A stretch of DNA of 64,000 nucleotides from Candidatus Falkowella caecavicola (GCA_904420125.1 CAJFUK010000008.1:1-64000); one strand, 5' to 3'. Counted from the stretch's first letter, positions 1-64,000 are shown. Notes: generated from the letters alone by a model not told the origin. Translations and numbers: made by a program.

Positions 1-550
1 CAAGGGCAAACAGATAAGGTTTGAATGAAAAACAGGCGTGAAGCCTTGAAAAATCAATGGTTTTTGAGGATTAGATAGTTAAATATAAATTTTTTTATTC
101 GATATTATTTAATCTGAGAAAATCAGATAAGACCCTATGCAGACTCATGATAGATCGGTTCAAAATGTAAACGTTATGAGGCATTCAGCGAGAAAACGTG
201 AATAAATTAATAATATTTCGATAAATGTTAGATATTCTCTGGCAGATTATATATAAATGGTCGAAAATATATACATTTTTTTATTTCTCCATAGCAACAG
301 ACAAAATCATTTTTTATTCGACATGATTCGATTCGTTCGGTTGGATATTTTTTGTCCCTCTTTGATCGGGAAAGGGGAGAAAAAGATAAAAACAAACTAT
401 ATTCTACTTAATTCGATAAAATAGATTCAATTAGGCTTAAGAACTACATATTTTTGTCGAAAAACATATTATCCTGATACAAAAATTTACGACATCAATA
501 AAATTCATCAATATTTGACTTGTTTCGATAATTTTTGCCAAAGATCTGCA
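1..550. other. AT-rich stretch without a recognisable gene
   Basis: No coding frame or RNA is recognisable here. The stretch is much more AT-rich than the rest of the window. The heptamer TTCGATA occurs at 98, 217, 412 and 524, and TCGA-containing variants occur at about 261, 318, 327, 412 and 457. This may be the upstream regulatory region of a gene outside the window, or decayed DNA. Confidence 0.5.
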
Positions 551-637
551 TGAATGGCGATCCCAGAGCAAGGTTTCCAATCACTCCTCTGCGGGCGCGG
601 CCTACGGCGGCGTGGTGCGAATGTTTATAACAGACTT

Positions 638-669
638 AAAAATACCCGGAACGAACTTCGTTCCGGGTA
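638..669 (-). terminator. Rho-independent terminator of the MFS gene
   Basis: A perfect 12-bp stem (TACCCGGAACGA against TCGTTCCGGGTA) with a 3-base loop is followed on the minus strand by a run of five T. It lies about 150 bases beyond the stop codon of the MFS gene, which reads toward it. Confidence 0.8.
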
Positions 670-818
670 CGCAGACCGGGTATGTAGTATGTATTATGTA
701 TTACAAAAAAGATACCTGCTGAAATCAAAATACTTTGGGGCTCAGAGTTGACCGTTTCCTCTTTTCAGGTTGTGATTTTAAGCACTTTTGCGTTCCCTGT
801 CCAATTGTTTTCTCGCGC

Positions 819-2093
819 TCAGGTGTTCTGTTCCTCTACCTGCGGCTCCTGGATACGGCAGATGACAAGCATTGCTATAACAAATAACAGGAGTGTGAAA
901 ACGAAGGGCAGACGGCGGTCCAGACTGGAAAGCCATCCGGCCAGATATCCGAAGGGAGAAGAGAGGGCAATCGTAGAGGCCATGATCAGGGCATTCAGGC
1001 GTGCCCGTTCCTGAGCGGTGATGTTCAGCTGAAGAAGCGCATCTTTGCGCGGATTCACCAGCGCAGCAGCCACGGCGGCAAAAAATACATAAAGCAGCAC
1101 AAAACCCAGATGATCCGCAGGAGAGAAGATCAGCACCAAGGCTGCCAAAGCATACAGTGCCAGGCCGATCCATAACGGAACGCGGAATTTCGTGGCGTTC
1201 ATGCGGTGCTGAAACCCCACCATGAAGATCAGCATGACAGCAGCGTTCAAAATGGGAAACAGCGCTAAAAAGTTTTCCGAAAGCCCCAGCCGCTGTGTCA
1301 CATACAGTCCGAAAAAGTTTGTACTCACCATATTGGTGGTATACAGAATCACTGAGACGGCTACCGCTTTGAGCACGCTCTTATTCTTCAGCAGACTGGG
1401 GATCAACTGGCGATATTCCCCCAACATATGAAGAATGGACACGCCCTTTGTCTCTGCCCGGCGGATTTTGCCCTGCTTCGTCTCGTGGCAAAACCTGAAT
1501 GTGATGAACGTTTTCATGAGCATCGTCAGCGCAAAGAGAATATACAACACCCGTACCACCGGCACAATGGAATACGAACTGACAAACAGGCCTGAAAGCG
1601 GCGCGAAAAATATAGCCACCAGCCCGCCGATATTCACCCAGGTGTAGATCCCAACCAGATCCTTTGGATGGGCATCTTCAATCAGCAGGCAATACCATGC
1701 CGTCTGGTTGATCTGTTCAAAACAGTTGAGCACCGCGGCGGCCAAAAACAGCCAGAAATTGTTTGAAACAGCCCATACCAGACAGGCCAGCGCCCAACCG
1801 AAGAAATCCCCCATCATGGTAGTAAATTTTCGCCCCAGCTTGTCAGATAAAATGCCCCCAAAAAAGGAGAACAACACCTGAATCACCATCGTGATCGAGA
1901 GAATCAGGCCAATCTGCACGTCTGTGATGCCCTGTGTGTACATATAAAGAGTGGCGAACGGTGAGATAAGATTGTAGGGAATGCCCCATAGCGGTTCAAT
2001 CAACACAAGTGTTCGTGGGTTTCCCCTGTTGTCAGCCAGCACCTGAAGAAGGGGAAGCGCCTTCAGGCTTCTTATTTTTTCTTTCAAATTCAT
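819..2093 (-). CDS. MFS-type permease
   Basis: About 424 residues, the usual length of a 12-helix major facilitator. The protein is strongly hydrophobic with repeated transmembrane segments. The loop after helix 2 reads GGILSDKLGRKF, the MFS motif A (G-x-L-x-D-x-x-G-R-K), which is the best evidence for the family. The start is placed at ATG 2093 (MNLKEKIRSL); the frame also allows a TTG two codons earlier, and the ribosome binding site is weak. The substrate cannot be read from the sequence. It stands alone on the minus strand with its own terminator; nothing nearby on that strand suggests a shared pathway. Confidence 0.85.
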   Translation of the reverse strand: MNLKEKIRSLKALPLLQVLADNRGNPRTLVLIEPLWGIPYNLISPFATLYMYTQGITDVQIGLILSITMVIQVLFSFFGGILSDKLGRKFTTMMGDFFGWALACLVWAVSNNFWLFLAAAVLNCFEQINQTAWYCLLIEDAHPKDLVGIYTWVNIGGLVAIFFAPLSGLFVSSYSIVPVVRVLYILFALTMLMKTFITFRFCHETKQGKIRRAETKGVSILHMLGEYRQLIPSLLKNKSVLKAVAVSVILYTTNMVSTNFFGLYVTQRLGLSENFLALFPILNAAVMLIFMVGFQHRMNATKFRVPLWIGLALYALAALVLIFSPADHLGFVLLYVFFAAVAAALVNPRKDALLQLNITAQERARLNALIMASTIALSSPFGYLAGWLSSLDRRLPFVFTLLLFVIAMLVICRIQEPQVEEQNT

Positions 2094-2099
2094 ATACAA

Positions 2100-2620
2100 T
2101 ATCCCGACTTTCTCTAATTTCCCACTTATTCTATCATACTTCCCAGTAAACGGGAAGATCTTTTTTACAGTATTTTTCCGATTCCGGCATATTGTCTTTT
2201 GTTAATTCAGGGGACATCTTATGAATGCGTCCGGCATTTACAGAGGAGATATGGCTGTACTGTACAGTTACAGCCGGAAAACAAAACTGGCAAAACGCAT
2301 CGGTAAAAGTCCGGTCACGGGCTAAAGCTCAAACGCGACCTGCTCACCGCAGGAGGCGTCGAGGGGCAGAGGGAAGAGATGCCGCCGGATCATTTTGTCG
2401 GAGGCCCGAACCTGCCAAAGGACGGCGCAAACCAAAGCCGCCACGGGGGAGCCTGTAACCGGGCAGGTGCGCAGGACACGGCCTTTTGCGAAAGGGGACG
2501 CAGCGGGATGAGCGCGCGGCGGCTTGTGCAAAAAAGATACCCGCTATAAACGCGGGCAGAAAAGCTTCAAATATAAAAAAACTGCGGTGCGCGACTTGCT
2601 TACCGCAGGTGTGGAAAGCG
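2100..2620. other. Spacer with GC-rich repeated segments
   Basis: No convincing gene. A GC-rich block (about 2290-2640) contains two similar segments of about 21 bases, near 2335 and 2592, that pair as CTGCGGT/ACCGCAG hairpins in the second copy. A short open frame 2512-2652 ends in a peptide with the run KKDTRYKR. The same peptide pattern recurs at 15.8 kb, so this is better read as a member of a dispersed repeat than as a gene. Confidence 0.45.
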
Positions 2621-2846
2621 TTGACAAAAAAGATCCCCGCCCGCAAAAGTAAAAAATGAGAATTCCGGGTTCAGAATAGGTTCATTTTTACATAGTAATT
2701 TTTTGAGTTTTACTTCTTGGTGTCCCATTTTGATGAAAAAAGAGAAACCTTAAAAAATGGCTTGATTTCCAGGTTTATAGCATAGAAAAAGAGGCCGGAA
2801 TTTGGATGTCACATTTTTGAGTTCCAAATTTTAGCCTCTGTTCCAA
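2621..2846 (-). repeat. 220-bp direct repeat, copy 1, with terminator
   Basis: This segment is similar over its whole length to 3626-3850; the last 37 bases (2807-2843) are identical to 3813-3849. On the minus strand it starts 3 bases after the stop codon of the small membrane protein gene. It opens with a 15-16 bp imperfect stem (GAGGCTAAAATTTGG and its partner) around a conserved loop, followed by a T run, so its proximal part acts as a terminator. The distal part has no assigned function. Confidence 0.75.
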
Positions 2847-3314
2847 TCATCTCACACCGAGCAGGAGCATCACAGCCACACCCGCTGCGATCGGAAACAG
2901 GAGAAGAAAAATTTGAGAGAGCGCACTTCGCTTTTCTTTGCCGCGGAATGCTCTGCCGGGATTATCAAGATAATAGAGCTTGATCTGTATAGGAGGGACG
3001 GCGCGCTCCAGATACTTGTACCGGTACTGCTTCCCGGAGACCTCATAGGCGTATGTGGCGTGATACCATGAAGTGGTTTTTTCATCGGGTGTGATGCCGT
3101 CGTCCCAATACTTGATCCTTCTGGCTGTCACGACATGGCCCAGGGCGGATGCCCTCTCCATGCGTCTGCTGTGCGGCGGATGGGAACGCGTCCATCGCAC
3201 TTCCAGAACAAAGATGACGATCATGACCGCAATGCCGATCACGGCATTGAGTTGGAGCACGGTTGTTCCGAACTCTTCCATCAACGCCGCAAACTCCGAT
3301 ATGACATCTCCCAT
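2847..3314 (-). CDS. Small membrane protein, DUF3592-like
   Basis: About 155 residues from ATG 3314 (MGDVISEFAALMEEF), chosen because a purine-rich AGGTGGGGA precedes it; an open extension to 3353 exists. A transmembrane helix lies at about residues 20-42. A soluble central part follows with alternating hydrophobic residues (YHATYAYEVSGKQYRYKYLE), and a second helix lies near the C-terminus. A central beta-rich domain with a Y-x-Y-x-V-x-G-K-x-Y pattern between two helices resembles DUF3592 proteins; this is a visual match only. The gene is flanked by the two copies of the 220-bp direct repeat. Function unknown. Confidence 0.6.
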   Translation of the reverse strand: MGDVISEFAALMEEFGTTVLQLNAVIGIAVMIVIFVLEVRWTRSHPPHSRRMERASALGHVVTARRIKYWDDGITPDEKTTSWYHATYAYEVSGKQYRYKYLERAVPPIQIKLYYLDNPGRAFRGKEKRSALSQIFLLLFPIAAGVAVMLLLGVR

Positions 3315-3625
3315 AAGATTCCCCACCTTCCTCGCTCTGCCTGATCTGTACAAAAATCATATTATAGGTGTGCCCGGGGAGGCAAGGCCTCCGGTCGGCC
3401 TTTCTTTCCTCAGCGCCCACAGAGACTGCGATGCCGTGACAAGAAATATCGTACCCGGAGGGGAGAGCGTTGGGCCTTCCGGGCATTGCTCATTTCCTCG
3501 GTTACATTCATGGATGTCCATAAATTTCATGTCTCAAGGGTATACCGATGGAAAAAATCCGCCGAGTATTGGGATATCCAAAATAAAAATCCTCTAAAAA
3601 CAACGATTTGAGAAAATTTTTGGGT

Positions 3626-3850
3626 TTACGCTACAAAAAAGATACCTGCCGGAAATAAGAATTGCGGGTTCAGAACAGAACTAATTTCATTTTTGCATTA
3701 CGATTTTCAGGTTTTTGTTTTTTGATGTCCCATTTTTGCAAAGAGAAGCAAAAATATAAAAATGGCTTCAATACTGGGGCTATAACATGAAAAAAGAGAC
3801 CAAAATTTGGGCTGTCACATTTTTGAGTTCCAAATTTTAGCCTCTGTTCA
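3626..3850 (-). repeat. 220-bp direct repeat, copy 2, with terminator
   Basis: Second copy of the segment at 2621-2846. On the minus strand it begins 3 bases after the encoded CCA end of tRNA-Leu. The stem GAGGCTAAAATTTGG/CCAAATTTTGGTCTC followed by six T is a good terminator for the tRNA. The left end carries the dispersed core GGGTTTACGCTACAAAAAAG (from 3622). The small ORF that can be read through it starts inside the tRNA and is not a gene. Confidence 0.75.
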
Positions 3851-3852
3851 CA

Positions 3853-3935
3853 TGGTGCGGGCGACAGGACTTGAACCTGCACACCGTGGTATCGGCTCCT
3901 AAGACCGACGCGTCTGCCAATTCCGCCACGCCCGC
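3853..3935 (-). tRNA. tRNA-Leu (anticodon UAG)
   Basis: On the minus strand the acceptor arms GCGGGCG/CGCCCGC pair, the D-arm GGCGGAATTGGCAGACGC is of leucine type, and the anticodon loop is CTTAGGA. A long variable arm of class II tRNA and the T-arm GGTTCAAGTCC are present, and CCA is encoded. A promoter lies directly upstream and a repeat-borne terminator directly downstream. Confidence 0.97.
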
Positions 3936-3947
3936 AAAAGTATCTGT

Positions 3948-3977
3948 ATTATAACACAGGCAGATGCGGTTTGTCAA
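3948..3977 (-). promoter_or_regulatory. SigA promoter of tRNA-Leu(UAG)
   Basis: Minus-strand TTGACA (3972-3977), an 18-base spacer and TATAAT (3948-3953) end 12 bases upstream of the tRNA 5' end. Confidence 0.85.
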
Positions 3978-4064
3978 TCTTTTCGGAGGGCAAATCCTTT
4001 TTCCGGGCACAACGTCCGTTGGCTGTGCCATACAAAAAAAGACGGATTCAAAAAGACAGGAAAA

Positions 4065-5000
4065 TCAGATCCGGAGATCCTCGCCCTTTAAAAAAGCCGT
4101 TATCACCCGGTAAGCATGCCGTACCTTACTGACGGCGGGACCGAAACTGATAAATCCATGGATCATGCCCGGCAGGCGCAGAACAGATGCCGGGACGCCG
4201 GCCTTTTGCAGGCGCAGGGCATAGTCCTCGCCTTCATCCCGGAGCGGGTCCAATTCGGCGGTCAGGATCAGGGCGGGCGGCAGGCCGGACAGATCTTCCG
4301 TCAGGATCGGCGCCAGCCGCGGATCGTTCAGATCCTTCTCATCGCGGCTGTAGAGCGTGAGATATTCCCGGATTTTCCGGCTGCTTAAAAAATGACTGTC
4401 CTCAAATTCACGGACAGAGGGATAGGGAGAATCGCTGCCATATTGGTTGCCGACGGCCGGATAAATCAGCACCTGACGGGCAATGGAACAGGCTTTACTC
4501 TCCTTCGCCATCTGGCAGACAACAGCGGCGATATTCCCCCCCGCGCTGTCCCCGGCCACCGAGATGTTTGCCGGATCCCCGCCCAGTACATCGGCGTGCC
4601 GCCAGACCCAGCAGACGGCATGATAACAGTCCTGCAATCCGGCGGGAAATTTATTTTCCGGCGCCAGACGATAATCCACCGAAACCACCTTGTGCCCAGC
4701 CATATTGGCCAGCCGGCAGCAGACTTCATTGTGGGTATGCAGGCTTCCCGTCACCCATCCGCCGCCATGAAAGTAAACCAGCAGGGGAAACGGCGGCTCT
4801 CCCCGCGGCGTATAAATTCGCACCGGCACGGGTGCGTCTTCTATTTCCAGTACAATATCTTCTGTATGGGCGACCGGCAGAGCGAGGGGATAGGGCATGT
4901 TTTCCATGATTTCCCGTTCCTTCTGATACTCGGTCAGCAGATCGACATCCTTGGAATTTAATTTCCCAATGACCGCTTTCAACGCTTCGGACAATGCCAA
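4065..5000 (-). CDS. HSL-family alpha/beta hydrolase (carboxylesterase)
   Basis: 311 residues, typical for bacterial hormone-sensitive-lipase-type esterases (family IV). The oxyanion-hole motif HGGGW is at residues 78-82 and the nucleophile elbow GDSAGG has Ser152. The other catalytic residues are probably Asp251 (AELDPLRDEG) and His281 (MIHGF). No signal peptide is seen, so it should be cytoplasmic. It is expected to hydrolyse short-chain acyl esters; in this carbohydrate-rich setting, removing acetyl groups from imported sugars is plausible but unproven. The start is TTG 5000, with AAAGGGG nine bases upstream; a later ATG (residue 32) would cut into the cap region. Monocistronic, divergent from the purine operon. 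Confidence 0.88.
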   Translation of the reverse strand: MALSEALKAVIGKLNSKDVDLLTEYQKEREIMENMPYPLALPVAHTEDIVLEIEDAPVPVRIYTPRGEPPFPLLVYFHGGGWVTGSLHTHNEVCCRLANMAGHKVVSVDYRLAPENKFPAGLQDCYHAVCWVWRHADVLGGDPANISVAGDSAGGNIAAVVCQMAKESKACSIARQVLIYPAVGNQYGSDSPYPSVREFEDSHFLSSRKIREYLTLYSRDEKDLNDPRLAPILTEDLSGLPPALILTAELDPLRDEGEDYALRLQKAGVPASVLRLPGMIHGFISFGPAVSKVRHAYRVITAFLKGEDLRI

Positions 5001-5231
5001 GCAGGTGTTCCCCTTTCTATTTCATATACAAGCACAGCCCATTCTTTACCCCGTTCGGCCAACGGAGCGGAATCCCCGGAACTGGCTCTATTCTTCAATA
5101 TGCCGTTTTTATGAAAACAGTATACCCTTTTTCTCTTTTATTTTCAAGAATTCTTTCGAGGATCCGGGAAGGTTGTGCAAATTCACCAGTAAGCATTTTA
5201 ATCCAAAGAATTATTTCTGCACAAATAGGAA

Positions 5232-5260
5232 TTGTCAAAATGAAGATTATCGATTAAAAT
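5232..5260 (+). promoter_or_regulatory. SigA promoter of the purine operon
   Basis: TTGTCA (5232-5237), a 17-base spacer and TAAAAT (5255-5260). Transcription would start near 5267, giving a leader of about 295 bases before purE. Confidence 0.65.
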
Positions 5261-5266
5261 AAAATA

Positions 5267-5561
5267 AGGAAGAGTTTGATTGGATAACGGCGGTTAATTG
5301 AAGGCGATTAACCGCTTCATATCTTTTTACAGGGGGAATCGGGAATGTCTGCTCGTTCATTTTTTTTCTTTGCTGGATGTACGGCCGGCGTCGCTGGGCC
5401 GTGCTGCGCGCCGCAGACGAATCTTTCCAGCCTGTATACAGCTGCAGCAGTCTAAAGACTGCTGCGGCTTCTTTTCATTTTTCGTCGAAAAATAAAGGGG
5501 AAAGAGGCGGAGGCATTTTGGCTTCCACCTGGTTGTGCATGAGAAAGGAATGGTCAAAAGT
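5267..5561 (+). promoter_or_regulatory. purE leader: structured RNA of unidentified type with attenuator
   Basis: The leader contains a 9-bp hairpin (GCGGTTAAT 5290-5298 with ATTAACCGC 5307-5315). A pairing GTCTGC (5347-5352)/GCAGAC (5413-5418) encloses an inner ACGGCC/GGCCGT stem. After these comes an intrinsic terminator, GCAGCAGTC-TAAA-GACTGCTGC (about 5444-5465), followed by a pyrimidine-rich T tract. A terminator between promoter and first gene implies regulated readthrough. The conserved cores of the purine, ZTP and PRPP riboswitches were looked for by eye and not recognised. Confidence 0.6.
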
Positions 5562-6083
5562 ATGGCATCAGTACAGAAAAAAGTAGCGGTTATTATGGGA
5601 AGCGACAGCGATCTGGGCGTTGTGAAGGACGCTATCCTTACGCTGCATCATTTGGGAATCCCTACAGAAACCCATGTGATGAGCGCGCACCGCACGCCGG
5701 AGCAGGCCTGCCGGTTTGCTGCGCAGGCCAGAGAAAACGGGTTCGGTGTGATCATTGCCGCCGCCGGTAAGGCTGCGCATTTGGCAGGCGTTTTGGCTGC
5801 GCATACCACACTGCCGGTGATCGGAATCCCGGTGAAGTCCAGCACGCTGGACGGCCTGGACGCACTGCTGGCAACGGTACAGATGCCCAAGGGCATTCCG
5901 GTGGCTACTGTGGCTATTGACGGCGCGGGGAACGCGGCCATTCTGGCGGCACAGATCCTTGCGCTGGCGGATCCGGCTCTGGCTGAAAAGCTGGATGCCA
6001 TGAAACAGGAGATGGAGCAGGGCGTCATCCAAAAGGATGCAGCCCTTCAGGAAACTGTGCGGGAGATGCTGGACAAGCAGTAG
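5562..6083 (+). CDS. purE: N5-carboxyaminoimidazole ribonucleotide mutase PurE
   Basis: About 173 residues, class I PurE size. The N-terminus carries the nucleotide-binding motif IMGSDSDL, followed by MSAHRTPEQ with the catalytic histidine of the AIR carboxylase/mutase family. It moves the carboxyl group of N5-CAIR to give CAIR in purine synthesis. The start ATG 5562 (MASVQKKV) is preferred for homology; a GTG at 5535 and an ATG at 5550 are also in frame, and the AAAGGA at 5545 lies a little far from 5562. No purK is present beside it, so N5-CAIR must be made from a gene elsewhere, or the enzyme acts directly with CO2. First gene of the operon, 44 bases before purC. Confidence 0.95.
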
Positions 6084-6127
6084 AAACAAGTCCGTCCATT
6101 CGGGTGAATCAAATAGGGGGAGATTTT

Positions 6128-6835
6128 ATGAAAAAAATGCAGCAGATGTACGAGGGGAAAGCTAAAAAAGTATACGCAACAGACGATCCGAACCTGGTTA
6201 TTGTGGATTACAAGGATGATGCGACCGCTTTCAATGGCGAGAAAAAAGGAACGATCAGCGGAAAAGGACTGATTAACAACCGGGTGACCAACCATCTGAT
6301 GCAGATGCTGGAGACACACGGGATCCCGACCCACTTCGTCGAGGAGCTTTCCGAACGGGAGACCCTCGTCAAGCGTGTGGCCATCATTCCGCTCGAAGTC
6401 ATCGTGCGGAATACAGCTGCCGGTTCTTTTTCCAAACGGTTCGGCGTGGAAGAGGGCCGGAAACTGAGCAGCCCAACACTCGAATTTTGCCTGAAAGACG
6501 ATGCGCTGGGGGATCCAATGATTAATGATTATCATATCCTGGCGCTGGATATTGCCACCCGCGAAGAACTTGACCGGATCTCTTCTTATACTTTCCAGAT
6601 CAATCGTGTGCTGACAGATTACTTTAAACAACGCGGCATTGATCTGATTGATTTTAAGATCGAATTTGGAAAGACGCCGGACGGCACGATTGTACTGGCT
6701 GACGAGATTTCGCCGGATACCTGCCGCTTCTGGGACAGCACAACCCATGAAAAGCTGGATAAGGACCGGTTCCGTCGGGATCTCGGCGGAGAGCAAGAGG
6801 CTTATCAGGAGATCCTGCGCCGCGTCATCGGCTGA
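6128..6835 (+). CDS. purC: SAICAR synthetase PurC
   Basis: 235 residues, the normal monofunctional PurC length. It starts [18 protein letters not shown] with the family motif YEGKAK, and contains VRNTAAGSF and [14 protein letters not shown], the conserved ATP/substrate segments. It joins CAIR and aspartate with ATP hydrolysis to make SAICAR. ATG 6128 follows GGGGGAG at a spacing of 5; an in-frame GTG at 6104 lacks such a site. SAICAR needs PurB for the next step and purB is not in this window. Confidence 0.97.
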
Positions 6836-6900
6836 GCAGAATCAGAAAAATAGAATCGGAAATCTTATCAATGCCTGTTGGCAGAAAGGTATGGAAACGT

Positions 6901-8337
6901 ATGTTTGGAACCATCAGAGAAGAATGCGGTGTTTTCGGTATTTTTGACACACAGAAACGGGATGTGGCGAAGTCTACCTATTTTGCGCTCTACGCTTTGC
7001 AGCATCGCGGTCAGGAAAGCTGCGGAATTGCTGTGAACTGCGATGGTGTGGTCACTTCCCATACAGGGCTTGGACTGGTGCCGGAAGTGTTTACACAGGA
7101 TCAATTACAAAAACTCGGATACGGAAATATGGCGGTAGGGCATGTTCGGTATTCGTCCGAGGGACAGGGTTCAGCCAGTAACTCACAGCCGCTGGTGATC
7201 CGCCATGTCAAAGGGACAATGGCGCTGGCCAACAACGGCAGCCTGACAAACGCGCATGCGTTAAGAGAAAGTTTTGAACTCAACGGCGGCATTTTTCACA
7301 GCACCGGCGACGCAGAGGTGATTGCCTATGCGATCACGGAAAGCCGCCTGAAAACATCTTCCATCGAACAGGCCGTCGAAAAGGCCATGGATAAGCTCCA
7401 GGGCGCTTATTCCTTTATTCTGATGTCCCCCCAGAAGCTCATCGCTGCCCGCGATCCGCAGGGATTTCATCCGCTTTGTATGGGGAAAACAGAGGACGGC
7501 GCGATCCTGCTGGCATCCGAAAGCTGCGCGCTCACAACGCTGGGGGCAGAGTTTGTACGGGATATCAAACCCGGAGAGATTGTGGTGGTGACCAAGGACG
7601 GCGTCAACAGCATCGAAACCCACTGTAAGCCCAAAAGCAGCATGTGTGTATTTGAATTCGTCTATTTTGCCCGCCCCGACAGTGAAATTGAAGGGTTTAC
7701 TGTGCATGAGGCCAGAAAACGCGCGGGCGCCTTTTTAGCCAAGGAACATCCGGTGGAGGCAGATGTGGTCATCGGCGTGCCGGATTCCGGCCTGGATGCG
7801 GCGATGGGCTATGCGGAAGAGTCGGGGATTCCCTATGGCGTCGGGTTTATCAAGAACCGTTATGTTGGGCGCAGTTTCATTCAGCCGACCCAGGGCGAGC
7901 GGGAAGATGCGGTGCGGATTAAACTGAGCGTGATCCGTTCCGTGGTCAGCGGCAAGCGGGTGGTTATGATTGACGACTCGATTGTTCGGGGTACGACCAG
8001 CGCGCGGATTGTTAACCTGCTGCGGGAAGCGGGAGCCAAAGAAGTACATATGCGGGTTTCCTCCCCGCCCTTTATCTATCCCTGCTATTTCGGGACGGAT
8101 ATCGACAGCCAGGACAAGCTCATCGCATGTCGGATGTCGATTCCGGAAATCGCAGAGTCCATCCATGTCGATAGCCTCGGCTATCTGAGCGTTGAGAGCG
8201 TCAATCAGATCGCATTGCCTACGACGGGCTGCGGCTTCTGTGATGCATGCTTCACCGGCAATTATCCTGTGGAGGTTCCGGCCTGTATGCCAAAAGATAA
8301 ATTTTCCTTCCCAATCGGGAAAACAACAGAAAAATAG
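6901..8337 (+). CDS. purF: Amidophosphoribosyltransferase PurF
   Basis: 478 residues. With ATG 6901 (AGAAAGG upstream) the protein begins MFGTIREECGVFGIFD. The short propeptide ends before Cys9, the N-terminal nucleophile of the glutaminase after maturation. The PRPP-binding loop VVMIDDSIVRGTTS is clear. The C-terminal GCGFCDACFTGNYPVEVP supplies cysteines of the [4Fe-4S] cluster found in the Bacillus-type, oxygen-sensitive enzyme. It catalyses the committed step, PRPP plus glutamine to phosphoribosylamine, and is normally inhibited by purine nucleotides. An in-frame ATG at 6871 would add ten residues but lacks a ribosome binding site. Confidence 0.96.
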   Translation: MFGTIREECGVFGIFDTQKRDVAKSTYFALYALQHRGQESCGIAVNCDGVVTSHTGLGLVPEVFTQDQLQKLGYGNMAVGHVRYSSEGQGSASNSQPLVIRHVKGTMALANNGSLTNAHALRESFELNGGIFHSTGDAEVIAYAITESRLKTSSIEQAVEKAMDKLQGAYSFILMSPQKLIAARDPQGFHPLCMGKTEDGAILLASESCALTTLGAEFVRDIKPGEIVVVTKDGVNSIETHCKPKSSMCVFEFVYFARPDSEIEGFTVHEARKRAGAFLAKEHPVEADVVIGVPDSGLDAAMGYAEESGIPYGVGFIKNRYVGRSFIQPTQGEREDAVRIKLSVIRSVVSGKRVVMIDDSIVRGTTSARIVNLLREAGAKEVHMRVSSPPFIYPCYFGTDIDSQDKLIACRMSIPEIAESIHVDSLGYLSVESVNQIALPTTGCGFCDACFTGNYPVEVPACMPKDKFSFPIGKTTEK

Positions 8338-8400
8338 TTCCAGCAGGATCCATTAAATAAAAGGGAGGCGTTGTGCCGCTGCGGGCACACAAATTTGACC

Positions 8401-9435
8401 ATGAAAGACAGTTTTAGTAACAGTTACAGGGATGCCGGCGTGGATGTAACCGCCGGATATGAGGCAGTCCGTTTGATGAAACAGCATATTGCCAAAACCA
8501 TGACGCCCGGCGTGATGTCTGATATCGGCGGTTTCGGGGGTTTGTTTATGCCGGATCTGTCCAGGATGAAACAGCCGGTGCTCGTTTCAGGCACCGACGG
8601 CGTTGGGACCAAATTGAAACTGGCGTTTCTGATGGACAAGCACAATACGGTCGGAATTGACTGTGTGGCCATGTGCGTCAACGACGTCATTTGCTGCGGG
8701 GCTAAACCCCTCTTTTTCCTGGATTATGTTGCCGTCGGGAAAAATTATCCGGAAAAGGTCGCGCAGATCGTTTCCGGTGTGGCCGAAGGCTGCGTGCAGT
8801 CCGGCTGCGCCTTGATCGGCGGGGAAACCGCCGAGATGCCGGGGTTTTATCCTGTGGATGAATATGATCTGGCCGGATTTGCCGTCGGTGTGGTTGATCG
8901 GGAGAAAATCGTGGATAACAGCCGTCAGAAGGCGGGAGATGTCCTGATTGGAATTGCTTCGAGCGGCGTACATTCGAATGGATTTTCTCTGGTCAGAAAA
9001 ATTTTTGATGTAGAAAACACCGATTTGCACGCGGTCCATCCTGCTTTGGGCACAAGCCTGGGAGAGGCGCTGCTTACGCCCACCAAAATCTATGTCAAAT
9101 CCATTTTGGCGCTGATGGAAGCTGTTTGCGTCAAATCCGTTTCCCATATTACGGGCGGCGGTTTTTATGAGAACATCCCCCGTTCCATTCGGGAGGGGCT
9201 TTGTGCGAAAATTGAAAAGGCATCTGTACAGGTGCTGCCCATCTTTCGGCTGCTTCAGGAAATGGGAAATATTCCGGAGCGGGATATGTTCAATACCTTT
9301 AATATGGGTGTGGGCATGTGCGTTTGCGTGGCTAAAGAAGATGCGGACCGGGCGCTGTCTGTTCTGCATGCGCAGGGGGAAAATGCGTATGTGATCGGTG
9401 AACTCACCGAGGGCGAGGGCATTCAATTATGCTAG
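8401..9435 (+). CDS. purM: Phosphoribosylformylglycinamidine cyclo-ligase PurM
   Basis: 344 residues from ATG 8401 ([20 protein letters not shown]), matching the usual PurM N-terminus. Family motifs are [24 protein letters not shown] and FNMGVGM. It closes the imidazole ring of AIR from FGAM with ATP. The start is odd: the only good ribosome binding site, AAGGGAGG at 8361-8368, is 32 bases upstream. A 6-bp hairpin (TGTGCC/GGCACA, 8372-8389) lies between and could bring the two together. A TTG at 8371 is in frame but too close to that site. The last 7 bases overlap purN. Confidence 0.96.
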
Positions 9436-10115
9436 GTTCACAAAAAACACAAACCAATATCGTCGTGTTGGTTTCCGGCGGGGGAACCAATCTCCAGGCA
9501 CTCATTGATGCACAGAACCGCGGGGAATTGGCGAACGGAAAGATCACCTGTGTGATCGCTTCCCGTCCGGATGCCTATGCGCTGGAGCGGGCGGCCAAAA
9601 ACGGGATCCCTACCCGGATTTTAAACCGGAAAGAATATGCAGATACGGTGACGTACAGCCGCGCGGTGCTGGAGGCGCTGCAGGAGGAAAACGCGGATCT
9701 GATCGTTTATGCGGGCTTTATGACCATCCTGGACGAGATGGTCTCCCGGGCCTATCCGTATCGGATTATGAATGTGCATCCTGCGCTGATCCCCTCTTTC
9801 TGCGGGAAGGGGTTTTATGGGCTGAAAGTCCATGAAGCCGTGCTCCAATCAGGCGTAAAGCTGACAGGGGCAACGGTGCATTTTGCTAATGAAATTGTGG
9901 ACGGCGGAGCGATTATTCTTCAAAAGGCGGTCCCGGTAGAAAACGGAGATACACCGGAAATTCTCCAGAAGAGGGTCATGGAACAGGCAGAATGGAAGAT
10001 CCTGCCCGAAGCGGTCCGCCTCTTCTGCGAGGGGCGGATTTCCATCCGGGACGGCAGGGCTTATATTGATCTGCAGGACGATGCGGTATCGTCAGAAAGG
10101 ACGGTTGAACCATGA
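9429..10115 (+). CDS. purN: Glycinamide ribonucleotide formyltransferase PurN
   Basis: 228 residues, slightly longer than the roughly 200-residue norm because of a C-terminal tail. It begins with a Rossmann-like [15 protein letters not shown] and contains [11 protein letters not shown], which carries the catalytic Asn and His of folate-dependent transformylases. [12 protein letters not shown] follows later. It transfers a formyl group from 10-formyl-THF to GAR. Translation is coupled on both sides: it overlaps purM by 7 bases and the next gene by 4 (ATGA). Confidence 0.96.
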
Positions 10116-10825
10116 AACTGGTTTCCATTGAAGAGGAATTGAAAGGCAATACATATCCCGGTCGGGGGATTATTATCGGAAAAAGTGCGGACGGAAAATA
10201 TGCCGTAGCAGCTTATTTCATTATGGGACGCAGCGTCAACAGCCGCAACCGTATTTTTGTACCTACGGCCGACGGCATTAAAACAGAGGCTTTTGATCCG
10301 GCTAAGCTGGAAGACCCGTCCCTGGTCATTTACGCGCCGGTACGGCAATACAAAAATCATACCATCGTGACTAATGGGGATCAGACCGACACCATCTATC
10401 AGTTCCTGGAAGAGGGAAAAACTTTTGCCGACGCGCTCCATACACGGGAATTTGAGCCGGATGCCCCCAATTTCACCCCCCGGATTTCCGGAATGATCAC
10501 CTTGAAAAACGGTGGCTTTTCATACGTCCTCTCCATTCTGAAAAGTTCCGGCGGACGGGACGCTTCCTGCGAACGGTTTTTCTACGCATATGATGCGCCG
10601 CTTGCCGGGGAGGGCCGTTTTATTCATACCTACCGCTGCGATGGGAATCCGATCCCTTCCTATGAGGGAGAGCCGACACCCGTGATCATAGATCAGGATA
10701 TCGACACACTGACCCAAGCCATCTGGAACGCGCTGGACACCGACAACAAGGTTTCTTTATATGTCTCCTATCTTCCGCTGGACGGCGGGAAGCCGGAAAC
10801 AAGGATCGTCAACAAAAACTGCTGA
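10112..10825 (+). CDS. purO: IMP cyclohydrolase, PurO type
   Basis: 237 residues. The N-terminus (NTYPGRGIIIGKSADGKYAV) and the segment SVNSRNRIF are characteristic of the IMP cyclohydrolase family first known from archaea (PurO, PF07826), unrelated in fold to the N-terminal domain of PurH. It would close FAICAR to IMP, the last step of the pathway. Its position between purN and a stand-alone AICAR transformylase supports this strongly, because the usual bifunctional PurH is missing. It overlaps purN by the ATGA junction. The family assignment is from memory of the motif and context, not from a search. Confidence 0.88.
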   Translation: MKLVSIEEELKGNTYPGRGIIIGKSADGKYAVAAYFIMGRSVNSRNRIFVPTADGIKTEAFDPAKLEDPSLVIYAPVRQYKNHTIVTNGDQTDTIYQFLEEGKTFADALHTREFEPDAPNFTPRISGMITLKNGGFSYVLSILKSSGGRDASCERFFYAYDAPLAGEGRFIHTYRCDGNPIPSYEGEPTPVIIDQDIDTLTQAIWNALDTDNKVSLYVSYLPLDGGKPETRIVNKNC

Positions 10826-10845
10826 TCAGGAAAGGATGAATCAGG

Positions 10846-12024
10846 ATGGCTCAGGAAATGACTTTAAAATATGGCTGTAACCCCAATCAAAAGCCTTCCC
10901 GTATCTATATGGAAAACGGACAGCTTCCCATTACCGTATTGAACGGAAAGCCCGGTTATATCAATCTGCTCGATGCATTCAACGGCTGGCAGCTGGTCAG
11001 GGAACTGAAACAGGCCACCGGCCTTTGCGCGGCTACTTCCTTTAAGCACGTCAGCCCGGCGGGAGCTGCGGTAGGGCTGCCTTTAAGCGATATACTCAAA
11101 AAGATTTATTTTGTGGAGGATCTGGGCGAGTTGTCCCCGCTGGCATGCGCTTATGCCCGTGCCCGGGGTGCGGACCGGATGTCTTCCTACGGAGATTTTA
11201 TCGCGTTATCCGATGTCTGCGATCTGCCGACAGCTCGGATGATTGCGCGGGAAGTTTCCGATGGCATCATTGCGCCCGGTTATGCGCCGGAAGCACTCGA
11301 GGTTCTGAAAGCAAAACGCAAGGGAACCTATAATATTATTCAGATTGACCCGGACTATGTTCCGGATTCGATTGAACGCAAACAGGTATATGGCGTCACC
11401 TTTGAACAGGGGCGGAATGAACTGAAAATTGATAACAGCCTTTTGGAAAATATCGTCACAGAGAATAAAAATTTGCCTGAAAGCGCTAAACGGGATCTGC
11501 TGGTTTCTCTGATTACTCTCAAATATACGCAGTCCAATTCGGTCTGTTATGCATATGACGGACAGGCAATTGGTGTCGGCGCCGGACAGCAGTCCCGCAT
11601 TCACTGCACCCGCCTGGCCGGAACAAAAGCAGACAACTGGTATCTCAGGCAGAGTCCGAAGGTTTTAAATCTTGAGTTTGTGGATCATATTCGCCGTCCT
11701 GACCGCGATAATGCGATTGACGTTTATATTTCCGACGATTATATGGACGTACTGGCAGACGGTGCGTGGGAGGCTATCTTTAAAGTGAAGCCGGAAGTCT
11801 TTACACGGGAAGAAAAGGCAGAATGGCTCAAAACATTCCGCGGCGCAGCACTTGGCTCCGACGCATTCTTCCCATTCGGAGACAACATCGAACGCGCTTA
11901 TAAATCCGGCGTCCAGTATATCGCGCAGCCCGGCGGCTCGATTCGCGACGATCATGTCATCGATACCTGCAACAAATATGGCCTGACGATGGCGTTCACC
12001 GGCATTCGTCTGTTCCACCACTGA
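10846..12024 (+). CDS. purH: AICAR transformylase, stand-alone domain of PurH
   Basis: 392 residues, corresponding only to the C-terminal transformylase half of PurH (the bifunctional protein is about 510-590 residues). The catalytic Lys67-His68 pair sits in TSFKHVSPAGAAVG, and the tail has SDAFFPFGDNIERAYKSGV and AQPGGSIRDDHVI, family signatures. It formylates AICAR with 10-formyl-THF. The cyclohydrolase domain is absent; the preceding PurO-type gene takes its place. The start ATG follows GGAAAGGATGAATCAGG. Same operon, 20 bases after purO. Confidence 0.95.
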   Translation: MAQEMTLKYGCNPNQKPSRIYMENGQLPITVLNGKPGYINLLDAFNGWQLVRELKQATGLCAATSFKHVSPAGAAVGLPLSDILKKIYFVEDLGELSPLACAYARARGADRMSSYGDFIALSDVCDLPTARMIAREVSDGIIAPGYAPEALEVLKAKRKGTYNIIQIDPDYVPDSIERKQVYGVTFEQGRNELKIDNSLLENIVTENKNLPESAKRDLLVSLITLKYTQSNSVCYAYDGQAIGVGAGQQSRIHCTRLAGTKADNWYLRQSPKVLNLEFVDHIRRPDRDNAIDVYISDDYMDVLADGAWEAIFKVKPEVFTREEKAEWLKTFRGAALGSDAFFPFGDNIERAYKSGVQYIAQPGGSIRDDHVIDTCNKYGLTMAFTGIRLFHH

Positions 12025-12054
12025 TGCGCAAAATCACAGGAAAGGAAGCGGAAA

Positions 12055-13329
12055 ATGATAGTTCTGGTTATCGGGGGCGGAGGACGCGAACATGCGATCG
12101 TCCGCAAACTGAAAGAAAGCAAAAAAATCGATCACATTTACTGTGCACCCGGAAACGGCGGGATTGCGAAGGACGCCGAATGCGTCGATATCAAGGCGAC
12201 CGATCTGGTCCGGATGCTTGCCTTTGCAAAAGAACATGCTGTGGATTTTGCCGTTGTAGCACCGGACGACCCGCTGGTGCTTGGCATGGTGGATGCGTTT
12301 GAGGCTGCCGGTATTCGTACCTTCGGGCCGGATAAAAAAGCCGCAGAGATCGAAGGCAGCAAGGTCTTTTCAAAAAACCTCATGAAGAAATATCAGATTC
12401 CTACAGCGGATTATGCTGTTTTTGATGATCCGGCCGATGTGCTTCGCTATATCCGGGAAAAAGATCAGTATCCCACCGTTATTAAGGCGGATGGACTGGC
12501 ACTGGGTAAAGGCGTTGTCATTGCACAGAATTTGGAAGAAGCAGAGGCGGCAGTTCATTCCATTATGGAGGATAAAATTTTTGGGGCCAGCGGTAATAAG
12601 GTTGTCGTTGAAGAGTTCCTGACCGGCCCGGAAGTTTCTGTGCTGGCCTTTACAGACGGCAATTGCATCAAGCCCATGATTTCTTCCATGGATCACAAAC
12701 GGGTTTTTGACGGTAATCTGGGTCCGAACACCGGCGGGATGGGAACGATTGCACCGAATCCGTTCTATACAGAAGCGGATGCACAAGTCTGTATGGAAAA
12801 GATTTTTCTGCCGACCATCCGGGCGATGAAATCCGAAGGAAGAACCTTCAAAGGCTGCCTATATTTCGGACTGATGCTGACCCCTCAGGGACCGAAGGTG
12901 ATTGAATATAACTGCCGGTTCGGCGACCCTGAGACACAGGTCGTACTGCCGCTGTTGAAGACCGATTTATTTGAAATTTTTGAGGCCATTTACGAAAACC
13001 GGCTGGAAGAGCTATCCATTGAATGGCGGGATGGGGCGGCGGCCTGCGTCGTTATGGCTTCGGGGGGATATCCCAAAAAGTATATTACCGGACTTCCGAT
13101 TACAGGGCTCAACCCGGACGGACAGCTTGACGGCGTGACGGTATACCATGCCGGAACCAAGCTGGCGGATGACGGCGGGATGCAGACTGCCGGGGGCCGT
13201 GTGCTGGGCGTGACGGCGGTTGGCGCCGATCTGCCGGAGGCGTTGGAACGCGCCTATGCCGGCGTGGCCAGGATTGATTTTACCGCGGCGCATTACCGGC
13301 ACGATATCGGCACGGCTTACCACAGATAG
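12055..13329 (+). CDS. purD: Phosphoribosylamine-glycine ligase PurD
   Basis: 424 residues, full length for GARS. It begins MIVLVIGGGGREHAIV, has the ATP-grasp segments VIKADGLALGKGV and GPNTGGMGTIAPNPFY, and contains the metal-binding YNCRFGDPETQ. It ligates glycine to phosphoribosylamine, the second step of the pathway. Last gene of the purine operon; no convincing terminator follows within 60 bases, so readthrough into the tRNA-Leu region is possible. Confidence 0.97.
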   Translation: MIVLVIGGGGREHAIVRKLKESKKIDHIYCAPGNGGIAKDAECVDIKATDLVRMLAFAKEHAVDFAVVAPDDPLVLGMVDAFEAAGIRTFGPDKKAAEIEGSKVFSKNLMKKYQIPTADYAVFDDPADVLRYIREKDQYPTVIKADGLALGKGVVIAQNLEEAEAAVHSIMEDKIFGASGNKVVVEEFLTGPEVSVLAFTDGNCIKPMISSMDHKRVFDGNLGPNTGGMGTIAPNPFYTEADAQVCMEKIFLPTIRAMKSEGRTFKGCLYFGLMLTPQGPKVIEYNCRFGDPETQVVLPLLKTDLFEIFEAIYENRLEELSIEWRDGAAACVVMASGGYPKKYITGLPITGLNPDGQLDGVTVYHAGTKLADDGGMQTAGGRVLGVTAVGADLPEALERAYAGVARIDFTAAHYRHDIGTAYHR

Positions 13330-13388
13330 GCAGGGCGCCGGCTGTTTGGGGAATATATCGGTTGTCCCAGGAAATTTTATGAAAGTCA

Positions 13389-13417
13389 TTGACAAGCCGT
13401 TTGTGATGGTGTAAAAT
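13389..13417 (+). promoter_or_regulatory. SigA promoter of tRNA-Leu(UAA)
   Basis: TTGACA (13389-13394), a 17-base spacer and TAAAAT (13412-13417), 32 bases upstream of the tRNA. Confidence 0.8.
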
Positions 13418-13449
13418 ATTATAAGCCTGATTCAAATGGCTTGCCACTT

Positions 13450-13536
13450 GCCGCTGTGGCGGAACAGGCAGACGCAAGGGACTTAAAATCCCTCGGTGGA
13501 AACACCGTACCGGTTCAAGTCCGGTCAGCGGCACCA
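13450..13536 (+). tRNA. tRNA-Leu (anticodon UAA)
   Basis: Acceptor arms GCCGCTG/CAGCGGC pair. The anticodon stem-loop GGGACTTAAAATCCC gives UAA, the variable arm CGGTGGAAACACCG is long (class II), and the T-arm is CCGGTTCAAGTCCGG. CCA is encoded. Total 87 bases with CCA. Confidence 0.97.
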
Positions 13537-13538
13537 TG

Positions 13539-13574
13539 ATGGAGTGACAAAAAAGATGTCACTCCATTTTTTTT
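13539..13574 (+). terminator. Terminator of tRNA-Leu(UAA)
   Basis: A perfect 11-bp stem ATGGAGTGACA/TGTCACTCCAT is followed by eight T, two bases after the CCA end. Confidence 0.95.
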
Positions 13575-13664
13575 CAGTATTCATGCGGGTTTGCGGGCCT
13601 ATGAAAATAGATTTTGTAAAGCTTATTTTCCTAAGTATCCCATTTCTAAGGAGGATTATAGGAA

Positions 13665-14693
13665 ATGAATTTTTTAAAAAAACCTCTGAAACTGCACAAA
13701 GGTGATACAATTGCTACTATAAGTCCTTGTAACGGCTGGGCTGGAGACCTTGAAATCAAATGGAAGTATGAACTGGGTGTAAAAAGACTTCAAGAGATTG
13801 GTCTTAACGTTATTGCCGCACCGAATTCACTGAAGGGCACTGATTATCTATCAAAAAATCCGCAGGCGCGAGCAGAAGACTTTATGTGGGCATTTACAAA
13901 TAAAAATGTAAATGCGGTGATTGCTAATATGGGTGGAAATGACAGTATCCAAATTATTCCTTATATTGATCCAAAATGCATACAGGAAAACCCTAAAATA
14001 TTTGTAGGATATTCTGATGTTATGAATTTGCATTTACTATGCTATAAATATGGACTTTCAACATTCTATGGTGATAATTTGTTATATCCAATCGCTGAAG
14101 CACAAGGCTGGCATGATTACAGTAAAAAATGGTTTATGGATATATTTTTCACTAATAACGTCATTGGAACTGTACCGCCTGCAAAAGAATGGACATATGA
14201 ACCTACAGATTATACGAATCCTCATTATATAAGAAGATTTTATAAAAATGACCCATATGAGCTTTTACAAGGAAAAGGCATTGTGCAGGGGAAACTTTTT
14301 GGTGGTCATACTGGTTTGATGGAACTAAATGCCACAACAATAGAGCTATCTCAAACGGATTTCAAAGATAAAATTTTGTTTCTAGAAGACATACCGGAAT
14401 GTTATACCAAAGACAATTTAGTGAAATTTTTTGATTGGTTAGGTCAGATAAATGCTCTGGAAAAACTTCACGGTGTTGTTTTGGGTAAAACGAATCAAAA
14501 GGGTCAATTCCAAGAAGAAAAAAATGAAATTGTCAAAATAATAAGTGATAAATACGGGCTATATGATCTTCCAGTTCTATATGGATTGAATTTTGGACAT
14601 TCATCTCCAATTTGTATACTTCCATACGGTGCAATGGCTGAAATAAATTGTGATTCCACAACTTTTTCTATTTTGGAAAGTGGTACAATATGA
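13665..14693 (+). CDS. S66-family LD-carboxypeptidase / MccF-like peptidase
   Basis: 342 residues. The N-terminus GDTIATISPCNGWAGD, the segment AVIANMGGNDS and especially FVGYSDVMNLHL match the S66 serine peptidase family (LdcA, MccF), in which the Ser follows the G-Y-S-D strand. These enzymes cleave L,D-peptide bonds in murein peptides or inactivate microcin C-type compounds. The length and the insert before GKLFGGHTGL are closer to the MccF-like branch, but the substrate is not decidable. AAGGAGG lies ten bases before ATG. It is notably more AT-rich than the purine genes, and is followed by repeats, consistent with acquisition by transfer. Confidence 0.82.
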   Translation: MNFLKKPLKLHKGDTIATISPCNGWAGDLEIKWKYELGVKRLQEIGLNVIAAPNSLKGTDYLSKNPQARAEDFMWAFTNKNVNAVIANMGGNDSIQIIPYIDPKCIQENPKIFVGYSDVMNLHLLCYKYGLSTFYGDNLLYPIAEAQGWHDYSKKWFMDIFFTNNVIGTVPPAKEWTYEPTDYTNPHYIRRFYKNDPYELLQGKGIVQGKLFGGHTGLMELNATTIELSQTDFKDKILFLEDIPECYTKDNLVKFFDWLGQINALEKLHGVVLGKTNQKGQFQEEKNEIVKIISDKYGLYDLPVLYGLNFGHSSPICILPYGAMAEINCDSTTFSILESGTI

Positions 14694-14778
14694 AAAGAGA
14701 CTATATTTTTATATCTGAAAAAATTAGATAACCCAAAATAAGAAATTTTATTTAAAAAATTTTTCATTCCGCAACGAA

Positions 14779-14803
14779 GGTATCTATTTTGTAGCGCAAA
14801 CCC
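14779..14803 (-). repeat. Dispersed repeat core, minus orientation
   Basis: On the minus strand this reads as a variant of the core found at 3622-3650 (GGGTTT-CGCTACAAAA-AGATACC). Other members are at 703, 2529, 2624, 15857 (minus) and 15959 (minus). Confidence 0.6.
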
Positions 14804-14824
14804 AGCGGCGTATTGTCGCCGATT

Positions 14825-14862
14825 AATGCGCACGCACATGGGTGGGTGCGCATTATTTTTTA
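14825..14862 (+). terminator. Terminator after the S66 peptidase gene
   Basis: Stem TGCGCAC/GTGCGCA with inner CAC/GTG pairs around ATGG, followed by ATTATTTTTTATT. Confidence 0.75.
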
Positions 14863-14995
14863 TTCTGCTCTAACAGAAAGGCAGTATCATGTTATGAAAG
14901 GATTGGTCTTTGATGAAAAGTTTATTTTTTAGAGGTTATCAATTATAATTTGGGCGAAATAATTCATTTTGCCCAAACAGAAAAGAGAGGATAAA

Positions 14996-15709
14996 ATGAA
15001 TTATCAAAAACTATTAAATGAACGGAATGAAAGTCAATTCCTAATTAGTATGACTCCTGTCAACAGCCTTGTAGAACTCGGTTTTTCTTCTGGAATGAAC
15101 AGTTCATCAACTGTGCTGGATTTATGTTGTGGATACGGCGAGATGCTAAAGATATGGCACCAAGCCCTTGGAGTCCGAGGGACTGGTGTGGATATTTGCG
15201 GTGAGTTCATTCAGCAAGGCAAAAAAAGGCTCGCCGAGTGTGGAATAACCGATGTGGCTTTGATTGAATCCGACATTTTCAAATGGAATTCAGATGAGAA
15301 ATATGACTACGTTTGTCTTTCAGGAGAGGAGTTTGGAGGGCTGCAAAGTACGGTTACTCTACTTGAAGGGTTTATGAAACCGGATGGAAAGTTGATTATC
15401 GGAACTCGTTTTTCCAAAGTTGAGAATCCACCCCAAGAATTGGTTGATTTTGAAGGCGAATTATTGACTTTAAATGAAATCAACGCAGTCTTTCAATCAA
15501 ATGGATACTTTATTACAGACATGGCAAGCGATACGCATCATGAATGGGAACGATATATTATGTGGAGTGCCAGACGTCACTTGGCAGAATTGAGAAAAGA
15601 CATAAAAAATCAGTCCCAAATGGAATGGTGTCAAAAATGGTATGATATATATTTTCGCTTGAGAAGACCATTGGAGGGCTATGCAACATTCGTCATAGAA
15701 AAAATTTGA
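14996..15709 (+). CDS. Class I SAM-dependent methyltransferase
   Basis: 237 residues from ATG 14996, chosen for AGAGAGGA upstream. Motif I is VLDLCCGYGEML (a variant of D-x-G-x-G with Cys), followed by GTGVDICGEF (motif II acidic residue). KYDYVCLSGEEFGGLQ and GKLIIGTRF complete a Rossmann methyltransferase core. The substrate is unknown; small-molecule methylation is as likely as any other. The gene is AT-rich and sits between two minus-orientation copies of the dispersed repeat core (14779 and 15857-15983), which suggests an inserted cassette. A hairpin TTTGGGC/GCCCAAA at about 14951-14980 lies just upstream of the start. Confidence 0.8.
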   Translation: MNYQKLLNERNESQFLISMTPVNSLVELGFSSGMNSSSTVLDLCCGYGEMLKIWHQALGVRGTGVDICGEFIQQGKKRLAECGITDVALIESDIFKWNSDEKYDYVCLSGEEFGGLQSTVTLLEGFMKPDGKLIIGTRFSKVENPPQELVDFEGELLTLNEINAVFQSNGYFITDMASDTHHEWERYIMWSARRHLAELRKDIKNQSQMEWCQKWYDIYFRLRRPLEGYATFVIEKI

Positions 15710-15793
15710 ACATATGATTGCTACGCTCTCCTTTCGTATCAGTCTCTATACGGAAAAAGAAAAAATATTTTTTTAGTCCACCAAATAAAGAAA

Positions 15794-15838
15794 GAACCTG
15801 AACGCAATTTGCGTTCAGGTTCGGCTTTTTCTTTTTGC
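15794..15838 (+). terminator. Terminator after the methyltransferase
   Basis: A perfect 14-bp stem GAACCTGAACGCAA/TTGCGTTCAGGTTC with a minimal loop is followed by a T-rich tract. A second hairpin (GAGCCT-ACGCG against CGCGT-AGGCTC, about 15894-15924) follows in the same repeat block. Confidence 0.8.
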
Positions 15839-15839
15839 C

Positions 15840-16000
15840 TTCCACTTGCGTTTGTAGCGGGTATCTTTTTTTGTCAACGCTTCCCAGTCGAGAGCCTCGA
15901 CGCGCAAGTCGCGTTCAGGCTCTTTTTGGCGCAAAGTGAGATGTTCGCACTGAAAGTTGGGCATCTTTTTGTAGTGTAAACCCATCAGGTGAGGCACGGA
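15840..16000 (-). repeat. Dispersed repeat block, minus orientation
   Basis: Contains two cores, 15857-15880 and 15959-15983. Read on the minus strand the block translates to a basic peptide with KKDTRYKRK, and the same peptide pattern appears in the plus-strand copy near 2530. No start codon with a ribosome binding site is seen, so it is a repeat rather than a gene. Confidence 0.55.
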
Positions 16001-16222
16001 GTGTGTTGTAGCACCGGGCCTTTTTATGATCTTTATCGTTATCCGTTGTATATCCGTTGTACCCGTTATACCCGCGGCGAAATGCCGGGTTTCATTAAAC
16101 TGGTATCGGGCAGGATCCGGTATCAAACACTTTTTGTAATTGTTTATCGGCCTTTTTTGCCGATTGCTTTGGCAAATGGATGATATCGGTAAAAATTTTT
16201 TTAAAAATTTGTCGATTACCTA

Positions 16223-16251
16223 TTGCAAAATAGAGAAACATGGTGTATAAT
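16223..16251 (+). promoter_or_regulatory. Promoter of candidate small RNA
   Basis: TTGCAA (16223-16228), exactly 17 bases, TATAAT (16246-16251). Confidence 0.75.
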
Positions 16252-16257
16252 AATACT

Positions 16258-16346
16258 TGTCCAAGACCTTGTTGGACTGTGTATTTGTGCAATTATGTGT
16301 ATTGGGAAAAAGTGATGTGTTTATTTATAAGCACATCGCTTTTTTC
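16258..16346 (+). ncRNA. Candidate small RNA, about 90 nt, no known family
   Basis: The RNA would start about seven bases after the -10 box. It opens with hairpin GTCCAA/TTGGAC (16259-16277), has a single-stranded middle rich in TGTG and TTG, and ends with terminator stem GTGATGTG/CACATCGC (16312-16339) plus six T. No open frame of note lies inside. Promoter, 5' hairpin and terminator in 125 bases of otherwise gene-free sequence are the whole evidence; no RNA family was recognised. Confidence 0.55.
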
Positions 16347-16732
16347 TTTGTTCTGATTTAACTTGCTTTTTTCGACCAGAACGGGGTATAAGATGCAAAT
16401 ACTATAAGGCTATAGAGCTATAGAACTGTAGAGCAAAGGGACTTCAGAAAAACAAGCTCCTTCCGATGTAGCGGATATAAGAGTAAAAGAGTAAAAGAGA
16501 AAAAGAGTAATCGCCGCGGGGGCCAACCGTTGAAAATCGTTTGCGATGCAAGACAGAAGGGCGGAGGCTGGTGGCACATGGAGTGCAATTTTATGCAACC
16601 AGAATGGTATGATGAAACAAGTTGTTTTGACACGCAGTATCCTATGGTGTTCTGGGCTCCTGCCAGCGCAGAATATATTCATAACAGCAGAAAATAATCA
16701 TAAATTTTTTTACTATAAATTGGTGCTTTCTG
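16347..16732. other. Gene-free stretch with purine-rich low-complexity runs
   Basis: No gene is supported. It contains short direct repeats (GGCTATAGAGCTATAGAACT near 16408) and AGAGTAAAAGAGTAAAAGAG-type runs near 16480. Similar purine-rich runs are present at about 22015 and 39650. Confidence 0.4.
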
Positions 16733-16761
16733 TTGAATTTTACTAAATACTATGGTATCAT
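16733..16761 (+). promoter_or_regulatory. Promoter of the zinc-ribbon/YD-repeat gene
   Basis: TTGAAT (16733-16738), 17-base spacer, TATCAT (16756-16761). Confidence 0.6.
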
Positions 16762-16828
16762 GAAACTAAAGATAAGGCGTTCTGTGGATGACAATTTAGA
16801 GTAAAAGCAGAAAGGCAGGGTGATTTCT

Positions 16829-18016
16829 ATGCAATGTCAAAACTGCGGACAGAGATTGGCGGAAAACGCTCGGTTTTGTTCGTTCTGTGGACAGGGGGTG
16901 GTGACCGGAGCCCGGTTCTGTCCGTTTTGCGGGCAGGAACTGACGGCAGAGGCCCAGTTTTGTTCATTTTGTGGGCGGGCAGTACAGACAATACAGGAGA
17001 TACCGCAGGAAGAAGAAACAGCGGAGCAGGTGAGTGATACAGAAAGTATAGAAAATCATCAAAATACCGAAAGTAAAAACCAACACAAAGAAAAGAGACC
17101 TTTCCTGTCTCCTAAGCAGATCAAAATTGCCATCGCCGGCCTGGCAGGTATTTTATTGGTTGCTGTGGGGATTTTTGTCCTCCCGCCGTTAATCCGAGGG
17201 ACGGAGACGGTTTATTATCCGCTCGAAGAGATCTTTTATGACGCTGACGGCGACGTTACAGGTCGGATTGCATACGACTATGACAAAAAAGGGCATTTGC
17301 TTGTTCAGAATGAATACAACAGCGACGGAGATTTAGAGACCAGTCTAGAATATGCCTATGATTCCCACGGGAACCTGACCGAGGAGAAAGGGTATAAATG
17401 GGGAGAGTTAATAGATTGGCGGGAAACGGACTATAACTGGAGAAATCTTCCTGTAGCTTGCCGTTATGGTTATCAGGATGGCGAGAGGAGAGTTGAATAT
17501 AAGGACGAAATGCAGTATGACCGGGACGGGAACCTGGTCAAGTATATCAGTTATACCAGATCCGGTAATATCGGTAACTGGGTTGAAAACACCTATGACG
17601 AAAATGGGAACAAGCTGACAGAGACGCATTACTGGAACGATAAGGCGCAAGTATTCTATCGTTTTACCTATGATGAACAGGGCAATATGCTGACGCAGGA
17701 ACAGACTAATCAGGGCGGCGTGCGGAGAGAATGGACGGAATGGGTGTATGATGATAACCGGTGCGTCAGCACCACAGACTATAACGCGGCCGGGCTTTTG
17801 GTGAGGAAAACCGAATACACCTATGACGAGGCGGGAAATCTGCTGCGCAAGTCGCATAAAACCGAGATCGGCAATCCGGACGGCGACGGAATTTGGGAAT
17901 ATGTCTGCGACGAGCATGGGAATGTGTTGCAGGAGACAGAATATGATACGGACGGGAATATGATCGGCTGGACGGAAACTACATACGTTTCTTTTAAGGT
18001 TCCCGCGCAGTCCTAG
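16829..18016 (+). CDS. Zinc-ribbon, membrane-anchored YD-repeat protein
   Basis: About 395 residues. The N-terminus holds three consecutive zinc-ribbon half-motifs (CQNCGQRL, FCSFCGQG, FCPFCGQE, FCSFCGRA) in about 55 residues. A charged linker follows, then one transmembrane helix at about 95-120 (IAIAGLAGILLVAVGIFVLP). The rest is a run of about ten degenerate YD-type repeats (YDSHGNLTEEKGY, YDENGNKLTETHY, YDEAGNLLRKSHK), the pattern of Rhs/YD beta-strand proteins and often extracellular. The likely topology is cytoplasmic zinc ribbons and an outside repeat domain. ATG 16829 has GGCAGGG upstream; GTG 16820 is an alternative. Function unknown; no Rhs toxin tip is seen. It ends at a strong terminator. 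Confidence 0.75.
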   Translation: MQCQNCGQRLAENARFCSFCGQGVVTGARFCPFCGQELTAEAQFCSFCGRAVQTIQEIPQEEETAEQVSDTESIENHQNTESKNQHKEKRPFLSPKQIKIAIAGLAGILLVAVGIFVLPPLIRGTETVYYPLEEIFYDADGDVTGRIAYDYDKKGHLLVQNEYNSDGDLETSLEYAYDSHGNLTEEKGYKWGELIDWRETDYNWRNLPVACRYGYQDGERRVEYKDEMQYDRDGNLVKYISYTRSGNIGNWVENTYDENGNKLTETHYWNDKAQVFYRFTYDEQGNMLTQEQTNQGGVRREWTEWVYDDNRCVSTTDYNAAGLLVRKTEYTYDEAGNLLRKSHKTEIGNPDGDGIWEYVCDEHGNVLQETEYDTDGNMIGWTETTYVSFKVPAQS

Positions 18017-18021
18017 CCCCC

Positions 18022-18066
18022 AAAAAAATCCCCTGGCCATTTTCTGAATAGCCAGGGGATTTTTTT
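18022..18066. terminator. Bidirectional terminator
   Basis: A16-bp perfect inverted repeat, AAAAAAATCCCCTGGC/GCCAGGGGATTTTTTT, separates convergent genes and can serve both strands. Confidence 0.92.
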
Positions 18067-18148
18067 GACTTTTACAGGAACCGCCCATTGCCTGCCCCTT
18101 CGTCCGGAGAAGGCAGAAGACCGCAAAAGCGCAGGACGAAAATCCTTG

Positions 18149-19219
18149 TTATTGCAGTTTTTCAGCCAGCATCTGCGCTTTAACGCAGAGTTCGGCTGCT
18201 TTGAAGGCGTGTTCCTGGGTCATGGCGTTTTCGGTGCGGTGCATGCAGTCCAGAATCAGCTCTCCAAAGAAGGGGAATCCGACCTTTCCGCTGATATCAA
18301 ACGCCGTTTCTGCCTGCTTATTGGCCATGAAAACCCGGCCGCCCCGCGGTTCTGTGGCGAGATTCAGATATTTGCGCAGTTCAATATAACCTTCTGTACC
18401 CAAAATAAAAGTACGGCCATCGCCCCAGTTGCAGAGTCCATCAGGGGTAAACCAGTCTACACGGAAATAACCGCTCGCGCCGTTGTCCGCAACCAGCATA
18501 CAGTCGCCAAAGTCATCCAGTTCCGGATACTGGGGGTGATTATAATTGGCAATCTGACTCCGGACAACCCGCGCGTCCTGCGCACCGGTATAAAATAAAA
18601 ACTGCTCGATCTGATGGCTGCCGATATCGCAGAGGATACCGCCGTATTTTTCCTTCTGGAAAAACCAATCCGGGCGGGGGCTGCAATACAGGCGGTGGGG
18701 GCCCATGCCGATGGTCTGGATGACTCTGCCGATGGCGCCCTGTTCAATCAGCTGTCCGGCGAATACCGCGTCTTCGACATGCAGACGTTCGCTGTAGTAG
18801 ACCATATATTTGCGCCCGGTTTCTTTCACCTTTGCCTTAGCCAGTTCCAGCTGTCCTAATGTGGTCAAGGGCGCTTTATCCGTAAAATAATCCTTACCCG
18901 CGTCCATCACCCGCAGGCCCAGCGCGCAGCGTTCGCTGGTGACGCAGGCGCTGGCCACCAATCTGACTTCCGGGTCGCTTAGCACCTCTTCTTCACTCCG
19001 GGCGCGTTTGGCCTGGGGAAACATCGCACCGTACTGCTCCATCTTCTGTGGATCCGGGTCCCAGATCCATTTCAAGGTTGCGCCGGCATCCATCAGGGCC
19101 TGCGTCATACCGCATACATGAGAGTGATCGAACCCGACTGCTGCAAAAACAAATTCGCCTGGCCGGACCACTGGGGCGGGCCATCCCTTGGGGGCGTATT
19201 CTTTCGTTAAATCTGTCAT
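18149..19219 (-). CDS. Gfo/Idh/MocA-family oxidoreductase A
   Basis: 356 residues from ATG 19219, preceded by GGGAGGAAAATAAG. The N-terminal half is a Rossmann domain (FVFAAVGFDHSHVCGM with a less regular glycine motif), and TDKAPLTTLGQLELAK corresponds to the family E-K-P segment with D-K-A. GGILCDIGSHQIEQFLFYTG is the C-terminal-domain motif with the conserved histidine. Such enzymes oxidise or reduce sugars, inositols or their derivatives with NAD(P). It starts one base after the stop of the next oxidoreductase gene, so the two are translated from one message and probably act on the same pathway. Confidence 0.85.
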   Translation of the reverse strand: MTDLTKEYAPKGWPAPVVRPGEFVFAAVGFDHSHVCGMTQALMDAGATLKWIWDPDPQKMEQYGAMFPQAKRARSEEEVLSDPEVRLVASACVTSERCALGLRVMDAGKDYFTDKAPLTTLGQLELAKAKVKETGRKYMVYYSERLHVEDAVFAGQLIEQGAIGRVIQTIGMGPHRLYCSPRPDWFFQKEKYGGILCDIGSHQIEQFLFYTGAQDARVVRSQIANYNHPQYPELDDFGDCMLVADNGASGYFRVDWFTPDGLCNWGDGRTFILGTEGYIELRKYLNLATEPRGGRVFMANKQAETAFDISGKVGFPFFGELILDCMHRTENAMTQEHAFKAAELCVKAQMLAEKLQ

Positions 19220-19220
19220 C

Positions 19221-20390
19221 TTATTTTCCTCCCTGATAATCACTGCCAGTGGTGATTTCTTTTTGTGTGCCCAGCTGGACAACACTGTTTGTTTTTTCAT
19301 AAAAATGGACTGCGTTTTCCCGCATCCCTTTGCTGGTATAGTATGGATCGTCCGGCAGGATCGGCAACAGGACCTCCCGGTGTTCAAATCCGGCTTTGTA
19401 GATTGCGGTGATCAGCTCGATGGTTAACCGGCCGCTCTGACTGGTGATCAGCGGCTGTCCACCGGTTTCAATCGCCGTCATCACATCGTCAATTTCTCCG
19501 TCGTGCCCTACATATTTGAGCTGGGGAAGGGATGCATAATATGTTTGGAGTTCCTCGCGAAGGGTTGGGTTATCCATGGGGAAGCCGTCGTCTTTGGAAA
19601 GTTGGGCGGCGACACGCCACGGGGCCGACACACGGGCATGTTCCCCCTGGAAAATGATTTCCTGCTCTTCACCGTGGTGAATGACGGAACTGGTGATCTG
19701 CGCTACGGCGCCGTCGGCATACTGCATCGCGGCAATCGAGATATCTTCCACCTCGGCATTGTCATGGGCGGCGTTGCTTAAAATCGCCTGTACCCGTTCC
19801 GGCCGCCCCATCATCCAGCCCAGCATATCAATATGATGAACCGCATGATTTAGCGTACAGCCGCCGCCTTCCTTTTCCCAGGTGCCCCGCCACCAAAGAT
19901 CATAGTAGCAGTGGCCCCGCCACCAGTAAGAGTTGATCTGCGCATGCAGAATCCGACCGATTTTTCCGCTGTCAATGACGTTTTTCAAATGCATGATCGG
20001 ATCCCGGAAACGGTTCTGCGCGATGACGGCATGAATTTTGCCGCTTTTTTTTGCAGCAGCAATGATCTGATCGCATTCTTCCAGCGTAGGCGCCATCGGC
20101 TTTTCAGTGATTACATGCTTACCGTCGTTTAAGAAATTGACCGTAATTTCCGCATGGCAATAAGGCGGGGTACAGACACTGACCAGATCAATGTCCTTTC
20201 TCCCCAGCAGCTTATGATGGTCATCGACGATTTCTACACCGGTCAGTCCAAAACGTTCCGCTTTTTCCTGTGCTTTTTCCGGATAGATATCACAGAGCGC
20301 AACGATTTTGCAGCGTTCCGGAAACGCCAGATATGCGCCGATATGCGCGGGAGAAATATTTCCCGTACCAATGATAGCAACACCCAACAT
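19221..20390 (-). CDS. Gfo/Idh/MocA-family oxidoreductase B
   Basis: 389 residues. The classic N-terminal NAD-binding motif VAIIGTGNISPAHIGAY and the catalytic ITEKPMAPTLEECD (E-K-P) are present. GGCTLNHAVHHIDMLGWMMG carries the H-x-x-x-x-D-like motif. TTG or ATG starts are both near 20390; AAGGAGGGG lies upstream. It leads a two-gene operon with oxidoreductase A and is divergent from an AraC-type regulator across about 200 bases, the usual arrangement of a substrate-induced sugar operon. The substrate is unknown. Confidence 0.9.
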   Translation of the reverse strand: MLGVAIIGTGNISPAHIGAYLAFPERCKIVALCDIYPEKAQEKAERFGLTGVEIVDDHHKLLGRKDIDLVSVCTPPYCHAEITVNFLNDGKHVITEKPMAPTLEECDQIIAAAKKSGKIHAVIAQNRFRDPIMHLKNVIDSGKIGRILHAQINSYWWRGHCYYDLWWRGTWEKEGGGCTLNHAVHHIDMLGWMMGRPERVQAILSNAAHDNAEVEDISIAAMQYADGAVAQITSSVIHHGEEQEIIFQGEHARVSAPWRVAAQLSKDDGFPMDNPTLREELQTYYASLPQLKYVGHDGEIDDVMTAIETGGQPLITSQSGRLTIELITAIYKAGFEHREVLLPILPDDPYYTSKGMRENAVHFYEKTNSVVQLGTQKEITTGSDYQGGK

Positions 20391-20540
20391 ACAGACCCCT
20401 CCTTAAAATTTTAACGGATGGCTTTTCTTGCAGTATACCATATCTGCCAGCGCTTTCCCATAGGACAATTGCTTTCTTTTTATAAAAATTAAAGAAAATA
20501 TTGGTTGCAAAGTCAGAGAAAAATATACGGGAATTCATGA

Positions 20541-20569
20541 TTGACAACCCCTATGATCTATGATATTGT
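20541..20569 (+). promoter_or_regulatory. SigA promoter of the AraC-type regulator
   Basis: TTGACA (20541-20546), 17-base spacer, TATTGT (20564-20569). It overlaps the first ATG of the open frame (20560), which argues that translation starts further down, at GTG 20599. Confidence 0.75.
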
Positions 20570-20598
20570 TAAATTATTCAAATTCAGGGGGGATATCC

Positions 20599-21345
20599 GT
20601 GGCCGAGGAACTGCATCCAAAACTGGTGTATTTTGTACAGAAAACTTGTACAGATCAATGGAAAATCCGCAACCACCATGTGGAAACCTATTGTCTGGTA
20701 TTCATACAGAAAGGCAGCGCGGATTATCAGATTGACGGGGAGGCCGTTCATGTGGAAGCGGGCGATATCCTGTTTATCCGTCCGGGAAGCACGCGATCAG
20801 CATCGACACAGGGGATGTACTGCACTGCGCTGGATTTTCTGCTCCCTGCGGGAGAAGATGTCCAGATGGATCAGGTGCGGCATTATGGCAATTTTGCAGG
20901 CTTTCACTGGCTGTTTCAGGAGCTTTACTATGAGTGGCTACAGCGGAAAGAAGGCTATCAGCTGAAATGTCAGGCGATTTTTGCCCTGATTCTGCATCAA
21001 ATTCTGTACGGCTCCGACGGCCACCATAACGCGTATATCAATCAGATCAAACGGTATGTGGTCGACCATTACAACGAAGAGCTGACATTGGATCAGCTGG
21101 CTGATATCACGGGGTTGAGTTCAGTATACTGCGGCGCGCTGTTCAAGAAGGTGGAAGGGCAATCAATCCACACATTTATTTCCCGCGTCCGGATGAATCA
21201 GGCCATGATGCTGTTACGGAACGGCGAATACACAGTGAGCGAGGTGGCTGAGAAGGTCGGATTTAAAGACGTCTATTATTTCAGCAACAGCTTTAAAAAA
21301 TTCGCCGGTATCAGTCCGAGCGCCTATAAAAAGCGGCCTAAATAG
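20599..21345 (+). CDS. AraC-family transcriptional regulator
   Basis: 248 residues from GTG 20599, seven bases after AGGGGGG. The N-terminal half is a cupin-like sensor domain (YQIDGEAVHVEAGDILFIRPG). The C-terminal 100 residues hold two helix-turn-helix units: LTLDQLADITGLSSVYCGALFKK, and YTVSEVAEKVGFKDVYYFSNSFKKFAGISP with the AraC signature. It probably senses a sugar and activates the divergent Gfo/Idh/MocA operon. Nothing else on the plus strand follows it closely. Confidence 0.92.
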   Translation: MAEELHPKLVYFVQKTCTDQWKIRNHHVETYCLVFIQKGSADYQIDGEAVHVEAGDILFIRPGSTRSASTQGMYCTALDFLLPAGEDVQMDQVRHYGNFAGFHWLFQELYYEWLQRKEGYQLKCQAIFALILHQILYGSDGHHNAYINQIKRYVVDHYNEELTLDQLADITGLSSVYCGALFKKVEGQSIHTFISRVRMNQAMMLLRNGEYTVSEVAEKVGFKDVYYFSNSFKKFAGISPSAYKKRPK

Positions 21346-22383
21346 AAAGGAAGGGCGGATATGGGCAGCCGGCAGGGACAATCCATAAAACAACCCCGGA
21401 AAGAAACACCATAAGAGGATAAAGGAACTGTTTCAAAAATGACGGTATAGTTAAGGCTATGCCGTTTTTGGTTAGTCCACTACCTTAAATATTAAGGAAA
21501 GTCTCTTCCGTTTTCTGAGAGATTCGTATCAGATCAATGCCATGATGCATTTTCTCTTCCCAAAGCCTTACAATCAGGAATAAAAATTTTTTACTCAGCG
21601 ATTCAGTTATTCGGCCCGCTTTCAGTGGATTTATTTCAGCGGCTATGGTATCCTTATGCCATATTGACAACAGAACGGGTGAAGGGGAGACATTCCGCGG
21701 GGACCGGATCATTGTCTGTGCGGGAAAGACAGAACTGATGGGAATGATTTTTAAAGGTTCATGGGTTTCAAAATCATACAGGAAAAATGCCGCTGCAGGG
21801 GAGCAGGAGAGTTGCATAAGAACAATTGACAAGAAACTACGCGCAATCCATGGAAACGGGATGCTGACAGCCAGATGGCGCTATGACCCTCGTCCAAAGC
21901 CATAGCGCCGTCTGGCATCGGAGTTGCCAAGGGGCGCGGCACCCCTTGGCATAGTTGTGTTATACGCCCTGCCGGCATTGTCGTAAAAATAATGCTGCCT
22001 CCGGGGTGGGGAGAAGAAAGGGTAAGAGGGGGTAAGGGGCAAAGGGTAAGGATATTTGAAATGGCCGGAAAACAGTTCTGTGATTGCGTGGCGTGAGCTG
22101 CAAGCAAAAAGACTGGTTTCATCATCAGCAGACAGGGCGTATATGATCCCTCGTCCCTCGTCATCGCTCAACTATGGGACAAAGTGTCCCGGACTTGTAA
22201 GCCACCTGCCCGGAAAAACGAGCGGGTTTTTCTTGAAAACTGGAATAGGCGGAAAGCCTTTTTAGGGCTTTCCGCCTTGATTGCCCGTCAGCAAAAATGG
22301 ACGGGACTGTCAACGGCGGCACAATTGATGTGCCGTTTATCTTGCGGTTGACTGGCTTTGCGATCTTTCCGACAAACTGGAAA
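21346..22383. other. One-kilobase stretch without a supported gene
   Basis: A terminator-like hairpin ACGGTATAG/CTATGCCGT plus T run (about 21440-21471) follows the AraC gene. Further hairpins are TGCCAAGGGG/CCCCTTGGCA (about 21928-21954), GGGACA/TGTCCC near 22175 and GGCGGAAAGCC/GGGCTTTCCGCC (about 22250-22278). A 115-residue minus frame at 21485-21832 has no ribosome binding site or recognisable domain. The stretch resembles decayed or repeat DNA. Confidence 0.45.
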
Positions 22384-22824
22384 TTACAAAGCAAAGCGAT
22401 AAATCATTACCTGCCTTTTCCCGTCAGCATACATCTCATGGCCTTCAGGAATATCGGCAATTTCAACATATTCTCCGTCAGCGATCTGGCAGGTTCTTGA
22501 AGAAGCTGTATTGGTGGGAACGCATGTAATGATTAAATAGTTCATGTTATGTTTTTTTGCTTGATTAAAGAGAAGTGCGCAGGCTTTTGCAGCATAGTGA
22601 TGTCCTCTATAAGGCGCATCTATGCCATAACCGATGTTTCCCCCAATATATGTTTTATCATTATGTCCGATTCTAAGATCACAATAACCGATCTTTGTAC
22701 CATCAAGAAGACAAATATCGAAATAGTATGCTGGAAGCCATTGCTTTTCAGGCTGCTCATCACAGGTTTTTACTAACCTTAAGAATATTTCTTCATCTTT
22801 TAAGTCCGTCACATCATAAAACAT
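22384..22824 (-). CDS. GNAT-family N-acetyltransferase
   Basis: 146 residues from ATG 22824, eight bases after GGAGGA. The core GNIGYGIDAPYRGHHYAAKAC is the acetyl-CoA-binding motif A (R-G-x-x-x-A variant of Q/R-x-x-G-x-G/A). NTASSRTCQIADGEYVEI resembles the end of RimJ/RimL-like enzymes, where the last strand after N-x-A-S follows. The substrate is not predictable. AT-rich relative to the window average; adjacent to a 45-bp repeat block. Confidence 0.82.
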   Translation of the reverse strand: MFYDVTDLKDEEIFLRLVKTCDEQPEKQWLPAYYFDICLLDGTKIGYCDLRIGHNDKTYIGGNIGYGIDAPYRGHHYAAKACALLFNQAKKHNMNYLIITCVPTNTASSRTCQIADGEYVEIADIPEGHEMYADGKRQVMIYRFAL

Positions 22825-23002
22825 ATTGCCTGTCCTCCGAAAATCCCGATTTGTCGCTGACTTCATTGTAGCATAGCGGCTTATAAAGTCTATGAAAATG
22901 TATATGGATCTGGACAATCAGGGGAGGAACAAACCCTGTACTTCAAGGCATTATAAGCACAACACCGGGCAAATAACAGAATGTATTGCCTGCGGGATGT
23001 CT

Positions 23003-23332
23003 GTAAAATCCGACTTGGATTTGGGTTCTGTACTTGGTGCATGTATGCGAAAAACGATATTGGATTTGTCGCCGAAGCAGGTGCATTGCCCGTGAAATCT
23101 GACGTTGGATTTGCCCTCAATGGAGGAGCTTCGCCAGTGAAATCCGATACCTCATCGGAATTGTCCGAGGTCGGATATGCCTTCAATGCAGGAGCATTGT
23201 CTGCGAAATCCGACATTGAATTTGAAACCAAAGCAGGAGCTGTTTGTGTGAAATCCAACTTTGGATTTGTCCCCAATGAGGGAGCATTGTCACCCATATC
23301 CAACTGTACAATTGTTGGATTTGCACGCATAC
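23003..23332 (+). repeat. 45-bp tandem repeat block
   Basis: About seven degenerate units of 45 bases with consensus GAAATCCGAC-TTGGATTTG at the start and CAATGCAGGAGCATTGTC later. Unit lengths are in frame, so both strands read as 15-residue peptide repeats, but there is no start signal. One longer unit (23139-23223) recurs inverted at 24576-24655. Confidence 0.75.
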
Positions 23333-23481
23333 CTTATCCTTAAAAATCCGCTTCTATTTGTCCATGTCACCCTTGCCATGCCTGTGCAACTGAGATATAA
23401 TGATGATAACAGGTGAAAGCCTGTCAGACCGTTACCTGTGCAGTCTCCTGCAAACGGTAGTTATTTGAAAGGAACATAAAA

Positions 23482-24522
23482 ATGAATTATGCAATTTTAT
23501 ATAATCCGGGTCACAACAGGGTATATTTTGAAACATCATTAAAACTTTCGATTTCGGAATTTCATATTGTCGCGCAAAAATTCTCTACAGAATTTGAAAA
23601 TTTGCAGCACCAAAATATTGATGGCTTGGATTATTTGACATTTGAGACAAGCCAGGCGTTGTCTTCCTCAGATGTAAAAATGATTTTTGATTTATCTTTT
23701 ATATATGCTCTTTTCCAAATAGAATACTGGAACGGGGAACTTTATTTGAAACCGATTCGAAAAATAAGGGAAGATTTTGTTGATGAGAGCATTGGGTCCA
23801 TATTGAAATATACTGGAAAGACCAATGAAATTTTTACAAGAATGATGATTAACGTGGCTTTTTACTCGCAAAGCAATCATGAAAATATCCGGTTGCTGGA
23901 TCCGATTGCCGGTAAGGGGACAACCTTATATGAGGGCTTAAGGAAGGGATATCATGTATATGGCATTGAAATTGGCGACAGTCTGGTCAACGAGTCCTAC
24001 CACTTTGTCAAAAGATTTTTAGAAACAGCAAAATATAAATTTGATTACGCTTCTATAAAAATATCCGGATCCAATAAGTCTTTTTCAGCTTGCAGGCATA
24101 CTTTTGAGACTGCCAGAACCAAAGAGGACTTTAAAAATAAAAACACCCGAGTAATCGAATTCATTGCCGGAAACGCACGGTATGCTGATCAATATTACAG
24201 GAAGAACTATTTTGACATCATTGTCGGCGATTTGCCCTATGGTGTGCAACACGGTAATGTCACAAATGAAAAACAATCTTCCCTGACAAGAAACCCCGCA
24301 GAATTGCTTCATGCCTGCCTTCCTGCATGGAAAAAAGTCTTGAAGCCAAACGGAATCATCGTTTTGGCGTGGAACTGCCATGTACTGCCCCGTAAAAAAA
24401 TGGAGGAGCTTTTTGAAGAACAGGGGTTTACTGTAAAAAACGACGCCCCTTATTTACAGTTTGAACACAGGGTTGATCAATCAATATTAAGAGATATGAT
24501 CGTAGCACAAAAAAATTTGTGA
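23482..24522 (+). CDS. TRM11/THUMP-like RNA methyltransferase
   Basis: 346 residues. Residues 1-120 are a less conserved N-terminal part. Motif I is LLDPIAGKGTTLYEGLRKGYHVYGIEI, and IIVGDLPYGVQHG carries the D-L-P-Y-G version of the (D/N)PPY catalytic motif of N2-guanine RNA methylases such as TRM11/TrmG10 (UPF0020 type). A role in tRNA or rRNA guanine methylation follows from the family; the target is not known. AAAGGA lies before ATG 23482. AT-rich, and enclosed by inverted copies of an 80-bp repeat, so it may have arrived as a unit. Confidence 0.82.
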   Translation: MNYAILYNPGHNRVYFETSLKLSISEFHIVAQKFSTEFENLQHQNIDGLDYLTFETSQALSSSDVKMIFDLSFIYALFQIEYWNGELYLKPIRKIREDFVDESIGSILKYTGKTNEIFTRMMINVAFYSQSNHENIRLLDPIAGKGTTLYEGLRKGYHVYGIEIGDSLVNESYHFVKRFLETAKYKFDYASIKISGSNKSFSACRHTFETARTKEDFKNKNTRVIEFIAGNARYADQYYRKNYFDIIVGDLPYGVQHGNVTNEKQSSLTRNPAELLHACLPAWKKVLKPNGIIVLAWNCHVLPRKKMEELFEEQGFTVKNDAPYLQFEHRVDQSILRDMIVAQKNL

Positions 24523-24575
24523 CCCAAAGGGATTATGTAAAAATTAGCATCCGTATTACCTGCGCTTCGGAGATA

Positions 24576-24655
24576 AATCCAATATCGGATTTTGCGGACA
24601 ATGTTCTTGCATTGAAGGCATATCCGACCTCGTTCCGATGAGGTGTCGGATTTCA
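24576..24655 (-). repeat. Inverted copy of the repeat unit at 23139-23223
   Basis: On the minus strand it matches 23139-23223 nearly base for base apart from a five-base gap and a few substitutions. Shared landmarks are the ACCTCATCGGA block and TCGGATATGCCTTCAATGCA. Confidence 0.8.
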
Positions 24656-24846
24656 CAGATAAATCTCCAGTATCAACGGGGAACTTTCATCAAAACAGAA
24701 ACATGGTTTGGTAAACAGGCCGGACGGATCCGGCGGGTATGGCCCCGATGAACTATCTGGTGTTTCTGGGTTGAACAGGATTTCAGCTGGCCATCTGAGG
24801 TATGTGTAAAGAATGTCAGAAGCATACCCTGGGGCCAAGACAGATT

Positions 24847-24885
24847 AAAAGCAGCCAGCCCTCGCCATCGGGCCGGCTGCTTTTT
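24847..24885. terminator. Terminator, probably bidirectional
   Basis: Stem AAAAGCAGCC-GCCC/GGGC-GGCTGCTTTTT with one mismatch. It lies between the plus-strand methylase and the minus-strand GH43 gene. A second hairpin, CCGGTCGG/CCGACCGG, follows at about 24902-24925. Confidence 0.85.
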
Positions 24886-24984
24886 CAGACCGTTTCCTGA
24901 TCCGGTCGGATTTTTACCGACCGGTCTTTGGACTGTGAAAAAACTTTTTTTGTTGTTTGATGGAGCGCGCGTGCGGGTTGGATG

Positions 24985-26523
24985 TTAGCTGAACTGCCAG
25001 TAGTCTATGCTCATAGCGTCGCTGCAGACAAAAAACAGGTCATGTACGCCAGTGATTGCATCCAGCTCTACGGAAAATTCCTGGAAGGTATCGTCGCTTC
25101 CGGTAGGCGTTACCTCCAGATACCCCAGCGCATCCCCGTTTTGATTCTCAGAGCAGATCTTGATGACCCCGCCCTTTTCAGAGGCGATACTGGCGGTAAA
25201 TCGGACTGCGCCTTCAGCGCCGAAATCTACGCCCGACAGGCCAATCCATGCACCCGGTTCGTCTGCAACGGCAGCCATGTTCATCTCTCCGAAGGCTTCG
25301 CTTGGGATCGCCAGCTTTTTGGTGGAGATCCGGGCTGACCAGGCCATCGTTTCCGCTTCGATCCGTTTAAAGGGATTCAAATATTCGACCTGATGAACGC
25401 CGTCCTCGGTACCGAAGATTTCGGTGATCTGTCCGGTGGTTTCATCCACGACGGCCTCATCGACATGTACAGAGCGGTAACCGCCGGTCACTGCCTGGCG
25501 CTTTTCCAGCAGGGTTGTATGATAGAAAAGATACCAGTTTCCTTTGACTTTGGTGAGAATATGGTGGTTATTGCTGTAGCCGAATCCAAATTTGCCGGGG
25601 TTTTGGAAAATAGAACCCACCGTTTCAAACGGCCCCATCGGGTTTTCACTTTCCATGACAATAATCTCTGCCGCACCAAATGCTGCATTTTCCCAGTTGG
25701 AGCAATAGCTGTAGTAATATTTATCCCCGATCTTGTTAATGCCGCTGTCTTCAAAGAACCAGGGCGCATCAATCAGTTTTGCTTCCCCAACCACGCTGAC
25801 CATATCGTCTCCCAGCTGGATTACCCGCGCGGACATCGGATGTTCAGAGTTGTTGTCAATGGTTCCACCGCCGTAATACAGATAGGCCTTTCCGTCGTCA
25901 TCGACCAGCACGGCCGGATCAAACGGAGCGGGTACATCCGTGCCGCCTGGGGTGCTTCGGTCAACCAGGGATTTTCCGATCGGGTCACTCCAGGGACCGG
26001 TCGGGCTTTCCCCCTGAATCACGCCGACACCGTTGCCGGAGTTGGAAAAATAAACAAAAAATTGATCCTTACCATCAATATTCTTCACGGCGACAGCCGG
26101 CGCCCAGGAGTTCCAGATCCACGGTGCAACGCCGTCTTCGGTGCCGACCTGGATCACGCCATGATCGGTCCAGTTGACCATATCCTCGGTTGAGGTGACA
26201 TTCAGCGTATAAATGGTCCCATACCCGTTCTGCTTATAGCCGCCGTTTTCGTCATATTCGATCAGGTCGTTGGTCGAATAAACATACACCCGGCCGTTGT
26301 ATTCAATCGCCCAGGGATCGGCCGAATACCGCTGGACCATGATGGGGTTATGCTCGGTTTTTAATTTATACGAGTAAGGCAGGTTGATACCCGCAAACAG
26401 TTCTTCATATGCTTTGGTCATATTTTGTTCCTCCATTTTGCTGATTCCGTACCAAACCGCGGGGACAGCAACCGCCAGCACGCAGGCCAGTATCGGAAGA
26501 ATTATTTTTTTCTTTTTCATCAT
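24985..26523 (-). CDS. GH43 glycoside hydrolase with C-terminal carbohydrate-binding domain
   Basis: 512 residues. A lysine-rich start and one hydrophobic helix (ILPILACVLAVAVPAVWYGI, 8-27) act as signal or membrane anchor. The five-blade propeller of GH43 follows: the catalytic base Asp69 in RYSADPWAIEYNG, a second Asp in FDPAVLVDDDGKAYLYYGG, and the acid Glu in WFFEDSGINKIGDKYYYSYC. The last 130 residues (starting ERIEAETMAW-like RIEAETMAWSARI) are a CBM6-type beta-sandwich ending in the usual tail IDYW. Expected to cut arabino- or xylo-oligosaccharides outside the cell. AGGAG lies before ATG. It follows the zinc-ribbon gene on the same strand at 278 bases. Confidence 0.9.
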   Translation of the reverse strand: MMKKKKIILPILACVLAVAVPAVWYGISKMEEQNMTKAYEELFAGINLPYSYKLKTEHNPIMVQRYSADPWAIEYNGRVYVYSTNDLIEYDENGGYKQNGYGTIYTLNVTSTEDMVNWTDHGVIQVGTEDGVAPWIWNSWAPAVAVKNIDGKDQFFVYFSNSGNGVGVIQGESPTGPWSDPIGKSLVDRSTPGGTDVPAPFDPAVLVDDDGKAYLYYGGGTIDNNSEHPMSARVIQLGDDMVSVVGEAKLIDAPWFFEDSGINKIGDKYYYSYCSNWENAAFGAAEIIVMESENPMGPFETVGSIFQNPGKFGFGYSNNHHILTKVKGNWYLFYHTTLLEKRQAVTGGYRSVHVDEAVVDETTGQITEIFGTEDGVHQVEYLNPFKRIEAETMAWSARISTKKLAIPSEAFGEMNMAAVADEPGAWIGLSGVDFGAEGAVRFTASIASEKGGVIKICSENQNGDALGYLEVTPTGSDDTFQEFSVELDAITGVHDLFFVCSDAMSIDYWQFS

Positions 26524-26801
26524 AAACTCCTGTTCTGCCGCCGCGCCTTTTCCATACAGCGAGGCGGTTTATGTAGTGGTAAGGCGGACGCGGGCGCTAT
26601 GCGGGCCAAACGGCAAACCCACCGGTTGGCGGGCATCCGGGTATCCGGGAGACCGGACTGCTGTTTGGCGCATGGGCGCGGAGAAAATGGAAAACCGCAA
26701 AGATGGGCAGGATGAGACAGCAGAAATCCGGAAAAGTGGAAAGACAGGGCGTATGGAAAAGGGGAAAATCAAAAAAGAAAAAACAGGAAAACGGACGGGG
26801 A

Positions 26802-28790
26802 TCAGGGTCTGGGGGCCATTCCGTCCAGCAGCACAGGGGTCAGCCACTGGTGTTCCAGCAGCAGGTTGAACAGCTCCCAACCGTTCCGGAGCTGTTCCAG
26901 TTCGGTTTCCGAGAGCCTGTAGGATTTGGTTTCCTGCAGGCCATAGAATTTGATACGCACATCCTCGTTTTTTTCGATCTCCGACATCAGGCTGTACAGG
27001 TCCTGCCAGAAAAGCTCACTGGAGTCAAACAGGTGCACAACCGGCAGATAATGCAGAAATTCGTCATCTTCCGTGACCAGGACATTGATATCGGAGAGTG
27101 GGGGATACCAGGTTTCCTGTTCTCTGCCAAAATCAAACGTGATTCGGTCAAAATAAAACGGTTCGGAATCCTGAAAGCCGGTAATCAGCAAAAATATCGG
27201 AATGTTGTTAAACAGCAGAAGGCGCGGTTCAGTATGGCGGGTGTCATCAATATGATACTTTTTCGGCGTATCGGAGGCTATCGACAGCCAGTATGCGTTA
27301 TCGCCCGCATCTTCATAGACAAAGGTCGGTTTGAGCATTTCCAGTCGGCACCAGTCCCAGAGGATATCCGGATTTTCCGAATTTTCCGGATTTGTTCTGT
27401 ACAGATCATCCTGCACCGCCAGGACATTGGCGTCCCGCAGCGTTGCCGCTGCGCCGGTCGTGTCCCCGTTGGCCAACTGCTGCTCGACCTGCCCGCGCAG
27501 GTCGTCGACATATAAGGCGCTGACCTCTGTTCGGATCTCGCGGAGGCTGGGCAGGATCGGCATATCTTCCGGCAGATTGTATACCAGATCAACCGCGCCG
27601 TGCAGATCCCCGGCACTGATCCTTTTTTCCGACTCGGTCAGGAGATAATTGTCGAGTTCATAGAACAGATCCAGCCGTTTGTCGGTAATTTCCTGAGAGT
27701 TCAATTCCAAAGGCACCTGCGTGAGCTCCAGATAAGCCCCAAGCAGGTCCCCGGCCGCCAGTTTTTCGTCAGCCATGGAGATAAAAACCCGACAGATCTT
27801 TGTTTCCATCTCCTGCCGGACGCTGGTTTCAAACAGATACGCCGGATGCTGGTTCAACGCCAGGAACGCGCCGTTTGGATCCCCGTTTTCCAGCACTTCT
27901 TCCGCCTGCCGGATGACCTCCTGCTGGGCGTTTTTCTGTATTTCCTGCTTGCGGAGGGTGGATGATTCCTGCCGGACGGAATTCGGGATTTCATCGAGGG
28001 CGTACCAGGCATCCAGAAAACGCCCTTCTTCCACAAGGCCTTCCGCTTTATCCAGCGCTTCCTGATTGAGGATATCGGAAATTTCAGCGATTCCCTGCCT
28101 GGACTTTTCATAGGTGTTCGGATCCTGGCTGCTGATTTCCCGATATACTTCCAGCGCTTCCAGATAACGCGCTGCCTTCTTCAGCCCATCCGCTTCGATC
28201 AAAGCGGCGCGGTCCTCGGAGATCTGTTGAAGCACGGTTTCTGCCTGCTCGCAGTCGTAGTCCCAGCCTCTAGAAAAGAAAGGCTCAATGGCCTCTACCC
28301 GTTCGTTGGCCTCATCCAGAGAAATGGTTCCCTGCTGGCAGGCTTCCAGCGTTTCCTTCAGATAGGCATCGACAAGCTCCCGTTCATACCGCCAGAGGGA
28401 TCCGGTGGCAGACTGCCTCTGAATGGCATACGCCTGCTCAAAGTCTCCCCTGGCAAAGGCGCGTTCAAAGCGTGAGGTGGGGGAAAAGAACAGCAGGAGA
28501 AAAATACCGACGGCCAGTACCACAACAATGCCGATCAGAAGACAAAGCCACCGCGGCCACCGCTTGGGCGGTGGGGCCTGGTCAGGCTGGTTGGTTTGGA
28601 TGGATGGACTGGGCTGGCCGGGAGGACTTTGCGGTGGAGACGACTGAGCCAACTGAAAACCGCATTGAGCACAGTATCTGGTCCCGCAGCTGACAGCGCC
28701 GCAGTTTGGACAGGTTGTACTATTAGTATTATTTGTGTTGCTTATACTGCTTGTATCATTTGCGTGATGCGTATGTTGGGTGCTTTGCAT
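26802..28790 (-). CDS. Zinc-ribbon membrane protein with long helical extracellular part
   Basis: 662 residues. After a polar Asn/Ser/Thr-rich start (1-25), one zinc ribbon is formed by CPNCGAVSCGTRYCAQCGFQ. A Pro/Gln-rich linker and one transmembrane helix (about 82-105, LCLLIGIVVVLAVGIFLLLFF) follow. Residues 110-440 are repeated alpha-helical hairpins with recurring patterns such as LVEEGRFLDAWYALDEIP and LANGDTTGAAATLRD, TPR-like. The last 170 residues look mixed alpha/beta. AAAGGAG lies nine bases before ATG. The architecture (cytoplasmic ribbon, helix, outside solenoid) parallels the protein at 16829. Function unknown. Confidence 0.7.
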   Translation of the reverse strand: MQSTQHTHHANDTSSISNTNNTNSTTCPNCGAVSCGTRYCAQCGFQLAQSSPPQSPPGQPSPSIQTNQPDQAPPPKRWPRWLCLLIGIVVVLAVGIFLLLFFSPTSRFERAFARGDFEQAYAIQRQSATGSLWRYERELVDAYLKETLEACQQGTISLDEANERVEAIEPFFSRGWDYDCEQAETVLQQISEDRAALIEADGLKKAARYLEALEVYREISSQDPNTYEKSRQGIAEISDILNQEALDKAEGLVEEGRFLDAWYALDEIPNSVRQESSTLRKQEIQKNAQQEVIRQAEEVLENGDPNGAFLALNQHPAYLFETSVRQEMETKICRVFISMADEKLAAGDLLGAYLELTQVPLELNSQEITDKRLDLFYELDNYLLTESEKRISAGDLHGAVDLVYNLPEDMPILPSLREIRTEVSALYVDDLRGQVEQQLANGDTTGAAATLRDANVLAVQDDLYRTNPENSENPDILWDWCRLEMLKPTFVYEDAGDNAYWLSIASDTPKKYHIDDTRHTEPRLLLFNNIPIFLLITGFQDSEPFYFDRITFDFGREQETWYPPLSDINVLVTEDDEFLHYLPVVHLFDSSELFWQDLYSLMSEIEKNEDVRIKFYGLQETKSYRLSETELEQLRNGWELFNLLLEHQWLTPVLLDGMAPRP

Positions 28791-28986
28791 GTATTTCCGC
28801 TCCTTTCATTGGATCAGACTACCCGCGGTTGATTGCCATAGAAAAAGCCCTTCTATAGCAGCTATCTCCATTATACTGTCAGTCAATGGAAGATGCAAGT
28901 TGTTTCTACAAATTTTCCTATATTATTCTATTGGGACGGTGACGAAAATGTATAAAATCGTTTTGACATTTTGTACGAAAAAAGCA

Positions 28987-29015
28987 TTTACAGGAAGATA
29001 TTTTTATGATATTAT
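28987..29015 (+). promoter_or_regulatory. Promoter of the cytochrome operon
   Basis: TTTACA (28987-28992), 17-base spacer, TATTAT (29010-29015), 36 bases before the first start codon. An upstream TTGACA at about 28963 lacks a good -10. Confidence 0.6.
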
Positions 29016-29051
29016 CTAGTATGTATCTGTTGGGTTTAAAGGGGAAGAGCT

Positions 29052-29933
29052 ATGAATCAAGGTCAAAATCGAGGTGCTTGGCAAAACAGGGTTTTTCAGA
29101 TTTCTGTCTGGATTACAATCGCTATGACGGGAATTTTGCTGGTGCTGGCCGGGTTGCAGGTATTCCGGCAGGAACAAATGCAGACGTTTTCCTTTGCCAA
29201 CGGGTTTATTCTGACTTTATTTGTGCTGTTTTCTGCGGCGCAGGCAGTTTGCCTGCTGACACGCAAGCTACAACTCAAGCAGCTTGGTTTTTTCTTAGCC
29301 CATGCCGGGATTTTGGCATTTTTGCTGGGCAGCTTATTATTTTATGTATGGGGAGACACGGTTTATGCCTGGATTCCGGTCAACGGGACGTCCTATAACA
29401 GCGTACAGCGGGAGGACGGCAGCCTGCTGGATCTGGGATTCGATATTCAGGTGAATGATTTTACAGTCGAAAAATATGAGCCGGTTTGGGATCTGTATGA
29501 ACAAACAGAAAACGGTTGGGAGAAAACAGGCACGGATTTTGCTTTGCAGGATGGGCAGGTGGATTTTGGCCCATACGGTGTTTGGCCTCAGGCTGATTTG
29601 ATGGAAAACGGCACTTATCTGAATCAAATCCTGTTAGATGACAGGCATCTGGCCGTTTGCAGGCAGGCGGATCGTTATTATGAGGCCGGCATTGTACTAT
29701 ATGAACCGGGCGTGAAGGAGCCGCGTCAGGTTTCTCTGGCTGTAAACCACACCGCCCGCGCCGGGGATTTTAAAATTTATCTGATGGGGTATGATCCGGC
29801 CAGTCAGGACAGCATCCAGGTTTTATTTAAAAAGGATCCGGGCGAGTGGATTTCCGTGGCCGGGATTGCAGCGATGATTGTCGGTATCTTTATGCTCTGT
29901 ATTTTCCGCGGCAGAAAGGCGGTGGAGAAATGA
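29052..29933 (+). CDS. resB: ResB/CcsB-type cytochrome c maturation protein
   Basis: 293 residues, short for ResB (commonly 400-550) because the extracellular domain is reduced. Three N-terminal transmembrane helices (about 17-37, 50-70, 77-98), an exported beta-rich domain (100-255) and one C-terminal helix (about 265-288) match the ResB layout. The conserved look of helix 3 (LGFFLAHAGILAFLLGSLLF) includes the histidine typical of ResB/Ccs1. With CcsA it forms the system II synthase that attaches haem to CXXCH motifs outside the membrane. AAAGGGGAAGAG precedes ATG. First gene of a four-gene operon; overlaps ccsA by 4 bases. Confidence 0.82.
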   Translation: MNQGQNRGAWQNRVFQISVWITIAMTGILLVLAGLQVFRQEQMQTFSFANGFILTLFVLFSAAQAVCLLTRKLQLKQLGFFLAHAGILAFLLGSLLFYVWGDTVYAWIPVNGTSYNSVQREDGSLLDLGFDIQVNDFTVEKYEPVWDLYEQTENGWEKTGTDFALQDGQVDFGPYGVWPQADLMENGTYLNQILLDDRHLAVCRQADRYYEAGIVLYEPGVKEPRQVSLAVNHTARAGDFKIYLMGYDPASQDSIQVLFKKDPGEWISVAGIAAMIVGIFMLCIFRGRKAVEK

Positions 29934-30697
29934 TGGCTGTCTTACTCAAAATCATCATCCTCTGCGCGGCGCTGGGATATCTTCTCTCCGCGGTTCTGTA
30001 TTGGAGAAGAAAAAATAAAGCTGCCTTTATTCTGCATGGGGCAGCATGGATTCTTAACGGCACGGTGATTCTGGTCAATTGGGTCATCAATGGGTATATG
30101 CCGTTTGTCAGCATGTACCAGGTGCTGACCTTTCTTTCTTTTTGCTTTACCCTATCGGCACTGTATATGCATTTTATCCGGAAGCAAGGCTGGCTGTTTC
30201 CCTATTTCAGCCTCTGTTCCGGCATCATTATGACCGGCGTTTTCTGGATGGACGCAAGCCTTGTCTGGCATTTTGCTCCGGCACTTCAGTCGGTCTGGTT
30301 TTTGCCCCATGTGTTCAGCTATATGCTGTCTTATACGCTCTGCGCGGTTTCTTTTGTCCTTACGCTGGTTCGGCTGATCCGCCGGAAAGAACAGGAGAAG
30401 ATGGAACGGGGCGTTTATGACACGGTTTGCCTTGCCTACCCCTTCATGACCGCCGGGATGCTCTTCGGCGCTTTGTGGGCAAATGAAGTATGGGGGCACT
30501 TCTGGAGCTGGGATCCCAAGGAAAACTGGTCTTTGGTGACCTGGCTTCTCTATGCGCTGTATCTTCACTGCCGTCGCCTTCCCAAATACAGGGGGCTGGC
30601 AACAGCGTGTATTATCATTGGCTTTGCAGCGCTCCTGATGACCTTCCTGGGAGTCAATTTCTTCGGCGCAGGCGCTTTGCACAGTTATACATCCTAA
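29930..30697 (+). CDS. ccsA: CcsA/ResC cytochrome c assembly protein
   Basis: 255 residues, about eight transmembrane helices. The haem-handling WWD motif is explicit: WGHFWSWDPKENWSLVTWLLY starting near residue 188. Flanking histidines occur in LPHVFSYMLSYTLCA and YLHCRRLPKYRG. This is the haem-transporting half of cytochrome c synthase system II. Translation is coupled to resB (ATGA overlap). CcdA and ResA thiol partners are not in the window. Because the only other genes in the operon encode CXXCH proteins, this pair appears dedicated to them. Confidence 0.93.
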   Translation: MMAVLLKIIILCAALGYLLSAVLYWRRKNKAAFILHGAAWILNGTVILVNWVINGYMPFVSMYQVLTFLSFCFTLSALYMHFIRKQGWLFPYFSLCSGIIMTGVFWMDASLVWHFAPALQSVWFLPHVFSYMLSYTLCAVSFVLTLVRLIRRKEQEKMERGVYDTVCLAYPFMTAGMLFGALWANEVWGHFWSWDPKENWSLVTWLLYALYLHCRRLPKYRGLATACIIIGFAALLMTFLGVNFFGAGALHSYTS

Positions 30698-30720
30698 CGA
30701 TTCTCAAAGGGGGAAAAGAG

Positions 30721-32916
30721 ATGGAGGAAAAGAATCCAAAAATCACGTCCAAAAAAGCGCTCCTGTTTACCGGGGGAGGAATCGCAGTCATTCTGGTCGC
30801 TTGCCTGATATGGCTGTTCGTCCGGCAAAACGGGCCGGTACAACCCGCTATTCAGCAGCAGGTCCTGCAGACCGTGCAGCATTACATATCGCCGACAGAG
30901 ATCAGCATATCAGACGGGTTTGCCTATACAGCAGATGCGACCCGCGGAATGGTGTATAAGACCAATCTGGCAACCGGCGCGCAGGAGGCAAGTTTTGAAG
31001 CCGGAGTCAGCATAAACGGTGTTTATGCCGCAGACGGAAACGTTTATGCGCTGGCCGGGGGACTGGACGGCCGGGTGATAAAGCTGGATACTTCCTTGCA
31101 ACAGGTTGCTGAAGCACAGGCTGGACACACGCCGGTGGAGATGCTGGCGGTGGACGGAAAACTCTATTTGGCGAACCGGTTTTCAAACACTGTAGGTGTT
31201 TATCATGCTGATTCTCTGGAACTGGAAAAGGAAATAGCAGTTTCCAGAGAGCCGATGGCTATGGCGGAGGCCGGGGGGATGATCTATGTCGCTTCCCATT
31301 TAAGCGAAGCACCGGCCAATGCCGAAGTAACGTCTGCCAGTATTACTGTGATTGATCCGGCTAAAGGAGAAGTGGTCAAAGAAATCCCATTGCTCAACGG
31401 GTCGGTCAATGTGAAAGATATCTGCGCATCGCCCGATGGAAAATATCTGTATACGGCGCATGTGTTGGCACGATATGCCTATCCAACCTCTCAGGTAGAC
31501 CGCGGCTGGATTGAAACCAACGCAGTCACGATTCTGGATGCGGAAACACAGGAGGTGCTGACCAGCGTTTTACTGGATGAAGTGGAACATGGTGCGGCGA
31601 ATCCCTGGGGAATCCGCTGCACGGACACGGCGCTGGTTGTCTCGCTGGCAGGTACCCATGAGGTGATGATCATTGATACGGCGATGCTTTTTGACAAAAT
31701 AGCTGCGGTCGAGGCCGGGCAGAATCAAAACGTAGATACGGTACTTGATATCCCGAACTATATTCCATTTTTGGATGGTGCGAGAACCCGTATCGAACTC
31801 GACGGACAGGGCCCCCGCGCGTTGGAGATCGCGGATGGCAAAGCCTATATCTGCCAGTACTTCACCGGCGATCTGGCGGTGCTGGACCTGGAGACACAGA
31901 CGGTGACTTCCTGCAGCCTCGGCGAACAGCCGGAACCGGATGACGTACGGAAAGGCGAGATCCTCTGGCATGATGCTTCCAACACCTATCAGCAATGGTT
32001 AAGCTGCTCCAGCTGCCATCCGGATGCGCGGATGGATTCGTTAAGCTGGGATGAGCTCAACGATGGGCTGGGAAACCCCAAAAGCACGAAGGGTTTGGTC
32101 TACTCCCACCGGACACCGCCCTGTATGGCGACTGGTGTAGCAGAAAATGGTGAGGAGGGTGTCAAAGGCAGCCCGAACGTTGTCATGACAGATGAGGAAT
32201 TTGCCTGCATGGACGCTTATCTCAAGTCCCTTGCGCCGGTGCCGAGCCCGATGCTCAACCGGGACGGCACGCTGACCGAAGAGGCGCTGCAGGGGAAAGA
32301 AATTTTTGAACAGGCCGGCTGTATCAGCTGCCATACCGGACCGAATTTTACCGATCAGAAAAGTTATCCTCCAACCGGCGTGGATCCGGTCGAGAACGGA
32401 TGGGAAAACCGGGATATGGATACGCCGACGCTGGTGGAGGTATGGCGGACCGGCCCGTGGCTGTTTGACGGACGCGTGGCGGATCTGCGGGAGGTTATTG
32501 AAATGAAGGCCGCGTCCAAGGATCTGACGGATGCGGAAAAAGACGCGTTGACGACCTATGTCGCTTCCATTGGCAGCGAAGGGGAAATCTACGGGGTTGT
32601 GCAGGTCCGCAGCCGTGCGGCAGACGGAAGTATGAACGCCAACACTCTGGAGCCGGGAGACACCATCTATGAATTTTCCTTCCGGAAACAGCAGGACGTG
32701 GATCAGGACGCTACGGCGACCTTCGTTCTCTATGATGCGAACGGCAAAGAACTGGCCAAACAGAATTTCCGCCTCAGGGACATGACCGCAGGAGATACCA
32801 TGGTATTTACCACGGAGATTCCCATTCCGGCCGACCTGGCGGACGGCGCTTATTATCAGATACAGATTACCGGGGATTCCGGAAGTCTTGCGACTGACTA
32901 TATCGTAACAAAATAA
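30721..32916 (+). CDS. Exported beta-propeller dihaem cytochrome c (MauG/CcP-like)
   Basis: 731 residues from ATG 30721 (AAAGGGGGAAAAGAG upstream). A signal anchor lies at about 12-33 (LLFTGGGIAVILVACLIWLF). Residues 50-400 are a YVTN/YncE-type beta-propeller with repeated blades (DGFAYTADATRGMVYKTNL, DGKYLYTAHVLARYA). The C-terminal part has two haem sites, C429-S-S-C-H433 and C534-I-S-C-H538. Between them and after lie segments of the MauG/cytochrome c peroxidase type (GLVYSHRTPPCMATG, DTPTLVEVWRTGPWLFDGRV). A further 100-residue beta domain ends the protein. It should be tethered outside the cell; it may be a peroxidase-like, sugar-oxidising or electron-relay protein. No axial-ligand assignment is possible here. 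Confidence 0.85.
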   Translation: MEEKNPKITSKKALLFTGGGIAVILVACLIWLFVRQNGPVQPAIQQQVLQTVQHYISPTEISISDGFAYTADATRGMVYKTNLATGAQEASFEAGVSINGVYAADGNVYALAGGLDGRVIKLDTSLQQVAEAQAGHTPVEMLAVDGKLYLANRFSNTVGVYHADSLELEKEIAVSREPMAMAEAGGMIYVASHLSEAPANAEVTSASITVIDPAKGEVVKEIPLLNGSVNVKDICASPDGKYLYTAHVLARYAYPTSQVDRGWIETNAVTILDAETQEVLTSVLLDEVEHGAANPWGIRCTDTALVVSLAGTHEVMIIDTAMLFDKIAAVEAGQNQNVDTVLDIPNYIPFLDGARTRIELDGQGPRALEIADGKAYICQYFTGDLAVLDLETQTVTSCSLGEQPEPDDVRKGEILWHDASNTYQQWLSCSSCHPDARMDSLSWDELNDGLGNPKSTKGLVYSHRTPPCMATGVAENGEEGVKGSPNVVMTDEEFACMDAYLKSLAPVPSPMLNRDGTLTEEALQGKEIFEQAGCISCHTGPNFTDQKSYPPTGVDPVENGWENRDMDTPTLVEVWRTGPWLFDGRVADLREVIEMKAASKDLTDAEKDALTTYVASIGSEGEIYGVVQVRSRAADGSMNANTLEPGDTIYEFSFRKQQDVDQDATATFVLYDANGKELAKQNFRLRDMTAGDTMVFTTEIPIPADLADGAYYQIQITGDSGSLATDYIVTK

Positions 32917-32940
32917 CCGGCAGGGAAAGGAGCGTACAGG

Positions 32941-35900
32941 ATGAATATACGAAAACAATACCGCGTGGTTTCCCTTTTGCTTTCCGTGGTTCTGCTGGTG
33001 GGGCTGATGCAGCCGGCGTGGGCGGCGGAGGAAGATGAAGAAGCAAAGGTGACGGTTTCCATGACGGAGGCCTCGGCGGAAGAACTTGGTTCCCTGCTGG
33101 ATTTTTCCCGGCAGTATATCGTTGCCAAACAGCGCCAGCTGGGCGGTTCTCATTATGCCTATACCGAGGGACTTAGCGATGAACAGGGGAGTCCGGACGG
33201 CAATGAGACCAATTATTATCCGGGATCCCAGCTTACCCTGCTGACCCTGGAAGAAAAAGACGGAAAGGTCCAGAAAACAGAAGAAGTCCTTTTGGAAAGT
33301 ATGGCGGGGGTTATCCGGGATCCGGATGTTTCACCGGACGGGACACGAGTCCTGTTTTCCTGGAAAAAGTACGGCCTGCAGGGAGATGATTTCCATCTTT
33401 ATGAGATGGATCTCCGTACGCGGGAGATTACCCAGCTGACTTTTGGACAGGGGCAGGCGGATTTTGAGGGCAAATATCTTCCTAACGGCAAGATTATTTT
33501 CAGCTCCTCCCGCATCATCCAGACAGTTGACTGTTTTATGACCCCGGTTTCCAACATGTATATCTGCAATGCCGACGGCAGTAATCCATATCGTGTGGGT
33601 TATGATCAGGTGCACACCACCTATCCGACCGTAACATCGGACGGACGGGTGATTTATACCCGCTGGGACTATAACGACAGAACCCAAATGTATATTCAGG
33701 GTGTATTCCAGATGCAGCCGGACGGCACCAATCAAACCGAAGTTTTCGGTAACGACAGCTGCTTCCCGACCACGCTGCTCCATACCAGAGAGATCCCGGG
33801 AGAGCCGTCCAAATACATCTCGATTGCCAGCGGCCACCATACCCTGCAAGCCGGGAAACTGGTCATTTTGGATACCTCGGTTGGACGTAATGATCCGGAC
33901 GCCGTGTCCTTCCCGTTCCCGGATTCCCAATCCAATAAGCTCGATCATGTGGACGGATACGGACAATCCGGCCCTTTATACAAATATCCGGTTGCCATCA
34001 ATGATCACGAGTTCCTGGTTTCTTACAGCCGGACCGGATGGGATGCCGCTTCCCAGAGAGACACGCCGTTCAGCATCTGTTATATGAATGCGCAGACCGG
34101 TGTGATTGAACCGCTCAGCGAGGCAACCGAGGTGTTGGATGCGGTCGTGGGCGCGTCTCAGATCGTGCCGGTGAAGACCCGCACTCTGACCGAACGGCCT
34201 TCTTCCGTCAATCAGGCGGTGGATACAGGCGTATTCTATCTCGGCAATGTCTATGAAGGAGAGGGAATGGAAGGCGTTGCGCCCGGGGAAGCCAAATACC
34301 TCCGTGTTGTTGCGCTGGAGTTCCGCAACAGTGCCATCGGCGCAAACCAGGGCCGCGGCACAGGCACCTCGGATCCCTATACCCCGGTTTCGACAGGAAA
34401 CGCTTCCTGGGACGTTAAACAGGTGCTGGGGATTATTCCACTCGAAGCAGACGGCTCAGCACTGTTTGAGGTGCCGGCCAACACGCCGGTTTATTTCCAG
34501 GTGCTGAATGCCGACGGAGAAATGATCCAGTCCATGCGAAGCTGGTCCACTTTGATGCCGAATGAAACCTTTTCCTGCGTGGGCTGCCATGAGGATAAAA
34601 ACACCGTTCCGCCGGTGCAGTCCGGCGTGACGGATGCGATGAAAAAGGGTGTGCAGAAGCTGCAGCCGGATCTCTGGATGGATGCGGATGCAGAAAATTA
34701 TGACCCTGCGCAGGCGGAAGGGTTCAGCTATCTGAAGGAAGTACAGCCGATTCTGGATCAGAGCTGTATTGAATGTCATAACGATCAGGCGCTTTCTTTT
34801 GAAGCCATCGGCGCGGATCCGTCCGGCCAGAAGATTGATACAACCAGAGAGCAGATCCCGCTGGTGGAATCCGGTGCGGAGGGTTGGACCTATACGGTCG
34901 AGAATAATCCGCTGCCGATCGGATGGCAGGATCCTGACTTCGATGATTCCGCCTGGGAAACTGGCAAGGCACCGTTCGGTACGCCGGATACGCCTCCGGG
35001 GGGATCTGAAACCACATGGAGCGGCAACAATCGGCTTTATATCCGCAAGACCTTTACGGTAGAAGATCTGGATGCGCTGCAGGGCGCCGCCTACTTTATG
35101 AATATCGCTTATGACGAGAGTCCGATCGTTTATTTGAACGGCGAGGTGATTTTCAGCGCGGACGGCTATATCACAGAATACCGTACGGAGAATATCACGG
35201 CTGCGGTTAAGAAGAACCTCCGGGAGGGAGAAAATCTGTTGGCTGTTTCCGTACAGAATACCTACGGCGGCCAGTTTATCGACATTGGTTTGTATTTGCA
35301 GGAGCCAGTGGTTTCTTCTACCGGTGCCCAGTTCTCTCTGGAGGGCGTGACGGTGCCGGGACAGCGTGAGAAAATGGATTATGTGCTTTCCTATCTGGTA
35401 TTGACCGGTTCTCAGAATACCGGCGTGCAGTATTTGGGTAATCCGGAGAATCAGTATATTCACTGGATCTCCTCCATGTCTGATTGTGCGATCATGGAGC
35501 CATATCAGACCGGTTCGACCCAGAGTCCCCTGATTCAGCGGCTGAAAGATGGCCATGGCGGACTCTCCGAAAAGGAAATTCAGACCATCGCGGCCTGGAT
35601 TGATCTGGCAGCACCTTTCCGGGGCAGTTATACGGAAAGCAACCGCTGGGGTGCAAACGAATGGCGCGAATATACCGAAAAATCCAACAAACGCGCTTTT
35701 TATGAGATGGAAGATGCCATGTCACGCCGGGATATGCTGGGACTCACCGATCCGCGGGAACTGACGATCACCTATCTGGATGATTTCGGCCTCGAGGACG
35801 AGACAGTCACTGGCAAAGGTCTGGTCCGGATGAATCGGGAACAGCCTTTCTATCTGGGTGAAACCATCCGTGTGACCCTTCCTGAAGGCGAGCATTATTT

Positions 35901-36576
35901 CTTCTTTAATATGGACTCCCGGCTGGAAGAAGCGCTGATTTACTGCCCGGATGGTGTGTTTGAATACAAGATCAGCGCGGAAACCCAGAATACCTGGCCA
36001 ATTACGGCCAACACAGATTCTCTGCGGCAGTACCAGCATCCGGTGATTACCGCGCGGCTGGCCACCGAAGAGGAACTTAAGACGGAAAGAAACCTGGCGC
36101 TTAATCCGTATGATCTGACCAATCCGTCCGCTAATGCGGCTTCTTATCCGCATGCGTCGGCCAGCAACTGCTATAACAATGGGGTACAGTCTGAGTTTGC
36201 AGCGCGCAATGCCATCGACGGATATCGGGTTAACGGCGGACATGGAACCTATCCGGTTCAGTCCTGGGGGCCGGATCAAAACCAGGAAAATCTCTGGTTT
36301 ACGGTGGATTTCGGGCATGAAGTGAATCTGAATCGTATTGTTCTGACCATTCGGGCTGATTTCCCGCATGATGTGAATTTCCCAAGCGCTGTGCTGGAAT
36401 TTTCAGACGGCACGACACAGGAGATCACTATTGAATGTACGGCAGAGCCCCAGGAATTCCAGATTGAAGGCGGTAAAGTGACAACCAGTATCACCTTTAA
36501 GGATATGAAAACCGATTCGACTGGCTGGGCGGCCTTTACTGAGGTAGAGGCCTTCGGCGTGCCGGTGCTGGGCTAG
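32941..36576 (+). CDS. Giant exported dihaem protein, hydrazine-synthase-alpha-like
   Basis: 1211 residues. Signal peptide 1-28 with cleavage near AWA-AEE. A TolB/PD40-type propeller covers about 100-430 (DPDVSPDGTRVLFSWKK, PNGKIIFSSSR, DGRVIYTRWDYND). Haem motifs are C546-V-G-C-H550 and C609-I-E-C-H613. A beta-sandwich (about 645-790, WQDPDFDDSAWETG..., like jelly-roll carbohydrate-binding domains) is inserted after haem 2. At about 875, LSEKEIQTIAAWIDLAAPF is the hallmark that follows the haem domain in hydrazine-synthase-alpha-like proteins of Planctomycetes. The last 150 residues resemble an F5/8 discoidin domain (NGGHGTYPVQSWGPDQ..., LWFTVDFG). Real hydrazine synthase activity is very unlikely; the other subunits are missing. 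Confidence 0.82.
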   Translation: MNIRKQYRVVSLLLSVVLLVGLMQPAWAAEEDEEAKVTVSMTEASAEELGSLLDFSRQYIVAKQRQLGGSHYAYTEGLSDEQGSPDGNETNYYPGSQLTLLTLEEKDGKVQKTEEVLLESMAGVIRDPDVSPDGTRVLFSWKKYGLQGDDFHLYEMDLRTREITQLTFGQGQADFEGKYLPNGKIIFSSSRIIQTVDCFMTPVSNMYICNADGSNPYRVGYDQVHTTYPTVTSDGRVIYTRWDYNDRTQMYIQGVFQMQPDGTNQTEVFGNDSCFPTTLLHTREIPGEPSKYISIASGHHTLQAGKLVILDTSVGRNDPDAVSFPFPDSQSNKLDHVDGYGQSGPLYKYPVAINDHEFLVSYSRTGWDAASQRDTPFSICYMNAQTGVIEPLSEATEVLDAVVGASQIVPVKTRTLTERPSSVNQAVDTGVFYLGNVYEGEGMEGVAPGEAKYLRVVALEFRNSAIGANQGRGTGTSDPYTPVSTGNASWDVKQVLGIIPLEADGSALFEVPANTPVYFQVLNADGEMIQSMRSWSTLMPNETFSCVGCHEDKNTVPPVQSGVTDAMKKGVQKLQPDLWMDADAENYDPAQAEGFSYLKEVQPILDQSCIECHNDQALSFEAIGADPSGQKIDTTREQIPLVESGAEGWTYTVENNPLPIGWQDPDFDDSAWETGKAPFGTPDTPPGGSETTWSGNNRLYIRKTFTVEDLDALQGAAYFMNIAYDESPIVYLNGEVIFSADGYITEYRTENITAAVKKNLREGENLLAVSVQNTYGGQFIDIGLYLQEPVVSSTGAQFSLEGVTVPGQREKMDYVLSYLVLTGSQNTGVQYLGNPENQYIHWISSMSDCAIMEPYQTGSTQSPLIQRLKDGHGGLSEKEIQTIAAWIDLAAPFRGSYTESNRWGANEWREYTEKSNKRAFYEMEDAMSRRDMLGLTDPRELTITYLDDFGLEDETVTGKGLVRMNREQPFYLGETIRVTLPEGEHYFFFNMDSRLEEALIYCPDGVFEYKISAETQNTWPITANTDSLRQYQHPVITARLATEEELKTERNLALNPYDLTNPSANAASYPHASASNCYNNGVQSEFAARNAIDGYRVNGGHGTYPVQSWGPDQNQENLWFTVDFGHEVNLNRIVLTIRADFPHDVNFPSAVLEFSDGTTQEITIECTAEPQEFQIEGGKVTTSITFKDMKTDSTGWAAFTEVEAFGVPVLG

Positions 36577-36652
36577 ATGGGCTAGAAAATACGGCCTGTC
36601 CATTGGCGGTAAGCCGGGTACGAAACATATTAATCATGGCTAAAACACGGTA

Positions 36653-36688
36653 AAAAAGCATCGGACCCTAAAGGGTCCGATGCTTTTT
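36653..36688. terminator. Terminator of the cytochrome operon
   Basis: AAAAAGCATCGGACCC/GGGTCCGATGCTTTTT, a perfect 16-bp inverted repeat with loop TAAA. It is symmetrical and can also end the minus-strand ABC-F gene. Confidence 0.95.
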
Positions 36689-36725
36689 GCTCATAAAAAG
36701 GGCGTGCGGCGGTATGGGGTGGGGA

Positions 36726-38414
36726 TCAATGAGAAGGAAGAGGACGCTTGTTCTTTTTCGCTGGATTTTGGCGGAGCTTTTGCTTTTGCTGCAGCAACAC
36801 TGCATATTCCGCTTCCAGGCGTTCCTTTTCTTCAGCAGAAAGGTTTGGACGGGACAGCAGGGAAATGGTTTCGGTCAGCCGGAGGGAGAGGACCGCTTCT
36901 TCCATCGGCTTTTCTTCTTTGGGCTTCCGGCTTTCCAGGAAGGCAGAGGGAGTACCGGAGAAAGAGAGGATCCGGCGGTCCTCCAGGACCAGTGTATGGG
37001 TAGCCACGCTGTCGGCAAAGTCGCGGTCATGGGATACAAAAAGGACGGTCCCTTCATAATTCTGTACCATTTCCTGTAGCACGGCAATCGATTCTGTATC
37101 CAGATAGTTGGTGGGTTCATCCAACAGCAGGACATTGGCTGCAGAACCAAACAACATGGCAAACGCCAGCTTGATCCGTTCTCCGCCGCTTAAAACAGAG
37201 GCCTGTTTATAGACGTCATCCCGGCGGATCAGCAGCCGGGCCAGCATATTGCGCATGGTCCCTTCCGTCTGGACAGAACCGGCCATGGCATTCTCCAGAA
37301 CAGTTTTAGAAAAGTCAATCTGTTCAAAACCCTGTCGGAAATACCCAAACTTTACCTTTGGGACCGCCTGGATTGCCGGATGTCCGTCAGCGATCAGATT
37401 CATCAGGGTGGTTTTGCCGGCGCCGTTTTTTCCATACAGTATGGTTTTGCTTCCGCGTTCGAGCACGAATGAGGCACCTTCAAACAATGGCGCCGTATGG
37501 GACGGACAGGCGCCCGGATAAGAGAAGGAAAGATTTTGACATCGCAGGACAATTTTATTTTCCGGTGGGTCGGTCAGGGAAAAATCAAAAGAAATCCGGA
37601 TATTTTCTTTGGGCTTTTCCTGTACCTCCAGACGGGCCAGGCGGGATTCAATCGATTTCGTGGCGTTTTGCAGCTTTTCCTGCCGTTCACCCGCTGCCCG
37701 TTTATGCAGGCGGGCTTCCGAATTCCCCATCCGGCTTGGCGCTTTTCGGACGGATTGCGCCCGTTCTGTTCGATCGGCCAGGGCCTGCAGGAGATGCTCC
37801 TTTTCTAAACAGTATTTTTCATAGGCCGTCCGTTTTTCCTGTTCCTGTCTCCTTTTTTCCGCCAGATAGAAATCGTATCCGCCCGGATAGCACTGTATCC
37901 GGCCGCCATCCACCTCCAAAATTTTTGTGCAGAGTCTGCGCAGCACAGCCCGGTCATGGCTGATTAACAGAAAGCTTTCCACGGTTTCCATCTGTTCGCA
38001 GAACTGTTCGATCCCCGCATCATCCAGATTGGAGGTCGGTTCGTCTGCAAAGAGAAGAGACGCCTGCTGTCCGAACGCTTCGGCAATCCGGAAACGCATT
38101 CGCTCTCCGCCGCTGAGCGGGCCATCCGCTTGTTTTTCCGAGACGCCCATCAGGCTTTGCGCCAAACCGTCCGTTTGTCCGGCCGGCTGGCCAAACTGTT
38201 CCAGAAAGGCAATAGAACCGTACCGCCGGATTTGTCCGCTGTCCGGCTGAATTTGTCCGGATAAAAGGTTTAAAAGAGTGGTTTTTCCGCTTCCGTTGAC
38301 GCCGACTACCCCGATGCGGTCCCCTGCGTAAATCCGCAGATGCTCCACCGAAAGGATACAGCGTTCAGCATAATATTTTTGCAGCTGGGATACTTCCAGC
38401 AAAATTTTAGACAT
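36726..38414 (-). CDS. ABC-F family ATPase (ribosome-associated, possible antibiotic protection)
   Basis: 562 residues from ATG 38414, six bases after AGGAGG. There are two ABC domains and no membrane segment. Domain 1 has Walker A GVNGSGKTT, signature LSGGERMRF and Walker B LLFADEPTSNLD. A basic coiled linker (about 190-270, rich in KRRQEQEKRTAYEKY) follows. Domain 2 has YGKNGAGKTT, LSGGERIKLAFAM and NVLLLDEPTNYLD. The C-terminal tail is Lys/Arg-rich. Such proteins act on the ribosome as translation factors or as Vga/Lsa/MsrD-type protection proteins. The leader peptide and pairing sequences upstream favour an antibiotic-inducible gene, but which drug class is unknown. Confidence 0.88.
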   Translation of the reverse strand: MSKILLEVSQLQKYYAERCILSVEHLRIYAGDRIGVVGVNGSGKTTLLNLLSGQIQPDSGQIRRYGSIAFLEQFGQPAGQTDGLAQSLMGVSEKQADGPLSGGERMRFRIAEAFGQQASLLFADEPTSNLDDAGIEQFCEQMETVESFLLISHDRAVLRRLCTKILEVDGGRIQCYPGGYDFYLAEKRRQEQEKRTAYEKYCLEKEHLLQALADRTERAQSVRKAPSRMGNSEARLHKRAAGERQEKLQNATKSIESRLARLEVQEKPKENIRISFDFSLTDPPENKIVLRCQNLSFSYPGACPSHTAPLFEGASFVLERGSKTILYGKNGAGKTTLMNLIADGHPAIQAVPKVKFGYFRQGFEQIDFSKTVLENAMAGSVQTEGTMRNMLARLLIRRDDVYKQASVLSGGERIKLAFAMLFGSAANVLLLDEPTNYLDTESIAVLQEMVQNYEGTVLFVSHDRDFADSVATHTLVLEDRRILSFSGTPSAFLESRKPKEEKPMEEAVLSLRLTETISLLSRPNLSAEEKERLEAEYAVLLQQKQKLRQNPAKKNKRPLPSH

Positions 38415-38501
38415 AAAAAATCCTCCTGTCAAAGCAAAATACGCTTTGTGCGGGAGGCTGAAGACAACATGATGCAGGGGCCTGCCAAACCAGTACCCAG
38501 C

Positions 38502-38552
38502 TTATATCAGCCAGCCCAACACAAAACAGAGTATCCGCCTGTTCCGGCGCAT
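38502..38552 (-). CDS. Candidate leader peptide of the ABC-F gene
   Basis: ATG 38552 follows GAGGTGATAGT and encodes 16 residues, MRRNRRILCFVLGWLI, then TAA, 88 bases before the ABC-F start. The spacer contains pairing segments, including AAAGC/GCTTT just before the ABC-F ribosome binding site and GCGGGAGGCT/AGCCTCCCGC-like arms. A short Arg-rich frame with its own ribosome binding site upstream of an ABC-F gene is the layout of ribosome-stalling attenuators. Confidence 0.6.
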   Translation of the reverse strand: MRRNRRILCFVLGWLI

Positions 38553-38767
38553 ACTATCACCTCGGTTTTTGTTTTGTGTAAAACTAGCAAATATACATCC
38601 GCTGCAGTACCTGTTCCTTTCCTAAAGTGATATCAGTATAGCATAATGCCGCCAGCACGTCAAGGGGCGGCTTGAAAAAACATGGAAGTTCCGCTATAAT
38701 AAAATATTATACCCATGGTGAAGATAAAACATGTATTTCTATTTCGGGTAAAACGATGGGGAAGATC

Positions 38768-39610
38768 ATGGAAAGACTTTTAATTGTTGATGGAAGCAAC
38801 CTGTTGTTTCAAATGTTTTTTGGTATGCCGGCAAGAATAGTCAACAAACAGGGCAAGGCGATTCAAGGCACGCTTGGCTTTGTCGGTGCACTGTTGAAAA
38901 TGATTCGTAAGATCGAGCCGACACATATCGCGGTATTGTTTGACGGAGAACACGAAAACGACCGTTCTGCTCTTGACGCCGATTACAAGGCGAATCGAGT
39001 GGATTATAGTGAGCTGCCGGAGGAAGAAACACCTTTTTCCCAGCTGCCGGATATATTGGCGGCTCTTGATTATCTGCACATCAAACATGCAGAAACGGTT
39101 ATTTGTGAAGCCGATGATTGGATTTCGGGTTATGCTTTGACCTATGGAACAGAAACAGAGATGATCATCTCCTCTTTTGACAGCGATTTCTTTCAACTGA
39201 TAACCGATAAAGTGTCTGTGCTCAGGTATCGTGGAGATCATACCGTCATTTGCACACCTGATTACATCAGGGAAAAGTTCTGCATTTCACCTTCACAATA
39301 TGCAGATTTTAAATCCCTTACTGGAGATACATCGGATAACATTCGGGGAGCAGATAAGGTCGGACCAAAAACAGCCGCTTTACTGCTTAATGAGTTTGGT
39401 ACTCTGGATCATATTCTTGCTAACGCAGAAAAGATCAACAAACCATCCATTAAGGCGTCTATTATCAAGAGCACAGAAAGATTAAAAATCAATTATCACC
39501 TCATTAAGCTTGGCAACACAGCACCGTTGCCATTTGCCCTGCATGAACTTGGGTATCACGATCATGGAATGACAACAAACGAAGTCATGAAAGGAATTGG
39601 ATTAAGATAA
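38768..39610 (+). CDS. 5'-3' exonuclease (FEN/PIN-like, Pol I N-domain type)
   Basis: 280 residues from ATG 38768 (MERLLIVDGSNLLFQMFFG); an ATG four codons earlier is equally possible. The metal-binding acidic residues of the PIN-like fold are visible in LLIVDGSNL, IAVLFDGEH, ICEADDWISGY and IISSFDSDFFQL. The helix-hairpin-helix of the H3TH domain is SLTGDTSDNIRGADKVGPKTAALLL. It corresponds to the 5' nuclease domain of DNA polymerase I without the polymerase, and would remove flaps or RNA primers. Stand-alone copies are common in Bacillota. It reads away from the divergent ABC-F gene. Confidence 0.92.
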   Translation: MERLLIVDGSNLLFQMFFGMPARIVNKQGKAIQGTLGFVGALLKMIRKIEPTHIAVLFDGEHENDRSALDADYKANRVDYSELPEEETPFSQLPDILAALDYLHIKHAETVICEADDWISGYALTYGTETEMIISSFDSDFFQLITDKVSVLRYRGDHTVICTPDYIREKFCISPSQYADFKSLTGDTSDNIRGADKVGPKTAALLLNEFGTLDHILANAEKINKPSIKASIIKSTERLKINYHLIKLGNTAPLPFALHELGYHDHGMTTNEVMKGIGLR

Positions 39611-39912
39611 TTCCTCCATTGGAAACTGGGAATCGTTCCAACCCTCTGGGTAAAGAGGTAAAGAGAAAAAGAGAAAAAGTTGCAGCTTGCAATTTTGTAA
39701 CAAGTTATGTATCGCAACACACGAAAGAGAATCTCCTTTTTTCATGCCTGTTTTTCTCAAAAACACAGCGTTAAAGTAAAAAAGAATTCACATAAAAGAT
39801 TTCCTCCAACCCCCAGGTGGTTCCCCGTGGCGTTCAACCCTGCAAAGAAACCCCATGCAGGATCAATGAAAATATCCATAAAAATCTGTATACAATCTCA
39901 GGAAAAGGACGG
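39611..39912. other. Gene-free spacer
   Basis: No gene or clear terminator. Contains a purine-rich run near 39650-39680 (GGTAAAGAGGTAAAGAGAAA type). Confidence 0.4.
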
Positions 39913-40485
39913 ATGACACAGATGAACAGCTTTAATACATTGGCGCTGGCGCATCAAGTGATTGCTGAACATGTACGCCCCGGCGATTTTTGCATCGACG
40001 CAACGGCGGGGAGAGGCAGGGATACGGTTTTCCTTTGCGAACTGGTGGGAGAAACGGGAAAAGTACTGGCTTTCGATATCCAGGAAGAGGCAGTGGCCAG
40101 CACCTGTGCGCTGCTCAGGGAAAAAGGGCTGTCCGATCGGGCGCAGGTGGTTTTAGACAGCCACAGCCATATGGACCAGTATGCCCCGCCGGAGAGCGTG
40201 GACTGTATTGTATTTAATTTCGGTTATCTGCCGGGCGGCGACCATACCATATTCACCCGGTCCGAAACCAGCATCGCCGCCATTGAACAGGGGCTTAAAC
40301 TCTTAAAACCCAACGGGCTGATGAGCCTTTGCATTTATTACGGAGGAGACAGCGGCTATGCGGAGAAGGATGCACTGCTCGCTTATCTGAAAACCATTGA
40401 CAGCAAGCGGTATACCGTAGTGGTCTGTTCGTTTTACAACCGTCCGAATGACCCGCCCATCCCGGCGTTTATTACCAGGGATTAA
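39913..40485 (+). CDS. YtqB-like class I methyltransferase
   Basis: 190 residues from ATG 39913, after AAAGGACGG. Motif I CIDATAGRGRDTVFLCELVG, motif II VLAFDIQEEAV, then DSHSHMDQY and CIVFNFGYLPGGDH are typical of the small YtqB/rRNA_methylase family (PF06962). Some members modify the tRNA wobble position (mnm5s2U pathway), others are unassigned. The length of about 190 is normal. Single gene; the downstream neighbour is convergent. Confidence 0.9.
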   Translation: MTQMNSFNTLALAHQVIAEHVRPGDFCIDATAGRGRDTVFLCELVGETGKVLAFDIQEEAVASTCALLREKGLSDRAQVVLDSHSHMDQYAPPESVDCIVFNFGYLPGGDHTIFTRSETSIAAIEQGLKLLKPNGLMSLCIYYGGDSGYAEKDALLAYLKTIDSKRYTVVVCSFYNRPNDPPIPAFITRD

Positions 40486-40677
40486 ACTGACAGCCGTGCG
40501 GCTGGATGGCTGGATCTGCCGTATCGCGGGCAGGGTTTCGTTTTTCCCCGGTTTGCGGAGAACAGGAATCCATCCAAACATAAAAAACAGCGTGTGCCAG
40601 AAGGGCTATGCGGGATAAGGATGTATGGTTGATCAATATACCGCCAAAGCAGAGGATGTCAAGTTTCAGTTGTTTTG

Positions 40678-41892
40678 TTAATGATAATCGTGATATTTTT
40701 CTCCTAAAATCATTAATTCATCAGCTTCATGAAATCTTGCCAAAGAACAAAGACTGCGATATAGTTCAACCTTATCTACCGCTTTTTCTTTTTGAACATT
40801 TAACTCCTTAACAATAAACCTTTTCTTTTTTCTGTCAAAATTGCAATCCACAAACCCCGCCAACTGATTTTTGGACAAAATGGATAGCGGCCATTTCATA
40901 CCCTTTTTCTTAAAATACTCGAATCTAAAAGAGTAAGAAAAAAAGGTGTTCAACCAACGCTTATCCCGTATAATCCCTTCCATAGGGGATAGCAAGGTGA
41001 CTTCATCTGTACATTCTGTCCTGTGTTGTTGTAAAACTGCTAACAACTTGTTCGCGGCAACATAGGTTTTCTTTAAACCTTCTACACGGATGTCGGTAAT
41101 CATTTCCTTAAGCCTAAGAGATGCAATCGCCATTGATATGTCTTCTGTGTTCAATCCGGTAATCGCTTTCATATGCGTTATGTCGGTGATGCCAAATGAA
41201 CAAATGAGCTTGTATAAAATAGCCTCAACAGCATCGATGCGGTTCCTTTCAATCACTGAGGATTTCTCTTTCAGTAAATCCTCTTTTAAAGCAAACACAG
41301 GTTGCCTAAATGTTCCGGGCAATCTGCCACAAACGACGATATCATTGGTTTGCCTCATACTATAAAAGACCTGAAAAATCGGAAGAAATCCATGAAACGA
41401 CTCTTGTTTTTGACTCTCCTTAAATGCGTTATGTTCCGCAACCAGACCAAGATGCTCCCACAGATTATGTTCCGTGCAGGAGCCGATTTCATGAAAGGCT
41501 TGTCTTAGTTTCTCCTCCTCTGCTGCCAATAGTGAATTGCTTCTACGCTCACGCTTTTGCTGCTCTCTTGAGCCTCCCCGGTGTACAATTCTTTCTGTTG
41601 CGACATCATAGATATCCAATTCACGAGTGGGAACAGTAAAAAGATTTCGTTTAAAAAGATTTGCTTCAACAAGTTCCCTTTCATTATAAGCGACTTTGTC
41701 GTAATCCGTGACCTTAAAACCCGGTACTCTACTCCAAAGAGCCAAGTAGTGATTCAAATGCAAAATAGGACAGGGGTCATACTGTATGCCCGATAAATCA
41801 GACACCACTTGTACAACACTATTTTTATCTTTATCCAGCAGACATTGCCCAGATAGAATTAATGTTCGCGCTTCATTTATGGTTATTAGCAT
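40678..41892 (-). CDS. AlkZ/YcaQ-like winged-helix DNA glycosylase family protein (HTH_42)
   Basis: 404 residues, the family size. The N-terminus LSGIQYDPCPILHLNHYLALWSRVPGF matches the HTH_42 pattern, with IQYD at the place of the Q-x-D/Q catalytic motif of AlkZ-type glycosylases followed by H-x-x-x-x-x-R. Later winged-helix segments include DAVEAILYKLICSFGITDI. LLSPMEGIIRDKRWLNTFFSYSFRFEYF is the usual C-terminal signature (L-L-S-P-x-x-x-x-x-x-D-R). AlkZ and YcaQ unhook DNA cross-links or alkylated bases; which lesion this one treats is unknown. AT-rich compared with flanking genes. Confidence 0.82.
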   Translation of the reverse strand: MLITINEARTLILSGQCLLDKDKNSVVQVVSDLSGIQYDPCPILHLNHYLALWSRVPGFKVTDYDKVAYNERELVEANLFKRNLFTVPTRELDIYDVATERIVHRGGSREQQKRERRSNSLLAAEEEKLRQAFHEIGSCTEHNLWEHLGLVAEHNAFKESQKQESFHGFLPIFQVFYSMRQTNDIVVCGRLPGTFRQPVFALKEDLLKEKSSVIERNRIDAVEAILYKLICSFGITDITHMKAITGLNTEDISMAIASLRLKEMITDIRVEGLKKTYVAANKLLAVLQQHRTECTDEVTLLSPMEGIIRDKRWLNTFFSYSFRFEYFKKKGMKWPLSILSKNQLAGFVDCNFDRKKKRFIVKELNVQKEKAVDKVELYRSLCSLARFHEADELMILGEKYHDYH

Positions 41893-42910
41893 ATGACGTC
41901 ATCGACACCTACTTTCATCATAAAAGTGTTTTTCATTCTCTCGTATCTGTTCCCACCCGTTCCCCATCGGTCGGGGGTGAAGCGACACGCCGACAGGCGG
42001 CGCAGTTTACATAAAACCCGGACCGACGGAAAGACGATATGGGTCACGTGGCAGCTTATCCATCGGGACGCTCACCCCGCCCGTAGTGGCGTTTCCCTGC
42101 GGGAGTGCCCACGGCACTTTACCGCAAGTGTCAGAGTGGGTCATACACTTAGGATAATCGGGTGAAATACTTCCAATTTCCATGTACTTTTGACTAAAAA
42201 TATACCATAAACATATGAATATTTCAATTGCTGAAAATGTGATGACAAATTAGGCGTTTGGCGAGATTTTTCAGACAGCTTCCCGGTGCTGTTTTACCGG
42301 CTTCATGAGCTTTTTCGAATTTTTAGAAGGCTGTCGAGGCCTTCTAAAAATTTTACTCCGCTGCCTCCGGCAGCTCCGATTACCCGGAGATTTTGAAAAA
42401 ATCAACGGGTAATCGTTTTGCCCATGTTCGCTCCATGGTACGCCGTTGCCGTGGCTTACCCGTGTCGCTCGTCTCTCCAGCGTCCGGCGGGAGAGACGCA
42501 CAGCCTTTTCGGGCTTGCTGTGCTGACTTGGAATCAGTTACCGCCATATCGTCTGGACAGGTCGCTGCTTCTTCGAACCGTTTGCCGCCATATCGTCTGG
42601 ACAGGCTGCTGCTTCTTCGAACCGTTTGCCGCCATTATCCGTCTGGACAGGCTGCTGCTTTCCACTCCTTTCATCATTCAAACCTCTATCTTTCATATGA
42701 CGGATGATGAACACTCTTAAAAATGCGAAAAAGCGGCGCCCTCTTCATCAGGAGGACGCCGCCCGCAGCACCTGCCCGACGAAAGGTTCGATGTTTCGTC
42801 AGGCGGCAAGGCTGGGAATGTTCTGAATCTTTCGGCCAGCTTCTGCTTTTTCTCCGTACGCCTGTTCTGTCTTTTCCCGCTTCGCTTTTAGTATGACAGA
42901 TATTATGAAT
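41893..42910. other. Gene-free region with hairpins and short tandem repeats
   Basis: No gene supported. A hairpin AATTTTTAGAAGGC/GGCCTTCTAAAAATT lies at about 42317-42354, tandem repeats at 42541-42666, and two GC-rich stems near 42735-42765 (CGGCG-CCTC/GAGG-CGCCG type) and 42776-42816 (CCGACGAAA/TTTCGTCAGG). Confidence 0.45.
42541..42666 (+). repeat. 44-bp tandem repeat, 2.9 copies
   Basis: Units at 42541-42584 and 42585-42628 differ only at a TC/CT swap. A third, partial unit (42629-42666) has a two-base change near its start. The unit begins CCGCCATATCGTCTGGACAG. Confidence 0.9.
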
Positions 42911-42953
42911 AAAAAACAAGCAAACGGGAAAATCCGTTTGCTTGTTTTTTTTT
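42911..42953 (-). terminator. Terminator of the GH130 operon
   Basis: AAAAACAAGCAAACGG/CCGTTTGCTTGTTTTT with loop GAAAAT. T or A runs on both sides make it bidirectional; on the minus strand it follows the GH130 gene by about 260 bases. Confidence 0.85.
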
Positions 42954-43215
42954 CCTTATGCCCGGTTTCCCTTCTGCTTTTAACATCCTTATTCGGCAGG
43001 TGGCAAACGGCACACGCTGTTTTTTTATGTTTGAAGAAGGTTGCATAACACTGCATGTGACGGCAAAGCGGGCACTGAAGACTGCCCGAGTTTCAGCCAA
43101 CTGCTGTTCTGCAAATGCTGGCACCTGCGCGCTACAGATGTCCGTTTAGCGGGAGGCCACAGGCCGGCAACGCTTATGGTGCCGGTCAAAGTCTTTGCTT
43201 CAGTACCGGACGTCC

Positions 43216-44235
43216 TTATTCGGGAAGGGTATGAGGAGCGGGGGATTGGAGACAGAGGGAAAGCAGATCGTTGACATCTGCAGTGGCCAGGCATTCGACC
43301 GTATCCGCGGCACCGTAGTAGATTTTTACCTCCCCGGTGTCCTCCAAAATCATGCCGCCCGGAAAAATCACATTCTGCCGGAATCCTTCTTCCGCTTCGT
43401 ACGGCGCTTCGGGCGCAATCAGCGGAGTTTTGGACAATCCGATGATTTTGGAAGGATCGTCTGCGTCGAGCAGCATAATCCCTGCGGAATACCGCTTCTT
43501 CCAAGTATCTTCCCAGCCATTTTTACCCCGGCTGTGATCGATATCGACTGCATGAAACAGGGTCAGCCAGCCTTTTTCCGTTTTAACCGGCGGGGCGGCA
43601 GGGCCGATTTTATCATTGGCATAGGGAACATCCTCAACGGCAAGCACCAGTTTGGATTCTCCCCAGAAACGAAGGTCCGGGGACAAAGAGAGCCAGGTGT
43701 CAAACCGGTCCCGTCCCCATCGGGAATAAACCGGCATCGGGCGCTCCAGCCGGGCATACATTCCGCCGATTTTTTCGGGAAACAGAACCATATTCCGATT
43801 GTCCGGCAAGGAAAGACTGAGAATCTCAAAACCGGTCAGACCATGCGTACGGGCAATACCGCCGCGCAGGCCATGCCGTGTATCCATTGCAAAACAGATA
43901 TAGACTTCTCCCTCCATCACGGTCAGGCGGGGATCATATACCCGCAGGATTTCCGGATCATCAAACTGCTCCAGGGTGACAAAGGGTTTGGGTTCCGCCT
44001 TCCAGCAAATACCGTCATCGCTGTATGCAATGCCCAGATTACAGCCGCCGAATTGTACGCCGCCCTGATGGTCATAATCATTTCGGAAAACCATCACATA
44101 GCGCCCTTCATATTTGACAACACCGGCATTAAAGATCAGTTCCGCATTGTAGGGAATATCCTTTTTGGAAAGCACCGGGTTCTGCGGGCATCGCCGCAGA
44201 ACCGGGCTGGAATGCAAAACGGGTTCTAAGAGCAT
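43216..44235 (-). CDS. GH130 glycoside phosphorylase (mannoside type)
   Basis: 339 residues, normal for GH130. A five-blade propeller enzyme with NAELIFNAGVVKYEGRYVMVFR at the start, VYDPRLTVMEGEVYICFAM, RLERPMPV and the C-terminal VIFPGGMILEDTGEVKIYYGAADT, all GH130 hallmarks. The Asp of the catalytic acid should lie in the propeller core; it was not pinned down. GH130 enzymes phosphorolyse beta-1,4- or beta-1,2-mannosides, giving mannose 1-phosphate. No signal peptide, so cytoplasmic. ATG 44235 follows GGAGAG. It is 46 bases downstream of the GH26-like gene, in the same operon, which supports a mannoside substrate. Confidence 0.9.
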   Translation of the reverse strand: MLLEPVLHSSPVLRRCPQNPVLSKKDIPYNAELIFNAGVVKYEGRYVMVFRNDYDHQGGVQFGGCNLGIAYSDDGICWKAEPKPFVTLEQFDDPEILRVYDPRLTVMEGEVYICFAMDTRHGLRGGIARTHGLTGFEILSLSLPDNRNMVLFPEKIGGMYARLERPMPVYSRWGRDRFDTWLSLSPDLRFWGESKLVLAVEDVPYANDKIGPAAPPVKTEKGWLTLFHAVDIDHSRGKNGWEDTWKKRYSAGIMLLDADDPSKIIGLSKTPLIAPEAPYEAEEGFRQNVIFPGGMILEDTGEVKIYYGAADTVECLATADVNDLLSLCLQSPAPHTLPE

Positions 44236-44281
44236 GCTTATTATCTCTCCTGTTCCTTATCTCCTGCTAACTGGTACAGGA

Positions 44282-45742
44282 TTATTTCCTGGCACTGACA
44301 GGGGCTTCATAACGGATCCGGATATGGGGGAGTTTGGGGATAACGGTATAGTAGTTATCCTGCCAGTCCGCTCCCTGGGACGGATCATTCTCACCGCTAG
44401 CCGGCGGAGCAAAGATATGCAGGTCCATTTTGCAGCCGGAAGTCAGAGGCTTTTTGAAGAATGCGGACATCATATCCACACAGCCGACACCCGGCGCTTT
44501 ATAGAACCAGTGCCCGTTGATCTCCATCATGAGGTTCAGGTCTTTGAGTTCGTCATCAAAATAGACCTCGCAGAAAACGGGGTTTTGCTCAAACTCGAGG
44601 GGGATGGCAATACCGTCGGAATCCTCGGAGCTGCCCCAGCGGAGCCGTGCGGGGAAGGAAACTTCCTGGCCGTTCTGCATGGTGGGCTGGAAGTAGGGGT
44701 GATGGATCATATTTTTATAGACATCCATGACGGGCTGTTCGACGCCGACATCAGGATTATTGGGATCTTCGATTTCCAGGCCGAGACGGCCGCGGTCGCG
44801 GAACTGATAATAGGTAAAGCCGCTGAACCAGCTCTCAGGGCCGTCTTTGATGCGGTCAAACCATTCCTGCATGATCTCCGCCTGCTCGTAGGGGCCGGTT
44901 GTGTCGCCATCCGCGTTGCATTCAGACATGACCATGGGTTTGCTCACACCGCCGCAGAGATATTTCCAGCGTTCATAGCTCATTTTGGTCATTTGCAGGA
45001 CATCTTTGACAGGCGTCCGGCTGGAGGTATGTACCCCTTTTTCCGCGATGTCGTTCGGCCAACCCCAATGGAGCGCCAGATACTTGTCCACGGACCAGAT
45101 ATCGGTGACTTTCACCGCTTCCATAAATTCCTCTTCCATCACGGTTTTTTCTGCGTTCATCTCTTCGATGCCGCCGATACAGAGGATGGTCAGCACGTTG
45201 GGCGCTTCCCGTTTCACAATCTTATGGAACCGGACATAGAAGTCCGCTACTTCCTGATAGGTGCAGCGCTTGTTAAAGGAAAACCACTTGCCCGTGGCTT
45301 CATGATTGATCCGCAGAAAGACCCGGCCGAAGGTCCGCAGGTCCTGCGCAATGGCGATCAGCTGCTCATCGCTGACATGCGGGTCTACAGTCAGGGTCAG
45401 GAGCACGTCCTGTCCATGCCGGCGGACATCCCGCATGAAGTTGAACGGTTCGCCTTCCCGGTTGCCTTCCAGTCCTCCCAGGTAAGGAAAATAGTCGTCA
45501 TACGGATATCCCCACGCACCGCCGACGCCGTCATTTTCATGCGCAACGCTTGCCCGGAGGGGCCAGCCTTCATCCAGCGGATAGTAGCAGTACATCAGAT
45601 TGATGGCACGATGCGGGCGGCCGAGTTTGTGCAGGATATAATCCTGGTTCACGTATTCGCCGCGTTCGCTTCCGTCGCCTAAATCCACAGCGCAGGGCGC
45701 AGGACCTAAATGGACGCTTTTTACTTTTAAAAGATCACTCAT
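44282..45742 (-). CDS. Glycoside hydrolase, GH26-like (beta/alpha)8 enzyme
   Basis: 486 residues from ATG 45742, after GGGAGG. The N-terminal 330 residues look like a TIM barrel. FLRINHEATGKWFSF resembles the GH26 segment R-x-x-H-E-x-N-G-x-W-F that holds the acid/base Glu, and PMVMSECNADGD resembles the strand carrying the nucleophile Glu. The last 130 residues form a separate beta-rich domain. No signal peptide is seen, so it acts inside the cell, unlike most mannanases. With GH130 downstream it may trim imported manno-oligosaccharides. The family is a visual guess; another clan GH-A family is possible. Confidence 0.55.
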   Translation of the reverse strand: MSDLLKVKSVHLGPAPCAVDLGDGSERGEYVNQDYILHKLGRPHRAINLMYCYYPLDEGWPLRASVAHENDGVGGAWGYPYDDYFPYLGGLEGNREGEPFNFMRDVRRHGQDVLLTLTVDPHVSDEQLIAIAQDLRTFGRVFLRINHEATGKWFSFNKRCTYQEVADFYVRFHKIVKREAPNVLTILCIGGIEEMNAEKTVMEEEFMEAVKVTDIWSVDKYLALHWGWPNDIAEKGVHTSSRTPVKDVLQMTKMSYERWKYLCGGVSKPMVMSECNADGDTTGPYEQAEIMQEWFDRIKDGPESWFSGFTYYQFRDRGRLGLEIEDPNNPDVGVEQPVMDVYKNMIHHPYFQPTMQNGQEVSFPARLRWGSSEDSDGIAIPLEFEQNPVFCEVYFDDELKDLNLMMEINGHWFYKAPGVGCVDMMSAFFKKPLTSGCKMDLHIFAPPASGENDPSQGADWQDNYYTVIPKLPHIRIRYEAPVSARK

Positions 45743-45789
45743 GTTGTAACCTCCCAAATTTTTATTTTTAAGCAGTATTAAATACTAGC

Positions 45790-45818
45790 AGTATAGCATA
45801 GGAAACAGGACTTGACAA
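45790..45818 (-). promoter_or_regulatory. Promoter of the GH26-like/GH130 operon
   Basis: Minus-strand TTGTCA (45813-45818), 17-base spacer, TATACT (45790-45795), 48 bases before the start codon. Confidence 0.7.
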
Positions 45819-45877
45819 TGCAAACTGAAATGATTTTTTAGAATAATTTTCAGAAAAGACCCATGGAAAAGAAGCGC

Positions 45878-45906
45878 TTGCATTTTTTCAATGGAAAAGG
45901 TAGAAT
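45878..45906 (+). promoter_or_regulatory. Promoter of the pentapeptide-repeat gene
   Basis: TTGCAT (45878-45883), 17-base spacer, TAGAAT (45901-45906). Back to back with the GH26-like promoter. Confidence 0.6.
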
Positions 45907-45972
45907 ACAAACAAAGAATCGAAAAGCGCAGGCAGGTCTTTGGAGAACAGATGCGAAAGGAATGAATGACGG

Positions 45973-46581
45973 ATGGAATTGACAGAAGGAATTTTACAAT
46001 ACAGAAAAAAGGATTTCAGCGGGGTGGATTTTTCGGATTTGGAACTCTGCGGCTACAGCTTTGAAGAATGCCGGTTCAACGGGGCGGATTTCAGCCGGTT
46101 TTCCGGTAAGCGCTGTCTGTTTGTCCACTGCGATTTTTCCTATGCCCATATGAGCGGTGCGGAGTTCGACGGCTGTGTTTTGACAGGCTGCCTTTTTCGG
46201 GGCGCCAGCCTTTTCTGCGTGGGGTTATATGAATGCAAAGCGACCGGGACCTCGTTTGATCAGGCCAATCTGGCCGGACTGACCATCCGGCGTGGCAATT
46301 TCTCCTATGCATCTTTTGCCGGATGCGACCTGCGCAAAATAGATCTGCAGGGAGTCGGTCTGGCACACGCGGACCTGCGCCGGTGCAACCTGAGACAGGC
46401 CAAACTTTGCGGTGCAGATCTTTCCCACGCCATGGTACAGGGGACGGATTTCCGGGAAGCAGACCTGCGGGACAGCCTTTTGTCCGGCGCGGATATGAAA
46501 AGTGCGGTGCTGGGAAAAACACGGATTGATCTCCCGCAGGCACTGGTCATTGCAGAGAGCATGGGCTGCCTGTTCGAGTAA
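45973..46581 (+). CDS. Pentapeptide-repeat protein
   Basis: 202 residues made almost entirely of A(D/N)LXX repeats (FSGVDFSDLEL, RFNGADFSRF, SGAEFDGCVLTGCLFRGASLF, ADLRRCNLRQAKLCGADLSHAMVQGTDFREADL). It should fold as a right-handed quadrilateral beta-helix. The size and Cys-rich repeats resemble Qnr/McbG-like proteins that mimic DNA and protect gyrase, as well as many pentapeptide proteins of unknown role. The short C-terminal end (LPQALVIAESMGC) is like Qnr-type tails, which end with a helix for dimerisation. A quinolone role is only a possibility. Confidence 0.9.
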   Translation: MELTEGILQYRKKDFSGVDFSDLELCGYSFEECRFNGADFSRFSGKRCLFVHCDFSYAHMSGAEFDGCVLTGCLFRGASLFCVGLYECKATGTSFDQANLAGLTIRRGNFSYASFAGCDLRKIDLQGVGLAHADLRRCNLRQAKLCGADLSHAMVQGTDFREADLRDSLLSGADMKSAVLGKTRIDLPQALVIAESMGCLFE

Positions 46582-47085
46582 AACAGATGCGATGGCCGTC
46601 GATGGTATTTCTGCTCTAAGTAAAAACGCCCACGCATATTTCCGACGGACAGAAACAGCGTGTTGTGATTGTCTGTGGTGCCGGCGTTATCCTGGCGATG
46701 CGCCGGCCGGAGCATAGAACAGCAAAACGAATGCAGAAATTATGCGGATTTTTTCACAGCTGCACCGGGCAGGAAAAACAATCGTTTGAATTACGTGAAT
46801 GACGCAGGATGATCAAATCGCGGCATATGCAAAACAGGTTATAAGAAGATCAGATGGGAGAATTCCAGCCTCTGCATCAGGATATCCCGGAGAAGATAGA
46901 GTGTATCCCATTGACCCCGGGTCGTCGTGTCGGGAGATGATGAAATGAACAGCCGACGCAATGACTTTTTTCATATATACCCGGATACAGAAGATCCCGT
47001 TGCCGTTAAAGTATCCGCAAAATAAAAATATCTCTGATGAAAGAGAATCCATGACAATGCTCCATCTGAAAGGGAAAAAGAAGGT
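46582..47085. other. Gene-free stretch of about 500 bases
   Basis: No ORF with a ribosome binding site and no recognisable RNA. Composition is similar to the flanks. Confidence 0.4.
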
Positions 47086-47114
47086 TGCCTTTTTAGAAAT
47101 GATCCTTTATAATG
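47086..47114 (+). promoter_or_regulatory. Promoter of the aldo-keto reductase gene
   Basis: TTGCCT (47086-47091), 17-base spacer, TATAAT (47109-47114). Confidence 0.7.
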
Positions 47115-47177
47115 AAAGAAAAGAAGCAGGTTTGAGGCGGATTCGAACAATAGACCAATGAAAAGAGGAGAGCAGTT

Positions 47178-48311
47178 ATGGTTTACAGAGAGTTTGGAAA
47201 CACCGGCATTAAAATGTCAACACTCGGATTCGGCGCCATGCGGCTGCCAATGATGGATCTGAACGGCAAGCGGGTCATTGATGAGGACAAAGCCATTCCG
47301 ATGATCCACAGGGCTTTTGAACTGGGTGTGAATTATATCGATACGGCGCCCGGATACTGTGACGGTTTGAGCGAAATTACCGTCGGCAAGGCGGTCAACA
47401 GCTGGAAAAACGGCCGCATTTATGTATCGACCAAAAATCCGATCGAAGATAACAGCGGGGATCACTGGCGCGCAAGGCTGGAAAACTCCTTAAAGAAAAT
47501 CAACCGGGACAGCATTGATTTTTACCATATGTGGGGGATCAATCTGGCAACCTACCAAAACAGCATCCTGGCCCCCAACGGCCCGCTGGAGGCAGCGCTC
47601 CGGGCAAAAGAAGAAGGGTTGATTCAGCATATGTCCTTCTCCTTCCATGACGCGCCGGACAACATGATCCCGATCATTGACAGCGGGTACTTTGAATCCG
47701 TTCTGATGCAGTATAATCTGCTTGACCGTTCCAACGAGCGCAATATTGATTATGCGCACAGCAAAGGGTTGGGCGTAGTGATTATGGGACCGGTTGGCGG
47801 CGGCCGGTTGGGCGCGCCCTCTAAGGTCGTTCAGGAACTGCTGGGCGGAAAAATCAAGAGCACGCCGGAACTTGCACTGCGGTTCGTGCTGGCCAACCCC
47901 CATGTCAGCGTAGCGCTTTCCGGCATGAGCAGTATAGAGATGGTCGAGGAAAACGCCAAGGTTGCCTCCATTGAAGGCGTGCTGTCAGAAAAAGAGGCGG
48001 CTGTCATTCAGGAGATGTTTGAGGAAAACAAGAAGCTGGCGGGGCTTTACTGTACCGGTTGCCGGTACTGCATGCCCTGTGAACAGGGTCTCAATATCCC
48101 GCACTTGTTTACGTTGATGAATTATCACCGCGTTTATGGCCTGACCGATCTGGCAAAGGCGGAGTATCAAAAGGTTATTGCCGGAAAGGAAGAACATCTG
48201 GGAAAAGATATTTCCTATTGTATTCAGTGCGGCCAGTGCGAGAGCAAATGTCCACAGCACCTGCATATTATTGAAAAGCTGGCAGAGACCGAGCAGGCAC
48301 TGCGCGGATAG
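47178..48311 (+). CDS. Aldo/keto reductase with C-terminal 4Fe-4S ferredoxin domain
   Basis: 377 residues. The N-terminal 270 are an aldo-keto reductase barrel: VYREFGNTGIKMSTLGFGAMRLP, the catalytic Asp/Tyr in NYIDTAPGYCDGLSE, and later GLGVVIMGPVGGGRL. The C-terminal part has two cysteine clusters, CTGCRYCMPCEQGLNIP and CIQCGQCESKCPQHLHI, which bind iron-sulfur clusters. This fused type is common in anaerobic Clostridia and may pass electrons between ferredoxin and a carbonyl substrate; the substrate is unknown. GAGGAGAG precedes ATG. It ends at a strong terminator and forms a single-gene unit. Confidence 0.93.
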   Translation: MVYREFGNTGIKMSTLGFGAMRLPMMDLNGKRVIDEDKAIPMIHRAFELGVNYIDTAPGYCDGLSEITVGKAVNSWKNGRIYVSTKNPIEDNSGDHWRARLENSLKKINRDSIDFYHMWGINLATYQNSILAPNGPLEAALRAKEEGLIQHMSFSFHDAPDNMIPIIDSGYFESVLMQYNLLDRSNERNIDYAHSKGLGVVIMGPVGGGRLGAPSKVVQELLGGKIKSTPELALRFVLANPHVSVALSGMSSIEMVEENAKVASIEGVLSEKEAAVIQEMFEENKKLAGLYCTGCRYCMPCEQGLNIPHLFTLMNYHRVYGLTDLAKAEYQKVIAGKEEHLGKDISYCIQCGQCESKCPQHLHIIEKLAETEQALRG

Positions 48312-48345
48312 TCCTGTTCCTTTTGCCCCATTTGTCCCTTTATAT

Positions 48346-48381
48346 GCCCTGTATCCCCGTCTGGGGATACAGGGCTTTTTT
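48346..48381 (+). terminator. Terminator of the aldo-keto reductase gene
   Basis: A perfect 13-bp stem GCCCTGTATCCCC/GGGGATACAGGGC with a four-base loop and six T. Confidence 0.95.
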
Positions 48382-48905
48382 GCTGTACAAAAACTTCCGG
48401 CGAATCCGGCCGCCGCGATTGGGGAGCGATGGGATGGCCGCATTGCCTGGTTTTTTCATTCATTTGTCCATATCCCGGATGGAAGTTTCTCAATAGTGCC
48501 TGCGAGGGCTATAGGATCCAGGCTTTTCATCGAAAAAATGCAGAGCAGTTCACAGCAGCCTTCCCGCCCAGGTGTTTCAATGATTTTTAAGCATGCATCC
48601 GGCTTTGTTGTGCATTCTTTGCAGCATGACCGCGTTGTATTTCAAGATGTTTTGATCACCGTCTTATCCATTCTGTTGTCCTGTTTTTTGTTGAATTTCT
48701 ATTGTCAGGGGTACGGTACCCACATATTGAGCAGGGGGAAGAAACTGATACATCCGCGGCCAGATTTCTTTCCCAAAATATGACAGGTGGATCATGCTGA
48801 TTGCTAGGAAAGGTTTACGCCGGTGAACGGGGATCCCGGTTTTTAATCGGGAAACGCGTTGCATGTTCATAAGACTCGAAAATATTGTCAGAGATGAAAA
48901 AACAG
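48382..48905. other. Gene-free stretch of about 520 bases
   Basis: No supported gene. Open frames on both strands here are extensions of neighbours or lack ribosome binding sites. Confidence 0.4.
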
Positions 48906-48955
48906 TTGACAAACCCGAAGAATCGAAGTACGATTGTATTACATGATAAATACAA
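48906..48955 (+). promoter_or_regulatory. Promoter and palindromic operator of the GntR-ABC operon
   Basis: TTGACA (48906-48911), 17-base spacer, TACGAT (48929-48934). Overlapping the -10 and start region is a perfect palindrome with arms TTGTATT (48934-48940) and AATACAA (48949-48955). This is the position expected for an autoregulatory site of the GntR protein encoded next. Confidence 0.65.
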
Positions 48956-48975
48956 TTGGAAAGGAAGGCGGCTGT

Positions 48976-49353
48976 ATGGGAGATCCTGCGGAAACCATGG
49001 AATATAATCAAAAGAGTCCGATTTATCTTCAGATTATGGATTACGTGAAGATGCAACTGGTATCCGGCGCCTGGAAGGCAGGGCAACGTGTTTTGCCGGT
49101 GCGCGAGCTGGCCGCCGGATTTGGCGTAAACCCCAATACAATGCAGCGCGCACTGGCAGAGCTGGAACGGGAAGGGCTGATGTACACAGAGCGGACCGCC
49201 GGACGGTTTATTACAAAGGATGAGGCGTTGATCGCGGCAGTCCGCCGGGATACGGCCGAAAAAATTCTGGATGAATTTATTGGACAGATGCAGAAAATCG
49301 GTTATAGTGATCAGCAGATTGTTGCGTTGGTGGAAAAGAGGATAGAACAATGA
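48976..49353 (+). CDS. GntR-family regulator, YtrA type
   Basis: 125 residues from ATG 48976, after AAGGAAGG; the frame is open for 14 codons more. A winged helix lies at about 10-75 (PIYLQIMDYVKMQLVSGAWKAGQRVLPVRELAAGFGVNPNTMQRALAELEREGLMYTERTAGRFI). A short C-terminal helical tail follows, with no ligand-binding domain, as in the YtrA subfamily. Such regulators repress the ABC transporter operon they head, often released by cell-wall-active drugs. Its stop overlaps the start of the ATPase gene (ATGA). Confidence 0.94.
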   Translation: MGDPAETMEYNQKSPIYLQIMDYVKMQLVSGAWKAGQRVLPVRELAAGFGVNPNTMQRALAELEREGLMYTERTAGRFITKDEALIAAVRRDTAEKILDEFIGQMQKIGYSDQQIVALVEKRIEQ

Positions 49354-50066
49354 GTCTGGTAGAAGTCAGTGGACTGACCATGCGTTATGGATGGCAGTAT
49401 GTACTGGAAAATTTGTCGTTTCAGATCGAACCCGGCCGGATTGTTGGACTGCTGGGACCGAACGGATGCGGCAAAACGACGACAATGAAAATTCTGGCAG
49501 GACTTTTGCCTGGATATGGGGGACAGGTGCGGATTGATGGGCATGCGCCGGATCAGTATACCCGCTCGGTCATTTCGTATCTTCCGGAAAAGACCTACCT
49601 GACGGATTCTTCCCGACCGGTAGATGCGCTGCGTATATTTTCTGATTTTTATGCCGATTTTGACCGGCGGCGCGCAGAGTCCATCCTGATGCAGATGCAG
49701 ATCGACCTTCGCCAGCCGGTCCGGCTGATGTCCAAAGGCATGCAGGAAAAGTTACAGCTTGCGCTGGTCATGTCCAGGCGGGCTAAGCTCTATATCCTGG
49801 ATGAGCCGCTTGGCGGGGTGGATCCGGCCGCGCGCCGGGTCATCCTGGACGCGATCCTGCAGAACTATACAGAACAGTCTTCCATCCTGCTGTCTACCCA
49901 GCTGATTCAGGACGTGGAGCGGATTTTTGACGATGTCTTATTGATGGGAAGCGGAAAGATTGTGCTTTCCGGTCATGCCGACGAAATCCGGGCAGCCAGA
50001 GGGCAATCGCTCAACCAGGTGTTTGAGGAGGTGTTTGCATGCGCAGAAACATGTGCGGAAATCTGA
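49350..50066 (+). CDS. ABC transporter ATP-binding protein
   Basis: 238 residues. Walker A GPNGCGKTT, Q-loop region YLPEKTYL with a glutamate in place of Gln, signature LMSKGMQEKLQLA (a variant of LSGGQ, seen in YtrB/drug-type ATPases), Walker B LYILDEPLGGVDPA and the switch region LLSTQLIQDVE where the usual His is Gln. It energises the permease encoded next. The altered switch residue is common in this transporter group. Translationally coupled to the GntR gene upstream and overlaps the permease gene by 28 bases. Confidence 0.93.
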   Translation: MSLVEVSGLTMRYGWQYVLENLSFQIEPGRIVGLLGPNGCGKTTTMKILAGLLPGYGGQVRIDGHAPDQYTRSVISYLPEKTYLTDSSRPVDALRIFSDFYADFDRRRAESILMQMQIDLRQPVRLMSKGMQEKLQLALVMSRRAKLYILDEPLGGVDPAARRVILDAILQNYTEQSSILLSTQLIQDVERIFDDVLLMGSGKIVLSGHADEIRAARGQSLNQVFEEVFACAETCAEI

Positions 50067-50869
50067 TCCGGCAGGAATTTTGGCAGGTATATAAAGTGTA
50101 CGGCGGATTTTTGATTATAGCGGCTCTTCTGGGCACAGGTTGCTTTTTGCTGGGGTATACCGGGAATGGGACATTGCTGCTTGTGGCAGGCATTCTGCTT
50201 TTCTGCTGTGCTCTTTTGGCGACGTTGTTCGGCACGGTCTATACGGCTTTCCGGTATCATCGGAGCATGTTCAGCAGGGAAGGATACCTGACACAGACGT
50301 TGCCGGTTTCCAGAACCATGCTTCTGACCGGCAAGACGCTGGCCGGGACGATGGGCATGCTTCTCTGCTCTCTGACAAGCTGTCTGCTGCTTGCACTTGG
50401 GTTTTCTCTGTTTTTTCAGGGGATCGAACTGCTCTCCCAGTATCTTCCGGGAACCATGACGCCTCAAGAGATCGAGATGCTTCCGGCCATGCGGGGCTTA
50501 ACCGCGGCCGGTATCCGCTCCAGCCTGCTGACCGGTGTTTTCTGTGCGCCGGGTCATGTGCTGGCGTCGTATCTGGCGGTGACATTGGCCAATATCGGGT
50601 CTCTCAGCCGGCATCATGTCCTGTTTTCTTTCCTGTTTTACGGCGGTTATCTGGTGGTCTTACAGTTCATGGGCTCTCTTTTTACTGTACTGGCCATGCC
50701 GCGGATGCCGGATGGCGCAGATCTGCCCCAGGTGTTTACTTATTTGGAGCAGTTGCAGAAATTTGTGGATCGGATGACCCTGCTTTCCTGCCTGTGCAGT
50801 TTGCTGGCATCCGTGGGGATCTTCCTGCTGATTCGCTGGTTGCTGGAAAAGAAAACGATGGTTCGATAA
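50039..50869 (+). CDS. ABC transporter permease
   Basis: 276 residues, about six transmembrane helices (GGFLIIAALLGTGCFLLGYTG, LLLVAGILLFCCALLATLF, and others to the C-terminus). ATG 50039 follows AGGAGG that lies inside the ATPase gene. The paired ATPase and YtrA-type regulator suggest an exporter or sensor of peptides or drugs acting on the envelope. The substrate is not evident. Confidence 0.88.
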   Translation: MRRNMCGNLIRQEFWQVYKVYGGFLIIAALLGTGCFLLGYTGNGTLLLVAGILLFCCALLATLFGTVYTAFRYHRSMFSREGYLTQTLPVSRTMLLTGKTLAGTMGMLLCSLTSCLLLALGFSLFFQGIELLSQYLPGTMTPQEIEMLPAMRGLTAAGIRSSLLTGVFCAPGHVLASYLAVTLANIGSLSRHHVLFSFLFYGGYLVVLQFMGSLFTVLAMPRMPDGADLPQVFTYLEQLQKFVDRMTLLSCLCSLLASVGIFLLIRWLLEKKTMVR

Positions 50870-50961
50870 GGCAATCCGGCGGTTGAACATGCAGCTTTCA
50901 GATATCGGCATACTTTTGCTCAGAGTCGAATGGACATGTCCTTTGGATCAGACGAATGGCG

Positions 50962-50990
50962 TTGACTTTCGATACAGGACGGAGTATAAT
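50962..50990 (+). promoter_or_regulatory. SigA promoter of rsmE
   Basis: TTGACT (50962-50967), 17-base spacer, TATAAT (50985-50990), 47 bases before rsmE. Confidence 0.8.
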
Positions 50991-51037
50991 AATATATAAT
51001 ATAGAAGAAGAAAATTAATCCAGAAGGGGAAGCATCC

Positions 51038-51757
51038 ATGCCGCGATTTTTTACTGTAGCAGTAGACGAAAAAAAGGCTGTGCTAACCGGTCCGGACGCT
51101 GCGCATATTACCAAATCCCTCCGAATGCACGCAGGAGAAGAACTGATTGTCTGCGACTGTGCGGGAAATGATTATCTTTGCACAATCGAATCGGTGGGAG
51201 AAACCGTTGTGGCAAAGGTTTTGCAGAAACAGCCCTGTCAGAGTGAGCCGAGTCTCCGACTGCGTTTGTTTCAGGCGCTGCCCAAGGGGGACAAAATGGA
51301 GTGGATTACCCAGAAGGCAGTGGAACTGGGTGTCAGCGAAATTATTCCGGTGCTGACAGAACGCTGCATATCCCGCCCGGACGGGCCATCCATGCGGAAA
51401 AAGGCCGCCAGATACCAAAAAATTGCGGAAGAGGCGGCCAAGCAGTCAGGCCGGGGCATCATCCCGCGGTTTGGAGAACTGGTTACCCTGCAGGAGGCGG
51501 TCGATGCCATGATACAGGACCAGCTGGCCATCGTCTGCTACGAGCGGGGCGGGAAAAGCCTTTCTGAACTCGTTGACGGACAGGAAAGAACCGGCTCTGT
51601 TTTGATCGGCAGCGAAGGGGGATTTGCTCAGGAAGAAATCCATCTGATGGCTGCAGCCGGTGTACAGGTAGCCGGGTTGGGGCCAAGGATCCTGCGATGT
51701 GAGACTGCGCCGCTTTGCGCGGTTTCTCTGCTGATGTTTTTAACCGGAAATCTGTAA
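51038..51757 (+). CDS. rsmE: 16S rRNA m3U1498 methyltransferase RsmE
   Basis: 239 residues. It begins MPRFFTV, followed by a PUA-like domain (HITKSLRMHAGEELIVCDC). The SPOUT catalytic domain has QALPKGDKMEWITQKAVELGV, ERCISRPD, VLIGSEGGFAQEEI and the knot segment GLGPRILRCETAPL. It methylates U1498 of 16S rRNA. In many Bacillota it follows prmA; that is not the case here. Confidence 0.97.
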   Translation: MPRFFTVAVDEKKAVLTGPDAAHITKSLRMHAGEELIVCDCAGNDYLCTIESVGETVVAKVLQKQPCQSEPSLRLRLFQALPKGDKMEWITQKAVELGVSEIIPVLTERCISRPDGPSMRKKAARYQKIAEEAAKQSGRGIIPRFGELVTLQEAVDAMIQDQLAIVCYERGGKSLSELVDGQERTGSVLIGSEGGFAQEEIHLMAAAGVQVAGLGPRILRCETAPLCAVSLLMFLTGNL

Positions 51758-51946
51758 CCGATTCCCACAGATTTCTGTTTTTAAAAACAAATATATTTGG
51801 AAAATAAAATTTGCATTCCAGCGGTCATATCCTGGGACAGGATGTTCATACTAGAAAACAGGGACAATCGGGTGTTTGGGAAGATGGTGATCGACAGAAT
51901 GGGATTGCTGCACAAAGGCCCAAAAATCAGAAAAGGAGTGTTGTCA

Positions 51947-52219
51947 TTGAAAAAGCCATTTATTATTTCCATGATTGCCTTTTTAGCGGCGCTGGCGGGA
52001 GCGGCCTTAGCCATCGCAGTGCTGATCAAAAAGAAAAAGGCAGAGAATGTATACGAAATGGAGGAAGATCTGGCACTGGATATGAATGATCTGGAAGAAC
52101 TGCAGGACGCTGGATTCTATACTTCCATGCCAGATGAGGCAGAGACGGCGGATACACCGGCCGGAGAGGAAAAGCAGGAAGAAGATCCGCTGCCGGAGCC
52201 GGGCAGCGAAGCGCTGTAG
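51947..52219 (+). CDS. Small single-pass membrane protein
   Basis: 90 residues if translation starts at TTG 51947, eight bases after AAAAGGAG; an upstream TTG at 51797 would extend it but has no ribosome binding site. One transmembrane helix near the N-terminus (FIISMIAFLAALAGAALAIAVLI) is followed by KKKK, then a strongly acidic tail (EMEEDLALDMNDLEELQD..., Glu/Pro-rich). Type I or N-out topology is possible. No family recognised. It lies between rsmE and tadA and has its own terminator. Confidence 0.65.
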   Translation: MKKPFIISMIAFLAALAGAALAIAVLIKKKKAENVYEMEEDLALDMNDLEELQDAGFYTSMPDEAETADTPAGEEKQEEDPLPEPGSEAL

Positions 52220-52244
52220 CCGGTATGACAAATCAGAAAGCGTG

Positions 52245-52285
52245 AAAAATAAAACTCCGTCAGCAACCGGCGGAGTTTTATTTTT
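52245..52285 (+). terminator. Terminator after the small membrane protein
   Basis: AAATAAAACTCCG/CGGAGTTTTATTT around a short loop with C/G extension, followed by five T. Confidence 0.9.
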
Positions 52286-52324
52286 CAGTAACTGGATTTT
52301 TGGCGGCGGACAGGGGAGAAAGAG

Positions 52325-52780
52325 ATGGAAAAAGATGAAATTTTTATGCGTATGGCCATTCAGCAGGCCGAACAGGCAGCGGCCCTGGGCGAGGTTCCGG
52401 TCGGCGCGGTGGTCATTCGAAATGAGGAGGTTATTGCATCCGGCCATAACCTGCGCGAGACCCAAAAAAACGGCCTTTATCATGCCGAACTGATCGCGCT
52501 GCACCGTGCCTGTGGGGTGCTGGGGGGATGGCGGCTGCCAGGGTGCACCCTCTATGTGACGCTGGAACCCTGCCCCATGTGTATGGGGGCGGCGATCAAT
52601 ACACGAATTGCACGTGTTGTTTTTGGTGCGTCTGACCCAAAGGCGGGAACCTGCGGTTCCCTGTTTTCTTTAACCGCCTATCCGGTGAATCATAAACCGG
52701 AAATTACTGGCGGGATATTGGAGGAAGAATGCCGGTTGCTGTTGCAGAGTTTTTTCAGAAAACTGAGAAATTCAGATTAA
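52325..52780 (+). CDS. tadA: tRNA adenosine-34 deaminase TadA
   Basis: 151 residues. The cytidine/deoxycytidylate deaminase zinc site is complete: H53-A-E55 in LYHAELIALH, and P-C83-P-M-C86 in LEPCPMCMGAAI. It deaminates A34 to inosine in tRNA-Arg(ACG), letting that tRNA read CGU, CGC and CGA. The tRNA-Arg(ACG) gene is in this same window, at 55624. ATG 52325 has GGGGAGAAAGAG upstream. Confidence 0.96.
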   Translation: MEKDEIFMRMAIQQAEQAAALGEVPVGAVVIRNEEVIASGHNLRETQKNGLYHAELIALHRACGVLGGWRLPGCTLYVTLEPCPMCMGAAINTRIARVVFGASDPKAGTCGSLFSLTAYPVNHKPEITGGILEEECRLLLQSFFRKLRNSD

Positions 52781-52798
52781 AAGTCCATAAAATCATGT

Positions 52799-52887
52799 CA
52801 TTCAACAGTTTCAACGGTTTTCAACAGGGCAAAGCAGGCGAAAAAATCAAGTTTTCAACATTTCGAATGTTGAAAAGGTTGAAAAGT
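52799..52887. repeat. Cluster of TTTTCAACA motifs with a perfect palindrome
   Basis: Six copies of (T)TTCAAC(A) occur in direct or inverted orientation within 90 bases. They include the perfect palindrome TTTTCAACATT-TCG-AATGTTGAAAA (52852-52876) and a trailing GGTTGAAAA. No T tract follows, so it is not a terminator; an operator or protein-binding cluster is likelier. Confidence 0.55.
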
Positions 52888-53002
52888 GTATATTATGTCG
52901 GAATATTACATACTGTAAATCAAGAGAAAATCTAGACAAAAATTACGAATTTTTTTGTTCAAGAAATCCATGGCGCCAAACCATGAAATCCCATGCAGGG
53001 GA

Positions 53003-53031
53003 TTGTATTCGGAGGGGTTTCCCGTTATAAT
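53003..53031 (+). promoter_or_regulatory. Promoter of the SDR gene
   Basis: TTGTAT (53003-53008), 17-base spacer, TATAAT (53026-53031). Confidence 0.65.
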
Positions 53032-53134
53032 AGAGTACAGAAATTTGCTCGGCGGTCTGTCCCTTCGGACTGTCCGTTTTGGTTTTTTTTGTTTGACAGA
53101 GGATGCTTCCGGAAAATAGAAAGGGGCTTTTGCG

Positions 53135-53899
53135 ATGCTGCAGATTGATTTGAAGAAAAAAACAGCGCTGGTGACCGGAGCTACCGGCCAGCTGGGACGC
53201 GTCATGGCCCGCACGCTGGCAGACTGCGGTGCGGATCTCATTGTACACTATCACAGAAATGAGACGTATGCCCGGCAACTGGCCGCAGAACTGCAGGAAA
53301 AGGGCGTTCGGACCTTCTGCGTGCAGGCGGACGTCACAAATGCGGATGATGTGGCTGCGATGAAAGAAAAAATTCAGAATGAATTTTATATGCCGGATAT
53401 TCTAGTGAATAACGCCGTGATCCAATACCAGTGGAAGCCGGTGTTGGAACAGGATATTGCAGACTATGAAAGCCAGTTTAAAAGCTGCGTACTGCATAAC
53501 GTGCATATGGTGCAGGCTTTTGTTCCTCATATGGCGGAAAGGAACTACGGCCGGGTGATCGCCATCAATACCGAATGCATTATCCAGTGCCATCCCGGGC
53601 AGTCGGCTTATGTGGCGGGTAAACGCGGGCTCGACGGGCTGGTCAAGGTTCTGGCCAAAGAAGTCGGTCCTTCCGGTATTACGGTCAATGAAGTCGCACC
53701 AGGATGGACCGTCAGCGAACAGGACCGCCAGCGGAATACAGAGGCCGTCCCAAGTTACGACGCGCATGTCCCGCTGCGCCGCCGCGGGACCGATCAGGAG
53801 GTCGCCAATGTCGTCGCTTTCCTGGCGTCAGATTTGGCGGGATTTATTACGGGCGCGTATATCCCCTGTTCGGGCGGAAACGCGATGCCCAATATTTAA
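53135..53899 (+). CDS. Short-chain dehydrogenase/reductase
   Basis: 254 residues, classical SDR length. TGATGQLGRVMA is the NAD(P)-binding T-G-x-x-x-G-x-G motif, and LVNNAVIQYQW is the N-N-A motif. The catalytic Tyr and Lys are in SAYVAGKRGLDGL (Y-x-x-x-K), and NEVAPGWTVSE follows. The residue before the Tyr region at the Ser position is in INTECIIQCHPGQ, where the usual Ser is not obvious, so activity may be altered. Substrate unknown; 3-oxoacyl or sugar alcohol-type substrates are typical. AGAAAGGGG precedes ATG. It stands upstream of alr without an obvious terminator. Confidence 0.9.
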   Translation: MLQIDLKKKTALVTGATGQLGRVMARTLADCGADLIVHYHRNETYARQLAAELQEKGVRTFCVQADVTNADDVAAMKEKIQNEFYMPDILVNNAVIQYQWKPVLEQDIADYESQFKSCVLHNVHMVQAFVPHMAERNYGRVIAINTECIIQCHPGQSAYVAGKRGLDGLVKVLAKEVGPSGITVNEVAPGWTVSEQDRQRNTEAVPSYDAHVPLRRRGTDQEVANVVAFLASDLAGFITGAYIPCSGGNAMPNI

Positions 53900-54038
53900 G
53901 AAAAACATATTCTGTGCCTTTTTCGGCATATCATAGGATGTTTGGCGGCTACCGGAAGGAGACCACGGGGTGGAACGGGTGAAGCAGGCCGTCAGCAGAT
54001 TGACAGAGTGATCCGGCACCAGCCTGTTCTGGAGGTTG

Positions 54039-55301
54039 ATGGATCACAGTGCGGGGGGATTTGATTTGCAGGAATGTCATAAAGGGCAGCGGACCTGGGC
54101 GGAGGTCAATCTGGATCATCTGGTACATAATCTGCAGGTGATCCGGAAAATGCTGCCGGAAAAAACACAGGTATTGGCCGTCGTGAAAGCCGATGCATAT
54201 GGACACGGGGACCGGCATGTCGCCGCAGAACTGGAAAAGCAGGGCGTTGGATTTTTTGGAGTTTCCAACCTGGATGAAGCCGTTGCGCTGCGGGCGGCGG
54301 GAATTCGGGGGGAGATCCTCATCTTCGGTTACACGCCGGCTGCGTCCTGCCGGGTCCTGGCGGATCAGCGGATCACCCAGGCAGTTTATTCGCTTTCCTA
54401 TGCCCGCGCGCTGAGCCGGGAGGCTGCGCTGGCGGGCTGCCGGGTACAGGTCCACAACAAGCTGGACACCGGAATGGGCAGAATCGGGTTTGCCTGTGCA
54501 GGGGGAACGGCCTGTATCGAGGAACTGCGGACGGTCTATCAGCTGCCGGGCCTCCAGGTGACAGGAACTTTTACCCATTTATCCCACTCTGACAGCAGGG
54601 ATGACGATGCCCAGGCATTTACCCAACAGCAGCGGGCGTTATTTATGGCGGCTGTCGCCGCACTGCAGAAAGAGGGGCTTGATACCGGGGTTTTACATAT
54701 CCAGAACTCGGCCGGGATTCTTTTGCATCCGGACTGGAATTATGACATGGCCCGTGCGGGCATTATTCTCTATGGGCAGAATCCGGCGCCGGAGTGCGCA
54801 GGGATGGCAGACCTGCGGCCTGTGTTGGAATTAAAGTCCTGTGTTTCCATGGTGAAAACCGTGGCGGAGGGAACGCCGATCAGTTATGGACGGACCACGG
54901 TGACTACACGTGAGACACGGGTTGCGACCATCCCTGTGGGCTATGCGGACGGATATCCCCGGATCCTTTCCCGGCGGGCGTCGGTGCTGATCAGCGGCCG
55001 GCGCGCACCAATTTTGGGTAATATCTGCATGGACCAGATGATGGTGGATGTTACGGATATCCCCGGCGTCCAGGAAGGGGATCTGGTGACGCTTTTTGGA
55101 ACGGATGGTCCCGAGACCATCACCCTGGATGAGCTGGCGGAACTGGCCGGAACCATCAGCTATGAACTGACCTGCATGCTCAGCCTGCGGGTTCCCCGCG
55201 TTTATATCCGGAACGGACAGGTGGTGGGGCAGGTGCAATATAACAATCCGCAGGCGCTGTTGGCCAGTGAAGTGACGGATGGCTCCCGGTTGCGGCGGTG
55301 A
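54039..55301 (+). CDS. alr: Alanine racemase
   Basis: 420 residues. The PLP-binding lysine is K50 in VLAVVKADAYGHG. The second catalytic residue, Tyr, is in GTPISYGRTTVT, and RVATIPVGYADGYPR and GNICMDQMMVDVT complete the family pattern. It interconverts L- and D-alanine for cell-wall synthesis. The start ATG 54039 lies only three bases after GGAGG; a TTG at 54066 after GGGGGGA is an alternative that would remove nine residues and match the usual N-terminus as well. About 20 residues longer than typical at the ends. Confidence 0.95.
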   Translation: MDHSAGGFDLQECHKGQRTWAEVNLDHLVHNLQVIRKMLPEKTQVLAVVKADAYGHGDRHVAAELEKQGVGFFGVSNLDEAVALRAAGIRGEILIFGYTPAASCRVLADQRITQAVYSLSYARALSREAALAGCRVQVHNKLDTGMGRIGFACAGGTACIEELRTVYQLPGLQVTGTFTHLSHSDSRDDDAQAFTQQQRALFMAAVAALQKEGLDTGVLHIQNSAGILLHPDWNYDMARAGIILYGQNPAPECAGMADLRPVLELKSCVSMVKTVAEGTPISYGRTTVTTRETRVATIPVGYADGYPRILSRRASVLISGRRAPILGNICMDQMMVDVTDIPGVQEGDLVTLFGTDGPETITLDELAELAGTISYELTCMLSLRVPRVYIRNGQVVGQVQYNNPQALLASEVTDGSRLRR

Positions 55302-55560
55302 CAGGGGATTTATCTGCTTACAGGTACGTGGATGACCGGCCCGCCGGCAGCGGGCTGGCTCATGATGTTGTGAGTGCCGGTGGATCAACTGGCTCAACAT
55401 GGATGCCGGACAGAGCCGGCGGCTGTCCTCACTCAAACGGGCGGGGTCTGCCGGGAGATATTTTACCCGTCTTTTCCTGAACGGACGGGATGATTCGGCG
55501 CTGGCTGTACCTCCGGATAACCAAATTTGGACGCAAATCATAAAAAGTCTGAAAAAGAAC
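55302..55560. other. Spacer without a recognisable gene
   Basis: GC-rich spacer with short inverted repeats (GCCGG/CCGGC types). No gene or terminator is convincing. Confidence 0.35.
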
Positions 55561-55589
55561 TTGACTTTATCAAAGACGTATGGTATACT
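55561..55589 (+). promoter_or_regulatory. SigA promoter of tRNA-Arg
   Basis: TTGACT (55561-55566), 17-base spacer, TATACT (55584-55589), 34 bases before the tRNA. Confidence 0.8.
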
Positions 55590-55623
55590 TTTTCAAGTGA
55601 TTTAGAGATCATATAGATGATAT

Positions 55624-55697
55624 GCGCCCATAGCTCAGCTGGATAGAGTGTTTGACTACGAATCAAAAGGTCGAGAGTTCGAATCTCCCTGGGCGCA
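55624..55697 (+). tRNA. tRNA-Arg (anticodon ACG)
   Basis: Acceptor arms GCGCCCA/TGGGCGC, D-arm GCTCAGCTGGATAGAGT, anticodon stem-loop TTTGACTACGAATCAAA giving ACG, T-arm GAGAGTTCGAATCTC. CCA is not encoded, unlike both tRNA-Leu genes here. A34 is the substrate of TadA. Confidence 0.97.
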
Positions 55698-55700
55698 CTG

Positions 55701-55734
55701 AAAAAAACCGAACGGATTTCCGTTCGGTTTTTTT
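55701..55734 (+). terminator. Terminator of tRNA-Arg
   Basis: AAAACCGAACGGA/TCCGTTCGGTTTT with a minimal loop, then a T run, three bases after the tRNA. Confidence 0.95.
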
Positions 55735-55915
55735 ATTTCAAGATGTACGTGTTAGAAATATATGGAAAAAAGAGTTTTTTTAACAGATACAAATCAATAG
55801 TCCAGCGGCGACAAACAGCGTTTTGACCGTGCTTTTTCCAAACAAAAACAACAGCCTTTGACAGGATTCTACAGATGGTGTAGTGGTAATATTCAATAAA
55901 TTCCGGGCAAATAGG
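55735..55915. other. AT-rich spacer
   Basis: No gene is supported between the tRNA-Arg terminator and the GH51 promoter. Confidence 0.4.
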
Positions 55916-55944
55916 TTGACGTATATAGATAAAAGTGCTATAAT
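55916..55944 (+). promoter_or_regulatory. SigA promoter of the GH51 gene
   Basis: TTGACG (55916-55921), 17-base spacer, TATAAT (55939-55944); expected start near 55951, leaving a 240-base leader. Confidence 0.8.
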
Positions 55945-55950
55945 ACAGAT

Positions 55951-56191
55951 AATATTTCTAGGGTATATCAAATATGTTAAGCAATTTATACAAATTATCT
56001 CAGGCTCTATAGAGTAATTTACACGAAAACCAAACGTGCAGACAGATTCTTGCAAAAAATGCTTGCATTCTTGTCTGGTTTATGATTAAATCGAAGAGCA
56101 GTGGTCTTGTCATCGGGACAATAGTTTTTTTCTTTTGTCCAAATTACAGACAAAAGAAACTATTTTTTAGAGAAATAAGGAGATCGAGTTC
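55951..56191 (+). promoter_or_regulatory. GH51 leader with hairpin and terminator-like attenuator
   Basis: Hairpin 1 pairs CAGACA/TGTCTG (about 56039-56079) around an inner TGCAA/TTGCA stem. Hairpin 2 pairs AATAGTTT-CTTTTGTC (56120-56139) with GACAAAAG-AAACTATT (56149-56164) and runs into TTTT, like an intrinsic terminator. It stands only about 10 bases before the ribosome binding site AAGGAGAT. It may be an attenuator or sequester a protein-binding site. Confidence 0.5.
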
Positions 56192-58549
56192 ATGTCAAAA
56201 GCGTCTATTCGTATATCGACAGCTAAGAAACTTTGCAAGACATCTGATTCCTTATACGGAATCTTTTTTGAGGATATCAATCATGCGGGAGACGGCGGAC
56301 TCTATGCAGAAATGCTCCAAAACCGTGCATTTGAGGATGGCGTTGTTCCCAAGGATTGTACATATGAAGAAAATACCGGCTGCATTGTTTCCACTACAGG
56401 ATGGCGTTGCAGCTTTCCGTATTACCATGGGGTCGCCGCATGGGAGGTCAGCGAAGGCGCGACAATGGCGCTCAATAGTGAAGACACCCTCAACGTCAAC
56501 CGTCCCCGCAGTTTGGATGTGCAGTTTGAAAAGACGGGCAGCCGCCTTCTAAACCGCGGTTATGCCGGACTACATATTGAACAGGGAAAGACCTATAAAA
56601 CCATTTTATTTATTAAAAATACAGGCAATACACCTGCCAAATTGCAGATCGGATTTGCAGGAAGCAACGGCCAGCAGGCTGTGTGCGGCAGTGTTACAGC
56701 CGACAAAGACAGCTTTGAAAAATTTGAACTGATTCTTGAAGCAACTTTTACAGATATCGATGCGCGTTTTATGGTGCAGGCTGAGGACAGCTGCTCGGTT
56801 CGTCTGGGATATACCTCCCTTATGCCTACCGACACTTTTATGGGCAGAGAAAACGGCGTGCGGAAGGATCTTGCGATGCGTTTAAAAGAGCTTTCCCCCG
56901 CTTTCCTCCGTTTCCCCGGCGGATGTATTGTAGAAGGTTTCAGCCGGGAAACGGCGATGATGTTTAAGAACAGCATCGGTCCGGTCTGGGAACGTCCCGG
57001 CCACTGGTTGCTTTGGGCTTACCGCACCACCAACGGTTTGGGGTATCTGGAATACCTTCAGTTCTGTGAAGATATGGGAATTGATGTGCTGTATGTCTGC
57101 AACTGCGGTATGTCCTGTCAGGCCCGTGGACCTTATTTCTTTGATGAGGAGACCGTGCAGGCATATCTGGAAGATACGCTGCATGCCATTGAATACGCAA
57201 TGGGCGGAACCGATACCGAATACGGTGCGCTGCGTGCGGCACACGGCCATCCGGAACCATTTAAAATCAAGTATCTGGAAATTGGAAACGAGAATTACGG
57301 CACGCCGTATTATGAGCGCTATCGAGTCTTTTATCAGGCACTCAAAGAGAAATATCCGGATATCATCTATATTTCCAACGAGCATACCGAATATCAGAAT
57401 CTGCCGACTGAAATGGTCGATGAGCATTATTATGCAGATTATGATTTCTTTATTTCCAATCACGACCGGTATGACCATATACCGGCAGAACCCAAGATCT
57501 ATGTCGGAGAATATGCGACAACCGTTGGATGCAAAAAGGGAAATATGAAAGCAGCGCTGGCAGAAGCGGCGTTTTTCACCGGGATTGAACGGAATCAGGA
57601 CAGAGTGCTCATGACTTCCTATGCACCGTTATTCCTTCATTCGTCTTATCATGCGTGGGACCCGGACCTGATCGTTTTCAACAATCGTGAGAGTTATGTG
57701 ATTCCTCCTTATCATATGATTCGGATGTTTGCATCCAACCGCGGAGACGCTGTGGTACAGACAGAGGTAGAGACGCCTGTATTCCCGCAGTCAACCTGCG
57801 GCGGCATCGGCTTATGCGCAGGAGAAAAGGGGATTTTCTATAAGGATGTCACGATTAATGGGGCAAAACCGGAGCAAATGACCGATTTTGAGGGAAAAGC
57901 CTACCGGACAGAGGCCGGAGAATATGGCTTTGAAACTGACGGCGGTTGGTGCGTACTGGGCGATAACTCTCTGCGGGATTATACGGCGGAGATTTGGGCA
58001 AAAACAGACAGCCAGGGTAAAATCGTGCTGCGTTTCTGGAACAGGATGGAAAGAATCGATGAGCAAAACCACTATAAATGGGAACTTCAGAATGGCAGAA
58101 GCCAGGTCAGCCATCAGATTAGCTGGTCGGTGGAAACGATTACTTCCGGCGATTGCCCGCAGCTTACGGCGGATACCTACCACAAGCTGACGGTGGAGAC
58201 CAAAGGCAATCATTATAAGCTTTCCGTCAATGGGCAGGTTGTTCATGATGGAGAATTAAAACAGAATCCGGAGATCACAGCCGTTTGTACGCTGGATGAT
58301 CAGGCAAATGAGGCCATTCTGAAAGTTGTCAATGTCACAGACAAAGCTATGGATGTGACGGTGTCTTTTGACCGCGCGATGGGAAAAACAGCCCGCGCGA
58401 CCATCCTGGCGGCTGACAAAGAAGCAGGCAACAGCTTTGAGAACATGGACCATGTCAGTCCGGTAGAAAAGGAGATCGAGTCAGGACAGGAATTTATTTA
58501 TAGGGCAGCTGCCAACTCGATTGCTGTATTACGGGTACCGATGGCTTAA
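56192..58549 (+). CDS. GH51 alpha-L-arabinofuranosidase
   Basis: 785 residues, a long member of GH51. It begins IRISTAKKLCKTSDSLYGIFFEDINHAGDGGLYAEM, the family N-terminus. The acid/base is E367 in YLEIGNENYGTPYYERY and the nucleophile E440 in IYVGEYATT. Residues about 560-720 form an inserted concanavalin-like beta-sandwich (GDNSLRDYTAEIWAKTDSQGKIVLRFWNR), and the C-terminal beta domain ends the protein. No signal peptide is visible, so it may act on imported arabino-oligosaccharides. AAGGAGAT precedes ATG. The preceding leader suggests regulated expression; the sugar-binding lipoprotein follows at 68 bases. Confidence 0.93.
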   Translation: MSKASIRISTAKKLCKTSDSLYGIFFEDINHAGDGGLYAEMLQNRAFEDGVVPKDCTYEENTGCIVSTTGWRCSFPYYHGVAAWEVSEGATMALNSEDTLNVNRPRSLDVQFEKTGSRLLNRGYAGLHIEQGKTYKTILFIKNTGNTPAKLQIGFAGSNGQQAVCGSVTADKDSFEKFELILEATFTDIDARFMVQAEDSCSVRLGYTSLMPTDTFMGRENGVRKDLAMRLKELSPAFLRFPGGCIVEGFSRETAMMFKNSIGPVWERPGHWLLWAYRTTNGLGYLEYLQFCEDMGIDVLYVCNCGMSCQARGPYFFDEETVQAYLEDTLHAIEYAMGGTDTEYGALRAAHGHPEPFKIKYLEIGNENYGTPYYERYRVFYQALKEKYPDIIYISNEHTEYQNLPTEMVDEHYYADYDFFISNHDRYDHIPAEPKIYVGEYATTVGCKKGNMKAALAEAAFFTGIERNQDRVLMTSYAPLFLHSSYHAWDPDLIVFNNRESYVIPPYHMIRMFASNRGDAVVQTEVETPVFPQSTCGGIGLCAGEKGIFYKDVTINGAKPEQMTDFEGKAYRTEAGEYGFETDGGWCVLGDNSLRDYTAEIWAKTDSQGKIVLRFWNRMERIDEQNHYKWELQNGRSQVSHQISWSVETITSGDCPQLTADTYHKLTVETKGNHYKLSVNGQVVHDGELKQNPEITAVCTLDDQANEAILKVVNVTDKAMDVTVSFDRAMGKTARATILAADKEAGNSFENMDHVSPVEKEIESGQEFIYRAAANSIAVLRVPMA

Positions 58550-58617
58550 AATAAGCCGTTCACTGATACCAAAAAGTATAAGCATGAAACTTTAGAACTT
58601 TAGAAAAGAGGGAAAAA

Positions 58618-60024
58618 ATGAGTAAGATCAAAAGAATGTTGGCTGCGTTGCTGGCTGCATCCATGTTGGTGACCGTTTTTGCATCCTGCGGCGACAGCGA
58701 AGAAAGCAGTGGGGAAACTTCCCAAGGTGGGGAGGAAAGCAGCGGCCTGCAGGCTGCGGACGTTGCCTATGGTGACGATATGGATTTATCTGCCATTGCA
58801 GAGCAGTATGATGGAGAAACCATCAGCATCTGGGCCTGGTGGGGCGTAACCACAGACGAACAGAAGAAGATGGATGTGTTTACAGAAAAGACAGGCGTCA
58901 CTTTTGACTGGCAGATCCTTACCTATGAAGAGTATTTTGATCAGGTTGTCACCGCAGTCAGCGGCGGCGGCGGTCCGGATATCGGTTACCTCGGAGAGGC
59001 GCAGATGCCGACCTGGGCTTTGAAAAATATCATTCTGCCGATTTCCGATTATATGGATTTCAATGATCTGCCGTTTGAGCTTTCTCCATCTGGCACGGAG
59101 GCTTACAGCTTTAATGGAAAAACATACTGCCTGGTGGATGGCAATGGACAGACCCATAAAATGTTCTACCGCAAAAGCGCATTCCGGAACATGGGTGTAG
59201 AAGATCCGCTGGATGTGTTTAACCGCGGTGAGTGGACCTGGAATAAATTTGTAGAAATGGGCCGTGAAATTACTTATGACAGCGACGGGGACGGCGCTGT
59301 GGATAAATACGCATACTGGGCTTGGCCGCGCTTCCAGTGGTTCAGCTCCAACGGTACCAGCACCATTGGTTTTGATGAAAGCGGTATGCCGTATTTCGCG
59401 ATGGGCGAACCAGCTGCCATGGAATCCATGCAGTTTATCCGTGACCTGACCGACACCGGTGCTTATAAAATTCAGGCTCCGTGGATGATGGACCATGACC
59501 CGCAGCAAGACCTGATTGCCGGCAGAACTGCGATGGATTACTCGGGCGACTGGTCTCTGGGCGATCTGGAAAACGAGGGGTATCGTTCCCAGATTGGCGA
59601 AGATCTTGGATTTGTGCCCTGCCCGGTTGGTCCGAGCTATACCGGTGAAGCGATGATGGCGGACTACGGTTCCGAGTCAGGTGAATTCATGGGCGCGGGT
59701 AGCAGTCATCCGGAACTGGTAGCCATCTGGCTGCAGTTTAAGAGATTGCCTTTGAATGCAGAAACAGAAGCTGAAGATCAGGCGAAAGCCGCAGAGCTTG
59801 AACTCTATAAATATGGTGACGAGGCTGGTATTGAGCTTTCTCATGAAATGGCCAAACATGGTGTTTATGACCTGGCACTCGGCTATGGCAAACTGGGTAC
59901 CATCGTAGATAATATCTTGAATGATACTGCTTCTACTCCGGCGCAGGCACTCGAAGCAAACCGGGCTGCAGCAGAAAACCAGATTAACAAAACGATGGAA
60001 GATGCCGCAAGCGTACAACAATAA
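58618..60024 (+). CDS. ABC transporter sugar-binding lipoprotein
   Basis: 468 residues. Lipoprotein signal: LLAASMLVTVFASCGD with lipid-modified Cys at about residue 23. A Ser/Glu/Gly-rich linker follows, then an extracellular solute-binding domain of family 1 (TISIWAWWGVTTDEQKKMDVFTEKTGVTFDW, MPTWALKNIILPISDYMDF, WNKFVEMGREITYDSDGDG with a possible Ca-binding loop). It should deliver oligosaccharides to an ABC importer. No permease genes follow: a terminator ends the unit 25 bases after the stop codon, so the membrane partners are elsewhere. Its link to GH51 suggests arabinosides. Confidence 0.9.
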   Translation: MSKIKRMLAALLAASMLVTVFASCGDSEESSGETSQGGEESSGLQAADVAYGDDMDLSAIAEQYDGETISIWAWWGVTTDEQKKMDVFTEKTGVTFDWQILTYEEYFDQVVTAVSGGGGPDIGYLGEAQMPTWALKNIILPISDYMDFNDLPFELSPSGTEAYSFNGKTYCLVDGNGQTHKMFYRKSAFRNMGVEDPLDVFNRGEWTWNKFVEMGREITYDSDGDGAVDKYAYWAWPRFQWFSSNGTSTIGFDESGMPYFAMGEPAAMESMQFIRDLTDTGAYKIQAPWMMDHDPQQDLIAGRTAMDYSGDWSLGDLENEGYRSQIGEDLGFVPCPVGPSYTGEAMMADYGSESGEFMGAGSSHPELVAIWLQFKRLPLNAETEAEDQAKAAELELYKYGDEAGIELSHEMAKHGVYDLALGYGKLGTIVDNILNDTASTPAQALEANRAAAENQINKTMEDAASVQQ

Positions 60025-60048
60025 GCAGTTGTCATAACGGCTGAAAAT

Positions 60049-60092
60049 TATAAAGAGAAAGATTCGGCTAACGCCGGATCTTTCTCTTTATA
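60049..60092 (+). terminator. Terminator of the GH51/lipoprotein unit
   Basis: TATAAAGAGAAAGAT-CGGC/GCCG-ATCTTTCTCTTTATA, a nearly perfect 19-bp stem. T-rich 3' arm. Confidence 0.88.
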
Positions 60093-60462
60093 TAGGGCGA
60101 TGATGGCCGGGCTGTTTTCAAAGCATTGTCACAACGAACCGGGAGGCGGCCTGAAAGGGTATATGCTGTAGGGCAGAGATAAACAGATCAGTAAAGAAAA
60201 TTTCTAACAGGGATGGGGCAGACGAGGCGGACTTTTGCTGCGGAGGATTAATACACATCTCATCTGGAAGAAATTTTATTTTACAATTAGAATATAATAT
60301 GAAAAATTATACAATATGGATATAAAAACAGGGGATATCCGGGGTTAGAGAGGGAATGAATTTTCTGTGAGCAGTTTCTGTGAGCGGAAAGGATTCACAA
60401 CGAACAACCGATTTCCAAGATTTTTGGTCAATTCACTTTCATTCAGATACGGAGGGACAGGC
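60093..60462. other. AT-rich spacer before the GNAT gene
   Basis: No gene is supported. AT-rich tracts near 60270-60330 may hold a promoter, but no clear -35/-10 pair was identified. Confidence 0.35.
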
Positions 60463-60972
60463 ATGCTAATCAGGCAAGAGAATGAAAAAGATTTTTCTGC
60501 GGTCTATATAGTTGTACAGAACGCTTTTGCTTCAGCAGCACATAGTGATGGAAATGAACAGGATCTGGTCGTCGCTTTACGAAGCAGTAAGGCGTTTGTT
60601 CCGGAATTATCACTTGTTGCAGAACAGGATGGCCGTATCATCGGGCATATTTTATTTACAAAAGCCAAAGTCGGGTCAGATACGGTGCTGGTATTGGCAC
60701 CCTTATCCGTGCTGCCTGCTTACCAAAAGCAGGGCGTTGGCAGCGCACTGATTCGGGAGGGGCACAGAATCGCTAAGGCGGCGGGGTATGGTTATTCTCT
60801 TGTTCTGGGAAGCGAACACTATTACCCTCGGTTTGGTTATATTCCGGCGGAAGAATGGGGAATTGAAGTGCCGGAGGGGATTCCCGCGGTCAATTTTATG
60901 GCAATCCGGCTGCGTGAGGACGCCAAACCTATCAGGGGATCTGTCACTTATCCGGAAGAATTTGGACTATAG
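60463..60972 (+). CDS. GNAT-family N-acetyltransferase
   Basis: 169 residues from ATG 60463, after GGAGGGACAGG; the frame is open further upstream without a ribosome binding site. Motif A is LAPLSVLPAYQKQGVGSALIREG (Q-x-x-G-x-G), and LVLGSEHYYPRFGYIPAEEWGIEVP is the common end of the YhbS/COG3153 type of N-acetyltransferases. The substrate is unknown. Single gene, ending before a very strong terminator. Confidence 0.92.
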   Translation: MLIRQENEKDFSAVYIVVQNAFASAAHSDGNEQDLVVALRSSKAFVPELSLVAEQDGRIIGHILFTKAKVGSDTVLVLAPLSVLPAYQKQGVGSALIREGHRIAKAAGYGYSLVLGSEHYYPRFGYIPAEEWGIEVPEGIPAVNFMAIRLREDAKPIRGSVTYPEEFGL

Positions 60973-61107
60973 AAAACGGCGAGGGTATGGCCAAAATCAA
61001 ATGGCAGTGTTTTACGGCCCGCACCCATCAGGATCACAGGATACCGGGAAAAACTTGGTGGGTACATGGAGCAGATTGGTTTTATGCCCGATAATTTACG
61101 CGTAAAT

Positions 61108-61150
61108 ACAATAGAAAAAAGCCCGTATTATACGGGCTTTTTTCTATTGT
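61108..61150. terminator. Strong bidirectional terminator
   Basis: Perfect 20-bp inverted repeat ACAATAGAAAAAAGCCCGTA and its complement with a three-base loop. It sits immediately before the IS200-like left end. Confidence 0.92.
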
Positions 61151-61875
61151 ATGAGCCACCACGGCTAAGCCTGTGGTGGGAAGGGAAAGGGATAGCGATA
61201 GCGAAGATTATAGAAAAAAGACCTCCTTTGATATAATGAGAGCGGGTAACGCCAACCACACATAAATCAAAGAAGGTCAGTCCAATGGACGAACAAAATT
61301 TAGCACATACCAAATGGAAATGATCATATCACATAGTGATCGTGTCGAAGTACCGGCGTAAAGTAATATATGCGAAATTGCGTGCGGATACAGGAAAGAT
61401 ACCAGGAAAACTGTGCGAATACAAGAAAGTAGAGATCATAGAAGCAGACGGAATGGCGGATCATATACATATGCCGCTGAGTATACCCCCAAAATGAGCG
61501 TAGGAGAATTTATGGGCTATCTAAAAGGTAAAAGCACGTTCATGATATTTAAGCGACACGCAAATGTGAAGTTACAAGTATGGAAGACGGGTATTCCGGG
61601 CAAAAGGATATTATGTCAGCACGGCAGGCGGAAACAAGAAGGCAATACAGAAGAAACAAGATCAGGAACGGGAAGATCAGATAATGGACCAGTTGCGCTT
61701 CAAGGAGTACGAAGACCCCAAGGAGTACGAAGATCCGTTGAAAGACTTGAAAGAAATGTAAAAAAGAAACGCCATTCTGGGGTTGGCGTTTCTCATTGTG
61801 CGCCTAAAGGCGCTGCCGGTATGATGCCCTTTTAGGGTTTATCATCCAAACCACGTCCTTTGGGCGTAGTTTGGG
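61151..61875 (+). mobile_element. Decayed IS200/IS605-family element (IS200 type)
   Basis: Left end: hairpin CCACCACGG/CCTGTGGTGG (61156-61179). Right end: hairpin CCAAACCACG/CGTAGTTTGG (61846-61874). Between them lies a transposase-like frame with stops and shifts and a further GCGCCTAAAGGCGC hairpin (61799-61812). Subterminal hairpins without terminal inverted repeats are the mark of IS200/IS605 elements. The exact ends are estimated. Confidence 0.8.
61285..61761 (+). pseudogene. tnpA: tnpA pseudogene (Y1 transposase, IS200)
   Basis: From ATG 61285 (MDEQNLAHTKWK) the frame meets a TGA after 12 codons, where relatives have Trp or Asn. It then continues with KYRRKVIYAKLRADTGKI, KVEIIEADGMADHIHMPLSIPP (the H-U-H motif as HIH) and SVGEFMGYLKGKSTFMIFKRHA. 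It shifts frame before RAKGYYVSTAGGNKKAI, whose Tyr would be the catalytic residue. At least one stop and one frameshift make it inactive. Confidence 0.88.
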
Positions 61876-61919
61876 TTGTGAAAACAACCACCGGCTGTGT
61901 GGGTGGAGCGGAAAAAGCT

Positions 61920-62150
61920 TTAGCGATGGGAAGAAATAAAAAACGCCGGTTGGTGAAAAATAGACTGACGGCCTGGCAACTGCTGATGTGTACCCCGTTC
62001 AGCGATTTTTCCATCATCCAAAACTAAAATACAGTCAGCGTTCTGGATGGTGGATAGCCAGTGGGCAATCATCAGAACGGTCTTCCCACGCGCCAGTGTT
62101 TCAAAAGCTTTTTGGATCTGGTACTCATTCTCCGGGTCGGCATCCCCTTT
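61920..62150 (-). pseudogene. Fragment of an ABC exporter ATPase
   Basis: A minus-strand frame encodes [20 protein letters not shown] followed by [20 protein letters not shown] and [14 protein letters not shown]. This is the stretch after Walker B of an ABC exporter ATPase, including the switch His (AH-W-LST where AH-R-LST is usual). Walker A and the signature are missing and the frame degenerates after HQQL. A remnant beside the IS200 copy. Confidence 0.8.
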
Positions 62151-62222
62151 GATTTGAGAATTGCCTTTCTCAGTCATACTCAAACCGTCGTGATATATTG
62201 CTTTGAGGGTATGAGTTGTCAA

Positions 62223-62680
62223 CGGACTTGCGGAGACCCTCTGCTATGTTCCTTTAAAGTCCTGTACCCAATGCGCTTTGTTGTCATAGTTCCCAGCCGT
62301 TTCAGTCAGGAGCATGCCGTACGGGATCTGGTGATTCCTGATTTTTGGCGGGGCAGCTCACTCCCGACGGGGAGAAGGAGTAAAAAGTTGTTATCGGGCT
62401 TGACGGGAGGAAAAGAGATATGTATAATAAAAAATACATAAAAATATTAAACTGAATTACGGTGTTTTTTATAATTCTAAACAACAGATAGCGGATTAAA
62501 CCGAAATGAGGGGTTAGGCCAATCATGCGTACGGTATCTGAAAAACAGCCTGGGGTTTCCTGCCTGGATCCGGACGGGGCAGTGTATGGCGTTGGATACG
62601 CTGCAAGGGGAAAGTGGTTTTTTATCTGCCTTTTTCGTTTCGTCATCGATTAAAATATTCATTTAAAGGAGTTTTGACGT
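62223..62680. other. Spacer without a recognisable gene
   Basis: No gene is supported. A minus frame of 114 codons (62302-62646) lacks a ribosome binding site and any domain. Confidence 0.4.
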
Positions 62681-64000
62681 ATGAAAAAATTTGTGGCGCT
62701 CATTGTAAGCTTCTGTATGGTCTTCTCTTTGCTGACGACCCTTGTGTCTGCGGCAGAGTCACCATTCCCGACAGACACGATCAATCCGGATGAATTTGTC
62801 ATATCCAACCGTCTGGTGTTTGCGACATCCGACAACAAGTATGTTCTGACGACTACAGCGGACATCACGTATCCGGACGGCGCAGTCAGAGAGGCGGACA
62901 TCATATTAAGCGAGTGGGCTGCCGGTTTTAACACCAACCAGAAATGGTCGCCCGTCAGTGCTGCCAATCCATCGGCACCCGATGCGCTGCGGATTTACAG
63001 CCCTGTCAATATTCAGCAGATTGCGCTTCAGAGAAATTCGGCGGCAGAAGGCGTTCGGATCATTGCCAGAGATGTATATGGGGAAAGAAGTGACCAATTC
63101 ATTTTTGAACAAACGCCGGATGGGTATTATACCATTCAAAGCGTGACCTCCGGGCTTTATCTTGGGCCGGAGGACGGCGTTGCCGCAGAAGGCGCCAGTA
63201 TCTGCCAGTATAAGGAGCCTTACAAGTGGAACATTTACAAGGTCGAGGATGAAAAGGCTGACCGGATCGTTACAACACAAACCGGATGGCTGCCCAACTC
63301 CTTTAAACGCGCGGTATTCAGTTCAAAAACAAAACTCGATGCGCCACCAGAATTTACCGTTACCAAGGATGGAGTAGAAGTGATGAGCGGCACCATGACC
63401 GAGTATGAGGGCGATTTCTTCCAGATGTTCGCATACGGCGCGGATTTAACGTCACTTGAAGAGATCGGAAATTATCAGATTTCGGTCAATCTGGAGGGGA
63501 TTGCTCCGGCAAATTTCTTTATCGGGGAAGATGTATACCGCTCGGTTTACGGAAGAGATCCGGACGATTCAAGTGTGATCCGGCATACTACCATTGCCGA
63601 CATCACCGACGGTTTCTATCAATGGCAGCGCTGTACCCCTGACAAATATGTGCCGATGGATCAGTTTGTTTCGGGTACGGATCCCGGCATGGGCCTGATC
63701 TGGGGAGACAATGATACCAATCTGCCGGTTTATGCCGGGCGCACAGAAGCCGAATCTGTTTTAACCGATACTCGTGTGGATCTGCCTGGCGGATACATAG
63801 ATGCGACTTCTTCTGATAAAGAAACCGGCAGCGTGGCAAAAGCAATGGCAAGTTTCCTGTTTGCTTACCGTTACGCATCTGATCCTGCGGATAAGGCGGC
63901 CATACTCGATGAGCTATACTGGGGCTGCGACTACCTCGTTCAGGCGCAAAAGGAAAACGGATCCTTTTACATCTCCGTGAAGCCCTATAACAAATATGAG
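62681..64000 (+). CDS. Secreted glycosidase, GH9-like, incomplete at window end
   Basis: 440 codons are visible and the frame is still open at 64000. AAAGGAG lies nine bases before ATG 62681. Signal peptide MKKFVALIVSFCMVFSLLTTLVSAA. Residues about 30-195 look like a carbohydrate-binding/ricin or fascin-like beta domain (GYYTIQSVTSGLYLGPEDG). Residues 200-290 form an Ig-like domain as before GH9 catalytic modules (FTVTKDGVEVMSGTMTEYEG..., NYQISV). From about 300, ITDGFYQWQRC and DLPGGYIDATSSDKETGSV resemble the start of a GH9 domain with its DAGD-like motif altered to DATS. The family is tentative because the catalytic Glu lies beyond the window. Confidence 0.6.
   Translation, partial: MKKFVALIVSFCMVFSLLTTLVSAAESPFPTDTINPDEFVISNRLVFATSDNKYVLTTTADITYPDGAVREADIILSEWAAGFNTNQKWSPVSAANPSAPDALRIYSPVNIQQIALQRNSAAEGVRIIARDVYGERSDQFIFEQTPDGYYTIQSVTSGLYLGPEDGVAAEGASICQYKEPYKWNIYKVEDEKADRIVTTQTGWLPNSFKRAVFSSKTKLDAPPEFTVTKDGVEVMSGTMTEYEGDFFQMFAYGADLTSLEEIGNYQISVNLEGIAPANFFIGEDVYRSVYGRDPDDSSVIRHTTIADITDGFYQWQRCTPDKYVPMDQFVSGTDPGMGLIWGDNDTNLPVYAGRTEAESVLTDTRVDLPGGYIDATSSDKETGSVAKAMASFLFAYRYASDPADKAAILDELYWGCDYLVQAQKENGSFYISVKPYNKYE

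Follow-up and report, generated by a model that had tools for sequence, protein, structure and literature searches.

A four-gene operon in the window, a 64,000-nt stretch of DNA from Candidatus Falkowella caecavicola, encodes a haem-protein complex, predicted to lie at the cell surface, together with its own haem-attachment machinery (Table 1). The products of genes 3 and 4 are almost certainly homologous to the beta-gamma and alpha subunits, respectively, of hydrazine synthase (HZS), as judged by sequence, profile and AlphaFold comparison, and their association into a complex is likewise predicted. Key residues for making hydrazine are absent, and the operon therefore probably serves a different redox job. 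To our knowledge, relatives of hydrazine synthase were for a long time believed to be confined to the anammox bacteria, and fermentative gut Clostridia are usually assumed to lack c-type cytochromes; distant HZS relatives were reportedly described in detail only in 2025. An earlier note on this DNA had read genes 3 and 4 as encoding two giant exported dihaem proteins; their dihaem nature stands, whilst the homology to HZS beta-gamma and alpha had been missed.

Table 1. Features of the operon and its flanks (positions counted from the first base of the window)
Feature	Position	Strand	Basis or remark
Promoter-like site TTTACA-17-TATTAT, extended TG	28987..29015	+	10/12 consensus matches; weak evidence
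resB	29052..29933	+	293 aa, cytochrome c synthase subunit (System II); Pfam ResB E 3.1e-17
ccsA (ccsB of NCBIfam)	29930..30697	+	Haem-handling subunit, WWD motif; Pfam Cytochrom_C_asm E 1.5e-32
Gene 3, HZS beta-gamma-like, membrane-anchored beta-propeller and dihaem domain	30721..32916	+	731 aa; profile, model
N-terminal transmembrane anchor, gene 3	30757..30822	+	Sequence and model helix 20-34
Seven-bladed propeller, gene 3, HZS beta-like	30877..31899	+	AlphaFold model
Loop RYxxPTxQxDxxW, gene 3, near-invariant	31456..31524	+	Aligns around HZS-beta tunnel loop
CSSCH, haem gamma-I motif, gene 3	32005..32019	+	
CISCH, haem gamma-II motif, gene 3	32320..32334	+	
Gene 4, HZS alpha-like, sugar-binding C-terminus (predicted)	32941..36576	+	1211 aa; PF18582 E 3.3e-32, model
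Signal peptide, gene 4	32941..33024	+	Sequence, by eye
N-terminal propeller, gene 4 (TolB/HZS-alpha-like)	33100..34182	+	AlphaFold model
HZS_alpha middle domain, gene 4	34285..34593	+	Pfam; CVGCH haem alpha-I motif at 34576-34590
CIECH, haem alpha-II motif, gene 4	34765..34779	+	
Sugar-binding-like beta-sandwich inserted in alpha-II haem domain	34840..35307	+	Model strands; tentative
His872, gene 4, probable distal ligand of haem alpha-II	35554-35556	+	Alignment
C-terminal CBM32/fucolectin-like domain, gene 4	36082..36573	+	Model residues 1019-1182
Intrinsic terminator	36658..36688	+	Hairpin 36658-36683, 11-bp stem, then T5

Operon layout and haem attachment

The compact layout that the earlier note described is borne out by the open frames, with resB and ccsA overlapping by 4 bases (ATGA), and with gaps of 23 bases between ccsA and gene 3 and 24 bases between genes 3 and 4. 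That a single promoter and a single terminator bracket the four genes is upheld in part: the hairpin downstream is strong and of terminator type (-28.9 kcal/mol, z -8.2), whilst the promoter is a weak consensus match of a kind found 12 times in the region against 7.1 expected. The WWD-type motif reported for gene 2 is present as WGHFWSWDPKENW, and the product scores 164.6 bits with TIGR03144 of NCBIfam, against a cut-off of 187.6. The resB product is short and spans part of the Pfam model.

Exactly two CXXCH motifs occur in each of genes 3 and 4, in agreement with the earlier note, and both are kept in 37 of 37 Clostridia relatives of gene 3 and in 32 of 33 of gene 4. Shuffled versions of the proteins contain on average 0.0019 (gene 3) and 0.0014 (gene 4) such motifs, and none of 20,000 shuffles had two; the occurrence of a pair in each large protein is therefore not due to chance. 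Signal sequences had been proposed for both cytochromes, of which that of gene 4 is a typical signal peptide, whilst gene 3 displays an anchor or lipobox-like segment and no clear cleavable signal; some of its relatives carry a lipobox in place of the transmembrane anchor. The notion of a self-contained, exported c-type cytochrome module with resB-ccsA in the same operon thus holds.

A search for CcdA or ResA elsewhere in the genome, proposed in the earlier note, recovered CcdA (PF02683, E 3e-22; G000:C76) with a thioredoxin-like neighbour, named by eye as ResA/TlpA-like, and by gene content cytochrome c System II therefore seems to be complete. All four components of that system (ResB-CcsA, CcdA, ResA) are accordingly represented in the genome, the differences being that resB is short and that resB-ccsA heads an operon with its presumed target genes. 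With respect to haem supply, the isolate Bacilliculturomica massiliensis harbours ahb-type haem-synthesis genes in the same region as the operon. A search for AhbC/D was clear in this species and in genome G023, and gave only a distant radical-SAM match in the window genome.

Homology of genes 3 and 4 to hydrazine synthase

For gene 3, the top solved relatives in the first sequence search were the beta and gamma chains of HZS (5c2v_B, E 1e-15; 5c2v_C, E 3e-13), and a profile built from Clostridia relatives strengthened both matches (E 6e-29 and 5e-27, respectively), the latter identifying the dihaem domain, at sequence level, as gamma. The best NCBIfam model is that of the HZS beta-gamma fusion (NF052342), at 82.3 bits against a cut-off of 1250. 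The AlphaFold models are confident (mean pLDDT 86 for gene 3 and 84 for gene 4), in keeping with the beta-propellers that the earlier note had recognised in both proteins. Comparison of the gene 3 propeller with HZS beta (5c2v_B) yields a VIA Z of 41.0 over 328 residues (next fold 33.5) and a Foldseek E of 1e-18, a structural match that covers the propeller part, as the Foldseek and VIA rows of this protein are filled by propellers. Residues R176, T256, Q258, W263, W426, C429, C432, H433, W443, D444 and K454 are invariant across phyla, and constraint on the haem gamma-I pocket is such that W443, D444, K454, P466 and P467 are common even to the anammox proteins. The near-invariant loop aligns around an HZS-beta loop that approaches the tunnel joining the two active haems (PMC12607021).

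The gamma-like part of gene 3 is also related to the dihaem domain of cytochrome c peroxidases and MauG, with a borderline match to PF03150 (25.9 bits, cut-off 25.6) and a match to 2c1u at E 5e-6. It differs from these enzymes in being fused to a propeller, in being paired with an alpha-like subunit and in lacking their bridging Trp, the site of which, located from the main text of PMC12758564, is Ala470 in the window.

For gene 4, 5c2v_A was the top solved relative in the first sequence search (E 4e-5), the Clostridia profile reached HZS alpha at E 4e-17, and the middle domain lies far over the Pfam cut-off; the NCBIfam model of HZS alpha (NF052339) gives 37.3 bits against a cut-off of 800. 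The AlphaFold model matches HZS alpha (5c2v) with a VIA Z of 24.0 over 576 residues (residues 25-875; next fold 19.1), and with a Foldseek E of 2e-23. As 5c2v is the best sequence, profile and model match of both proteins, the operon encodes the whole alpha-beta-gamma set in two genes. Within the gene 4 alignment Cys198, His152, His300, Arg241 and Trp242 are invariant; together with the invariant positions of gene 3, this resembles the constraint seen on enzymes. A putative bound metal at the conserved Cys198/His300 has been considered. The conserved His872 lies one alignment column away from alphaHis772, making it a plausible distal ligand of haem alpha-II.

The C-terminal domain of gene 4, as modelled, is of the CBM32/discoidin fold, with Z values of 15-17 to CBM32 and fucose-binding lectins in model comparison and an F5_F8_type_C score of 28.0 bits, just under the Pfam cut-off of 28.2. 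Sugar binding itself is a prediction; CBM32-like folds are known also from proteins without sugar binding. As to the tentative inserted sandwich, PF02837 is reached by two relatives of gene 4, somewhere in the chain.

Departure from hydrazine synthase and from published homologues

The resemblance to HzsABC (5C2V) extends to the alpha, beta and gamma folds, to four CXXCH motifs at positions homologous to the HZS haem motifs, to a gene order with beta-gamma ahead of alpha, shared with anammox bacteria, and to a beta-gamma fusion, as in Scalindua. Identity is nonetheless about 20%, and the window set adds a membrane anchor, the tentative inserted sandwich and the CBM32-like domain. Amongst the key HZS residues, taken from the main text of PMC12758564 and from PMC12607021, the haem ligand alphaTyr591 is missing, with Asn554 aligned in its place and an invariant Asn throughout the Clostridia, and alphaCys303 aligns to Asp272. 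The gammaHis144 site coincides with that of the bridging Trp; most Clostridia carry Ile, Val, Ala or Ser there, and His occurs in 1 of 37 Clostridia as opposed to all six anammox sequences. The segment with gammaCys165 (the third thioether) and gammaAsp168 is absent from the window in the alignment, and conservation is also lacking at the site that usually provides the distal ligand of haem gamma-II, which is Phe582 in the window and His in HZS. No member of the multihaem HAO/hydrazine-dehydrogenase family was found in the window genome, by a search that recovered 15 and 12 stretches in two anammox genomes. Anammox in disguise can thus be dismissed on the missing HZS residues and the absent HAO family, and the operon product is, on its sequence, not a hydrazine synthase.

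A similar verdict was reached for other homologues by Hagglund et al. 2025, the main text of which reports that Planctomycetota, Syntrophobacter and Paludibaculum have alpha homologues co-located with fused beta-gamma homologues, mentions beta-gamma homologues in Bacteroidota and 'Bacillus', and concludes that these are not hydrazine synthases (PMC12758564). As there described, clades I-IV share with the window operon the co-location of alpha with a fused beta-gamma that is devoid of key HZS residues. Clades I-III differ in having Trp at gammaHis144, where the Clostridia mostly have Ile, Val, Ala or Ser, and in placing alpha upstream of beta-gamma with an FG-GAP partner. No Clostridia example, and no operon with ResB-CcsA, CBM32 or dockerin, is named in that main text. 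A search of the open literature found no report of a gut or polysaccharide link for HZS homologues, nor, in open papers, of a Clostridia branch, dedicated maturation genes or a dockerin link. Set against the main text of PMC12758564, the new element would therefore be a Clostridia branch with linked ResB-CcsA, CBM32 and dockerin modules, related alpha/beta-gamma pairs being already known.

Distribution and origin

Gene 3 occurs in 7 of 394 genomes and 5 of 169 genera of the window's order, and the HZS_alpha domain in 3 of 398 genomes of the phylum, which agrees with the rarity presumed in the earlier note. A scan of named public genome contigs returned 76 loci, including 38 Clostridia MAG loci, many from goat, sheep, deer, rabbit, buffalo and other gut or rumen sources, one cultured Clostridia strain (B. 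massiliensis), and representatives of the Verrucomicrobiota, Planctomycetota and Bacteroidota (Alistipes, Rikenellaceae, Bacteroides sp. 519, Labilibaculum). The four-gene order, which the earlier note had suggested searching for, is found in 26 of the 38 Clostridia loci, with resB-ccsA directly upstream of beta-gamma and alpha; in another three the contig stops after beta-gamma, and a further five combine beta-gamma and alpha in that order with no resB-ccsA in the vicinity. Outside the Clostridia, alpha and beta-gamma are usually neighbours without adjoining resB-ccsA.

Since the gene order is kept in so many loci, in dozens of independent MAGs as well as one isolate, the contig is not chimeric. 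The further grounds for doubt that the earlier note had named also fall away, since the CXXCH motifs are retained in relatives, and the operon is rare in the lineage and has no known role. Its suggestion of transfer fares less well: in a gene 3 tree rooted on anammox sequences the window falls in one deep Clostridia clade (98% SH-aLRT), apart from the PVC and Bacteroidota sequences, and a recent transfer from Planctomycetes or Verrucomicrobia, judged on this tree alone, is unsupported.

Association with glycans

The placement near carbohydrate genes reported previously is confirmed by a GH43-CBM6 enzyme and a Gfo/Idh oxidoreductase upstream in the window. Type I dockerins, by which enzymes plug into cellulosomes, score above the Pfam cut-off at the C-terminus of the alpha-like protein from four MAGs. 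As a stand-alone protein, the C-terminal module of gene 4 is also encoded beside DUF2264, heparinase II/III and L-rhamnose mutarotase (rhaM) genes in other genomes of the window's family. About ten Clostridia loci have a gene for an AraC-type regulator next to the operon; these regulators fall into two groups, for one of which the window's member was checked with Pfam, and in the window the corresponding gene is not adjacent but 8 kb upstream. Neighbours of the Bacteroidota pairs include a xylulokinase-like sugar kinase, deoC and an alcohol dehydrogenase. Since the neighbours differ from one locus to the next, and since these genomes are rich in sugar genes, this context is no more than suggestive of a glycan-linked role. 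The CBM32-like domain, the dockerins and the neighbours are each modest indications, and together favour such a role over nitrogen chemistry or stress defence.

Possible functions

The reading that we tentatively prefer, at somewhat below an even chance, is a ResB-CcsA-matured cell-surface complex of HZS architecture with other chemistry, acting on a glycan or glycan-derived substrate; its reaction and substrate are what we infer from the comparisons above. ResB-CcsA would move haem over the membrane and attach it to the four CXXCH motifs, and the gene 3 product would anchor the complex. Electrons or oxidising equivalents may then move between the gamma-II and gamma-I haems, with a product or radical crossing the conserved beta loop, as in HZS, for use at haem alpha-I of the alpha-like subunit. 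Such a two-site enzyme would retain the gamma-I/alpha-I communication of HZS, but its ligands would differ and so would its substrate. For the latter a glycan, or a molecule derived from one, is the likeliest candidate; the CBM32-like domain would hold it, or, in relatives, attachment through a dockerin would bring it near. It is possible, though doubtful, that the complex belongs to a new anaerobic class of haem-based surface enzymes, some of them plugged into cellulosomes by dockerins, in which the HZS scaffold serves for redox reactions on glycans of plant or host origin. Hydrazine synthase itself would then have arisen from within this wider family.

Detoxification would have the gamma-like dihaem domain reduce hydrogen peroxide, NO or hydroxylamine on the outer side of the membrane, with a second reduction site in the alpha-like protein; this reading draws on the peroxidase relationship of the gamma domain, as well as on the proposal that HZS gamma-I reduces NO (PMC12607021). 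We consider it unlikely, given that the Trp of peroxidases and MauG is absent, and that the sugar-binding and dockerin modules and the AraC-type neighbours suit glycans better than stress. The peroxidase-like domain might alternatively act in the manner of MauG or MbnH, oxidising residues of the alpha-like partner or of another secreted protein. Matches to the MbnH family (E 2e-8) and MauG (E 7e-6) point in this direction, yet their scores fall far under the family cut-offs, the bridging Trp is missing and the partner itself has a haem enzyme fold, leaving this with very little likelihood.

Should the four haems only shuttle electrons between a surface acceptor and a partner, with no substrate chemistry of their own, the predicted surface location, the four c-type haem motifs and the lack of a dedicated substrate gene in the operon would all be accommodated. 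Electron transfer, however, would not require propellers of the HZS type or pocket and loop residues that hardly vary, and in HZS haem alpha-II is too distant from the other haems for efficient transfer (PMC12607021). No dedicated electron partner was found near the operon, nor was a partner cytochrome, the PF13442 search for further cytochromes missing gene 3 itself; a conduit of this kind thus appears improbable. N-N or N-oxide chemistry close to that of hydrazine synthase, in a gut bacterium, would fit the complete alpha-beta-gamma architecture and the presence of the four haem motifs. We give it scarcely any credence, considering the loss of alphaTyr591, gammaHis144 and the gammaCys165/Asp168 segment, the absence of the HAO/hydrazine-dehydrogenase family against the positive control of two anammox genomes, and NCBIfam scores of 82/1250 and 37/800.

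The operon suggests that c-type cytochromes occur in fermentative gut Clostridia, and its small size makes it convenient for asking what role the HZS scaffold plays when no hydrazine is made. If true, the preferred glycan-redox reading would provide a haem counterpart, in oxygen-free habitats, of the known oxidative polysaccharide enzymes. As B. massiliensis is cultured, and possesses the whole set along with haem-synthesis genes, the question is testable.

Distant relatives and recurrent neighbours

The gene lying divergently to resB in the window encodes a zinc-ribbon membrane protein without any Pfam match. Beyond the operon itself, proteins with the HZS_alpha domain (the middle domain of hydrazine synthase alpha, HZS) at loci L149 and L150 (genomes G808 and G985) come from a different family of the same phylum, are encoded adjacent to a propeller gene and score just 76 bits against the family model, constituting a second, more distant lineage. 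With the HZS beta-gamma model, some match (E ≤ 0.001) occurs in 190 of 294 Planctomycetota genomes, many of these probably being propellers only.

The Bacteroidota HZS-like pairs lie in clusters that also contain deoC and genes for a xylulokinase-like kinase, a Mal s 1-like propeller and an alcohol dehydrogenase, a putative sugar pathway. At 10 loci, from Planctomycetota, Verrucomicrobiota, Bacteroidota and Acidiferrobacteraceae, the beta-gamma gene has a tandem RidA/FkbO-Hyg5-like protein encoded close by, which is a possible cytoplasmic partner.

Coordinates of neighbouring features
Feature	Location	Strand	Length
Zinc-ribbon membrane protein	window 26802-28790	minus	662 aa
Bacteroidota HZS-like pair clusters	L082:4062-12548; L067:4922-9284
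RidA/FkbO-Hyg5-like proteins	L066:2268-3542; L067:10333-11379; eight further loci

Haem supply

Neither HemB (ALAD) nor CcdA is matched in G121, G150, G369, G426 or G074, genomes that carry the operon whole or in part, so that their haem would have to be imported. In the cultured strain Bacilliculturomica massiliensis (L143/L144, contig G447:C20), approximately 30 kb holds hzsA-resB-ccsA-hzsBC, genes for surface proteins of the dockerin and SLH types, and haem genes resembling ahbD-ahbC-ahbB-ahbA; a single region unites the target enzyme, its haem attachment and haem synthesis.
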